A program made the position numbers and the translations under genes. Shown here piece by piece: positions 1 through 43,521 of a DNA stretch of 43,521 bases (positions are counted from its first letter, which is position 1; every line of letters starts with the position of its first letter). The notes under the pieces were generated by a model. It saw only the letters and a program-made list of their open reading frames with translations. It did not search any database and had not been told where the DNA came from. The DNA lies in contig PGZD01000016.1 of assembly GCA_002843155.1 (NCBI GenBank), positions 1-43,521 on the forward strand, written 5' to 3'. The DNA comes from Gammaproteobacteria bacterium HGW-Gammaproteobacteria-3 (GTDB taxonomy: Bacteria; Pseudomonadota; Gammaproteobacteria; Methylococcales; Methylomonadaceae).

Positions 1-99
1 GCCGAACAGCAACTGGCCGAGGCCAGCACCGACCAGCTTGAGCACTGGATAGACAGGATACTGGATGCGCCAACGCTGAAAGCGGTATTTGACGTATAA
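1..99 (+). CDS. C-terminal end of an Rpn/DUF4351-type protein (partial)
   Basis: An open frame runs from the window edge to a TAA at 97-99 and gives 32 residues. The end of this peptide (LEHWIDRILDAPTLKAVF) resembles the last helix of DUF4351 domains. These close many Rpn-family recombination-promoting nuclease/putative transposase proteins. Only the tail is visible, so the catalytic PD-(D/E)XK part cannot be checked. The family call rests on this short tail alone. Confidence 0.5.
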   Translation, partial: AEQQLAEASTDQLEHWIDRILDAPTLKAVFDV

Positions 100-163
100 A
101 TCGGCTGTTCATACGAACGGTCTGCGTTCACCCTGCAAAGCTTGATAGCTTGTCGGTCCCTGA

Positions 164-182
164 AAGGTTAATCTTTAACCTT
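164..182. promoter_or_regulatory. 8-bp inverted repeat upstream of copA, possible operator
   Basis: AAGGTTAA and TTAACCTT are separated by TCT, giving a perfect dyad about 70 bp before the copA start. A TTGATA hexamer lies just upstream at 142-147, but I see no convincing -10 at normal spacing. The arms run in the opposite order to the ACCTT…AAGGT arrangement of CueR/MerR operators, so a CueR site is not supported. The regulator is unknown. Confidence 0.3.
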
Positions 183-206
183 AGTGTAGTGAAAGCAGTG
201 CGTGGA

Positions 207-241
207 AACGAGACATTCTTGATGGTGTCTCGTTAGTTTTT
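207..241 (+). terminator. Rho-independent terminator in front of copA
   Basis: AACGAGACA (207-215) and TGTCTCGTT (226-234) form a perfect 9-bp stem with a 10-nt loop, followed by AG and five T. It probably ends transcription of the upstream Rpn-like gene. It stops only 12 bp before the first possible copA start codon, so no promoter fits between it and copA. Confidence 0.7.
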
Positions 242-253
242 CAATAGGATATT

Positions 254-2536
254 TTGACCGGGCAACTTTTTATGAATACAGAAGCCGATACAAACGCTGC
301 AAGCCGTGAAGTACGTTTATCCATTTCAGGTATGCGTTGCGCAGGTTGTGTCAGCGCCGTCGAAGGGGCGCTGGCCGCTGTCGAAGGTGTCTTTGAAGTT
401 GCGGTCAATTTTGCCGATCATTCGGCTTTGGTCAAAGGCGCGGCGGATACCCTGCTGTTGAAACAGGCGGTTGTTGCGGCCGGTTACGACGCGGCGGTGA
501 TGGAAGGGTTCGAAGACCCGGCTGAGCAGGAACGGCAGGAATTATCACGCTACAAGGCTTTAATGAAAAAAGCGGCGGTCGCCGGTGCTTTTGGCGCCAC
601 TTTAATGCTGGCGGGCTATTGGGACTGGATTCCTGCCATCGGTTCGGAAGCGGGCTTTTGGTTCTGGCCCGAGGTGGCGTTATTGACGCTGGTCATTCTG
701 ATTTATTCGGGCGGACATTTTTACAGCGGCGCCCTTAAAGCGATGCGTTCAGGTCAGGCCAACATGGATACGCTGATTGCTCTGGGCACAGGCTCAGCCT
801 GGCTTTATTCCTGTATTATCATCGATTATTCGAAAAGTCTGCCGTCATTGGCTACGCACGCTTATTTTGAAGCTTCGGTAGTCATTCTGGCTTTCATCAA
901 TCTGGGCTCGGCATTGGAAACACTGGCCCGAGGCAAAACCTCCAGCGCCATCCGAAAACTGATCGGTTTACAGCCACGCACCGCCCGAGTCATTCGGGAC
1001 GGTCAGGAGCTTGATATTCCTATTGAACAAGTGGGTCTGAGTGAGATTCTCAGAGTGCGTCCGGGCGAGAAAATTCCGGTGGATGGTGTCGTCATCGAAG
1101 GTCATTCGTTAATCGATGAATCGATGTTGACGGGTGAACCGATTGCAGTTGAAAAAACCGAAGGTTCTGATGTGGCGGCCGGCACCATGAACCAGCAAGG
1201 CAGCTTTCTGTTTGAAGCCAAGCGCATCGGTCGGGATACGGCGTTGGCGCAAATCATTGACAGCGTGCGTCAGGCACAAGGCAGCAAGCCGGAAATTGCC
1301 CGTCTGGCGGACAAAATTTCCGGTATCTTCGTACCGGTTGTCGTGGTGTTGTCGGTACTCACTTTTTTAATCTGGTATAACTTTGGCCCTGACCCCGCTT
1401 TGGGCTATGCTTTCGTGACATCCATGACGGTGCTGGTCATCGCCTGTCCCTGTGCGTTGGGCCTGGCGACACCGATTTCAGTCATGGTCGCGGTCGGACG
1501 AGCCGCGCAGTCGGGTATCCTGATCCGTAATGGCGCGGCCTTGCAAAGCGCCGGTAAACTGAGTTGCCTGATTCTGGATAAAACCGGCACGGTGACGGAA
1601 GGAAAGCCTGTGGTGTCAACGCTTGTAGCGGTCGGTGATTACACGGAACAAGCGGTTTTGCAATTAGCCGCAAGTATCGAATCCGGCTCCGAACACCCGC
1701 TCGCCGCCGCAATTCTCGCAGAGGCAAAGCTGCGTCAACTCAAACTGGACAAGACCGAGCATTTTGAAGCCATGTCCGGATTTGGTGTCAGCGCGGAAAT
1801 CGGAGACCGGAAAGTTGCTTTAGGCAATGCCGAGCTCATGGACAAAAAGAATATCGACTATTCAGCATTGAAACAAAACCTGGCGGAACTTTCAACGCTG
1901 GGGCAAACGCCCATGCTGCTGGCGGTGGATGACAATCTGGCAGGGATAATCGCCGTTTCGGATCCGATCAAAAAAGATTCGGCCAAAGCCATTGGCGTAC
2001 TTAAAAATCTGGGCGTGCGTATCATCATGGTGACCGGTGACAACGAAGTCACCGCCCGCGCAATCGCCAGGCAAGCCGGGATAACCGAAGTCAGGGCGCA
2101 GGTTCTGCCTCAGGACAAGGCGTCGGTAGTGAAAGAATTGCAACAAACCGGCGCCATCGTCGGCATGGTGGGAGACGGTATCAATGATGCCCCGGCACTG
2201 GCACAGGCCGATGTCGGTCTGGCTATCGGCACCGGAACCGATGTTGCGATCGAAAGCGCCGATGTTGTGATTTTACAAGGCTCGTTGCTTAAAGTTCCGG
2301 AAACCATCGCCTTATCGAAAGCCACGGTTGTCAATATCAAACAGAACTTGCTGGGTGCTTTTTTCTACAACACACTCAGCATTCCCATCGCTGCGGGCGT
2401 ACTGTATCCGCTGTTTGGTATTTTGTTGAATCCGATGATAGCAGGCGCGGCCATGGCCATGTCTTCTTTAACCGTAGTCAGCAATGCCAACCGGTTGCGC
2501 TGGATTAAAATGAATGATGGAGCAAGCCGCCATTAA
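254..2536 (+). CDS. copA: Cu(I)-translocating P1B-type ATPase CopA
   Basis: This inner-membrane ATPase is predicted to export Cu(I) from the cytoplasm. One N-terminal heavy-metal-binding domain carries CAGC (C29/C32). It is followed by the actuator TGEP motif near residue 293, the membrane CPC (C398/C400), the phosphorylated Asp of DKTG (D442), the HP motif (H481) and GDGIND (near 641). The last helices contain the YN and MSS residues typical of Cu(I) (P1B-1) pumps. At 760 residues it is shorter than E. coli CopA (834) because it has one metal-binding domain rather than two. The start is uncertain: TTG 254 has AGGA only 4 nt upstream, and ATG 272 has no visible ribosome site. No chaperone (copZ) or cueR gene lies next to it. 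Confidence 0.93.
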
Positions 2537-2627
2537 CGCCATTCGTCAGAACAGGAAAGCGGGTGGTGCCGGTACTTCAGCGGGTTTTAAAGGTGATCCG
2601 ACCAAGCAATATGGCGGCTGGCATTAG
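2514..2627 (+). CDS. possible 37-residue peptide overlapping the end of copA
   Basis: A short frame starts with two adjacent ATG codons (2514 and 2517), overlaps the last 23 bases of copA in another frame and ends at TAG 2625-2627. The product begins [15 protein letters not shown] and has a Gly-rich, Trp/His-ending tail ([21 protein letters not shown] in part). No Shine-Dalgarno sequence is clear, so translation would have to be coupled to copA. I do not recognise a family, and it may be chance. Confidence 0.25.
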
Positions 2628-2791
2628 CTGAAAACGGTCAGTAATAGACAGAAATAAAATAAAAATTGGTTTATCATAGACTTGTGCCGTTGCTTCATTT
2701 GATAATCAAAAGTTTAGTGCCACGCCAATGCCAATGTACCGAGTACATCTCGATAGTTGAATCGACCCGATCAATACCGCACAGCCTATTC

Positions 2792-2806
2792 TAAGGTCGA
2801 ACCTTA
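2792..2806. promoter_or_regulatory. TAAGGT-CGA-ACCTTA inverted repeat before the porin gene
   Basis: This perfect 6-bp dyad with a 3-bp spacer ends 13 bp before the predicted porin start. It shares the AAGGT/ACCTT core with the dyad upstream of copA, but the spacing differs. It could be an operator or a small hairpin in the leader. The rest of the copA-porin gap (2628-2791) shows only an AT-rich stretch and no convincing promoter or terminator. Confidence 0.2.
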
Positions 2807-2819
2807 AAGCAGATAAATT

Positions 2820-4037
2820 TTGCCATTGATTTATAGAATAAAACGGTTTCAGTACCAATTAGTGTGGGTGGGCGTGATGTTTTTTGCATCTTTGCCGACT
2901 CACGCAACCGATCCTATTGATTGGCTGCCCGATTCCATGCAATTGCATGGGTTTTTGACGCAGGCTTTTTTTCATTCTTCCGATAATAATTTTTACGGGC
3001 AGAGTGATGACGGCATTTCCCCGGGATTAACCGAAGTGGGTTTGAATCTGTCCTATCAGGCTCTGGATAATCTGACGCTGGCGGCACAAGGCTTGTACCG
3101 GCGCGCGGGTGATGTCGATACAGGTAGTTTTCGTCTGGACTACGGTCTGGCAGACCTTACCTTGTACACCTATGAAAACGGCAGGATAGGCATTCGAGGC
3201 GGTAGAATCAAAGTGCCTTTTGGTTTGTATAATGAAACCCGGGATGTGTCATTTACTCATCCGGGTATTTTATTGGCGCAAGGAATTTATTTCGACCGTT
3301 CCAGGTCATCGTTTGTGTCATCGGATGGCGGCTCTGTTTATCTCGATCATATCAGCGATTATGGCGATTTTTCCTTTAAAGTGAACGTAGGCCAACCGCA
3401 AAGCGACCGGGAGTTATTGACATCAGTGCTCGGTAACACCGCACCGGGGAGTTTTGACGCCAACAGGCCGGGCGTAGCTACACAATTGAATTATGAAATC
3501 AATGGAGGTGAATATGCTTTTGCCGTCAGTTTTATTGATTTTGAATTAAAATACCGTCCGGCCGCCATCGATAATTTCGAGGCCGGCAAAGCGCGTTTTC
3601 GTCCCTTGCTTTTTTCCGCGCAATATAATGGCGAAAAACTCAGCCTGACCGGTGAATATCTGCATCAATGGTACGAGCTTCGCCGTTTTGGTGCGTTTTT
3701 GCCGAATCGCAGTTTGGTCGCGCAAAGTTGGTATGTGGAAGCGGATTATCGTATTTTGCCGAAGTGGCAGGCTTCGGTTCGTTACAATGAACTTTATGTG
3801 AACAAGGACGATAAAGACGGCTCCCTGAACGCTTTGGTTGGATTGCCTCGCCATCTCGGTTTCGCCAAGGACTGGATGGCCAGTCTGCGCTGGGATGTGT
3901 CCTCTTCCTGGATGCTGCGGGCGGAATTTCATCGTATCGACGGCACCGCATGGCTGCCTGCGGCCGATAATCCCGACCCCAATCTCACCAAGCGGCATTG
4001 GAATCTTTTCGCGTTGCAATTATCGTATCGTTTTTAG
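2820..4037 (+). CDS. outer-membrane beta-barrel porin-like protein
   Basis: The 405-residue product starts with a basic, hydrophobic signal peptide (RIKRFQYQLVWVGVMFFASLPTHA, cleaved near THA-T). The rest alternates polar and aromatic residues like a beta-barrel and ends in a C-terminal Phe (LSYRF), the usual signal for outer-membrane assembly. It looks like a phosphate/anion-type or general porin, but I cannot assign a substrate or named family. The start is TTG 2820 (or TTG 2826) with a poor ribosome site; the first ATG in frame would cut the signal peptide. It stands alone between copA and gnnA, 135 bp from the latter. A link to copper or lipopolysaccharide is not shown. Confidence 0.7.
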   Translation: MPLIYRIKRFQYQLVWVGVMFFASLPTHATDPIDWLPDSMQLHGFLTQAFFHSSDNNFYGQSDDGISPGLTEVGLNLSYQALDNLTLAAQGLYRRAGDVDTGSFRLDYGLADLTLYTYENGRIGIRGGRIKVPFGLYNETRDVSFTHPGILLAQGIYFDRSRSSFVSSDGGSVYLDHISDYGDFSFKVNVGQPQSDRELLTSVLGNTAPGSFDANRPGVATQLNYEINGGEYAFAVSFIDFELKYRPAAIDNFEAGKARFRPLLFSAQYNGEKLSLTGEYLHQWYELRRFGAFLPNRSLVAQSWYVEADYRILPKWQASVRYNELYVNKDDKDGSLNALVGLPRHLGFAKDWMASLRWDVSSSWMLRAEFHRIDGTAWLPAADNPDPNLTKRHWNLFALQLSYRF

Positions 4038-4172
4038 CCGAGCGGTTTTTGGCGAACAACGTTTCCTGAAAACGGGGCTGTCGCTTACAATATGCCGCTT
4101 ATGTCCTGTGGCAGGAACTGTTAAACAAGGCTTTTCAACCTGAAATTTTGTCGTCTAAATGTCAATCAATAC

Positions 4173-5108
4173 ATGAAAAAATTGAAATGCGCTGTTGTTG
4201 GCGCAGGTTATCTGGGTAAATTTCACGCCGAAAAATACGCTTCGCTGGTCGATTGCGAGCTGGTGGCCGTGGTCGATATCGATCAGGTGGCGGCGGCTGA
4301 TGTGGCGTCAAGGTATGGCGCTCAGGCCTTGACTGATTATCGCTCGGTGCTGGGGCAAGTGGATGCCGTGAGCATTGTCGTACCGACTACTTTGCACCAT
4401 GCCGTCGCCCGGGATTTTCTTGACAGTGGCGTGCATGTGCTGGTGGAAAAACCCATTACCGTGAGCGTGGACGAAGCCGATGAGCTGATTGAAACAGCGC
4501 GGCGCAAGCGTGTCGTTTTACAGGTGGGACACCTTGAGCGCTTCAATCCAGCGGTACTGGGGTTTGACAATAGCGATGAAAAACCGCTTTTTATCGAATC
4601 GCACCGCTTGTCGCCCTTTAATCCACGCGCGAACGATGTCAGCGTGGTGCTGGATTTGATGATACACGACATCGATATTATTTTGGCCCTGGTCGGCTCA
4701 GAAGTTGAGCGCATTGATGCCAGTGGCACGGCGGTATTGACACCGGGGATTGATATTGCCAATGCCCGGCTGGCATTCAAAAATGGTTGTGTGGCCAATG
4801 TCACGGCCAGCCGGATCAGTATGAAACTGGAGCGGAAAATGCGCCTGTTCCGGCCCAGTTCCTATGTTTCCATCGATTTTCAAAACCGGGTGCTGACCAA
4901 ACATCGTACCGGACGGAAAGAAATGTTTCCCGGTATACCGGAAATTGAAACTGAAGAGTCGGTGTTTGAAAATGGCGATGCGCTGCTTGAGGAAATTAAA
5001 CATTTCATCCACTGTATCCAAACCGGAATCCGACCTTTGGTTTCGGGCGAGGAGGGCAGGCAGGCGCTGGCCACGGCTCTGGAGATTTCCAGACTGTTGG
5101 CCCGATAG
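4173..5108 (+). CDS. gnnA: UDP-GlcNAc 3-dehydrogenase-like Gfo/Idh/MocA oxidoreductase
   Basis: The 311-residue protein has an N-terminal Rossmann motif (VVGAGYLGKFHAEKY, residues about 8-22) and the EKP signature of Gfo/Idh/MocA oxidoreductases near residue 92. GnnA of Acidithiobacillus ferrooxidans oxidises the 3-OH of UDP-GlcNAc so that GnnB can aminate it. Here the next gene is a matching aminotransferase and the third is lpxB, which is the main reason for the specific call. Sequence alone supports only the oxidoreductase family. The product would be cytoplasmic. It begins at ATG 4173. Confidence 0.75.
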   Translation: MKKLKCAVVGAGYLGKFHAEKYASLVDCELVAVVDIDQVAAADVASRYGAQALTDYRSVLGQVDAVSIVVPTTLHHAVARDFLDSGVHVLVEKPITVSVDEADELIETARRKRVVLQVGHLERFNPAVLGFDNSDEKPLFIESHRLSPFNPRANDVSVVLDLMIHDIDIILALVGSEVERIDASGTAVLTPGIDIANARLAFKNGCVANVTASRISMKLERKMRLFRPSSYVSIDFQNRVLTKHRTGRKEMFPGIPEIETEESVFENGDALLEEIKHFIHCIQTGIRPLVSGEEGRQALATALEISRLLAR

Positions 5109-5154
5109 GATGCGCTTCACGCAGTGAAACGCATCGGTTCTGTAAAACCGATGC
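5109..5154 (+). repeat. REP-like palindromes after gnnA
   Basis: Directly after the gnnA stop, GATGCG-C-TTCAC / GTGAA-A-CGCATC (5109-5135) forms an 11-bp stem with one mismatch and a GCA loop. An overlapping perfect 9-bp stem, GCATCGGTT / AACCGATGC (5131-5154), shares bases 5131-5135 with it, so the two hairpins cannot form together. There is no T-run, so it is more like a REP-type palindrome than a terminator. Confidence 0.5.
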
Positions 5155-5175
5155 TGCGGCCCAATTGCCTTGAAA

Positions 5176-5253
5176 TATACCTTTTGCACTTCAAAATTCG
5201 GCTCCTCACCTAACGCTAGATGAAGGGCTGAATTTTGATCTACGATGAGTATA
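5176..5253. repeat. ~78-bp hairpin repeat (MITE-like), copy 1
   Basis: The element starts TATAC and ends GTATA. It contains TCAAAATTCGGCTCCTCACC and a nearly complementary right arm around an ACGC loop, giving a stem of about 22 bp with a few mismatches. A near-identical copy lies at 7559-7635. It sits between gnnA and gnnB and ends 32 bp before the gnnB ATG. The structure fits a miniature inverted-repeat or intergenic palindromic element. No transposase is linked to it. Confidence 0.8.
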
Positions 5254-5285
5254 ATCCACAAAACTATCAAGAGACCCTTGAATTT

Positions 5286-6383
5286 ATGATTCCCATGGTT
5301 AATCTGAAGGCGCAATACGCCGATATAAAAGATGAAATTGAACAAGGCTTGGCCCGGACGCTTGCCGATTGTTCGTTTATATTGGGTCCGAACGTGCAGG
5401 CATTTGAACAAGAAGCCGCTGACTATCTGGGCGTAAAACACGCTATCGGTGTCGCTTCGGGAACCGATGCCCTGCATCTGGCGCTGGCGGCCGAAGGCAT
5501 CGGGGCAAGGGACGAAGTAATTACTACCGCATTTACCTTTATTGCAACCGCCGAAGCCATTTGCTACCTGGGCGCGAAGCCGGTATTCGTCGATATCGAT
5601 CCCAAGACTTTCAATATCGATCCTTTGGCCATAGAAGGGGCTATTACGGCCAAAACCAAAGCGGTCATGCCCGTACATTTATTCGGTCAGCCTGCCGATA
5701 TGGCCCGTATCGAACAGTTATGCGCCCGCCATAATCTGAAACTGATAGAAGATTGCGCGCAATCGTTCGGCGCCAAAATCAACGGCAGGCAAACCGGCAG
5801 CATCGGCCATGCCGCCGGTTTCAGCTTTTTCCCGAGCAAAAATCTGGGTGCTTTCGGCGACGGCGGATTGGTTGTCACGCAATCGGATGAGACGGCCGCT
5901 AAAGTGAAAAGGCTCAGAAACCATGGCTCGGATGTGCGCTATTATCATGATGTGATCGGCTATAACAGTCGTCTGGATGAGATGCAGGCGGTGGTTTTGC
6001 GTACCAAGTTGAAATGGATCGATCACTACAATCAGGCGCGGCGGTCGCGCGCGCAACGTTATTCACAGTTGCTGGCCGACCTGCCTTTACTCACGCCTTC
6101 TGAAGATGGCCTGGGCGAGCATGTCTATCACCAATATACGCTGTTATGCGAGCGGCGCGATGACATTTTAACCGCATTGCAGGACAGGCAAATCGCTTGT
6201 GCGATTTATTATCCGGTGCCGCTGCACAAGCAAAATGTCTTTAAAGCGGCTTATGCGGATATACAGCTGCCGGTGACCGAGCAGGTCGCGGCCCATTGCT
6301 TGTCCCTGCCCATTTGCCCGGCATTGGCCGATGATAGCATCGAGCATATAGCGGGTGTCATCCGAAATGTTTTGACGGCATGA
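5286..6383 (+). CDS. gnnB: DegT/DnrJ/EryC1-family aminotransferase, GnnB-like
   Basis: This PLP-dependent sugar aminotransferase (365 residues from ATG 5286) shows the family features GVASGTDALHLAL, an EDCAQSFGA motif and the catalytic lysine in FSFFPSKNLGAFGDGG. GnnB of A. ferrooxidans converts the 3-keto sugar made by GnnA into UDP-GlcNAc3N, using glutamate as amino donor. The frame is open further upstream to TTG 5235, but that start lies inside the hairpin repeat. ATG 5286 begins MIPMVNLKAQY, the usual start in this family, and is preceded by AAGAGA. The gene is followed after 21 bp by lpxB. Confidence 0.78.
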   Translation: MIPMVNLKAQYADIKDEIEQGLARTLADCSFILGPNVQAFEQEAADYLGVKHAIGVASGTDALHLALAAEGIGARDEVITTAFTFIATAEAICYLGAKPVFVDIDPKTFNIDPLAIEGAITAKTKAVMPVHLFGQPADMARIEQLCARHNLKLIEDCAQSFGAKINGRQTGSIGHAAGFSFFPSKNLGAFGDGGLVVTQSDETAAKVKRLRNHGSDVRYYHDVIGYNSRLDEMQAVVLRTKLKWIDHYNQARRSRAQRYSQLLADLPLLTPSEDGLGEHVYHQYTLLCERRDDILTALQDRQIACAIYYPVPLHKQNVFKAAYADIQLPVTEQVAAHCLSLPICPALADDSIEHIAGVIRNVLTA

Positions 6384-6404
6384 GATCGATCGTGAGAGGG
6401 CGTT

Positions 6405-7550
6405 ATGCTGAAACAACATAAACCACCCCGAATTATGTTCAGCGCCGGTGAAGCCTCGGGCGAGCAACATGCCGCCGCGATGTATCTTGAGCTGAAAAAA
6501 CACCGGCCTGAATTGCAGGCTTTGGGTATGGGCGGCGCGGCCATGCGGGCTGCGGGCATCAATGTCCGCTACGATTCTTCCGCGATTGGCGTAATAGGCG
6601 TGTTTGAAGTGTTGAAGCACTACCCGCAAATCCATGGGGCATTGAAAATGATGCAGCGGCTGGTGGCGGATGAGCGTCCTGATTTGCTGGTTTGCGTCGA
6701 TTACAAAGAATTCAATTTCAAATTGGCGTCTTTTGCCAAACAATGCGGCATTAAAGTTCTGTTTTACGTTAGCCCGCAAGTTTGGGCCTGGCGACCGGGG
6801 CGCGTCAAAAAATACGGCCGGGTCATCGACACGATGGCGGTTATATTCCCTTTTGAAACAGATTATTATGAAGCGGAAAATATACCCGTGCGCTATGTCG
6901 GCCATCCTTCGGTAGACAAAGTTCGGCCTCGTTACGGCAAGGTCGAGGCTTTGCGGCACTTTCAACTCGATGGCCAAAAGCCGGTCATCGGCCTGCTGCC
7001 CGGCAGTAGAGGCCATGAAGTTGAAAGGCTGTTGCCGGTCATGTTGGCGGCAGCCCGGAAGATCAAAGAAAAACTGCCCGCCGCGCAGTTTATTTTGCCG
7101 CAGGCGCAAAGCATTTCCGAGTCCTTGTTAAGCCGTTATCTCGATACAACGGATATCACTATCCGCATCATCAAAAACCAGCCCTACGAAGCCATCGAGT
7201 GCTGCGATGCCGTGATGACGAAATCGGGAACGGCCACGCTGGAAATCGCATTGTTGCAAGTACCCATGGTTATTGTTTACAAGCTCGCGGAACCGACTTA
7301 CTGGTTGGGTCGCTGGCTGGTTAAAACACCTTTTATCGGTTTGCCCAATATCATTGCAGGCAAAAGCATCGTCAAGGAATTGATTCAACATGATGCCAGC
7401 GCCCTGAAAATTGCCGAAGAAATCATCACAATTTTAACCGACCCGGACTATCAAAATAGGATGCAGTCGGCTCTGGCCGAAGTCAAGGAACGACTGGGAA
7501 CGGGCGAAGGTTCAAAAAATATGGCGAAGCTGGCGCTGGAAATGTTGTGA
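6405..7550 (+). CDS. lpxB: lipid-A-disaccharide synthase LpxB
   Basis: LpxB is a peripheral membrane glycosyltransferase that joins UDP-2,3-diacyl-glucosamine to lipid X to form the lipid A disaccharide. The 381 residues match the usual length (E. coli 382). The family blocks FSAGEASGEQHAA, the VDYKEFNF region, FYVSPQVWAW and the LLPGSRGHEVERL nucleotide-binding loop are present. A good ribosome site (GAGAGGG) lies 6 nt before ATG 6405. In E. coli lpxB follows lpxA; here gnnA–gnnB precede it instead, so the enzyme probably handles acyl donors with an amide at position 3. Confidence 0.97.
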   Translation: MLKQHKPPRIMFSAGEASGEQHAAAMYLELKKHRPELQALGMGGAAMRAAGINVRYDSSAIGVIGVFEVLKHYPQIHGALKMMQRLVADERPDLLVCVDYKEFNFKLASFAKQCGIKVLFYVSPQVWAWRPGRVKKYGRVIDTMAVIFPFETDYYEAENIPVRYVGHPSVDKVRPRYGKVEALRHFQLDGQKPVIGLLPGSRGHEVERLLPVMLAAARKIKEKLPAAQFILPQAQSISESLLSRYLDTTDITIRIIKNQPYEAIECCDAVMTKSGTATLEIALLQVPMVIVYKLAEPTYWLGRWLVKTPFIGLPNIIAGKSIVKELIQHDASALKIAEEIITILTDPDYQNRMQSALAEVKERLGTGEGSKNMAKLALEML

Positions 7551-7558
7551 GGGTTTTA

Positions 7559-7635
7559 TATACCTTTCGCACTTCAAAATTCGCCCCCTCACCTAACGCT
7601 AGGTGAGGACCGAATTTTGATCTACGATGAGTATA
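7559..7635. repeat. ~77-bp hairpin repeat (MITE-like), copy 2
   Basis: This is the second copy of the TATAC…GTATA element found at 5176-5253. The arms (TCAAAATTCGCCCCCTCACC and its near complement) pair around an ACGC loop. It begins 8 bp after the lpxB stop. The last 18 bases are the same as in copy 1, while the stem differs at several positions that mostly keep pairing. The following 7636-7776 holds the nrdR upstream region, with an AT-rich TGTTGTAAAATAG segment that may be part of a promoter. Confidence 0.8.
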
Positions 7636-7776
7636 CTTCGCACCACGCTTGATTTGCAGGTATTCTGATCGATGACAACGGTCGGGTTCGGAATAAATTT
7701 AAGAATACATGGATTGTGTTGTAAAATAGCCGGTTCTGAAATCATACCCCGTATGCTTACAATGACTGGTTAACGT

Positions 7777-8229
7777 ATGCGATGTCCTTTTTGTGCGGCG
7801 CAAGATACGCGCGTCATCGACTCAAGACTGGCCAATGACGGCGATCAGGTGCGCAGACGCCGCGAATGCAGTGCGTGTAAAGAGCGCTTCACCACTTATG
7901 AAATAGCCGAGTTGAGTTTGCCGCGCATCATCAAGCGCGAAGGCATCCGCGAGCCTTTTGACGAAAACAAGCTGCGCGCCGGTATGCTTCGGGCTTTGGA
8001 AAAAAGGCCGGTAGAAAGCGATGCCATCGAGGTGGCCATTAACCGGATCAAAAAAGATTTAATGGCGACGGGCGAGCGAGAAATTCCCGCTCGTGAGTTG
8101 GGCGAAAAAGTCATGAAGGAATTGAGCGGGCTCGATCATGTGGCTTATGTCCGTTTTGCTTCGGTTTATCGCAGTTTTCAGGATGTCAACGAATTTACCG
8201 CCATGATTGAACATTTAAAAAAACAATGA
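7777..8229 (+). CDS. nrdR: transcriptional repressor NrdR
   Basis: NrdR senses ATP/dATP and represses ribonucleotide reductase genes. The 150-residue product has the N-terminal zinc ribbon (C3, C6, C31, C34) with the basic stretch RRRREC, followed by an ATP-cone domain (about residues 49-139, starting PRIIKREG). The length equals the family norm. Its stop overlaps the ribD start (ATGA), the same nrdR–ribD order found in many gammaproteobacteria. Confidence 0.97.
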
Positions 8230-9314
8230 GCGATGGTTCGGCTCAGGCCGATGCGGTTTACATGGCGCGTGCGCTGAAACTGGCGCAACGAGGGCTTTAT
8301 ACGACCGACCCGAATCCGCGTGTCGGCTGCGTTCTGGTCAGGCAGGGCCAGGTCATTGCCGAAGGCTGGCATGTCAAAGCCGGTTGCGGTCATGCCGAAG
8401 TCGAAGCGTTAAAACAAACACCGGATGCGCGGGGCGCCACGGCTTACGTCACGCTGGAGCCATGCAGCCATCAAGGGCGCACGCCGCCTTGCTCTGACGC
8501 CTTGATTGCGGCGGGTGTGGCAAAAGTGGTGGTGGCCATGCAAGACCCTAATCCGCAGGTGGCAGGACTGGGTCTTGCCAAGCTGAAAGCGGCGGGTATC
8601 GATGTGCACTGCGGAGTTCTGGAAGAGGAGGCGCGGCGGCTCAATCCCGGTTTTATCAAAAGAATGCTGACGGGGCGGCCTTTTGTGCGCAGCAAGCTGG
8701 CGATGAGCTTGGATGGACGTACCGCCATGGCTTCCGGTGAAAGCCAGTGGATCAGCTCGGAGCAGGCCAGAGCCGATGTGCATCGGTTCAGGGCGCGGAG
8801 CGCCGCGATTATGACCGGCATCGATACGGTTTTGGCCGATGATCCGGCGTTGACGGCACGCATCGAACAAGCGGTCTTGCAGCCGGTCAGGGTGGTGCTG
8901 GACTCGCATTTGAGAATGCCGTTGACGGCGCGTATGCTGACATTGCCGGGGCGCAATGTCATTGTGACCTGCTCCCCCGAGTCGCCCAAAACAGCGTCCC
9001 TGCAAGCTTTGGGCGCAGAAGTGTACTGTCTGGAGGCGGAAAATGGCCGCCTCGCCTTGTCGTCAGTCATGGCTTTACTGGGTCGCCTCTGCATCAACGA
9101 AGTGCTGATCGAGGCGGGCCCAACTTTAAACGGCGCGCTGCTGGCCGGGACTCTGGTCGATGAATGGCTGATTTATATGGCGACCTGTGTACTCGGTGAT
9201 CGGGCTCGCGGCTTGTTCGCTGTACCGGACTTGGTGCGGATGGCGGATAAAAAGCAGCTAAAATTGCGCGATGTCAGGCAAGTTGGCCCGGATTTGCGCC
9301 TGATTCTGAATTGA
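8226..9314 (+). CDS. ribD: bifunctional riboflavin deaminase/reductase RibD
   Basis: RibD performs the second and third steps of riboflavin synthesis: deamination of the GTP-derived pyrimidine, then NADPH-dependent reduction of its ribosyl side chain. The N-terminal deaminase has the zinc motif HAEVEAL and [11 protein letters not shown]. The C-terminal reductase starts near residue 150 ([17 protein letters not shown]). It has 362 residues, as usual. ATG 8226 overlaps the nrdR stop by 4 bp. No FMN riboswitch is visible upstream of this or any rib gene here. Confidence 0.97.
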
Positions 9315-9365
9315 AGCGTAATCACGGTCGGCTAAACGCTTGTCTTTTTAGGAAATTAATTTTTT

Positions 9366-10016
9366 ATGTTCACAGGTATTATTCTGGCGCTTGGTGAGAT
9401 TGCGGCGATACAGATGAAATCCGGCGACTGTCGGCTTAAAATAGCCACCGGCAATTTGCCGATGGCCGATGCCCAAGTGGGCGACAGCGTTGCCGTGAAC
9501 GGCGTGTGCCTGACGGCGGTGGAATTGGGCGCCGATTATTTTTATGCCGATGTTTCCAATGAAACGCTGGCGCGTACGACCTTGACTACCCGGAAAATCG
9601 GCGCAAAAGTCAATCTGGAGCTGGCTCTGACGCCAACGACGCGGCTGGGTGGTCATATTGTCAGCGGTCATGTCGATGGTATCGGTAGAGTTGTCGATAA
9701 AGCAGCCGATGGCCGCTCTGTCCGGTTTCGCTTTAAAGCGCCCGATAATCTTGCCAGATACATCGCTGAAAAAGGTTCTATCTGCATTGACGGGATCAGT
9801 TTGACGGTCAATGAAGTCGATGGCGCCTTATTCGGCGTCAATATCGTTCCGCATACCTTGCAGAAAACCACGCTGGGCAATACCCAGGCAGGTGATAAAG
9901 TGAACCTGGAAGTGGATTTACTGGCCCGCTATCTGGAACGTCTGCTGCAAGGCGAGGCAGCGGCCCAATGCCGGGGCGGCGTAACGGAACAATTATTGAG
10001 AAACAGCGGTTTTTAA
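9366..10016 (+). CDS. ribE: riboflavin synthase alpha subunit
   Basis: This enzyme dismutates two lumazines to riboflavin. It starts MFTGII, the conserved N-terminus, and shows two lumazine-binding repeats. The first has GDSVAVNGVCLT; the second has GSICIDGISLTVN and VNIVPHTLQKTTLG. The 216 residues match the usual length (E. coli RibC 213). It lies between ribD (51-bp gap) and ribB. The symbol ribC is used for the same gene in E. coli. Confidence 0.97.
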   Translation: MFTGIILALGEIAAIQMKSGDCRLKIATGNLPMADAQVGDSVAVNGVCLTAVELGADYFYADVSNETLARTTLTTRKIGAKVNLELALTPTTRLGGHIVSGHVDGIGRVVDKAADGRSVRFRFKAPDNLARYIAEKGSICIDGISLTVNEVDGALFGVNIVPHTLQKTTLGNTQAGDKVNLEVDLLARYLERLLQGEAAAQCRGGVTEQLLRNSGF

Positions 10017-10021
10017 AACTA

Positions 10022-11137
10022 ATGAACAGCATTGAAGAAATCATTGACGATTTGCGTCAAGGCAAAATGGTTATCATCATGGATGATGAGGACCGCGAAA
10101 ATGAAGGCGATTTGGTCATGGCCGCGACTTTCGTCCGGCCCGAAGATATTAATTTCATGGCCCGTTACGGTCGTGGCTTGATTTGCCTGACCTTGACCCG
10201 TGAGCGTTGCCAGCAGTTGCGGCTATCGCTGATGGTCAATGAAAATAAAACACCGCATTCAACCAATTTTACCGTGTCCATCGAGGCTGCGACCGGAGTG
10301 ACCACGGGCATTTCCGCTGCGGACAGGGCGCGCACCGTCCAATGCGCGGTTGCCGTCGATGCCAAAGCGGAAGATTTGGTGCAGCCGGGACATATTTTTC
10401 CGCTCATGGCGCAATCGGGCGGTGTGTTGAACCGCGCCGGGCATACCGAAGCCGGCTGCGATCTGGCGCGTTTGGCAGGCGTTGAGCCCGCTTCGGTCAT
10501 CGTCGAAATTTTAAATGACGACGGCAGCATGGCGCGGTGCGCCGATCTTGAACGTTTTGCCGGGCAGCATGGTTTAAAAATCGGCACCATCGCCGACCTG
10601 ATTCATTACCGCATTCAACATGAAAATACGCTGGAGCGTATCAGCGAGTGCAACTTCCCCACCGAATTCGGCGATTTCAGGCTGTATGCCTATCAGGATT
10701 GTAATGACAACAAGCTGCATCTGGCTTTGGTGATGGGGCAGGTGTCAGGCGAAGAACCGGTTCTGGTGCGCGTACATGCGCGTAATTTGCTGGACGATCT
10801 GTTTGCTTCCACGCGTAACGAACACAGTGTTTCCCTGCGGGAAGCAATGCGTATCATCGCCGAAGCGGGACGAGGCGTTATCGTGGTGATCAGGCAGAAC
10901 GATGATAATAAAGCCCTGGTTGAACATATTCATCGCTATCAAATGCAGGATCAGGTCGTGCCGACCTCGACCGAGTTCGAGGCGGCGGGCGATTGGCGTA
11001 TGACCGGCACCGGATCGCGCATTCTGGCGGACTTGGGCGTGCGTCGGCTGAAAGTCATCGGTACGCAGAAAAAATATATCGGTCTGTCCGGATTCGATCT
11101 GGAAGTCGTCGAGTATGTAAGCAAAGAGACGGGTTGA
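10022..11137 (+). CDS. ribB: 3,4-dihydroxy-2-butanone-4-phosphate synthase with a degenerate RibA-like C-terminal domain (RibBX type)
   Basis: The N-terminal ~200 residues form a complete RibB: DDEDRENEGDL, HSTNFTVSIEA and RAGHTEAGCDLARLAG. It makes the four-carbon unit for lumazine from ribulose-5-phosphate. The C-terminal ~165 residues have the fold pattern of GTP cyclohydrolase II, but the zinc-binding cysteines of real RibA (C-x2-G-x10-C-x-C) are missing; the matching stretch reads VHARNLLDDLFASTRNEHS. This matches the RibBX variant described in Proteobacteria. A true ribA should be elsewhere. ATG 10022 (MNSIEEI) is chosen; an upstream ATG at 9968 in the same frame would overlap ribE by 49 bp. 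Confidence 0.9.
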   Translation: MNSIEEIIDDLRQGKMVIIMDDEDRENEGDLVMAATFVRPEDINFMARYGRGLICLTLTRERCQQLRLSLMVNENKTPHSTNFTVSIEAATGVTTGISAADRARTVQCAVAVDAKAEDLVQPGHIFPLMAQSGGVLNRAGHTEAGCDLARLAGVEPASVIVEILNDDGSMARCADLERFAGQHGLKIGTIADLIHYRIQHENTLERISECNFPTEFGDFRLYAYQDCNDNKLHLALVMGQVSGEEPVLVRVHARNLLDDLFASTRNEHSVSLREAMRIIAEAGRGVIVVIRQNDDNKALVEHIHRYQMQDQVVPTSTEFEAAGDWRMTGTGSRILADLGVRRLKVIGTQKKYIGLSGFDLEVVEYVSKETG

Positions 11138-11170
11138 AACCTGTCAAAATTATCGGAGTCAGAGAGTAAA

Positions 11171-11647
11171 ATGTCGGCAATAAAAATTTATGAAGGTCAT
11201 TTGTCCGTTCACGGAAGCAAGTTTTGTCTGGTGGCATCCCGCTTCAACAGCTTTATCGTCGAGCAGCTCGAAGCGGGCGCGATCGATGCTTTGGTGCGCC
11301 ATGGCGCTGAGCGTGACAATATTGCTCTGGTCAAGGCGCCGGGCGCGTTTGAGTTGCCGATGGTGGTGCAGCGCGTGGCCGCGAGCAAAAAATACGATGC
11401 GATAATTGCCTTGGGTGCTGTGATACGGGGTGGTACGCCGCATTTTGAATATGTGGCCGGAGAATGTGTGAAAGGCTTGGCCAGCGTTGCCTTGCAATAT
11501 AATGTGCCGGTCAGTTTCGGCGTGTTGACGGTCGATAGCATCGAGCAAGCGATTGAACGGGCAGGCACCAAAGCCGGTAATAAAGGCGCCGAAGCGGCGC
11601 TGTCGGCGCTGGAGATGGTGAGTTTGTTCAATAATCTGGATGCCTGA
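11171..11647 (+). CDS. ribH: 6,7-dimethyl-8-ribityllumazine synthase
   Basis: Lumazine synthase condenses the RibB and RibD-pathway products and forms capsid-like assemblies in the cytoplasm. The 158-residue protein has the family blocks [21 protein letters not shown] and [19 protein letters not shown] with the active-site His, then [15 protein letters not shown]. It lies 33 bp after ribB, and its stop overlaps the nusB start. The ribH–nusB order is common in proteobacteria. Confidence 0.97.
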
Positions 11648-12090
11648 TGAGTCTGGCTAAAACCAATGCCAGAAAAGCTGCGGTGCAGGCATTGTATCAA
11701 TGGCAGATGACAGGACAGGATCTCAACGCCATCGAACGCCAGTTTTTGGAAGAGGAGCGGCTGAAAGAAGCGCAAAAAAGTTATTTTGCCGCGCTGTTTC
11801 ATGGCGTCCCCCAATATCTTGACGCGATAGACGCGGCCTTGACGGAGTTTGTCGATCGGCCCGTTGAAAAAATCGACCCTGTCGAGCGGGCCATTTTGCG
11901 TATCGGCGTTTATGAATTGATACATCGCCTCGATATGCCTTACCGTGTCGTACTCAATGAGAGCATTAATTTAGCCAAATGTTTTGGCGCAGAAGGCAGT
12001 CACCGTTATGTCAATGGCATTCTGGACAAAGTGGCGCTGCGACAGCGGGCGCAGGAAATTGAAGCTAAAAAACGCAGTGCAAAGCCCTAA
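11647..12090 (+). CDS. nusB: transcription antitermination protein NusB
   Basis: NusB binds boxA RNA with S10 and supports rRNA antitermination. It has 147 residues, all-helical, with the typical KTNARKAAVQALYQWQMTG start and VERAILRIGVYELI core, and a basic C-terminal tail (KKRSAKP). ATG 11647 shares one base with the ribH stop. thiL begins immediately after its stop. Confidence 0.97.
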   Translation: MSLAKTNARKAAVQALYQWQMTGQDLNAIERQFLEEERLKEAQKSYFAALFHGVPQYLDAIDAALTEFVDRPVEKIDPVERAILRIGVYELIHRLDMPYRVVLNESINLAKCFGAEGSHRYVNGILDKVALRQRAQEIEAKKRSAKP

Positions 12091-13032
12091 GTGTCGTTGG
12101 CCGAATTTGACTTGATCCAGCGGTTTTTTGCCGTAAACCCTGCAAAAAACGCCACTACGCGTCTGGCTATAGGCGATGATTGCGCCTTGCTGTCGGTGCC
12201 GGGTGGACAGCAATTGGCGTTTACCACCGATACTATGGTGGCCGGTGTCCATTTTTTGCCGGATGTCGCCCCTTATGATTTGGGCTACAAGCTTTTGGCA
12301 GTCAATTTGAGCGATCTTGCCGCCATGGGCGCCGCGCCCATTGCCGTGACGCTGGCGTTAACGATGCCGACAGCGGATGAGGCGTGGCTCGCGGCATTTG
12401 CCCAAGGTTTTTGGGCATTGGCTGAACGGTACCGGGTTGACCTGATTGGCGGCGATACCACTTCGGGACCGCTGACACTGACGCTGGGTGCTTTCGGCCT
12501 GACACCCGAAGACGGAGCTTTATTGAGATCGGGCGCTCGATCCGGCGATTGGATCGGCATGACCGGCAGGCTCGGCGATGCCGGCTTGGGGCTTAAAATC
12601 GAGCAAGGCTATTGTTGTCAAAGCCCGGAACAGGCTTTACTTCGCTTTAACCGCCCCGAACCGCGCGTGGATGCGGGTTTGATGTTGCGCGCCAAAGCCA
12701 GTAGCTGCATCGATATTTCCGATGGTCTGGCGCAGGATCTGGGGCATGTTTTACAACTAAGCGGTGTCGGTGCATGTCTTGATTGGGACAGGCTGCCGCT
12801 GTCGGATGCGGTCAAGGCGTATATCGATGCCACGGGCGACTGGACCTTCCCGCTGCGGGCAGGTGATGATTATGAACTGTGTTTTACCGTGCCGCCCGAA
12901 GTGGCCTGTTTGTTGCCAGGCGATTTTACTTTTATCGGTGTGATCGAAAATACACCGGGACTCAGAATCAGCCGGGGTAAAACCATAGAATCATTGACGG
13001 TACAAGGCTTTGAGCATTTTTCAGAAAAATAA
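12091..13032 (+). CDS. thiL: thiamine-monophosphate kinase ThiL
   Basis: ThiL phosphorylates thiamine phosphate to the active cofactor thiamine pyrophosphate. Its 313 residues show GDDCALL, TTDTMVAGVHF, NLSDLAAMGAAP and SCIDISDGLAQDL, the metal- and ATP-binding blocks of the family. The start is GTG 12091, directly after the nusB stop codon. It overlaps pgpA by 23 bp. No TPP riboswitch is visible. Confidence 0.97.
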   Translation: MSLAEFDLIQRFFAVNPAKNATTRLAIGDDCALLSVPGGQQLAFTTDTMVAGVHFLPDVAPYDLGYKLLAVNLSDLAAMGAAPIAVTLALTMPTADEAWLAAFAQGFWALAERYRVDLIGGDTTSGPLTLTLGAFGLTPEDGALLRSGARSGDWIGMTGRLGDAGLGLKIEQGYCCQSPEQALLRFNRPEPRVDAGLMLRAKASSCIDISDGLAQDLGHVLQLSGVGACLDWDRLPLSDAVKAYIDATGDWTFPLRAGDDYELCFTVPPEVACLLPGDFTFIGVIENTPGLRISRGKTIESLTVQGFEHFSEK

Positions 13033-13522
13033 TATAGGCCGCAAACGATTGACAGCGCGGCAGATTCTTACCGATCCGCTGTTGTTTCTGGCGTTTGGTT
13101 TTGGTTCGGGCTTATCGAAAAAAGCCCCGGGAACACTGGGGACGCTTGCCGCCGTTCCGCTTTACGGCTTGTTCAGTCAATTGGGTTTTGTCTATTACAG
13201 CGGCCTGCTGATGCTGGTGATTATCTCAGGTTTCCGGATTTGCGGTGCCGCCGCCGATAAACTGGGCGAGCATGATTACGGCGGCATTGTCTGGGACGAA
13301 GTAGCGGGGTTGTTAGTGACCCTGTGGTGGGCGCCGGTCACTTGGCAGTCGCTGGTGCTGGGTTTTGTTCTGTTCAGGTTATTCGACATCATCAAACCCT
13401 GGCCGATTCGCTGGGTGGACAGGCAAGTGAGTGGCGGCTTCGGCATCATGCTGGATGATATTCTGGCCGGGTTGCTGGCGGCCCTGGTGCTGGCGATGAT
13501 AACCGGTAGCGGCTGGCTGTGA
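13010..13522 (+). CDS. pgpA: phosphatidylglycerophosphatase A
   Basis: PgpA is an inner-membrane phosphatase that makes phosphatidylglycerol. Its 170 residues include SGLSKKAPGTLGTLAAVP, the WDEVAG metal motif, FRLFDIIKPWPIRWVD and GFGIMLDDILAG, plus four predicted membrane segments. The start is TTG 13010 inside thiL; the next in-frame starts would cut the conserved N-terminal region. It ends the nrdR–pgpA run. The following 100 bases contain CCAAGGGGCTTGG and a longer imperfect GC-rich inverted repeat, without a T-run. Confidence 0.95.
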   Translation: MSIFQKNNIGRKRLTARQILTDPLLFLAFGFGSGLSKKAPGTLGTLAAVPLYGLFSQLGFVYYSGLLMLVIISGFRICGAAADKLGEHDYGGIVWDEVAGLLVTLWWAPVTWQSLVLGFVLFRLFDIIKPWPIRWVDRQVSGGFGIMLDDILAGLLAALVLAMITGSGWL

Positions 13523-13620
13523 GGCCGTTCCAAGGGGCTTGGCGGCAGCATCTGTGCTATCGACATCATCGCCTGACGCTGCCAGCCCCGCTTACCGCAT
13601 TCCGCTGTTAAATAAATAAC

Positions 13621-13649
13621 TTGCCAGCATCATAAAAAGTATTTATAAT
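13621..13649 (+). promoter_or_regulatory. sigma-70 promoter of the initiator tRNA
   Basis: The -35 box TTGCCA (13621-13626) and a perfect -10 TATAAT (13644-13649) are exactly 17 bp apart. Transcription should start near 13656, just before the tRNA at 13663. As in E. coli, this promoter may also feed the rimP–nusA–infB genes when the terminators after the tRNA are read through. Confidence 0.88.
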
Positions 13650-13662
13650 TCTTGGAATCAAT

Positions 13663-13739
<77 letters not shown>

Positions 13740-13745
13740 GATTTT

Positions 13746-13777
13746 TAAAAGGGTCCTTAGGGGCCTTTTTGCTTTTT
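13746..13777 (+). terminator. probable terminator after the initiator tRNA
   Basis: AAAAGGGTCC-TTAG-GGGGCCTTTT pairs with one internal mismatch and is followed by T-rich sequence (TTTTTGCTTTTT). The stem is imperfect, so partial read-through into rimP is plausible. Confidence 0.55.
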
Positions 13778-13815
13778 AGGGCTTTTTGGATTGCCCGGGT
13801 TAATATTTTTTAAGG

Positions 13816-13839
13816 AAGGGAGCCGCTGGCTCTTTTTTT
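13816..13839 (+). terminator. GAGCC/GGCTC hairpin with seven T before rimP
   Basis: GAGCC (13820-13824) and GGCTC (13828-13832) form a 5-bp stem, extended by G·U and A-U pairs, with a GCT loop. Seven T follow directly. It sits 26 bp before the rimP ATG, so it may act as an attenuator between the tRNA and the nusA operon. Confidence 0.6.
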
Positions 13840-13865
13840 ATGTGTGTAATTTTAAGTGAGGCTGC

Positions 13866-14351
13866 ATGAGGCAAGCGCCTGAACATTTGCTTGAATTGAT
13901 TGAACCCATTGTCGAGGGTTTGGGCTATGAATGTGTGGGGATTGAATACAATCCACACCCTCGGCACGGCCTGTTAAGAATTTATATCGATAACGAGCAG
14001 GGCATATTAGTGGATGACTGCTCTAAAGTAAGTCATCAAGTCAGTGGTTGTCTCGATGTTGAAGACCCGATTCAAGGTAATTATCAACTGGAAGTATCAT
14101 CGCCGGGTGATGACCGGCCATTGTTCAAAATAGCACAATTCAAGCGTTTCATCGGTCAGTGGGTCAATCTCAGTCTGTTCAAACCGATAGAAAAACGCAG
14201 AAAATTGACCGGTCGGATTATCAAGGTGGAAGAAGACCGGGTTTTTATTCAAGAGGGAGAACAGGTTCTGGACATCCCGTTTCAAGCGATGAGCAAGGCG
14301 CGGCTGGTGCCTGACTATTTATTAAAAAAAGGAGTGGGTAGTGGCAAATAA
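13866..14351 (+). CDS. rimP: ribosome maturation factor RimP
   Basis: RimP helps assemble the 30S subunit. The 161-residue protein has the usual N-terminal domain ([25 protein letters not shown]) with [23 protein letters not shown], followed by the SH3-like C-terminal domain. The Gly of the common SSPGLDRPL motif context is kept, although the next residue is Asp instead of Leu. ATG 13866. It overlaps the nusA start by 11 bp. Confidence 0.96.
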
Positions 14352-15855
14352 AGAAATCCTGTTGGTTGTGGATGTTTTTTCCAACGAAAAAGATATCGAG
14401 AAAGAAATAATTTTTCAGGCTGTGGAATCAGCGCTCGAAGCCGCTACCTGCAAGCGCCATGAGGATGAAATCAAGGCGCGTGTGGCAATTGACAGAAAAA
14501 CCGGCGATTACACGACCTTTAGGCGCTGGGAAGTCGTGGCGGCAAACGATGAATTTGACGGCGGACTGGAATTTCCGCAAATGCAGGTGTTACTGGAAGA
14601 GGCGCGCAAGGAAAATCCCGAAATCGAACTGGGCGAATATCTCGAAAAACCCATCGAATCGGTTGAATTTGGCCGCATCGCCGCTCAAACCGCCAAACAG
14701 GTCATTATTCACAAAGTCAGGGAAGCCGAGCGTCGCAAAATTGTCGAAGCGTATGAAGACAGAGTGGGTGAATTGATTACCGGCATCGTCAAGCGTATCG
14801 AAAAAGGCAGTATATATTTGGATCTGGGTGGTCATGTCGAGGCTTATATTGCCAGAGAAGATATGATTCCACGGGAGGCTGTGCGCATTGGTGACCGCGT
14901 CAGAGGTTATCTGAAAGCGGTGCGTTCGGAGCCGCGTGGGCCGCAATTGTTTGTCAGTCGCGCGGCTCCTGATTTATTGGTGGCCTTGTTTCGACTCGAA
15001 GTGCCTGAAGTGGGTGAAGGCCTGATTGAAATCAAAGGCGCCGCGCGTGATCCGGGATCGCGGGCTAAAATCGCCGTGCAGGCGCATGACCCGCGCCTGG
15101 ATCCAGTGGGGGCTTGTGTCGGCATGAGAGGTTCGCGGGTGCAGGCGGTGTCCAATGAATTGGGTGGTGAGCGTATCGATATTATTCTATGGCATGAAAG
15201 CGAGGCGCAATTTGTCATCAATGCCATGTCGCCCGCCGAAATCGAATCCATTGTTATCGACGAAGACAAGCACAGCATGGATTTGGCGGTCAATTCCGAT
15301 AATCTGTCCCAGGCGATAGGCCGGGGCGGACAGAATGTTCGTTTGGCAACTGAATTGACCGGCTGGGAGCTGAATGTCATCGATGCGTCGAAAGCGCAGG
15401 AATCGAGCGGCGCCCAGGCGGATATAACTAAACAACTGTTTATCGATGAATTGGGCGTTGACGAAGATATTGCCGCGATTCTGGTCGAGGTCGGTTTTGA
15501 CACGATTGAAGAAATCGCCTATGTACCGGTCAACGAAATGCTGGAAATCGAGGAATTCGATCAGGAGTTAGTGGAAGAATTGAAGAGTCGGGCCAAGGAC
15601 GCCTTGCTCATAAGTGCGATTGCGTCGGAAGAGAAAATAGAAACTGCTCAGCCGGCTTTGGATCTTCTCGAAATGGAAGGTATGGATAGTGCATTGGCCT
15701 ATGAAATGGCGAGTCAAGGTATCGTCACGATGGAAGATTTGGCAGAGCAGGCGATAGATGATTTGCTGGAATTTACCGGCATGGACTCGGCACGGGCGGC
15801 AAAATTAATCATGAAAGCGCGTGAACCATGGTTTGCTGAGGATCAAAGCGAATAG
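14341..15855 (+). CDS. nusA: transcription termination/antitermination factor NusA
   Basis: NusA binds RNA polymerase and modulates pausing, termination and antitermination. The 504 residues contain the N-terminal polymerase-binding domain, an S1 domain (about 135-200, [21 protein letters not shown]), KH1 and KH2 ([41 protein letters not shown]) and two C-terminal acidic repeats (about 365-420 and 440-495), the arrangement of E. coli NusA (495). The start is GTG 14341, preceded by AAAGGAG. Confidence 0.98.
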
Positions 15856-15871
15856 ACACAAGGGGTAAAAA

Positions 15872-18481
15872 ATGAGCGATAAAACAGTACGGCAGTTGGC
15901 GGAGGTGGTTGGTATACCTCTGGAGCGATTATTAGAGCAGCTGAAGGAAGCAGGACTGTCTGCGAGCGCCCCTGATGATGTTATTCAAGAAGATGAAAAA
16001 ATCAAATTGCTGACGCATTTGCGTAAACGTCACGGCAAAGCTTCAGACAGTGATGCCGCGCCGAGGCGTGTTACCTTGAAACGCCGAAAAGTCAGCGAAT
16101 TGAAACAAAGCGGTGCGCCCGGTACTTCGGCTAAAACCATCAGCATTGAAGTGCGCAAGAAAAAAACCTATATCAAGCGCAGTGAAACCGCTGCAACGGA
16201 TGAATCAAAAGAGCTCGATATGCTGTCCGGGTCGGCCATAGAGCAGCCGCCAATGACCGTGACTCAAGAAGAGGTTGCAAAATTCCAGGTACAGGCCGTT
16301 AACAAAGCAGCGGATGTATCTGTCCGGAAAGAAGCGGAAACTCAAACGTCGGCGCCCGAGAGTGAAGAAAAAGTCGAACTATCTGAAGTAGTGGCAGTAA
16401 CTCAAGAACCAAAAGCCGCTGAAGAAATTCTTGCTTTAAAAGAAAAAACCGCAGACGCAGATTTAAAATTCTCCGGGACTGAAAAAAGAAAGGAACTGGA
16501 AAAAGCACGGCGTCTGGAGGAGGCGGTGGAACGCAATGCCGAAAAAGTACGGCAATTGGCGGCTGCGCGGCTGGAAAGCCAGAAGAAGAAAAAACAAGCT
16601 CCCGCGCCCGGTCAGGCCGATGCCAGAAAAGGCAGGAAAAAAGGCAGGCAAAAAGACCGCGCCAATACACCATCTGTCGCAGGAGCAGCCACCCTGCATC
16701 AATTCGAAAAACCGGTAGCGCCGGTGGTTAAAGAAATCGCCGTGCCCGAGCATATCATTGTTTCAGATCTGGCTCAGAAAATGAGCGTCAAAGCCGCTGA
16801 AATCATCAAACAATTGATGAAAGTGGGCGTCATGGCGACTATCAATCAAAGTATCGATCAAGACACGGCCGTGTTAATTGTCGAAGAAATGGGGCATAAA
16901 GCCGTGTTGCAAAGCGATGATGCCCTGGAAGCGGAAATGCTGGCGGAATTGAAACAGGATGTCCGCAACGAAACACCCAGAGCGCCTATCGTTACTATCA
17001 TGGGTCATGTCGATCATGGCAAGACATCCTTGCTCGATTACATCCGTTCCACGCGCGTGGCGGCGGGTGAAGCGGGAGGGATTACCCAGCATATCGGGGC
17101 TTATCAGGTCATTACCGATCATGGTTCGGTTACCTTTCTGGATACTCCGGGGCACGCGGCTTTCACGGCCATGCGCGCCCGTGGCGCTGAAGTGACCGAC
17201 GTGGTTATCGTGGTGGTTGCAGCCGATGACGGCGTCATGCCGCAAACCCGGGAAGCGGTTGAACATGCGAGGGCGGCCAATGTGCCCATCATTGTTGCGA
17301 TCAACAAGATCGATAAACCGGAAGCGAATCCAGAAAAAGTGATGCAGGAACTGGTCAATATCAATGTCATACCTGAAGAATGGGGCGGCGAGGTTCAGTT
17401 CATCAAGGTGTCCGCCAAAACCGGGGAAGGCATCGATGATTTGATCGAGTCATTAATTCTGCAGACGGAAATTCTGGAGTTGAAAGCGTCGTCCGAAGGC
17501 CCTGCTTCGGGCATTGTCATCGAGTCGCGGCTCGATAGAGGGCGCGGGGCCGTTGCCACTGTGCTGGTGCAGCAAGGCTTGCTGGAAAAAGGCCAGTTTG
17601 TGTTGTGCGGTCAGGAATACGGTCGGGTCAGGGCCATGTTCAACGAAAAAGGCAAGCCTGTGAAAGACGCAGGGCCTTCCGCGCCGGTGGAAATTCTCGG
17701 TCTGTCGGGAACACCCAATGCCGGCGATGAGTTTTTGGTGGTTCAGAATGAACGCGCTGCCAGAGAATTGGCCGAGCATCGGGAAGACCGGAGCAAAACC
17801 AGCCGCATGATGGCGCAACAGGCGGCCAAGCTGGATCAGGTGTTCTCGAAAATGACGGCAGGTGAGACGGCTACGTTGAATCTGGTGATTAAAACCGATG
17901 TTCAAGGCAGTTTGGAGGCTCTGCGCGAATCATTGCTTCAGCTTTCATCCGATGAAGTCGAAGTCAAAGTAGTCTTTGGCGGCATCGGCGGTATCAACGA
18001 AGGTGATGCCAACCTGGCGTTGGCTTCCGGCGCCATTCTGATCGGTTTCAACGTGCGCGCCGATGTCGCTGCGCGTAAGCTGATTGAAGAAAAAGAAATC
18101 GATCTGCATTATTACAGCATCATTTATCAGGTCATCGATGAAGTCAAAAATTCGATCAATGGCATGCTGGCGCCTGAAATCAAGGAAAATATTGTCGGTT
18201 TGGCGGAAGTGAGAGATGTGTTCCGTTCACCGAAACTGGGCGCTATCGCCGGTTGCATGGTCATCGAAGGCTATGTCAAAAGAAATCTTCCTATCCGCGT
18301 ATTGCGCGATAATGTGGTGATTTATGAAGGTCAGTTGGAATCTTTGCGGCGCTTCAAAGACGATGTCAATGAAGTCAAAATGGGCATGGAATGCGGCATC
18401 GGCGTGAAAAATTACAATGATGTCAAAACCGGCGATCAAATCGAAGTGTTCGAGCGCGTTGAAATCAAGCGGGAGCTGTAG
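15872..18481 (+). CDS. infB: translation initiation factor IF-2
   Basis: IF-2 is the GTPase that delivers fMet-tRNA to the 30S subunit and promotes subunit joining. The 869 residues show an N-terminal IF2_N module (1-52), a long charged, Lys/Glu/Ala-rich linker (about 55-285), a second IF2_N module (about 295-345), and the G domain near 370 with [20 protein letters not shown] and NKID. Domains II-IV follow. Length is close to E. coli IF2-alpha (890). It is 16 bp after nusA with a good AAGGGG ribosome site. Confidence 0.98.
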
Positions 18482-18844
18482 ATGGCCAGAGAATTCGGGC
18501 GCAGTGCCCGGGTATCTTCACAAATCCAGAAAGAACTGGCGGTTTTGTTGCAGCGTGAGTTCGGCGCCAGGCTCGGGTTTATCACGGTTAACGAGGTCGA
18601 AATCAGCAAAGACCTCGCCTTTGCCAAAATTTATTTTACCGTGCTGAATACCGATGAAGCCGGTAAATTGGCCAGCGTCAAATATCTCAATGACGCCGCT
18701 CCGTATATTCGCAGTGAGTTGGGTAAAAGAATGCGCCTGCGCAATGTGCCGGGCGTGCGCTTTTATTATGATGATTCATTCGATGCCGGGATGCGCGTGG
18801 CGGCCTTGCTGAAGGATGTCAAAACTGACGATCATGAAGAGTGA
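18482..18844 (+). CDS. rbfA: 30S ribosome-binding factor RbfA
   Basis: RbfA binds immature 30S subunits near helix 1 of 16S rRNA. The 120 residues form the KH-like RbfA fold: RSARVSSQIQKELAVLLQREF, then ITVNEVEISKDLAFAKIYFTVL and LRNVPGVRFYYDDSFDAG. ATG 18482 begins directly after the infB stop, and its own stop overlaps the truB ATG. Confidence 0.97.
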   Translation: MAREFGRSARVSSQIQKELAVLLQREFGARLGFITVNEVEISKDLAFAKIYFTVLNTDEAGKLASVKYLNDAAPYIRSELGKRMRLRNVPGVRFYYDDSFDAGMRVAALLKDVKTDDHEE

Positions 18845-19761
18845 TGGCAAAGCGTAAAACGGGCTGCGCCATTCATGGTATTTTGCTGCTGGATAAACGC
18901 CTTGGTGTGTCTTCCAACCGGGCTTTACAGGAAGTAAGGCGCTTGTTCAACGCCAACAAGGCAGGGCATACCGGCAGTCTCGATCCGCTGGCCACCGGTC
19001 TGTTGCCGCTGTGTTTCGGCGAGGCGACCAAAGTATCCGCTTTTATGCTGGATGATGACAAACGTTATCGGGTTACCGTGCAGTTGGGTGTAGTGACCGA
19101 TACCGGCGATGCCGAAGGACGGGTGTTGCAGGTAAGATCGGTGCCGCCGTTGTCCACAGAGATTATCAACGCTTGTCTCAAGCGCTTTACCGGCACCATC
19201 GAGCAGCTGCCGCCGATGTATTCGGCCTTGAAACACGAAGGTAAAAAACTGTACGAACTGGCCAGACAAGGTAAGACGGTCGAGCGTAAGGCCAGGCGAA
19301 TCAGGATTTACAGCATCGATTTACTCGATGTACTGGATGCCTGCCTGGAGTTGGAGGTCAGTTGCTCCAAAGGCACTTACATCAGAACGCTGGCGGAAGA
19401 TATTGGTGCAACCCTGGGCTGCGGCGCTACAGTTACGGCGCTGCGGCGGCTTGAGGCGGGCCGGTTCAGTCTCGACGATGCTTTTACCCTTGAGCAATTG
19501 CAGGTGCTATCGGTTGACGCGCTGAAAGCCCGATTACTGGCTGTCGATCGGCCCTTGCAATTCATGCCGGAAGTGAAGCTTTCGCCCAAGCAGGCGGCAG
19601 CGGTCAAGCAAGGTCAGCGCTTCAGGTTCGATGATTCGATTCGGGGCATGGTGCGAATGTACGACGGATCACGTTTTTTAGGCTTGGGAGAATTGCTGCT
19701 GGATGGTAAACTGGCGCCTAAAAAATTGTTTGATTTAGACGATTTACCGAGTCCGGTTTGA
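18844..19761 (+). CDS. truB: tRNA pseudouridine-55 synthase TruB
   Basis: TruB makes pseudouridine 55 in the T-loop of tRNAs. The catalytic Asp is in HTGSLDPLATG. Other family blocks are GILLLDKRLGVSSN, the KRFTGTIEQLPPMYSALKHEGKKLYELAR segment (given in part) and SCSKGTYIRTLAEDIG, followed by a C-terminal PUA-like domain. About 305 residues, E. coli 314. ATG 18844 overlaps the rbfA stop; a GTG one codon upstream is also possible. Confidence 0.97.
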   Translation: MAKRKTGCAIHGILLLDKRLGVSSNRALQEVRRLFNANKAGHTGSLDPLATGLLPLCFGEATKVSAFMLDDDKRYRVTVQLGVVTDTGDAEGRVLQVRSVPPLSTEIINACLKRFTGTIEQLPPMYSALKHEGKKLYELARQGKTVERKARRIRIYSIDLLDVLDACLELEVSCSKGTYIRTLAEDIGATLGCGATVTALRRLEAGRFSLDDAFTLEQLQVLSVDALKARLLAVDRPLQFMPEVKLSPKQAAAVKQGQRFRFDDSIRGMVRMYDGSRFLGLGELLLDGKLAPKKLFDLDDLPSPV

Positions 19762-19817
19762 TGCCGGATAATACCGATCTGCGTTTCTGCACCCTATTGC
19801 GGAAATGCGGTAACAAC

Positions 19818-19881
19818 AAGCCGTCCTGTATGGCTTTTATTTTTGTAACCGTCCGCCATCAGGGTGATGGTTGCAGTTTTT
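19818..19881 (+). terminator. two hairpins with T-runs between truB and rpsO
   Basis: AAGCC (19818-19822) pairs with GGCTT (19832-19836) followed by TTATTTTT. A second hairpin, CCATCA-GGG-TGATGG (19856-19870), is followed by TTGCAGTTTTT. Either may end or weaken transcription from truB, or belong to the rpsO leader, which in E. coli folds for S15 autoregulation. No separate rpsO promoter is convincing. Confidence 0.4.
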
Positions 19882-19913
19882 ATCAATCCTAATCTTGAAT
19901 ATAGGGGCTATCA

Positions 19914-20183
19914 ATGCCATTTACTGCCGAACAAAAAAAAGCGGTTGTTGAACAATACCGCCTGTCGGACACCGATACCGGTTCCACCGAAGTACAGGTT
20001 GCTTTGCTGACAGCACACATTACTCACCTGACGCCGCATTTTGCCGAACATAAAAAAGACCACCACTCGCGTCGTGGCTTGTTACGTATGGTCAACCAGC
20101 GACGTAAACTGCTGGACTACCTGAAACGGAAAGATTTAAACCGCTACCGTTCTCTGATCGAGCGTTTAGGTCTGCGTAAATAG
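19914..20183 (+). CDS. rpsO: 30S ribosomal protein S15
   Basis: The 89 residues have the exact family length and blocks: [47 protein letters not shown]15 binds the 16S rRNA central domain early in 30S assembly. A ribosome site (AGGGG) lies 7-8 nt before ATG 19914. The gene precedes pnp as in E. coli. Confidence 0.98.
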
Positions 20184-20195
20184 ACAGGTTAGAAC

Positions 20196-20223
20196 ATAAC
20201 GGCACTTAGGAAAGTGCCGTTAT
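20196..20223 (+). promoter_or_regulatory. 12-bp perfect hairpin between rpsO and pnp
   Basis: ATAACGGCACTT and AAGTGCCGTTAT pair perfectly around an AGGA loop. There is no T-run after it. In E. coli the rpsO–pnp gap holds a terminator and an RNase III-cut hairpin through which PNPase controls its own mRNA. The location and shape here suggest a similar processing site, by inference. Confidence 0.6.
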
Positions 20224-20283
20224 CAATTTCCAACAAGCACGCGCTTCATTTCGAATAACCTTTGACATAAGGGAACCTTTATA

Positions 20284-22365
20284 GTGAATCCTATCAGGAA
20301 AGAATTTCAGTACGGCGATCGACTCGTTACGCTGGAAACCGGTGAAATAGCCCGTCAAGCCGACGGCGCAGTGATGATTGACATGGAAGGGACGACTCTT
20401 CTGGTGACTGTGGTCGGCAAAAAAGAAGCTAACAGTGGCGGCGATTTTTTCCCGTTGACAGTTAATTATCAGGAAAAAACCTATGCCGCCGGTAAAATCC
20501 CGGGCGGTTTTTTTAAACGTGAAGGTCGCCCCAGCGAAAAAGAAACATTAACGTCACGCTTGATCGACCGTCCGATTCGGCCGCTTTTTCCCGAATCGTA
20601 CACCAATGAAGTCCAAATTATCGCAACCGTGGTTTCACTCAATCCCGAAGTCGATACTGAAATCCCGGCATTGTTGGGTGCTTCGGCTGCTCTGGCTATT
20701 TCCGGATTGCCTTTCAACGGCCCGATTGGCGCCGCCAGAGTCGGCTATAAAGACGGCCATTATTTGTTGAATCCTTCAGCGGACGCATTAAAAGACTCAC
20801 AATTGGAGCTGGTGGTGGCGGGAACCGCTCATGCGGTGCTGATGGTCGAATCGGAAGCCAGGTGTCTATCCGAAGAAGTCATGTTGGGCGCTGTTTTATT
20901 CGGTCACGAACAAATGCAGGTGGCCATCGCGGCCATCAATGAACTGGCGCAAACGGTCAATAAACCGGCTTTTGCCTGGCAAGCGTCTACGTTCAGTTCA
21001 GAATTGGAAAGCTTGGTGAGCGCGGCTGTCGAAAACGGCATCAAAAGCGCTTATCAGGTGGCCGAGAAACTGGTCAGGCAAGACCGGCTCAAAGAACTCA
21101 GGGATGCCGTTGTCGAAAAATTGACCACCGACGAAACCCATCAAGAATCTCATATTCGCAGTATTATCGAACATCTGGAAAAGAAAATCGTGCGCGACTC
21201 TATTATCAATGAGGGCAAGCGTATCGATGGCCGAGCCGTAAACAGCGTCAGACCCATTACCATCCGTACCGGCGTGTTACCCAGAACCCACGGCTCGGCG
21301 TTGTTTACCCGGGGTGAAACCCAGGCGCTGGTCGTGGCGACACTGGGCACGGAACGGGATGCGCAGATTATCGACGCATTGGCCGGGGAATATAAAGAAA
21401 ACTTCATGCTGCACTACAATTTTCCGCCCTATTGTGTCGGTGAAACCGGTTTTGTCGGCTCCCCTAAACGTCGGGAAATCGGTCATGGCCGATTAGCCAA
21501 GCGGGGTGTTCAGGCGGTATTGCCCGATATGGAAGCATTTCCTTATGTGATCCGCGTGGTGTCCGAGGTAACCGAGTCCAATGGTTCAAGTTCCATGGCA
21601 TCGGTGTGCGGCAGCAGTCTGGCGTTGATGGATGCGGGGGTTCCGATCAGTGCACCGGTGGCCGGTATCGCCATGGGTTTGATCAAGGAAGGTGACCGTT
21701 TTGCGGTATTGTCCGACATCATGGGTGACGAAGATCATCTGGGCGATATGGACTTTAAAGTGGCCGGTTCCGAAGCGGGTATCACCGCATTGCAAATGGA
21801 CATCAAGATTGACGGCATCACCGCCGAAATCATGAAAGCGGCTCTGGAGCAGGCAAAACAAGGTCGCTTACACATTCTCGGCGAAATGAACAAAGCCTTG
21901 TCGGAAACGCGCGGACAAATGTCCGATTTTGCGCCGAGAATCATCTCCTTCAAGATCGATCCGAGTAAAATCCGGGAAGTTATCGGCAAAGGCGGTGCGA
22001 CCATCCGCAGCATTACCGAGCAAACCGGCGCCAGCATCGACATTACCGACGACGGCCAGGTCAAAGTGGCTTCGGTTGATAAGCTGGCGGGTGAAGAAGC
22101 GCGTCGTCTGATCGAGGAAATTACCGCCGATGTCGAAGTCGGCAAGGTCTATGAAGGCAAAGTGGTACGCTTGATGGATTTTGGCGCTTTTGTCACGATT
22201 CTTCCTGGCAAGGATGGCTTGGTGCATATTTCGCAAATTTCCGATGAACATGTCGATAAAGTTAGTGACAAATTGAACGAAGGCGATGTGGTCAGAGTAA
22301 AAGTGCTCGAAATCGATCGTCAGGGAAGAGTCAGATTGAGCATGAAAGCGATCGATCTGGAATAA
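20284..22365 (+). CDS. pnp: polyribonucleotide nucleotidyltransferase (PNPase)
   Basis: PNPase degrades RNA 3'-to-5' with phosphate and is part of the degradosome. The 693 residues carry two RNase PH domains (first from residue 1; second about 310-530), then a KH domain ([17 protein letters not shown], about 555-615) and an S1 domain ([18 protein letters not shown], about 620-690). E. coli has 711. The start is GTG 20284, with AAGGGA about 9 nt upstream. A strong terminator follows. Confidence 0.98.
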
Positions 22366-22393
22366 TCTGATATTGGTTTTCGTGACTCCAAAC

Positions 22394-22418
22394 AAAGGGC
22401 CGCTTGCGGCCCTTTTTT
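22394..22418 (+). terminator. Rho-independent terminator after pnp
   Basis: AAAGGGCCGC and GCGGCCCTTT form a perfect 10-bp stem with a TT core, continuing into a six-T run. It closes the metY–pnp cluster. Confidence 0.95.
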
Positions 22419-22439
22419 ATAGGTGTTTGACTGGATAAA

Positions 22440-23102
22440 ATGAATACGACAAACAAATTTGACCCAAACTGTAGAAAATGTCAGCGGCTGGATGATTTTC
22501 TGGTTCAGGTCAAACGCAATCATCCAGGCTATCATGCGCGTCCGGTGGCGCCGTTTGGCGATGATCATCCGGATTTACTGGTGGTGGGTTTGGCGCCGGG
22601 TCTGCATGGAGCCAATGCTACAGGCAGGCCTTTTACCGGCGATTATGCGGGCATTTTGCTCTATAAGATGCTGCATCGTTTCGGTTTCAGTAACCGTCCC
22701 GATGCGAAGGCTCCGGATGACGGTCTGGTGTTGAAAAATTGCCGCATTACTAATGCGGTAAAATGTCTGCCCCCGCAAAACAAACCGACCGGCGCTGAAA
22801 TCAACACCTGCAACGCTTTTCTGGCGGCGGAACTGGAGCACCTTGCCCAGGGTTCGATTATTCTGGCTTTGGGAAGCATTGCCCATCAAGCGATTTTGAA
22901 AGCCTCGGGTCTTAAACTCAATGCCGCCGCGTTTGGTCATAATCGCCTTCATGTCTTACCTACGGGGCATTATTTGCTCGATTCTTACCATACCAGCCGT
23001 TATAACATTCAAACCAGAAGGTTGACCGAGGCGATGTTCGAGGCGGTTTTTCATAACATTGTCACGCTGTTGGAGAAGAAGCGGAGGCTGATGGTACAAT
23101 GA
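22440..23102 (+). CDS. uracil-DNA glycosylase, family 5 (UDGb)-like
   Basis: The 220-residue protein has the motif GLAPGLHGANATGRPFTGD, which matches family 5 (UDGb) glycosylases that remove uracil and deaminated purines from DNA. Four cysteines (CRKC near the N-terminus, then KC and TC about residues 100-125) fit the [4Fe-4S] ligands of families 4 and 5. A C-terminal LLDSYHTSRYN segment corresponds to the second active-site motif. It is 20 bp after the pnp terminator and 30 bp before hemC, so it may be co-transcribed with the heme genes. Cellular role: base-excision repair. Confidence 0.88.
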   Translation: MNTTNKFDPNCRKCQRLDDFLVQVKRNHPGYHARPVAPFGDDHPDLLVVGLAPGLHGANATGRPFTGDYAGILLYKMLHRFGFSNRPDAKAPDDGLVLKNCRITNAVKCLPPQNKPTGAEINTCNAFLAAELEHLAQGSIILALGSIAHQAILKASGLKLNAAAFGHNRLHVLPTGHYLLDSYHTSRYNIQTRRLTEAMFEAVFHNIVTLLEKKRRLMVQ

Positions 23103-23132
23103 AACCTTTCAACGACATTTTCGAGTATTGTT

Positions 23133-24059
23133 TTGACCGATAAAATAATTCGTATCGCCACGCGTAAAAGTCCTCTGGCATTATGGCAGGCGGAGCATGT
23201 TGCCGAACGCTTGAAGGCGACATTTCCCGGTTTGCAGACCGAATTGGTCAAAATGACCACAAAAGGCGATAGAATCCTGGATGCGCCTTTGGCAAAAGTG
23301 GGCGGGAAAGGCTTGTTCGTAAAAGAACTCGAACAAGGCATGCTGGAAGGCCGGGCCGATATTGCCGTGCATTCAATGAAAGACGTACCGGTGCAATTTC
23401 CTGATGGCCTGCATCTGGCGGCGCTATTAAACAGGGAAGACCCCACCGATGCCTTTGTCTCCAATCATTACGCTTCGTTGAGTGATTTGCCCGCCCATGC
23501 AAAAATCGGCACATCGAGTCTGCGCAGGCAATGCCAGATCAAGGAAAAACTGCCCGAGGCTGAAATTCTGTCGTTGCGCGGTAACGTCAATACCCGTCTC
23601 GCCAAGCTCGATGCCGGTGAATTCGATGCCGTCATTCTGGCTACGGCGGGGCTTGTCCGTTTGGGTCTGGAGCACAGAATTACCGCCCGTCTCGATCCGT
23701 CCGAAAGCCTTCCGGCGGTTGGGCAAGGCGCTATCGGCATTGAATGCCGGATCGATGACCCTTTGACCAATGAACGAATACAGGCGTTACACGACCCGGA
23801 TACTGCGGTTTGCGTGTCGGCCGAAAGAGCCATGAATGCGCGTCTGAACGGCGGATGTCAAGTGCCTATCGCAGGTTTTGCCGAATTACATCGAGGTCGC
23901 CTGTCCATGCGCGGATTGGTCGGCAGTCCTGATGGCCGTGTGCTGTATCGGGCCGAGCTTGACGGCAGTCGGGAAGAGGCTCAAATCATTGGCAGGTCTA
24001 TCGCACAATCCTTGCTGGATAAGGGCGCCGATAAAATCTTGCAGGCGTTATTGTCTTGA
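23133..24059 (+). CDS. hemC: porphobilinogen deaminase (hydroxymethylbilane synthase)
   Basis: HemC joins four porphobilinogens into the linear tetrapyrrole. The 308 residues begin [17 protein letters not shown] and include [29 protein letters not shown] and the dipyrromethane-binding cysteine in LNGGCQVP (C242, as in E. coli). The start appears to be TTG 23133 with no strong ribosome site; no in-frame ATG lies nearby. Its stop overlaps the hemD start. Confidence 0.97.
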
Positions 24060-24847
24060 ACATCCCGTCGAGACCTGTCGCTGTCCTGGTCACCCGGCCC
24101 GCACACCAAGCCGCGCATCTGGCTGAACTGGTCGAGCAGCGAGGATGGCGCGCCGTTCGTTTCCCGGCGCTTGAAATAATACCGGTAAAGCCCGTCGATA
24201 AGGTCAACAGCATGTTGCAACGCATAGATCTATTCGATGCACTGATATTTATCAGTGTCAATGCGGTAAATTTTGCACTGCAAGCGAATGATGGCAAAAT
24301 AGACCGGTTCAAAAACCATCGGATTGCGGCGGTCGGACGCGCGACGGCAACGGCGCTTGAGACCGCAGGCCTTGCGGTGACATGGGTTCCGGAGGCTGGC
24401 TTCAACAGCGAGGCGTTGTTGGCCATGCCCGAACTTCAGGCTATTGGCGGCCGGTCATTTTTGCTGGTGCGCGGCGAGAGTGGGCGTGAGCTGTTGGCCG
24501 ACACGCTACGCGCCCGAGGCGCAACGGTCGAATATCTGGAAGTTTACCGAAGAATACAACCTGAATGTGATAACACCTTCGTTAAACAGTTGCTCTCGCG
24601 CCGGGAATTGGATGTCATTACCGTCACCAGCGTTGAAGCGCTGGAGAATCTGACGGCCATGCTGGGCCTTCAAATTCAGGATAAAGTCTTGCTCGTGCCT
24701 TTGGTGGTGATAAGTGAAAGAATGCGGAACAAGGCCAGGGCAATGGGTTTTAAACGGATTGTAATTGCCGACAGTCCGTCTGATGCCGCAATTGTAGAAA
24801 CAGTCTCAACAGTATGTAACGGGGAATACAGTGGCCGAATTGAGTGA
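24056..24847 (+). CDS. hemD: uroporphyrinogen-III synthase
   Basis: HemD inverts ring D and closes the macrocycle to uroporphyrinogen III. The sequence is weakly conserved as usual; [47 protein letters not shown] and ITVTSVEAL fix the assignment along with position after hemC. TTG 24056 overlaps the hemC stop. At 263 residues it is slightly longer than E. coli (246). It overlaps hemX by 17 bp. Confidence 0.94.
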
Positions 24848-25994
24848 ACAACAGGATCAGGAAGTAGCGCCGGATGCCGATCAACCCATACATCGATCCA
24901 AAAGCGGATTTTGGTTCGGTATTGGTATCGTGCTCATTATTCTTGCCGTCGCCGGTATCGGGTTTTATTTATTCCAGCAGTTACGGACACAGCAGGAGAC
25001 TTTGGGCGGTTCGCTCGATAAAGGCGATATGCGTCTGATCGAGATGTCAAAACAAATCAGCGCCTATCAATCCCAGATTGCGGCGATACAAACACACCTA
25101 GCCGCTATCGAAGCCGAAATAAAAAGCAAGGACGCGCAGCAGCACAAAGCACTGACTGATTTGGCTCAATTGCAAACCGAAAGGCTCGGCAATCTGGAAC
25201 AGGAATTAAGCGCAAGCATTCAACAGGTACAACGCCAACTGGGTAAAACCCGGGGCGACTGGTTGATTGCCGATGCCGAATATTTATTGAGCGTGGCTAA
25301 TCAACGCCTGCATTTAATGGGCGATGTCAATACCGCTGAAGAAGCGCTCAAGGCGGCCGATCAACGCTTGCGCGAGAGTGGTGATGCCGGTGCGTTTAAA
25401 GTGCGTGAACAGATTGCTAAAGACCTTGCCCTTCTGGATGGCGTTTCCGTGCCCGATATTGTCGGTCTGTTCGCTTCTGTGCAAACACTTCAGGATCAGG
25501 TTGACAAGCTCGCGTTGATCAAGCCTTATGCCGGTAAAAAACTGACCCAATCCGAGGAAATACACAGTCATGCTGAGGCGCCGACGGACAGTCATGATTT
25601 GCTTGCCAAGGCTCTGAAACAGCTTGAAGGCGTGGTCACTGTCAGGCACTCCGATCAACAAATCACAGAAATTCTGACACCGCAAGAAGCGCAATTTATT
25701 CGCCAGCAACTGCGCGTCAAGCTGGAAATGATAAAAGTCGCGCTGGTGCAACAGAATCAGGATTTGTATCGCTCCGGCATTGCCGATGGCAAAGCCTGGC
25801 TTGAAGAAAACTTCATCAAAAACGATGACGGCAAACGTTTTCTGGCTGAACTGAAGCGACTCGATGGCATCAACATGCGCAGCCAATATCCCGATATCAG
25901 CCAGTCGTTAAAAATTCTGCGCGATATTACCAAGCTGCGTATCGAAACCGATAAAGCTTTGTCCGGTTCCGGAACAACGCCAACAGAGCAATGA
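24831..25994 (+). CDS. hemX: HemX-like membrane protein
   Basis: This 387-residue protein follows the E. coli HemX pattern: a short acidic cytoplasmic N-terminus, one membrane helix (about residues 28-49, GFWFGIGIVLIILAVAGIGF), a coiled coil (about 55-140) and a helical periplasmic domain with the block WLIADAEYLLSVANQRL. It was once labelled a uroporphyrin methyltransferase, but no methylase motif is present and its function is unclear. The start is GTG 24831 inside hemD. Confidence 0.92.
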   Translation: MAELSEQQDQEVAPDADQPIHRSKSGFWFGIGIVLIILAVAGIGFYLFQQLRTQQETLGGSLDKGDMRLIEMSKQISAYQSQIAAIQTHLAAIEAEIKSKDAQQHKALTDLAQLQTERLGNLEQELSASIQQVQRQLGKTRGDWLIADAEYLLSVANQRLHLMGDVNTAEEALKAADQRLRESGDAGAFKVREQIAKDLALLDGVSVPDIVGLFASVQTLQDQVDKLALIKPYAGKKLTQSEEIHSHAEAPTDSHDLLAKALKQLEGVVTVRHSDQQITEILTPQEAQFIRQQLRVKLEMIKVALVQQNQDLYRSGIADGKAWLEENFIKNDDGKRFLAELKRLDGINMRSQYPDISQSLKILRDITKLRIETDKALSGSGTTPTEQ

Positions 25995-25998
25995 GCCC

Positions 25999-27234
25999 AT
26001 GATAAAAAATATGATCTTTTTGGTAGGCTCGTTGCTTATCGCTATCGTGGCCGCTTTTATAGTGCATCACTGGCTTAGTACCTATAACGATCCGGGTTAT
26101 GTTCTGATTGGCGCAGGACACTGGTCGCTGGAAACCTCGCTGGTGTTTTTCGGTGTCGCGCTGGTAGTGACTTTTTTTATTTTTTATCTGTTTTTTCGCT
26201 TGCTGGGATGGCTCTTGCGCTTGCCCGGAAAAATGAAAAACCGGGGTCAGGCGGTAAAATTCAACCGCTCCCAGGAGGCGTTGATTGCAGGCTTGGTCGA
26301 TTCAGCCGAAGGCAATTGGGAAAAGGCAGAAAAAATACTGATCAAACATGCCTCGCACAGCGGCGCGCCCCTAATTCATTACCTGACTGCTGCGCGCGCC
26401 GCGCAATCCCGGGGTGCTGTCGAAAAGCGGGATGAATATCTCAGAATAGCTGCGGAAAAGTCGTCAGGTTCGGATATTGCCGTCGGCCTGACCCAGGCCG
26501 AACTGCATTTATCGGAACAGCAATTTGAACAGGCGTTGGAAACTCTCGCCAAATTGCACGCAATCAACCCAGGTCATGCCAGCGTACTGAAATTGTTGCA
26601 TCAGACCTATCAAAGCCTGGGTGATTGGCAAGGCATACGCAAACTCATTCCATCATTGACCAAGAGTAAGGTGTTGATGGAAACGGAAGTCAAACTACTG
26701 GAAGCGGAAGCTTGCAGCAGTCTGTTGAAGCAGGCGGCAGAACGTGGTGAAGTTGACGAAATTCAATTGCTCTGGCAGGAGTGCCCCGAGCATATCAAAA
26801 CCATGCAAGGCATTCCCGCGATTTATTTTGCCGGTATGATAGAGGTCGGCGCCGGGGCTAAAATTGAGGACGAATTGGCGCGCGCCATTTCAGAACACTG
26901 GGATGAAACTTTGCTGGTGCTGTTCGGCAGCGTGCAATCCAATGATTTTCAGCGGCAACTGCACACTGCCGAAGGCTGGTTGACGGTTCATCCTGAGCAC
27001 CCGGTTTTATTGAGAATATTGGGTAAAATCAGCATCCATTGCAAGGAAATGGACAAGGCCGAGCAATATCTTGAAAAAAGTATCGCACTGGAACCGTCGG
27101 TATCCGCTTACCAACTGCTGGGTGACGTATTGTTCCGGAAAGGCGATAAAAATAATGCCATTGAATGTTACAAATACGGGCTTGAACTGGCTTCGGGCGA
27201 AGTGGTCAACCAGGTTGAAAGTTTTTCCGGATGA
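25999..27234 (+). CDS. hemY: HemY-like membrane protein with TPR repeats
   Basis: The 411 residues have two membrane helices (about 7-25 and 45-70) forming the HemY_N domain, with the typical DPGYVLI segment between them. A helical tetratricopeptide-type region (about 90-405) follows, with clear TPR signatures near the C-terminus (AEQYLEKSIALEPSVSAYQLLGD in part). This is the proteobacterial HemY of hemCDXY, not the protoporphyrinogen oxidase of Bacillus. Its role with HemX is not known. It begins 4 bp after hemX. Confidence 0.93.
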   Translation: MIKNMIFLVGSLLIAIVAAFIVHHWLSTYNDPGYVLIGAGHWSLETSLVFFGVALVVTFFIFYLFFRLLGWLLRLPGKMKNRGQAVKFNRSQEALIAGLVDSAEGNWEKAEKILIKHASHSGAPLIHYLTAARAAQSRGAVEKRDEYLRIAAEKSSGSDIAVGLTQAELHLSEQQFEQALETLAKLHAINPGHASVLKLLHQTYQSLGDWQGIRKLIPSLTKSKVLMETEVKLLEAEACSSLLKQAAERGEVDEIQLLWQECPEHIKTMQGIPAIYFAGMIEVGAGAKIEDELARAISEHWDETLLVLFGSVQSNDFQRQLHTAEGWLTVHPEHPVLLRILGKISIHCKEMDKAEQYLEKSIALEPSVSAYQLLGDVLFRKGDKNNAIECYKYGLELASGEVVNQVESFSG

Positions 27235-27259
27235 TATTTTGGGCTGACTAAATGAGGCG

Positions 27260-27285
27260 GCCGGTGTCGGCACTTTTGATTTTTT
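27260..27285 (+). terminator. weak terminator-like hairpin after hemY
   Basis: GCCG-GTGT-CGGC (27260-27271) is followed by ACTTTTGATTTTTT. The stem is only 4 bp, so this is a tentative end of the heme operon. Confidence 0.3.
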
Positions 27286-27445
27286 GTAACTATTCAGTCC
27301 GTTGATCAGGCTTTTCATATATAGGCCGGAAAGCTAAGCGCTTACGGCAAAAAGGCTGGAGATCCGGGCCACGTCTGGTAAAAAGGAATCGAAAGCGGCG
27401 CGCAATATGGAGGAGCCCGATTCATCGGACGAACTGAATAGTTAC
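27286..27445. repeat. 160-bp region closed by 13-bp inverted repeats, GGA-rich inside
   Basis: GTAACTATTCAGT (27286-27298) and its exact complement (27433-27445) bracket about 134 bases with no gene. The right arm is followed by GATTTTTTTT. The inside can fold further (GCCG/CGGC around 27325-27347) and has six GGA triplets on the plus strand. It could be a small mobile element with terminal repeats or a structured RNA with a terminator-like tail. Nothing decides between them here. Confidence 0.45.
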
Positions 27446-27502
27446 GATTTTTTTTGCATTCAACGGCGAACCGGACACGTTCGCCAAACCAGGATTTGAC
27501 TG

Positions 27503-27961
27503 ATGAAAAAACTATTGATGGTGTGTTTGATCGGTTTGTTGAGTATATCCCGTGCGGCAATGGCCGAACCCAGTTCGGAAAAAGCCGATATTGTGGTGTA
27601 TCGCAGTCCGACTTGCCTGTGTTGCGGCAAATGGGTGCGGCATTTGAAAGATAATGATTTCAATGTGCAAGACATCGTTACCGATAGTGTCGATGCCGTC
27701 AAAGCGCAACATGGCGTACCGGGAGCGCTGGCTTCTTGTCATACCGCGCTGGTTGGTGGTTATGTCATTGAAGGACATGTACCGGCAAACGATATAAAAA
27801 AACTATTGGCAAATCGGCCGCAGATAGCCGGTATAGCCGTTCCGGGAATGCCTTTAGGAACACCCGGCATGGAAATGGGCGGGCATGAACAGCCTTATGA
27901 AGTCATCGCCTTCGATAAAGAAAATCACCGCCAGGTTTTTAGTACGCACGGAGACGAGTGA
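27503..27961 (+). CDS. secreted DUF411 metal-binding protein
   Basis: A clear signal peptide (MKKLLMVCLIGLLSISRAAMA) is followed by a thioredoxin-like DUF411 domain with the CLCCGKW cysteine cluster and the later CHTALVGGYVIEGHVP block. The C-terminal MPLGTPGMEMGGHEQPYEV is typical too. DUF411 proteins are often found near copper resistance and copper transport genes and are thought to bind metal in the periplasm. The 152-residue protein should be periplasmic. Its stop codon overlaps the glk start, so the two are probably translated together. Confidence 0.9.
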   Translation: MKKLLMVCLIGLLSISRAAMAEPSSEKADIVVYRSPTCLCCGKWVRHLKDNDFNVQDIVTDSVDAVKAQHGVPGALASCHTALVGGYVIEGHVPANDIKKLLANRPQIAGIAVPGMPLGTPGMEMGGHEQPYEVIAFDKENHRQVFSTHGDE

Positions 27962-28938
27962 TGATTCTCGCGGCCGATGTCGGCGGCACCAAGACGCTGA
28001 TGGCGCTTTTCGACAAGGCTTCCGGGGACTGGCATTGCGTCAAGAAACAAAAATTTGCCAGTAGCGCTTATGCCGAATTCAAACAGGTCTTGGCCGAGTT
28101 TTTGGCGGATCAGAGCGCCGTTGCGGTCAGCAGCGCGTGTATCGGCGTGGCAGGCCCTGTTATCGATGGGCGTTGTGATGCAACCAATCTGCCCTGGACG
28201 CTGGATACGCAGGAAATAACTCAAAGTCTCGGTACCGACAAAGTTTGGCTGTTGAACGATTTGGAGGCGACAGCCTGGGGGCTACTATCGTTGCCGGAAC
28301 AGGATTTTGTCGAGCTCAATCCCAAAGCCTTGCAACACCCGGGCAATAAAGCCGTGCTGGCGGCGGGAACGGGCCTGGGCGAAGCGATTATCGCCAGTAT
28401 CGATGGCGGCAAACGCTACCATGTGATCGCAACGGAAGGCGGTCATTGCGATTTTGCTCCGACCCGGCCCAAGGAAATCGCCTTGCTGGAATTTCTGATA
28501 AATCGCTATGGCGGCCATGTCAGTTATGAGCGCGTCGTTTCGGGCGAAGGTTTACCCAATATTTATCACTTTCTGACTCAAAACACGCCAGTCGCCGGAC
28601 AGGAACAATTGCTGACGGACGATATGGCCGCCGTGATAACACAAGCCGCCTTGCAGGATAAAGACCCCAAGTGTATCGAAGCGCTCACGTTTTTTTGCCG
28701 AATCTATGGCGCTGAAGCGGGCAATCTGGCATTGAAATGCCTGCCTTTTGGCGGTCTGTATCTGGCAGGCGGTATTGCTGCGAAAATCTTGCCTTTTTTA
28801 CAAACCAGCCAATTCATGGACGGATTTTTGGATAAAGGCCGTTACCATGCGGTACTGCGGCCTATTTCGGTTAAAGTCTGCATCAATCAGGAAGCCGCGC
28901 TGACAGGCGCGTTCGAATACGCGGTCAAAATGTTGTGA
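27961..28938 (+). CDS. glk: glucokinase
   Basis: The ROK/GlcK-type glucokinase (325 residues) phosphorylates glucose with ATP. It has the N-terminal phosphate loop LAADVGGTKTLMALFD, the GVAGPV and LLNDLEATAWG (catalytic Asp) blocks, LAAGTGLGEA and EGGHCDFAP, all typical of the E. coli Glk family rather than the ROK zinc-motif group. ATG 27961 overlaps the DUF411 stop; a GTG directly before it is an alternative. It is 10 bp from ald. Confidence 0.95.
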   Translation: MILAADVGGTKTLMALFDKASGDWHCVKKQKFASSAYAEFKQVLAEFLADQSAVAVSSACIGVAGPVIDGRCDATNLPWTLDTQEITQSLGTDKVWLLNDLEATAWGLLSLPEQDFVELNPKALQHPGNKAVLAAGTGLGEAIIASIDGGKRYHVIATEGGHCDFAPTRPKEIALLEFLINRYGGHVSYERVVSGEGLPNIYHFLTQNTPVAGQEQLLTDDMAAVITQAALQDKDPKCIEALTFFCRIYGAEAGNLALKCLPFGGLYLAGGIAAKILPFLQTSQFMDGFLDKGRYHAVLRPISVKVCINQEAALTGAFEYAVKML

Positions 28939-28948
28939 GATTATTACC

Positions 28949-30058
28949 ATGAGAATAGGCGTTCCTAAAGAGATTAAAGACCAGGAAGGACGGGTAGGGC
29001 TTACACCGGCGGTGATACAAGAGCTGGTTGCCCTGGACCATGAAGTTTTTGTCGAAACCGGTGCCGGCGAGGCTTCGGGTTTTGCCGATCAGCTTTATGA
29101 GCAATCGGGGGCGACTATGGTTGATACGGAAAGCGCCTGGGATACCGATCTGGTGGTTAAGGTAAAAGAACCTTTGCCGCAGGAATATCCGTTTTTACAG
29201 CGGCAAAGCGTATTCACTTTTTTTCATCTGGCGGGCGTCGATCCGGGCTTGACGGCAGCTTTGCTGAACAATGGCACCACGGCCATCGCCTATGAAGCGC
29301 TGGAAGATGACAGTGGCGGGTTACCGCTGCTGGCTCCGATGAGCGCCATTGCCGGCAATATGGCGACACTGATGGGCGCTTATTATCTGGCTGAGTTCAA
29401 TGCCGGTAAAGGTGTCTTGCTGGGCGCAGTGCTGGGCCAAAAACAGGGGCGGGTATTGGTCGTGGGCGACGGCATTGTCGGCACCCATGCAGCGTCCGTG
29501 GCCAGCGCCATGGGTGCTGAGGTCGTAGTGGCCGGAATCAGCGAAGACAGGATGCGGATGCTGAAACGGACGATGTTGCCGCAGGCCGATTTTATTCTAT
29601 CCAACGAAGCGAATTTAAGCTGTCATGTCGCTGAAGCCGATCTTGTGGTCGGTGCGGTGTTGTGCCGCAACGCGCGCGCGCCCAAGGTCATTACCGAACA
29701 AATGATAAAAACACTGTCTCAAGGCTCGGTTGTGGTCGATGTCAGCATTGATCAGGGCGGCTGCATCGAGACCTCGATGCCGACGACACATAGCCAGCCG
29801 GTATTCAGCAAGCATGGCGTGGTGCATTATTGCGTCAGCAATATGCCAGGGGCGTACCCGCGCACATCAACGCTGGCGCTGGTTGCGGCAACTTTGCCTT
29901 ATGTCGCAAAAATCGCGGCCAACAAAGGATCAAAAGACTTTGATTTCGACCCCGGCGTGGCTAAAGCGGTGCTGACCTGCCAAGGCAAGCTGACCAATGA
30001 GTCGGTCGCGCAAGCTTTGGGCTTGATGGCTGACTACCAGGCTATCGAGGCGTTATAG
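28949..30058 (+). CDS. ald: alanine dehydrogenase
   Basis: The NAD-dependent enzyme interconverts pyruvate plus ammonia and alanine. The 369 residues match the family: MRIGVPKEIKDQEGRVGLTPA, KVKEPLPQEYPFL, AYEALED, the dinucleotide fold VLVVGDGIVGTHAA and VDVSIDQGGCIETSMPTTHS. Methanotrophs can use this reaction to assimilate ammonia, which would fit the suggested host, but the sequence does not show the direction. It closes a DUF411–glk–ald group. The next 100 bases hold no gene. Confidence 0.96.
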   Translation: MRIGVPKEIKDQEGRVGLTPAVIQELVALDHEVFVETGAGEASGFADQLYEQSGATMVDTESAWDTDLVVKVKEPLPQEYPFLQRQSVFTFFHLAGVDPGLTAALLNNGTTAIAYEALEDDSGGLPLLAPMSAIAGNMATLMGAYYLAEFNAGKGVLLGAVLGQKQGRVLVVGDGIVGTHAASVASAMGAEVVVAGISEDRMRMLKRTMLPQADFILSNEANLSCHVAEADLVVGAVLCRNARAPKVITEQMIKTLSQGSVVVDVSIDQGGCIETSMPTTHSQPVFSKHGVVHYCVSNMPGAYPRTSTLALVAATLPYVAKIAANKGSKDFDFDPGVAKAVLTCQGKLTNESVAQALGLMADYQAIEAL

Positions 30059-30160
30059 CCGTTGAGTTTCGTTGCACCCAGTCCAACGGCGACAGCGCTG
30101 ACGCTACCCCAAAGCAGCAAGACAAACCACAGCTATTTTCTATCCTTCTTGAGTCCAGCT

Positions 30161-30577
30161 TTATTCGCTTATTTTAATAAGCCAGCCGTCTTCACCGGCG
30201 CATTTTGGATTTTTGGCGTGATATTTGACAGTAATGCGGGCGGCTGTGTTTTTTAATTCTGGTGGCAAATGACCGCTGACCCGATAAAAAGTGTCTTTGA
30301 ATTCGGTGTCGATTTTAACGGGTATTTTTTTTATCAGGACTTCAAGGTGATCCGGGTCATCGACGCCGAATGCCAGAAACGATAGCGCCGAGCCTGGCGC
30401 CGCTTCCGACAGGGGCTCCGGCACCAGTTTATTCTTAGTCAGCCGAAATTTCTGGCACGCCATGCCGCCTGCGCCGCCATTGCCTCCATGCTCACCATGG
30501 CCGCCGGAACTTTGCGCCAGTGCAGCGTGGACAGGAAAAAACAAACAACCGATAACGTACACTATCAATTTATTCAT
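30161..30577 (-). CDS. small secreted Gly/His-rich protein, unknown
   Basis: I do not recognise this 138-residue protein. It has a signal peptide (MNKLIVYVIGCLFFPVHAALA), then a Gly/His-rich stretch GGHGEHGGNGGAGG, and a folded part of about 95 residues with two cysteines (MACQKF and PKCAG) that could form a disulfide. The beta-rich pattern (SALSFLAFGVDDPDHLEVLIKKIPVKI in part) suggests an immunoglobulin-like fold. The start is preceded by AGAGG on the minus strand. It is a single-gene unit between ald and rapA. The 235-bp gap to rapA (30578-30812) shows only an AT-rich CGGTAAAA…TTTTACCG inverted repeat at 30721-30741. Confidence 0.75.
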   Translation of the reverse strand: MNKLIVYVIGCLFFPVHAALAQSSGGHGEHGGNGGAGGMACQKFRLTKNKLVPEPLSEAAPGSALSFLAFGVDDPDHLEVLIKKIPVKIDTEFKDTFYRVSGHLPPELKNTAARITVKYHAKNPKCAGEDGWLIKISE

Positions 30578-30812
30578 GGCTTAACCTCTATTATTATTTT
30601 AATTTGGCCGCGCGAAGTATAAATTCGCAGGAGTGATTTTACTCAATGAATGGCATTTTTTCACAAATAAATTCACCAGCTCCCTCGCTTCGACAAAATT
30701 ACACTCTATTTGTCAATTGCCGGTAAAATCTTTTTTTACCGCATCGGCTGCAAAGACTCGCCGAGTGCTTCTTCAATACGCATAATCAATTTATATAAGG
30801 TTAATTTCATTC

Positions 30813-33578
30813 ATGGCTGATTTTATTCCCGGTCAACGCTGGATCAGTAATACCGAATCCGAATTGGGCTTGGGGCTGGTGACCGAGTCGATGTTCAATC
30901 GCGTGACGCTGGTTTTTTTGGCGGCTGGAGAAAAACGTATTTATGCGCGTGATAACGCGCCGTTGACGCGAGTCATATTGACTGAAGGTGATGTCATCGA
31001 AACGCCTGAAAACGGTCGCATGACAATTACCGGGTTGATCGAGCAGGAAGGTTTGGTCACTTATTTTGGCCATGATGAAACCGGTGCCGAGCTGCGCATC
31101 GAGGAAATGGATTTGAGCCATCATATCCAGTTCAATAAGCCGCAGGAGCGGCTGTTTACCGGACAATTCGATCCAGGTGCCTGGTTTAAATTGCGCTACG
31201 AGACCTGGCGGCATTTGCAACAGCATCAGCAATCACCGGTAAAAGGTCTTCAGGGCGGACGCACTTCGCTTCTGGCGCATCAGTTATTTATCGCCCACGA
31301 AGCGGCTAATCGACCCGCGCCCCGAATCATGCTGGCCGATGAAGTCGGTCTGGGTAAAACCATCGAAGCGGGTCTGATAATACATCATCGGCTCAATAAC
31401 GGCCTGTCCGGCAGGGTGTTGATTATCGTGCCCGAAAGCTTGCAGCATCAATGGCTGGTGGAAATGCTCCGGCGCTTCAATCTGCGTTTCAGTATTTTCG
31501 ACGAGGAGCGTTGCCGACAAACACACGATGCCAACCCTTTTGGCACGGAACAGTTGGTGTTGTGCAGCCAGGATTTTTTTGCCCGTTATCCAAACCGGCA
31601 AACCCAAGCTTTGGCCTGCGCCTGGGATATGGCCATTGTCGATGAAGCGCATCATTTGCAATGGAGCGAGGCTTCGCCCAGTGCCGATTATTTGTTTATC
31701 GAGCAATTGGCAAAGCAGACGCCAGGCCTTGTTTTATTGACCGCCACACCGGAACAATTAGGCAAGGAAAGTCATTTCGCGCGCTTAAGATTGCTCGATC
31801 CCGACCGCTTTTACAGTTTCAGCGTCTTTCTCAAAGAAGAGCGGCAATTCGAGCCGGTGGCCGACGCGGCCAAATTGCTGGTGGCGGCCAAGCCATTGTC
31901 AACGGCCGAGAGGGAAAATCTGGCCCGTTTGCTCAAGCGAGACAATGTCGAAACTTTATTAAATCATCTGGATGATCCGCAACAAGCGGCTGTCGCCCGT
32001 GATGAATTGCTGAAGCTGTTGCTGGATTTGCACGGCACCGGGCGCATTCTTTTCAGAAATTCACGCCAAACCGTTCAAGGTTTCCCGAAGCGTCAATGCA
32101 GCGGCTACCTTTTGACCGGAACAATAGCTGATAATTGGGAAAACGACCCTCGTTATCTTTGGCTGGTCGGACATATCAAGGCATTGGCTGGACAAAAAGC
32201 CTTGTTGATTTGTCATCAGGCGCAGACGGCGGTTGCCCTGGAGCAGACCCTGAAAACGCGTGCCGGTATCGCCGCCGCCGTTTTTCATGAAGGCATGTCC
32301 ATTATCGAGCGCGACCGTGCGGCCGCTTATTTTGCCGATCAGGACAGTGCCGCGAAACTGCTTGTCTGCTCGGAAATCGGTAGTGAAGGCCGTAATTTTC
32401 AATTTGTGCGGCATTTGATTCTATTTGATTTGCCGCGTAATCCCGATTTATTGCAACAGCGTATTGGCCGCCTCGACCGTATCGGTCAGCGCCATGTCAT
32501 CCAGATTCATGTACCGTATATCGAAAACAGTCCTGAGCATTTTCTGTACCGCTGGTATCACGAAGGCTTGAATGCTTTTTGCGGCAATAATTCCGCAGCG
32601 CCGCGAGTCGCTGAAATATTGGCGAAAAAGCTCGCTGAAATAGAGCATTGCAGTCAGGATGATTTGACTGCATTGATAGGAGAAACTCAAACGCTGGCGC
32701 GGCAGATTGAAGCCGAGTTGCACCAGGGTCGGGATGTGCTGTTGGAGCTTAATTCCTGTCGGGTCGATGCGGCGCAAGAGCTGATCGACCAGCTTCGCGC
32801 GCTTGAAGCCAAAGCTGTGCTGTGGCCCTTTATGGAAGCCGTGTTCGATTGCTACGGTGTGGATTCTGAATTTCATTCGGCCGACTGTTTCATCCTCAGA
32901 CCCAGCGAGCATTTGCGCCTGGCCCATTTTCCGGGTTTGCCGGAAGACGGCGTCACGGTAACGACTCGACGGGACATAGCCCTGGCGCGGGAGGATCTGC
33001 AATTTCTTACCTGGGAACATCCTTTGGTGACGGGCGCGCTGGATTTGGTGCTTGCCAGTGAAACCGGCAATGCCGCCGTCAGCGTCATCAAACACCAGGC
33101 TTTAAAAGCCGGTCAGTTTTTACTGGAATTGCTGTTCATTGCCGAATGCAGCGCGCCGCCCGAACTCCAGATCGGCCGCTTTCTGCCGCATACGCCCATC
33201 AGAATTTTACTCGATCAGAACAAAACCGATTTGACCGAACGCTTTGCCCATGCCGATCTGGTTGAGTCCGGAGTCGGTTTCGATAAATTCCAGATCGTCA
33301 ATTTTCTGGACAAGCAACGAAAGTACATCAATACACTGTTGATCAAGGCCGAACAAAAAGCCCATATGCGCATGGAGGAACTTAAAACGGATAGTCAAAA
33401 AACCATGATGGCTGCGTTAGGTTCTGAAATAAAACGCCTGATTCGTCTCAAAAAAGTCAATCCCGGCGTCAAGCAAGAAGAAATCGAGCATCTGAAACAG
33501 ACCGTGCTGCTGTTACACGAAAACATCCGGCAAGCACAGTTAAGGCTGGATGCGGTAAGGTTTGTGATTACCGGCTAA
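30813..33578 (+). CDS. rapA: RNA polymerase-associated helicase-like ATPase RapA
   Basis: RapA is a SWI2/SNF2-family ATPase that binds RNA polymerase and helps recycle it after transcription. The 921 residues start with Tudor-like N-terminal domains (FIPGQRWISNTESELGLG). Next come Walker A in DEVGLGKTIEAGL (K182), the DEAHH box (D277), TATPEQLG, and the second helicase lobe ending in QQRIGRLDRIGQ. A family-specific C-terminal part follows. E. coli RapA has 968. ATG 30813 with a distant AAGG. It is alone on this strand here. Confidence 0.97.
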   Translation: MADFIPGQRWISNTESELGLGLVTESMFNRVTLVFLAAGEKRIYARDNAPLTRVILTEGDVIETPENGRMTITGLIEQEGLVTYFGHDETGAELRIEEMDLSHHIQFNKPQERLFTGQFDPGAWFKLRYETWRHLQQHQQSPVKGLQGGRTSLLAHQLFIAHEAANRPAPRIMLADEVGLGKTIEAGLIIHHRLNNGLSGRVLIIVPESLQHQWLVEMLRRFNLRFSIFDEERCRQTHDANPFGTEQLVLCSQDFFARYPNRQTQALACAWDMAIVDEAHHLQWSEASPSADYLFIEQLAKQTPGLVLLTATPEQLGKESHFARLRLLDPDRFYSFSVFLKEERQFEPVADAAKLLVAAKPLSTAERENLARLLKRDNVETLLNHLDDPQQAAVARDELLKLLLDLHGTGRILFRNSRQTVQGFPKRQCSGYLLTGTIADNWENDPRYLWLVGHIKALAGQKALLICHQAQTAVALEQTLKTRAGIAAAVFHEGMSIIERDRAAAYFADQDSAAKLLVCSEIGSEGRNFQFVRHLILFDLPRNPDLLQQRIGRLDRIGQRHVIQIHVPYIENSPEHFLYRWYHEGLNAFCGNNSAAPRVAEILAKKLAEIEHCSQDDLTALIGETQTLARQIEAELHQGRDVLLELNSCRVDAAQELIDQLRALEAKAVLWPFMEAVFDCYGVDSEFHSADCFILRPSEHLRLAHFPGLPEDGVTVTTRRDIALAREDLQFLTWEHPLVTGALDLVLASETGNAAVSVIKHQALKAGQFLLELLFIAECSAPPELQIGRFLPHTPIRILLDQNKTDLTERFAHADLVESGVGFDKFQIVNFLDKQRKYINTLLIKAEQKAHMRMEELKTDSQKTMMAALGSEIKRLIRLKKVNPGVKQEEIEHLKQTVLLLHENIRQAQLRLDAVRFVITG

Positions 33579-33657
33579 ATTAAACATAACGTCTTCCTTG
33601 TGTTTCGCAAAAATTTGAGTTGGCCTTTTTTTATTGGATAAAACCCCAAGGATTACC

Positions 33658-34011
33658 ATGAGTTCCGCAGCCCTGCATTTATATGAACAACTTTCCGAAG
33701 CGACGGATGATAAAACGCGGGCCAAGATTATTGCCGAAGCTTTTAGCCAGCACGAAGACCGTTATCCTCATTTAAAGGAAATCGCCACCGAAAGTCATGT
33801 GCGCGAATCGGAACTGCGCTTGCAAAAGGAAATTGAAGTAAAAATCAAGGAAGTCGAAGTCAAAATAAAGGAAGTCGAGGGCAAAATAAAAGACAGCGAA
33901 AGCCGCCTTACCCGCGCCATTTATCGTCAAACGCTGTGGATAATAGGCTCTGTCGGTACCGTCATTGCCGCTATTCACTTGCTCGAATGGCTGTTGACGC
34001 AGTTGTCCTGA
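33658..34011 (+). CDS. coiled-coil protein with C-terminal membrane anchor, unknown
   Basis: The 117-residue product has a short helical N-terminus, then a very regular charged coiled coil (about residues 45-82) built from near-identical heptads KEVEVKI, encoded by about three 21-bp repeats around 33831-33893. A single membrane helix (TLWIIGSVGTVIAAIHLLEWLL) is at the C-terminus. It resembles small DUF1640-like coiled-coil membrane proteins, but the match is by shape only. ATG 33658 is preceded by AAGGA at good spacing, so it is preferred over TTG 33634. Its stop is 5 bp from the stop of the converging gene. Confidence 0.75.
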   Translation: MSSAALHLYEQLSEATDDKTRAKIIAEAFSQHEDRYPHLKEIATESHVRESELRLQKEIEVKIKEVEVKIKEVEGKIKDSESRLTRAIYRQTLWIIGSVGTVIAAIHLLEWLLTQLS

Positions 34012-34020
34012 CAGCGTCAG
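34008..34020. other. CTGAC-AGC-GTCAG palindrome across two convergent stop codons
   Basis: The perfect 5-bp palindrome covers the TGA of the coiled-coil gene (34009-34011) and the stop of the opposite gene (34017-34019). There is no T-run on either strand, so it is at best part of a weak shared end. Confidence 0.35.
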
Positions 34021-34814
34021 AAAATCTTATCCAGAATCGACATGACAATTTCAACGGCAATCAAGCCGATAATGATCCATTCCAGTGCCGAGGAATGCTG
34101 ATGTTTTTGTTCATCGTCCAGCATTTGCAATAACTCGTGTATCGTTTCCAGTTTTTTTGACAGCACTTCGGTACGCTGTTGTATTTCCAGATAATTGGCC
34201 GCCATGGAATAAATGCCCTGGTATTCGGGGTGCTCCCAGAAAAATTCAGGTGTATCGAGCAAATCGTAATTTAATATGATATTGCTTTTCGTTAAAAAAA
34301 GCTGGCCGCGAATTTTTGCCATGGCTTTTCTGTTGAGATTGATTTTTCCGGTCGTCGCCAATGATTGCGGCAGGTGTTTGGTCGCCTCGATGGTGTTGAT
34401 GGCATGTCCTTCAAACGCCGCCAGTTTAATCGATTGCGCCATGGCATGGGATAAGGCCAGCAATACTTTAAAATCAGCCGCTTTTAGTTCAACATAATCG
34501 AATTGAATACGATCAGTATCGCAGCCTACGGCAAAACTGAAATTATCTTCGGGCGGTTCCGGGTCGGGTGAATTGGCAAATTCAAGCAGCAGATTCTGTA
34601 ATTTTTGCCGGGCGTCCAGACTCGCGTTCCAATGCACCACGACACCGTAAGCAAAAACGATAGAGCAGGCTGAATTTTTATGGTCAACGATCAGCGCATT
34701 TCTAAAGACCTGGGTGCGGGTTGTTTCCAGCAACTTGTCTCTTAACTCGGCAAAACGAAACGACTGCGCAAGGCAAACGGTCAGGCATTGTTGAACAGGA
34801 TGATGGGTGGTCAT
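34017..34814 (-). CDS. RMD1/YagE-family (DUF155) protein
   Basis: The 265-residue protein has the RMD1/SIF2 (DUF155) layout: an N-terminal domain with IVFAYGVVVHWNAS, a helical middle (ALSHAMAQSIKLAAFEGHAIN; QSLATTGKINLNRKAMAKIRGQLF, given in part) and the conserved LLDTPEFFWEHPEYQGIYSM segment. A coiled region and a C-terminal membrane helix (ALEWIIIGLIAVEIVMSIL) end it. Yeast relatives act in mitochondria, while the bacterial role is unknown. It is predicted to be a tail-anchored membrane protein. It converges on another tail-anchored protein. Confidence 0.88.
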   Translation of the reverse strand: MTTHHPVQQCLTVCLAQSFRFAELRDKLLETTRTQVFRNALIVDHKNSACSIVFAYGVVVHWNASLDARQKLQNLLLEFANSPDPEPPEDNFSFAVGCDTDRIQFDYVELKAADFKVLLALSHAMAQSIKLAAFEGHAINTIEATKHLPQSLATTGKINLNRKAMAKIRGQLFLTKSNIILNYDLLDTPEFFWEHPEYQGIYSMAANYLEIQQRTEVLSKKLETIHELLQMLDDEQKHQHSSALEWIIIGLIAVEIVMSILDKIF

Positions 34815-34949
34815 TTGATAATTCTAATTTTAAAATAAGCAGTGTGTGGAGCAATAAAACCGGATACAGGAAAAATGAAACAGTTTTCTGTTTTTTGGCA
34901 AATGCCCACAATGCAACTATTTTACTATACGGCAGTTAAAATGGTATAA

Positions 34950-35489
34950 TTTGATGTTCAAGTTTTGAATATTGAATATAAAGGCGAAAGCGATTACCGC
35001 TATTTAGTGGCCACCGATATGACTTGGCGCACAAGGGATATTATTCAAGCCTACACGTTGAGATGGCTTGTAGAGGTAAGCTTTGAGGACTGGAAATGGG
35101 GGCGTGAGGCCAAACAATTGGATGAAGAGGAATCAAGCCGTGGCCTGATCCTGAGTCTGTTGCTTGACCATTGCCGCCTCCTTCACCCCGAGCAGACGGC
35201 CCGCATAGAAAACAAACTGCCCGCGTATAGCGTAGGCAGCCTGCAAAGAAAATCGCAGATCGATGTGTTGCTGGAATTTATCAAAACCTTGTCAGAACAT
35301 CAGAACCCTGCGGATAAGCTCAAAGAATTGACCGGACTTGTTGCCGATGTTTTTCAGCTAATGCCTTCCGGCAAGCATAGGGTTGGGAGAGATTGGGTCG
35401 CATAGAACCGACGGCTTCGCTACAGTACCGAGCTGCTGGATGATTTTCCAAGAATCAGAATGCAATAAATTTAAAAACTTGAACATCAA
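34950..35489 (+). mobile_element. 540-bp deletion derivative of an IS4-like element
   Basis: The left end TTGATGTTCAAGTTTT (34951-34966) is exactly repeated in inverted form at 35474-35489. GTATAA occurs directly outside both ends (34944-34949 and 35490-35495), which is a 6-bp target duplication. Inside is only the C-terminal third of a transposase. The element is therefore a non-autonomous internal deletion that kept both ends. It sits in the 34815-35582 gap; 34815-34943 to its left holds only the RMD1 upstream region and a small AAACAG-TTTT-CTGTTT hairpin. Confidence 0.85.
34965..35405 (+). pseudogene. C-terminal fragment of an IS4-family DDE transposase
   Basis: The 146-residue frame starts almost at the left inverted repeat and lacks the part with the first two catalytic Asp residues. 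It retains YLVATD and the Y-(2)-R-(3)-E-(6)-K signature (YTLRWLVEVSFEDWK) that marks the IS4 family. The catalytic Glu is in that signature. It ends RVGRDWVA with a TAG at 35403-35405. It cannot be an active transposase by itself. Confidence 0.85.
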
Positions 35490-35582
35490 GTATAAGGAGA
35501 TAAATTGACAAAACAGGCTGATAGCCGTTCTAATTACAGGGATGACTGACAGTTTCAATAAACAACGGTAAAGTAAAATGCA

Positions 35583-36452
35583 ATGACTCCTGCAAAACTG
35601 GCCCAACAAGTCAAATCAATATTTTCTCTGCCCGAAATTGCCTTGCGGGTAAATGAGTTGCTCAATACTCCGGAGCCTGATATTGCTGAGCTGGAAAAAT
35701 TGATTCTGGATGACCCCGCGCTGACGGCAATGTTGCTGAAAATAGTTAACAGCGCTTATTTTGGCTTTCCCGGCAAAATTGATACGGTTTCTCGCGCTAT
35801 TGTTATCATCGGCCTTGAAGCACTGAGAAATCTTGTCATCACAGTAGCGGTAACCACTCGCTTTAAAGGTATACCGGCCGAGCTGGTCGATATGGATGTC
35901 TTCTGGTATCACAGTATCACCCGAGGCGCCCTTGCCAGAATATTGGCAAAAAAACTCAGGCATTCAGATTGCGAACGGTTTTTTATCGCCGGCTTACTCA
36001 GCGCTATCGGTAAGCTTGTTTTCTTCGCGCGATATCCTGATGAGTCACGGGATATTCTCAGATTAAAAAACCAGGGCGAAGCCGCCATGATTGCCGCAGA
36101 AGAAAAAATCCACGGCTTCAATTATATCGAATTGGGCGCAGAACTTTTAAGGCAATGGCAATTGCCGCCCAGTATCTGGGAAATCATAGCTTATCAACTC
36201 GAACCACTCAATTCCAAAGGTTCAAAAGAAGATGCGGCCATTCTCAATATTGCAGCTTCTCTGGCCAATAGCATAGAACCTTGCGCCAAATATGACCTTG
36301 ATTTCGACGAGCCGGACCCCAGGCTCGACACATCTGTGATAAGCTTTCTCGAATTATCGCCTAACCTGATCAATCACTGTATCGATGAGGCATTAGCACA
36401 AGCTTTCGATCTGATGAGTATCATTCATCCGGAAGCGACTGTGATTATCTGA
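35583..36452 (+). CDS. HDOD-domain protein
   Basis: The 289-residue protein is a stand-alone HDOD domain (about residues 15-215): LPEIALRVNELLN, the core DPALTAMLLKIVNSAYFG, and RAIVIIGLEALRNLV. HDOD proteins are HD-superfamily relatives that often lack the metal-binding residues and act in signalling networks linked to motility, stress or cyclic-di-GMP. No GGDEF, EAL or receiver domain is attached here. ATG 35583 with a weak ribosome site. It follows the IS-derived element by 93 bp. Confidence 0.9.
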   Translation: MTPAKLAQQVKSIFSLPEIALRVNELLNTPEPDIAELEKLILDDPALTAMLLKIVNSAYFGFPGKIDTVSRAIVIIGLEALRNLVITVAVTTRFKGIPAELVDMDVFWYHSITRGALARILAKKLRHSDCERFFIAGLLSAIGKLVFFARYPDESRDILRLKNQGEAAMIAAEEKIHGFNYIELGAELLRQWQLPPSIWEIIAYQLEPLNSKGSKEDAAILNIAASLANSIEPCAKYDLDFDEPDPRLDTSVISFLELSPNLINHCIDEALAQAFDLMSIIHPEATVII

Positions 36453-36550
36453 TTTTATCCCGCTAAGTTGTTTTTTGAACAATCTGAGTGAAAAGCCGGT
36501 TAGCTGCTTGAATTGCGCTTACAACTTGAATCCATTTAGTGATAAGCACT

Positions 36551-39500
36551 TCAAAATTTCGTTTTAACTGTTTTGAATGAGGCAATGAATAAAATCATGA
36601 AGAACAGCAATGTTAAGCGGGGCTCGTCAAACGGACTGTCGATCATGCCCACGACAAAAAAACCGGTCATCGATGACAACAAAATAGCGGCATAACCCTC
36701 CTGCTTGATCAGTAACTTGACCTGGTGTAAAAGCGCATAGATGAGTAATAGTGAAAAACCGACAATGCCCAGCCAGCCTTGTTCAAACAGCAGGGCCACC
36801 CAAATATTTTTTATGTGCCAGGGCAAATGGCTATCTGTCGAAAAGAACCAATGGTCGAGGTTTTCGGAAAAATCGCCATTGCGGATCAATTCTGAGCCTT
36901 CAGGGCCGATAAGACTTATTTTTTTAATATCGATGAGTGTCAAGCGTCCGCCGTTATAGAGGGACAACTTTACCGGTCGTGTTGGCCACTGACCCAAACT
37001 TTTATAGATTCCGGAACCTACGGTTTTGGTGTCGATGTCTTGTTCCAGCGTTTGCCATTGTCCCGGGTTTTGGCTTAAATCAAAGCTTTGCCAGACACAT
37101 CTGAAGCGATAAAGTAACGCTTTTTCGCAAACAGGGACGGACAATATTGCTTGGCCGACATGGCCGCGCGCGGTGATTTTAAGCAAATATTTTGTATCGG
37201 GGCGTACATCGATTCGCTGCTCCATGTACAAGGCGTCGCCCGACCCTAAACGCAAATAAGAAAAGCTTTGCTCACGGTTTAATGAATACGTTGCGGGCGT
37301 TATATTCTCGGAATTATTCCAGAAATAGGTTTTGGGATAAGCGCCTAACCCCATACCGAAGAGAGCCGTTGAAAAATCGGAAGTCATCATCCGATAGGCG
37401 TCCTGCCAATGCGCGGTTCTAATGCCAACGTCTTTATCTATCCGGTCAAAACGCGATTGCATATAGCTACCCTGTAAAATGGGCAGGGCTATGGCAACGA
37501 TAATCATCAAAAACAACGGAAGATAAATTATTTTTCGCCAATACGTATTGATATGTTTTCTGAAACTTACCAATAATCCCATTATTAACACCATTAATTC
37601 CAGAATAAAACCAAAATAAGGGCCTCTGGAAAAAGTCACCATCAAAGTATACAGTCCAGCCGTAAAAATAAGACACGCCAATAAGAGTCGTCCCGGTTTA
37701 TAGGTTTTTTCAATGAATAAAAGACTAATAAAAGGCAGACTCATGACCAGATATGCGTCAATATGACCGCCACCCGTATGCATACCGGAAAACAGCGAAG
37801 TGATACGATAGTCGGTGGTGTAATCAAACATACCGGGAAATAAAAACCGCTCCCAAACAGCAACCAGCGCAGTAGCGCCAAGTCCAATAATCATGCCGTA
37901 TGCAAAATAAAAACGGGCACGGGCATGGCATTGAAAAGTTTGTATTAACAAGGGCAATAACAACAGCCCTTCAATATAACCTTTAGCGACTCTCAAGCTA
38001 TTATAATGGCTGTAATAATTTGTAAAAGCATTGGCGTCAATAGTTTCTAAAGGTAACAAGCCTTTAAATAAACTAATGGCATAAATCAGTGTAAAGCACG
38101 CCAATAAAAAAAAAGCAACGGCAGAAAATGCCGGTTTTAATGATTGTTTGGTTTTTTTAAAAAAATAAAACGCCAGTGTCGTCAAAATAACCAAATCAAA
38201 TTCATCAAAAAAGAAACGGCCTGTCCAAGGGGCAAAATTCATCACCGGCAATAATGCCGGGACTACTATCAGCCAGGAAAAAGGAAAGCGCAGCAACAAC
38301 GCGCCATACAAAACAAGGAAAAGGGCCAATAAAATTGCGTCTACGGGGTATTGATAGAGCGCCCTGATAATGATTGCTAATAAAGCCAATGCAATCCAGC
38401 GACCTGTTTCACGAATTTCGTATCGAGGCGTCATGACAGGCGATAAATTTTGAATAGATGGAGAGGCAATACCAAGGTTGCCGGAATTGATAATTGAAGT
38501 TTGAGGGTTTTCAATGCCTTCAAAATGAACTCTTTTTGCACCAATACGCCAGTGCATCAATCGGTTTAAAAATAGATAAGTGCCGGCTGCTGCGACAAAT
38601 GCGATTAAAATATCGGTTGGGTCGGCATGTTTTCCGGCTAAAAATAATTTGCCGATTTCGATTAGTGTTGCAAAAACAGCCGCAGTCAATCCAACCGCCA
38701 AGGTACGCGTCTTATGGGCATTTTGGCTATTTAAAGAAAGCAGCCAAAACATCAGGCCAATAGGTAAATACGTTCCTATATTGCTCAGCAGGCTGACTAA
38801 AGCCACGCTTTCCGATGTGTAGTAAAAATAATACAGCGGTAAAAAATGCGTGTCTTGTAATTTAGTCAATGCCTGCCCGGCACTGAGCCAAGCGCTATTG
38901 AAGCCGCCGTTTATGGCCCAAACCAAAGTCATGTAAGGGACAATGGAGAATAACACCAGAGGCCGAAACAAGCGGGCCCAGTTTTTAAAGCTCTGTTGAG
39001 ATAGCCAGCCATAAAAAACGGCGCCGCCCGTTAGTCCTGTCATGCGCGTCAAAATCGAAATCCCTTGCGCCGAACCCGACACCAAAAACAACTGCACGCC
39101 TTCAATAAAAACACCCAGAAAAAAACCGGCTAAAAGATTTAATATCACTCTGTGCGTGACATAGGGCAAATAACCAAGCAGTATGCCTAACGGCAGCAAA
39201 ACCAATATTTCAGCGGAAAATTTAACGCCGCATCTCAGAGTATTTTCACGACATGAATCAAAGTTCATGAAATAATGATCGCTGTCCGCGTTTAATTTGC
39301 TCTCGAATTCTGTAGCGGAAGTTACAAAATCATAAGGAAAAAAACTGAGCGACACATAAGCCAGCAGATAAAAAATGATAGCCGCTTTGACCGAGAAAAA
39401 ACTGCCCAAAGAAATATGCCGATACTGCTCCAATAAATACCGGCCAAAGCTATGCCACAAAATAACGCCAATGCCAGTGCCGATGGTTTCGGCGATTAAA

Positions 39501-39844
39501 TCATTGAGGGATACGGTGCGCGGCGGGAAAAAAAGTTGAGTAAATTCAATAGATACTGCTACTGCCAGACAGAAGCAAACAACGCCGAAGAGGGCAAGGA
39601 GTCGGAGCAAAGGCTGACGTAAACTGTCAAACGTGGCCGATCCTAAAAAAGCCAAAGGTATATAAAGCAGGATATTCGCCACCCAATCCGCGCGTGAAGC
39701 AATACCTAAATTGAGATATTGAATATTTTTAAAGCGATTCAACGCCAGATCGAAAGGTATCGGCCTGAAATCAAGAGGCACCAGGCTGCCGTAGGTCACA
39801 AACAGCAAGTACAATAGGGCTGCGTAAAAAAAAGACGGGGTCAT
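36551..39844 (-). CDS. three VanZ-like modules fused to an O-antigen ligase/polymerase-type module
   Basis: This 1097-residue integral membrane protein starts with three VanZ-like repeats (about 1-150, 155-290, 300-435). Each ends in a recognisable block: IEFTQLFFPPRTVSLNDLI, IEGVQLFLVSGSAQGISIL and IEIGKLFLAGKHADPTDIL. After a linker (440-480) comes a multi-helix O-antigen ligase (Wzy_C) type region (about 480-835) with FSRGPYFG and the GIRTAHWQDAYRMM…GMGLGAYP loop. A soluble domain (about 850-1005) looks like a beta-sandwich sugar-binding module (RNGDFSENLDHWFF), and two to three helices close the protein. It may handle a surface polysaccharide. The DNA looks more AT-rich than the genes around it. 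Nothing in the neighbourhood fixes the substrate. Confidence 0.85.
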   Translation of the reverse strand: MTPSFFYAALLYLLFVTYGSLVPLDFRPIPFDLALNRFKNIQYLNLGIASRADWVANILLYIPLAFLGSATFDSLRQPLLRLLALFGVVCFCLAVAVSIEFTQLFFPPRTVSLNDLIAETIGTGIGVILWHSFGRYLLEQYRHISLGSFFSVKAAIIFYLLAYVSLSFFPYDFVTSATEFESKLNADSDHYFMNFDSCRENTLRCGVKFSAEILVLLPLGILLGYLPYVTHRVILNLLAGFFLGVFIEGVQLFLVSGSAQGISILTRMTGLTGGAVFYGWLSQQSFKNWARLFRPLVLFSIVPYMTLVWAINGGFNSAWLSAGQALTKLQDTHFLPLYYFYYTSESVALVSLLSNIGTYLPIGLMFWLLSLNSQNAHKTRTLAVGLTAAVFATLIEIGKLFLAGKHADPTDILIAFVAAAGTYLFLNRLMHWRIGAKRVHFEGIENPQTSIINSGNLGIASPSIQNLSPVMTPRYEIRETGRWIALALLAIIIRALYQYPVDAILLALFLVLYGALLLRFPFSWLIVVPALLPVMNFAPWTGRFFFDEFDLVILTTLAFYFFKKTKQSLKPAFSAVAFFLLACFTLIYAISLFKGLLPLETIDANAFTNYYSHYNSLRVAKGYIEGLLLLPLLIQTFQCHARARFYFAYGMIIGLGATALVAVWERFLFPGMFDYTTDYRITSLFSGMHTGGGHIDAYLVMSLPFISLLFIEKTYKPGRLLLACLIFTAGLYTLMVTFSRGPYFGFILELMVLIMGLLVSFRKHINTYWRKIIYLPLFLMIIVAIALPILQGSYMQSRFDRIDKDVGIRTAHWQDAYRMMTSDFSTALFGMGLGAYPKTYFWNNSENITPATYSLNREQSFSYLRLGSGDALYMEQRIDVRPDTKYLLKITARGHVGQAILSVPVCEKALLYRFRCVWQSFDLSQNPGQWQTLEQDIDTKTVGSGIYKSLGQWPTRPVKLSLYNGGRLTLIDIKKISLIGPEGSELIRNGDFSENLDHWFFSTDSHLPWHIKNIWVALLFEQGWLGIVGFSLLLIYALLHQVKLLIKQEGYAAILLSSMTGFFVVGMIDSPFDEPRLTLLFFMILFIASFKTVKTKF

Positions 39845-39906
39845 CGGTGTTTCCAGGCAAAAATGCGAAAAATCCTCTCGCTTTAAAGGTAAAGTCTACC
39901 TGAACT

Positions 39907-39935
39907 TTGAGCGGACAAAAATAGCCCGGTAATGA
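39907..39935 (+). promoter_or_regulatory. candidate promoter for hypF
   Basis: TTGAGC (39907-39912) and TAATGA (39930-39935) are 17 bp apart in the 163-bp gap between the divergent VanZ/ligase gene and hypF. Both hexamers deviate from consensus, so this is tentative. A small AGGTA…TACCT dyad lies just upstream near 39887. Confidence 0.3.
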
Positions 39936-40007
39936 TTGTAAGACCTTTTATCCCCGAAAATCAGGACTGGAAGTATAAAAGACGATTTATGAGGAGAGGG
40001 CAGGGCA

Positions 40008-42287
40008 ATGGCTGATAATTTTGGCGCCAGGCATATCATAGTGAGCGGCCGGGTACAAGGCGTCGGCTTCCGGCCTTTTGTCAGCCGTCTGGCACAGACA
40101 CAGGGCTTGTCCGGTTGGGTATTGAACCGGGCCGGACAGGTTGAATTACGGGTGCAAGGGCCGCTTTCGCTATTGACCGCGTTTGAAAGTGATTTGATTG
40201 ATCGGGCGCCGCCTTTGGCCATGCCATCGTTGACTGAATCCCGTGCTGTCGCGTATGAAGATACGCTCAGTGGTTTCGAAATTTTGGCCAGCATCGAGGG
40301 TGATGCCCGGCAAGCGCATATCCCGCCTGATTTTTTTATGTGTGACGATTGCCTGACTGAAATGCGCGATGCCGCGCAGCGCCGTTACCGTTATCCTTTC
40401 ATCAATTGCACCCAGTGCGGGCCGCGTTATACGCTCATCGAGCGCCTGCCCTATGACCGGCCCAATACCTGCATGGCGGGATTTGTGCTCTGCGCCGAAT
40501 GCCTCGATGATTATCAGAACAGCCACGACCGCCGTTTTCATGCACAGCCTTTAGCTTGTCCGAAATGCGGGCCTGGTTTAACTTATCGGCAGCCGGATTG
40601 TGCCGACATTAAAGATAACGAAGCCGCGCTGGCCGCTTGTATCAATACATTACGCGAAGGCTTGATCGTCTGTGTCAAGGGCATAGGCGGTTATCATTTG
40701 TTGTGTGACGCTCGTTCAGAACGGGCGGTTTCGAGATTGCGCCAACGTAAACAGCGTCCCGATAAACCGTTGGCGCTGTTGTTGCCCTGGCAGGGAGCGG
40801 ATGGGCTGAATGCGGTCAGACTTTATGCAGAGCCGGTCGCGGCGGAGTTGGACTTGCTCGGGGCGCCGCTGCGGCCCATCGTGCTGGTCAAAAAACGCAG
40901 TAATTCCGGGTTGGCGGAAGCCATTGCGCCCGGCATGGCCGAAATCGGTCTGATGTTGCCTTACAGTCCGTTGCATCATTTACTGCTGGATGCCTTTTCC
41001 GGGCCGCTGGTGGCGACTTCGGCCAATATCGGCGGCGAGCCGGTGTTGACCGAAGTCATCGAAGTGGAGGTGCGCCTGGGGCTTGTGGCCGATGCTTTTT
41101 TGCATCATAACCGTCCGATTCTGCGCCCGGCCGATGATGCCGTGTTCCGCCGCATCGACGGCGACATGCGGCCTTTGCGCCTGGGGCGTGGCTGCGCCCC
41201 CCTGGAATTGACGTTACCCGCGCCTCTCGAACAGCCGCTGCTGGCGGTCGGCGCGCAGACGAAAAATACTGTGGCGCTGGCTTTTGATCGGCGCGTGGTC
41301 ATTTCTCCTCATATCGGCGATTTGGGATCGCATTTGAGCCAGCAGGTGTTTGAGCAAGTCATTGCCGATTTGAGCCGTTTGTATGGTGTTGACATCGAAC
41401 AAATCGTTTGCGATGCCCATCCCGATTACCGTTCCAGCCGCTGGGCCAAACAGTCCATTTGGCCGTTGCGGCAAGTGCTGCATCATCATGCCCATGCGTC
41501 GGCTTTGGCCGGTGAATATGCGTTGAAGCAGCCGATGCTGGTTTTTACCTGGGACGGTACCGGCTATGGCGAACAAGGCGCGCTTTGGGGCGGCGAGAGT
41601 TTACTGGGTTCGCCCGGTAACTGGCGACGGGTGGCTTCGTTCAGGCCGTTCCGTTTGCCGGGAGGCGATCTTGCCGGCCGCGAACCCTGGCGCTGTGCCT
41701 TGGCGCTGTTATGGGAATTGGATCGGTCGTGGGAAGCTTGTCCTATGGACTCGACCTTGTTGCGGCAAGCCTGGTTGGCGCGCCTCAATACGCCGCTGAG
41801 TCGCTCTGTCGGACGTCTGTTCGATGCCGCCGCCACCTTGCTCGGTCTGGTCAATAAAGCCAGCTATGAAGGGCAGGCGGCTATGGAGCTGGAAGCTGTC
41901 AGCGAGGATTTTTCCGGAGAGCCGGTAAAATTGCCGCTGCTTCGGCAAACTGACGGTTTATGGCAGAGTGATTGGGCGCCGCTTTTGACGATGCTGTGCG
42001 AACAATCGGTGCCGGTTCCAATCAGAGGCGGCTGTTTTCATGCCAGTCTGGCGCAAAATTTGTTAGAGCAGGCGCGCGTAATACGGCAGGAATGGGGCAT
42101 CGACGACATTGGTTTGACCGGCGGTGTGTTTCAGAATCGGCTCTTGACCGAAGCGGCCATGCGGTTGTTGCGGGCCGACAATTTTACTGTCTATCTACCG
42201 GAGCGGCTACCGGCCAATGACGCCGCTATCAGTTTCGGCCAGATTATTGAAACATTAGCGGTATCCCGTTTGCATTCAGAGGTGTGA
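40008..42287 (+). CDS. hypF: carbamoyltransferase HypF
   Basis: HypF uses carbamoyl phosphate and ATP to make the thiocarbamate on HypE that becomes the CN ligands of [NiFe] hydrogenases. The 759 residues contain the acylphosphatase domain (about 8-95, SGRVQGVGFRPFV), two zinc fingers (CDDC at 112-115, CTQC; CAEC, CPKC), a YrdC-like domain (about 205-385) and a Kae1-like carbamoyltransferase domain with HHHAHASA and GLTGGVFQN. Length matches E. coli (750). A GAGGAG ribosome site precedes ATG 40008. No other hyp or hydrogenase gene is in the window. It ends base-to-base with the stop of zur. Confidence 0.97.
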   Translation: MADNFGARHIIVSGRVQGVGFRPFVSRLAQTQGLSGWVLNRAGQVELRVQGPLSLLTAFESDLIDRAPPLAMPSLTESRAVAYEDTLSGFEILASIEGDARQAHIPPDFFMCDDCLTEMRDAAQRRYRYPFINCTQCGPRYTLIERLPYDRPNTCMAGFVLCAECLDDYQNSHDRRFHAQPLACPKCGPGLTYRQPDCADIKDNEAALAACINTLREGLIVCVKGIGGYHLLCDARSERAVSRLRQRKQRPDKPLALLLPWQGADGLNAVRLYAEPVAAELDLLGAPLRPIVLVKKRSNSGLAEAIAPGMAEIGLMLPYSPLHHLLLDAFSGPLVATSANIGGEPVLTEVIEVEVRLGLVADAFLHHNRPILRPADDAVFRRIDGDMRPLRLGRGCAPLELTLPAPLEQPLLAVGAQTKNTVALAFDRRVVISPHIGDLGSHLSQQVFEQVIADLSRLYGVDIEQIVCDAHPDYRSSRWAKQSIWPLRQVLHHHAHASALAGEYALKQPMLVFTWDGTGYGEQGALWGGESLLGSPGNWRRVASFRPFRLPGGDLAGREPWRCALALLWELDRSWEACPMDSTLLRQAWLARLNTPLSRSVGRLFDAAATLLGLVNKASYEGQAAMELEAVSEDFSGEPVKLPLLRQTDGLWQSDWAPLLTMLCEQSVPVPIRGGCFHASLAQNLLEQARVIRQEWGIDDIGLTGGVFQNRLLTEAAMRLLRADNFTVYLPERLPANDAAISFGQIIETLAVSRLHSEV

Positions 42288-42797
42288 TTACTTCTTTGAC
42301 GTTGAATCGTTATGGCGGCAACGCCCGCACACACCGTGAATTTCGATGGATTTACGCTGCGAGCTGAAATTTGCCGTAGCAAGTTCCTGCGACAGGCGGG
42401 CCATAACCTCAGGCGCGGGCCTTTCTTCAATTTCGTGGCAGCGTTCGCAAATCAGCAATAACAGGTCGTGTTGGCTTTCCATGTGGTTGCAGCCGATGAA
42501 GGCATTCATGCTTTCGACGCGATGAATCAATTTCTGCTCGATCAAAAAATCCAGGGCGCGATAAACGGTGGCGGGTTTGGCCGAAGCGTTAAACGGCTTT
42601 ATACGTTCCAATAAATCATAAGCTTTAACGGCTTGATGACTTGTCCAAATCAGCTCCAGCGTTTTGTGCCGAATCGGCGTCAGTTGCACGCCGCGCTCGC
42701 GGCAAAGCTGTTCTGCCTTGCGGATGGCCCGATTTACACAGGCTTTGTGGTCATGGGAAGCGTTTGGTTCTTGAATTTTTTGTGGGTCTGTAATCAT
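42288..42797 (-). CDS. zur: zinc uptake regulator Zur (Fur family)
   Basis: The 169-residue protein matches Zur: an N-terminal winged helix with VQLTPIRHKTLELIW and ATVYRALDFLIEQKLIHRVES, and a C-terminal dimer domain with two CxxC pairs (CERC, CGRC) for structural zinc. It represses zinc uptake genes when zinc is plentiful. ATG 42797 is chosen; the open frame extends 21 codons further, but that stretch is not conserved and overlaps the likely promoter. No znuABC genes are beside it. It converges with hypF. Confidence 0.92.
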   Translation of the reverse strand: MITDPQKIQEPNASHDHKACVNRAIRKAEQLCRERGVQLTPIRHKTLELIWTSHQAVKAYDLLERIKPFNASAKPATVYRALDFLIEQKLIHRVESMNAFIGCNHMESQHDLLLLICERCHEIEERPAPEVMARLSQELATANFSSQRKSIEIHGVCGRCRHNDSTSKK

Positions 42798-42824
42798 TGG
42801 GCCGGCCTTGCTCGGTGTTCTTAC

Positions 42825-42846
42825 GATTGTTATGGTATAGCGTATC
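42825..42846. promoter_or_regulatory. candidate Zur box upstream of zur
   Basis: GATTGTTATGGTATAGCGTATC fits the gammaproteobacterial Zur consensus (TGTTATA-N-TATAACA core) in the left half and in TATA of the right half, with a few mismatches. It lies 28-49 bp before the zur ATG, where a promoter would be. This suggests self-regulation. The call is by eye. Confidence 0.4.
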
Positions 42847-42891
42847 TTGCGTGGCTGCAAGGCATTGAGAAAAAGAGCGAAAGAGGAGAAA

Positions 42892-42907
42892 AAATATCAT
42901 TCTCATT
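42892..42907. promoter_or_regulatory. Fur-box-like sequence
   Basis: On the minus strand AATGAGAATGATATTT resembles the Fur box half GATAATGAGAATCATTATC. It is about 95 bp upstream of zur, between it and the broken transposase. It could be a second input to zur or a remnant of another promoter. Confidence 0.3.
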
Positions 42908-42932
42908 CATTTTGATAGGGTAAATTGACGCA

Positions 42933-43521
42933 GAATCAATATAATTCAGCAGATACAAAGTTTTGTTGATGCGACCCACGTCGATGATGGCTTTAGTCAG
43001 ACTGGATGGCCGATCGCTTTTCAAAAGGGAGCGGACAAGTTCTGATGCTTGTATGGTCCCCAGTTTAAGTGACCCGGCTATCCTCAGCATATCATCCCAG
43101 TGCTGTTCAATCCGGCGGGTATTGACAAAACCTCTGGCCAGATCATTGAGCACGCCATAATCCGCTTTTTTATCGATTCGCCAAAAAACCGCTTCACCGG
43201 CATCGGCCAAGCGCGGTGAAAATTGATAGCCAAGCAGCCAGAATAATCCAAACACTAAATCACTGGCTCCAGCGGTATCCGTCATGATTTCCGTAGGATT
43301 CAAGCCGGTCTGCTGCTCTAACAATCCTTCCAAAACAAAGATAGAATCTCTCAATGTTCCAGGAACGACGATGCCGTGGAATCCAGAAAATTGATCCGAT
43401 AAAAAGTTATACCAAGTAATGCCCTTAGCCTAACTTCGTCACCAAAACCCCTCTAAGTCATTGATATTCAGTTTTTTGGTGATATTTCGCAAAAAAAGAT
43501 GTTTAAAATCAATGGCTCTTT
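42933..43521 (-). pseudogene. Tn3-family transposase fragment, frameshifted and truncated
   Basis: The minus strand encodes an internal-to-C-terminal part of a Tn3-type TnpA: GITWYNFLSDQFSGFHGIVV, TEIMTDTAGASDLVFGLFWL, GYQFSPRLADAGEAVFWR and SLLKSDRPSSLTKAI, up to LYLLNYID near 42933. After that the homology stops and the frame continues into unrelated sequence. Upstream of GITWYNF, TGA and TAG occur in frame near 43441 and 43432, but the same frame before them reads like more transposase (KKLNINDLEGF). The short piece between (GDEVRL) is in another frame, which means two compensating indels. It runs off the window edge. Confidence 0.8.

Follow-up and report, generated by a model that had tools for sequence, protein, structure and literature searches.

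Results

Architecture of the gene

The window analysed here, a stretch of 43,521 nucleotides, contains on its reverse strand a complete gene (36551..39844, (-)) that starts with ATG and encodes, in a full-length frame without stops, a protein of 1097 amino acids in which three VanZ modules are followed by a linker and a WaaL-like ligase half with a CBM-like insert. A Pfam scan of the whole chain reported VanZ alone, in three stretches (69.7 bits against a cut-off of 30.1), with Wzy_C absent, and the NCBIfam model vanZ_1 matched the 1097-residue protein at 30.9 bits (cut-off 20). The predicted model of the full protein is of moderate confidence (pLDDT 67.8, pTM 0.52). Values fall below 50 at residues 435-475, which covers the linker (residues 441-474; 38423..38524, (-)), and this region is also the place where relatives at three loci (L002, L035 and L039) divide into two genes. 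Our results confirm what a preliminary description had observed at 36551-39844 and support its interpretation in part.

The VanZ modules occupy residues 1-146 (39407..39844, (-)), 147-292 (38969..39406, (-)) and 293-440 (38525..38968, (-)), and the motifs by which they had been recognized, IEFTQLFFPPR, IEGVQLFLVSG and IEIGKLFLAGK, are present. As a separate piece, module 1 matched Pfam VanZ (PF04892) with an E value of 1.2e-15 and 58.7 bits against the cut-off of 30.1; modules 2 and 3 matched at 1e-6 and 1.8e-6 and scored 29.8 and 29.0 bits, slightly below that gathering score. In profile-profile alignments with hhalign, module 1 matched module 2 at E 3.5e-6 and module 3 at E 6.3e-8, the direct comparison of modules 2 and 3 was weak (E 0.0096), and modules set against ligase segments gave E 0.019 or worse in all nine cases. 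Judged by their profiles, modules 2 and 3 are homologous to module 1 despite their sub-cut-off Pfam scores. Two profile methods link residues 147-440 to VanZ, against the earlier reservation that residues 155-435 might not be VanZ-like; the predicted structure of the VanZ half is too weak for a judgement by fold.

Conservation was assessed in 34 aligned triple-VanZ proteins, picked by coverage of a triple-VanZ profile and including near-copies (L027/L028, L089/L090); seven of them are classed as heparinase-fused, five confirmed by Pfam and two (L083_07, L090_00) by length only. In module 1, D53, N57, E100, Q103, R109 and D115 are kept in 34/34, and N57, E100, Q103 and D115 make up the VanZ-1 active-site set (H2 Asn, H3 ExxQ, H4 Asp). 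Neither of the other modules has the full set. Module 2 has E212 in place of the canonical Asn and S263 in place of the canonical Asp, and E212, E248, Q251, S263 and R267 are invariant in all 21 ligase-linked proteins, E248 and Q251 being absent from some heparinase-fused proteins. In module 3, ExxQ is changed to ExxK in 20 of the 21 ligase-linked proteins, N355, the H2 Asn counterpart, is Asn in 14/34, and D411, the H4 Asp counterpart, is Asp in 15/34; E396 is found in 34/34, and D408, three places upstream of D411, in 32/34. The preliminary statement that modules 2 and 3 had lost polar residues therefore holds for the canonical set, but each module has conserved polar residues of its own, so that a merely structural role, as had been suggested for them, is unproven.

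In the predicted model, whose confidence is low in this part, each VanZ module is built of four long helices, the first and second of which are separated by a short one. The triple-VanZ unit modelled alone had a confidence of 62.3, and its best fold matches, photosystem subunits with Z about 7-8, were uninformative. Human PSS1 (9b4e), a lipocone of solved structure, ranked 14th with Z 5.9 and rmsd 2.3 over 71 residues, below a meaningful level for helical models, and a profile search gave no credible solved relative of VanZ.

The ligase half and its insert

When residues 475-1097 (36554..38422, (-)) were scanned separately, Pfam Wzy_C (PF04932) was matched with an E value of 3.8e-8 and 33.7 bits (cut-off 31.7), over residues 727-839 (37328..37666, (-)). 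Superposition of model residues 515-1094 on WaaL (7tpg_B) with VIA-align gave Z 20.0 and rmsd 5.6 with 366/403 residues, the next row being a CBM at 12.1. The C-terminal half thus has the O-antigen-ligase fold that had been proposed for it, and its superposition on WaaL answers the doubt raised alongside that proposal. An identity as IctB, a putative bicarbonate transporter (TIGR00947), was considered and rejected, as residues 697-821 reached 28 bits in NCBIfam against a cut-off of 366.

Near the C-terminus, residues about 850-1002 (36839..37297, (-)) form a CBM4/6-like beta-sandwich, as indicated by the strands of the model. Foldseek returned 3p6b, 1gui and 2zey at probability 1.00, with folds of CBM4/6/16/36; VIA-align Z values against CBM structures were 9-12; and the family profile matched the 4mgq CBM (E 2.2e-5), in agreement with the sugar-binding-like, beta-rich domain that had been described there. 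The Pfam scan of the residues 475-1097 piece returned no family for it. The deduced membrane topology would place the insert within a large periplasmic loop. Directly after the insert and ahead of the next membrane helix, the alignment locates an H1010-x-x-N1013 motif (36806..36817, (-)), in which H1010 is His in 11 of 13 aligned full-length homologues and Asn in the remaining two. A His and an Arg of the periplasmic loop are essential in WaaL. The Asn of these two homologues is awkward for a canonical WaaL mechanism.

Base composition and genomic neighbourhood

The gene is AT-rich against its surroundings, as had been noted, with 43.1% GC compared with 51.3% for the remaining window; over 20 homologous loci, the GC difference had a mean of +0.002 (sd 0.040). 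A VanZ tree placed the gene in a nine-member ligase-linked clade with support of 100/100, the eight other members being seven from its own family and one from a Methylococcales genome, and recent transfer from a distant donor was for this reason rejected as the cause of the AT-richness. The gene is convergent with an HDOD gene and divergent from hypF. A DDE-transposase-like fragment was also seen near it. A sigma-54-type site upstream of the gene was considered and rejected, since the window gave 40 matches with <=2 mismatches, none of them in the upstream gap, and each of 100 shuffles gave at least as many (mean 57.9); a sigma-70 promoter scan gave 6 matches against 7.3 in shuffles. Terminator-like sites numbered 9, against 5.0 in shuffles (sd 2.3).

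The description of the gene as standing alone is correct for the window genome but not for several relatives, in which it is part of an exopolysaccharide cluster of the exosortase type. An EpsB gene lies beside it in L005 (TIGR03013, 561 bits against a cut-off of 393), and EpsB relatives were detected by BLAST near it in L030, L032 and L035, with none in the fetched stretches of L027, L029 and L031. Other neighbours are a UDP-glucose 4-epimerase (L030) and a trypsin-like protease, the gene for which occurs in 17/50 fetched loci according to a profile that had 9 of those 17 genes as its input. In genome G024, PrsK, PrsR and an exosortase are encoded within about 13 kb. The window copy lies outside the exopolysaccharide cluster of its own genome, where the genes for EpsB, a trypsin-like protein and a GalE-like protein are together on another contig and the exosortase is on a third.

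Distribution of the triple-VanZ unit

The same architecture is present in relatives, including Methylococcales: among 61 genomes (its own and 60 relatives), 15 have triple-VanZ and ligase as a pair, either fused or encoded side by side, and the two are encoded by separate adjacent genes in Desulfobacula, G009 and G035. In a sample of 369 genomes of the class, the unit was found in at least 23 genomes from 14 families and the fusion in at least 10, these counts being lower bounds since the search scored two first-look candidates per genome. Elsewhere the unit stands by itself or is joined to heparinase II/III-like domains, so it is not tied to the ligase, and a beta-helix protein is among its other partners or neighbours; both kinds are polysaccharide-acting. 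Genes were called simply as the longest ORFs, and in L088 the wrong strand was taken, so that its long protein, the fifth of those scanned for families, is a spurious ORF of no family. Triple-VanZ with ligase is a conserved family. Their physical link suggests joint action, and the fused and split pairs make a good Rosetta-stone case for the earlier proposal that the two act on the same lipid-linked glycan.

Co-occurrence with exosortase and with a small secreted protein

In the class sample, presence of the triple-VanZ unit goes with that of the exosortase/PEP-CTERM exopolysaccharide system, which is a new observation. An exosortase was encoded in 22/23 genomes with a triple-VanZ protein and in 95/346 others (Fisher 4e-11), and EpsB (TIGR03013) in 22/23 and 101/346, respectively (1.4e-10), values that overstate independence given that the sampled genomes are related (14 families carry the unit). 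This comparison covers triple-VanZ proteins. Conversely, at least 22 of the 117 exosortase genomes of the sample have the unit, indicating that the exosortase system can do without it. Within the set of 61 genomes the link is weaker (14/15 pair carriers and 26/46 others, p 0.011), and in several of them the exosortase and pair genes are far apart. Shared lifestyle and ancestry may be part of the cause. The literature search yielded no paper with both "VanZ" and "exosortase", and the word VanZ is absent from the main text of PMC1569441, which treats the exosortase/PEP-CTERM system.

A second new observation is that c1, a small secreted protein of no known family, often accompanies the triple-VanZ unit. 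It was found once each in 12/61 genomes, all 12 of which carry the fused or split pair (Fisher 2.6e-10), and it adjoins the pair in 8 of the 12. In five genomes, three of them of one genus, c1 and triple-VanZ occur with no relative of the present ligase found by a search whose positive controls matched 4/4, and the partner of c1 thus looks to be the VanZ unit and not the ligase. No Pfam or NCBIfam family was found for c1, one member having a sub-threshold lipocalin-like match (E 0.07). The window genome had no c1 match even at E 10, the gap downstream of the window gene (98 bases) being too short for it, and Methylomonas koyamae (G011) had none either.

Discussion

Taken together, the ligase, the CBM-like insert and the triple-VanZ unit probably constitute an inner-membrane assembly enzyme of an exosortase (PEP-CTERM)-linked exopolysaccharide pathway. 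We infer the reaction of the triple-VanZ ligase, including its substrate, the direction of transfer and indeed any enzymatic role of VanZ. The WaaL-type half would take a glycan off its polyprenyl-diphosphate carrier at the periplasmic face and join it to another sugar chain or an anchor, with the CBM-like domain keeping the acceptor or the growing chain beside the active site. The triple VanZ (lipocone) unit would handle the lipid carrier: module 1, the likely catalytic VanZ, could act on the phosphate head group in carrier release or exchange, and, as diverged copies, modules 2 and 3 would serve to complete the cavity, perhaps with ligand binding of their own.

Different roles for the two halves can be envisaged. 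The C-terminal half could be a Wzy-like chain polymerase, as the variable His of the H-x-x-N motif might suggest, and the triple VanZ a non-catalytic membrane scaffold through which the polymerase, along with other enzymes of the periplasm, is docked to the export machinery. A scaffold would be expected to occur alone or fused to different polysaccharide-acting domains, as the unit does with ligase-fold and heparinase-like domains, and the active-site set is incomplete in modules 2 and 3; nevertheless, the six probed polar residues of module 1, found in 34/34, seem beyond the needs of a scaffold, and ligase-linked members still have conserved polar sites in both of the other modules, so we regard this explanation as rather unlikely. 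The ligase half might instead O-glycosylate proteins in the manner of PglL, with c1 or PEP-CTERM proteins as acceptor. Ligases and their acceptors are frequently encoded by neighbouring genes, as c1 and the pair are in 8 of 12 genomes, and c1 is confined to pair carriers among the 61; however, five genomes combine c1 and triple-VanZ with no relative of the ligase, and the window genome and M. koyamae have no c1 match, which makes protein glycosylation distinctly improbable.

It could also be argued that the gene was recently acquired or is decaying and has no current role in the window genome, given its GC content 8 points below the remaining window, its off-cluster position, the missing c1 partner and the nearby transposase-like fragment. 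The full-length open frame without stops, the retention of the invariant residues of the family and the position of the VanZ part inside the 100/100 clade of nine ligase-linked genes, mostly from its own family, speak against such a history, which we consider highly unlikely. A bolder version of the assembly-enzyme reading, to which we give little credence, would make the triple-VanZ unit an unrecognized component of many exosortase systems: a lipocone enzyme of head-group exchange, making or freeing the lipid- or glycan-linked anchor onto which exosortase joins PEP-CTERM proteins. In this version c1 would be its dedicated partner in the periplasm, and the same glycan would be tailored by the fused ligase or lyase. 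If true, this exchange would account for the acceptor step that is missing for bacterial exosortases.

Through the co-occurrence, the exosortase pathway gains a candidate membrane component in the triple-VanZ unit and a candidate partner in c1, neither of which was found in our literature searches; the papers listed by a search for VanZ with heparinase were unrelated, as judged by title and abstract. According to the part of PMC12419801 available to us, the role that VanZ plays beside the vancomycin-resistance genes with which it was discovered is still unknown, VanZ-1 is predicted to act on lipid-linked glycan head groups, links with WaaL-like enzymes are noted, and a VanZ duplication whose second copy is inactive is described; a triple VanZ, a link to exosortase and a heparinase fusion do not appear in that part. 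The VanZ-ligase fusion makes the published prediction testable in one polypeptide.

Compared with known systems, the insert shares the beta-sandwich fold of CBM4, CBM6 and CBM16 and the profile match to the 4mgq CBM, but it lies inside a membrane ligase loop and has no Pfam CBM match. The half that carries it resembles WaaL/Wzy_C (PF04932; 7TPG) in its Pfam match and its fold, and differs from WaaL in the CBM-like domain of its large periplasmic loop, the N-terminal triple VanZ and the non-universal His of H-x-x-N. All three modules match the VanZ-1 lipocone family (PMC12419801), module 1 holds its H2 Asn, H3 ExxQ and H4 Asp, and the low-confidence short helix of the model resembles the "handle" mentioned in the part of that paper available; here, however, three modules share one chain, each diverged in its own way. 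Finally, the presence of EpsB, PrsK, PrsR and exosortase near the gene in some relatives and the strong co-occurrence in the class sample recall the exosortase/PEP-CTERM system (PMC1569441), from whose cluster the window copy lies apart.

Domain composition and predicted structure

The complete gene at 36551-39844 on the reverse strand encodes a protein of 1097 residues. When the chain was cut into pieces for the family search, VanZ was matched by residues 1-146 (E 1.2e-15), 147-292 (E 1e-6), and 293-440 (E 1.8e-6), the last two falling just below the curated VanZ cut-off when run as single pieces, and Wzy_C was matched by residues 475-1097 (E 3.8e-8), above the Wzy_C cut-off. For the uncut 1097-residue chain, VanZ was the sole family reported, in three stretches, and Wzy_C was not reported. 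Profile-profile comparisons linked module 1 to both other modules, with E 3.5e-6 for module 2 and E 6.3e-8 for module 3; the direct comparison of modules 2 and 3 was weak (E 0.0096), and none of the nine comparisons of VanZ modules with ligase segments gave an E better than 0.019. Of the three comparisons between ligase segments, two scored high owing to the built-in overlap of these segments and cannot serve as controls. The piecewise matches and profile-profile links bear out the preliminary description of three VanZ modules followed by a ligase-type half. The window protein represents a real, conserved, multi-domain family assembled from known parts.

A full-length structural model, built with a nine-sequence alignment, reached a pLDDT of 67.8 and a pTM of 0.52; confidence was lower (62.3) when the triple-VanZ half was modelled by itself. 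Each VanZ module is modelled as four long helices, the first two separated by a short one (31-39, 177-185, and 322-331 in the three modules), and by our reading roughly fourteen long helices follow, putatively membrane helices, together with a beta-sandwich at about 850-1002. In structure superposition, WaaL (cryo-EM structure 7TPG) was the clear best match of the ligase half, with 366 of 403 residues aligned at Z 20.0 and rmsd 5.6. Most entries ranked below it were beta-sandwich proteins, among them carbohydrate-binding modules, that aligned to the insert at Z 9-12. Foldseek ranked structures of CBM4 and CBM16 modules high (best E 2.1e-3, no match below 1e-3), and WaaL was absent among the best 50 matches listed. 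The ligase-family sequence profile found the CBM of 4mgq (E 2.2e-5) and no WaaL chain.

Conserved residues of the three modules

Residue conservation was scored over 34 triple-VanZ proteins, 21 of them ligase-linked, with equivalent sites between modules taken from the profile-profile comparison. In module 1, D53, N57, E100, Q103, R109, and D115 are all present in 34/34. In module 2, the canonical Asn and Asp are gone, and E212, E248, Q251, S263, and R267 are retained in all 21 ligase-linked proteins, these sites being looser in heparinase-fused members. In module 3, E396 (34/34) and D408 (32/34) are conserved, the Gln of the H3 motif is replaced by Lys in 20 of the 21 ligase-linked proteins, and at the sites equivalent to the canonical Asn and Asp, Asn stands in 14/34 and Asp in 15/34. 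The full VanZ-1 residue set is thus absent from modules 2 and 3 alike, which favours the earlier view that neither is an ordinary active site; the suggestion that they are structural leaves their own conserved polar residues unexplained. In the ligase half, the His of an H-x-x-N motif after the insert is found in 11 of 13 homologues.

Distribution and partners of the triple-VanZ unit

Some match was obtained in 24 of 61 genomes (the window's own and 60 relatives), and both halves, as a single gene or two neighbours, in 15 (G000, G005, G009, G010, G011, G014, G023, G024, G035, G036, G041, G055, G057, G058, and G060), the pair being split into two neighbouring genes in G009 and G035. The halves are overlapping genes in Desulfobacula (locus L002) and separate, convergent genes in UBA2780 (L003). 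In a sample of 369 genomes from across the class, a match over about 400 or more of the 440 positions of the triple-VanZ unit was found in at least 23, from 14 families, and 10 of these are full fusions. A heparinase II/III-like domain is fused to the unit in five loci (L042, L082, L083, L087, and L089), and other units are stand-alone genes.

In a tree of 37 triple-VanZ sequences, the window gene groups with eight other ligase-linked genes in a clade with 100/100 support. On the best tree, partner type changes six times versus a shuffled mean of 12.2, and well-supported branches force just one or two changes per partner type; from these changes, it is likely that the triple-VanZ unit has been re-paired with different partners.

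Several variants were also observed. Genome G002 encodes a ligase-half relative without VanZ and with a C-terminal right-handed beta-helix (L040:8161-12579, forward strand). G396 carries tandem triple-VanZ proteins of about 1200 residues each (L083:4773-8522 and 8552-12085), Pfam confirming a heparinase-like C-terminus for the first only, and an 803-residue protein of G003 (L025:376-2787, reverse strand) has three VanZ stretches (Pfam 3.7e-31) and another half without a Pfam match. The Methylomonas koyamae homologue (G011, L001:5989-9264) falls outside the family's own VanZ clade, has a GC content 8 points below its flanks, and lies near an APS kinase gene as well as a DHH-like gene that scored below cut-off; it was possibly acquired by transfer.

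Association with exosortase and EpsB

In the class sample, exosortase (E 1e-15 or better) was present in 22 of 23 triple-VanZ genomes versus 95 of 346 others (Fisher 4e-11), the sole exception being G112, and EpsB in 22 of 23 versus 101 of 346 (1.4e-10), the sole exception being G259, which is 64% complete. Conversely, the unit is present in just 22 of the 117 genomes with exosortase. Both lie on one contig in 12 class genomes, with the nearest exosortase 4-101 kb off in 11, a closeness partly forced in G130 and G259 by short contigs, and about 1 Mb away in G010. The link is weaker among the 61 relatives (14/15 versus 26/46, p 0.011), in several of which exosortase and triple-VanZ are distant from each other.

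At four loci (L005, L030, L032, and L035), the gene is followed directly downstream by one for a trypsin-like protease and next by one for a sugar transferase of the EpsB type. The L005 transferase matches TIGR03013 of the XrtA/PEP-CTERM system (561 bits, cut-off 393), and about 13 kb of L032 contain PrsK, PrsR, exosortase, EpsB, protease, the ligase gene, and a glycosyltransferase-like gene. No protease or EpsB gene was detected in the fetched stretches of other relatives, L027, L028, L029, and L031 among them. Members of the protease family are present at 17 of the 50 loci fetched, not all of them centred on a triple-VanZ unit. The window gene is flanked by a convergent HDOD gene and a divergent hypF; in its own genome, EpsB, protease, and a GalE-like gene adjoin one another on contig C86 and exosortase lies on C76, so the window ligase gene lies apart from them.

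Two further observations concern gene surroundings. In G259, an asparagine-synthase-like gene and a gene with an exosortase match lie just before a triple-VanZ-heparinase gene on the same strand (L089:280-7640). About 1.1 kb past the 3' end of the window gene, a DDE-transposase-like fragment (34965-35405, forward strand; PF01609, E 0.002, 18.3 bits, cut-off 23) may mark a rearrangement.

A small secreted protein accompanying the unit

A protein family that we call c1, of about 140-150 residues, has a signal-peptide-like N-terminus and conserved Cys, Trp, and VDP, and matched no Pfam or NCBIfam family. It is encoded, for example, at L029:12050-12511 (reverse strand), L036:11157-11573 (forward), and L082:12600-13019 (reverse), and at further loci. 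Twelve of the 61 genomes have one match each, and all twelve belong to the 15 that carry the pair (p 2.6e-10); c1 adjoins the pair in eight. The pair genomes without c1 are the window's own, G011, and G024, the last being 76% complete. Of the 369 genomes in the class sample, nine have c1; eight of these have triple-VanZ, the ninth match being marginal (E 8e-4). In the eight, c1 adjoins the unit in G301, lies about 2 kb off in G396, and is located elsewhere in the remaining six. Of the 23 triple-VanZ class genomes, 15 lack it. All nine c1 genomes have exosortase, and the link between c1 and triple-VanZ persists within exosortase genomes (p 3.7e-6).

No ligase relative was detected in five c1/triple-VanZ genomes (three from one genus), while positive controls matched in 4/4; c1 therefore seems to accompany the VanZ unit, which seems to be its partner. 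In G010, an HDOD gene 50% identical to that of the window is followed by a convergent c1 (L105:8456-9830), in the same place and orientation as the ligase gene after the window's HDOD gene. This matching position suggests that c1 and the ligase gene were once adjacent beside the HDOD gene, c1 presumably having been lost later in the window lineage.

Comparison with published VanZ systems

In the literature searched, no paper containing both VanZ and exosortase was found, and papers found for VanZ with heparinase were unrelated, judged by title and abstract. A term search of the main text of PMC1569441 returned none of VanZ, ligase, O-antigen, or heparinase. An action of VanZ-1 on the head groups of lipid-linked glycans has already been proposed in the lipocone paper (PMC12419801), which also notes VanZ links with WaaL-like enzymes and describes duplicated VanZ with one inactive copy; the fusion might be listed in its supplements. 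The chemistry proposed for the family would follow from that published prediction, and what is new here is the association with exosortase and with c1 as a candidate partner.
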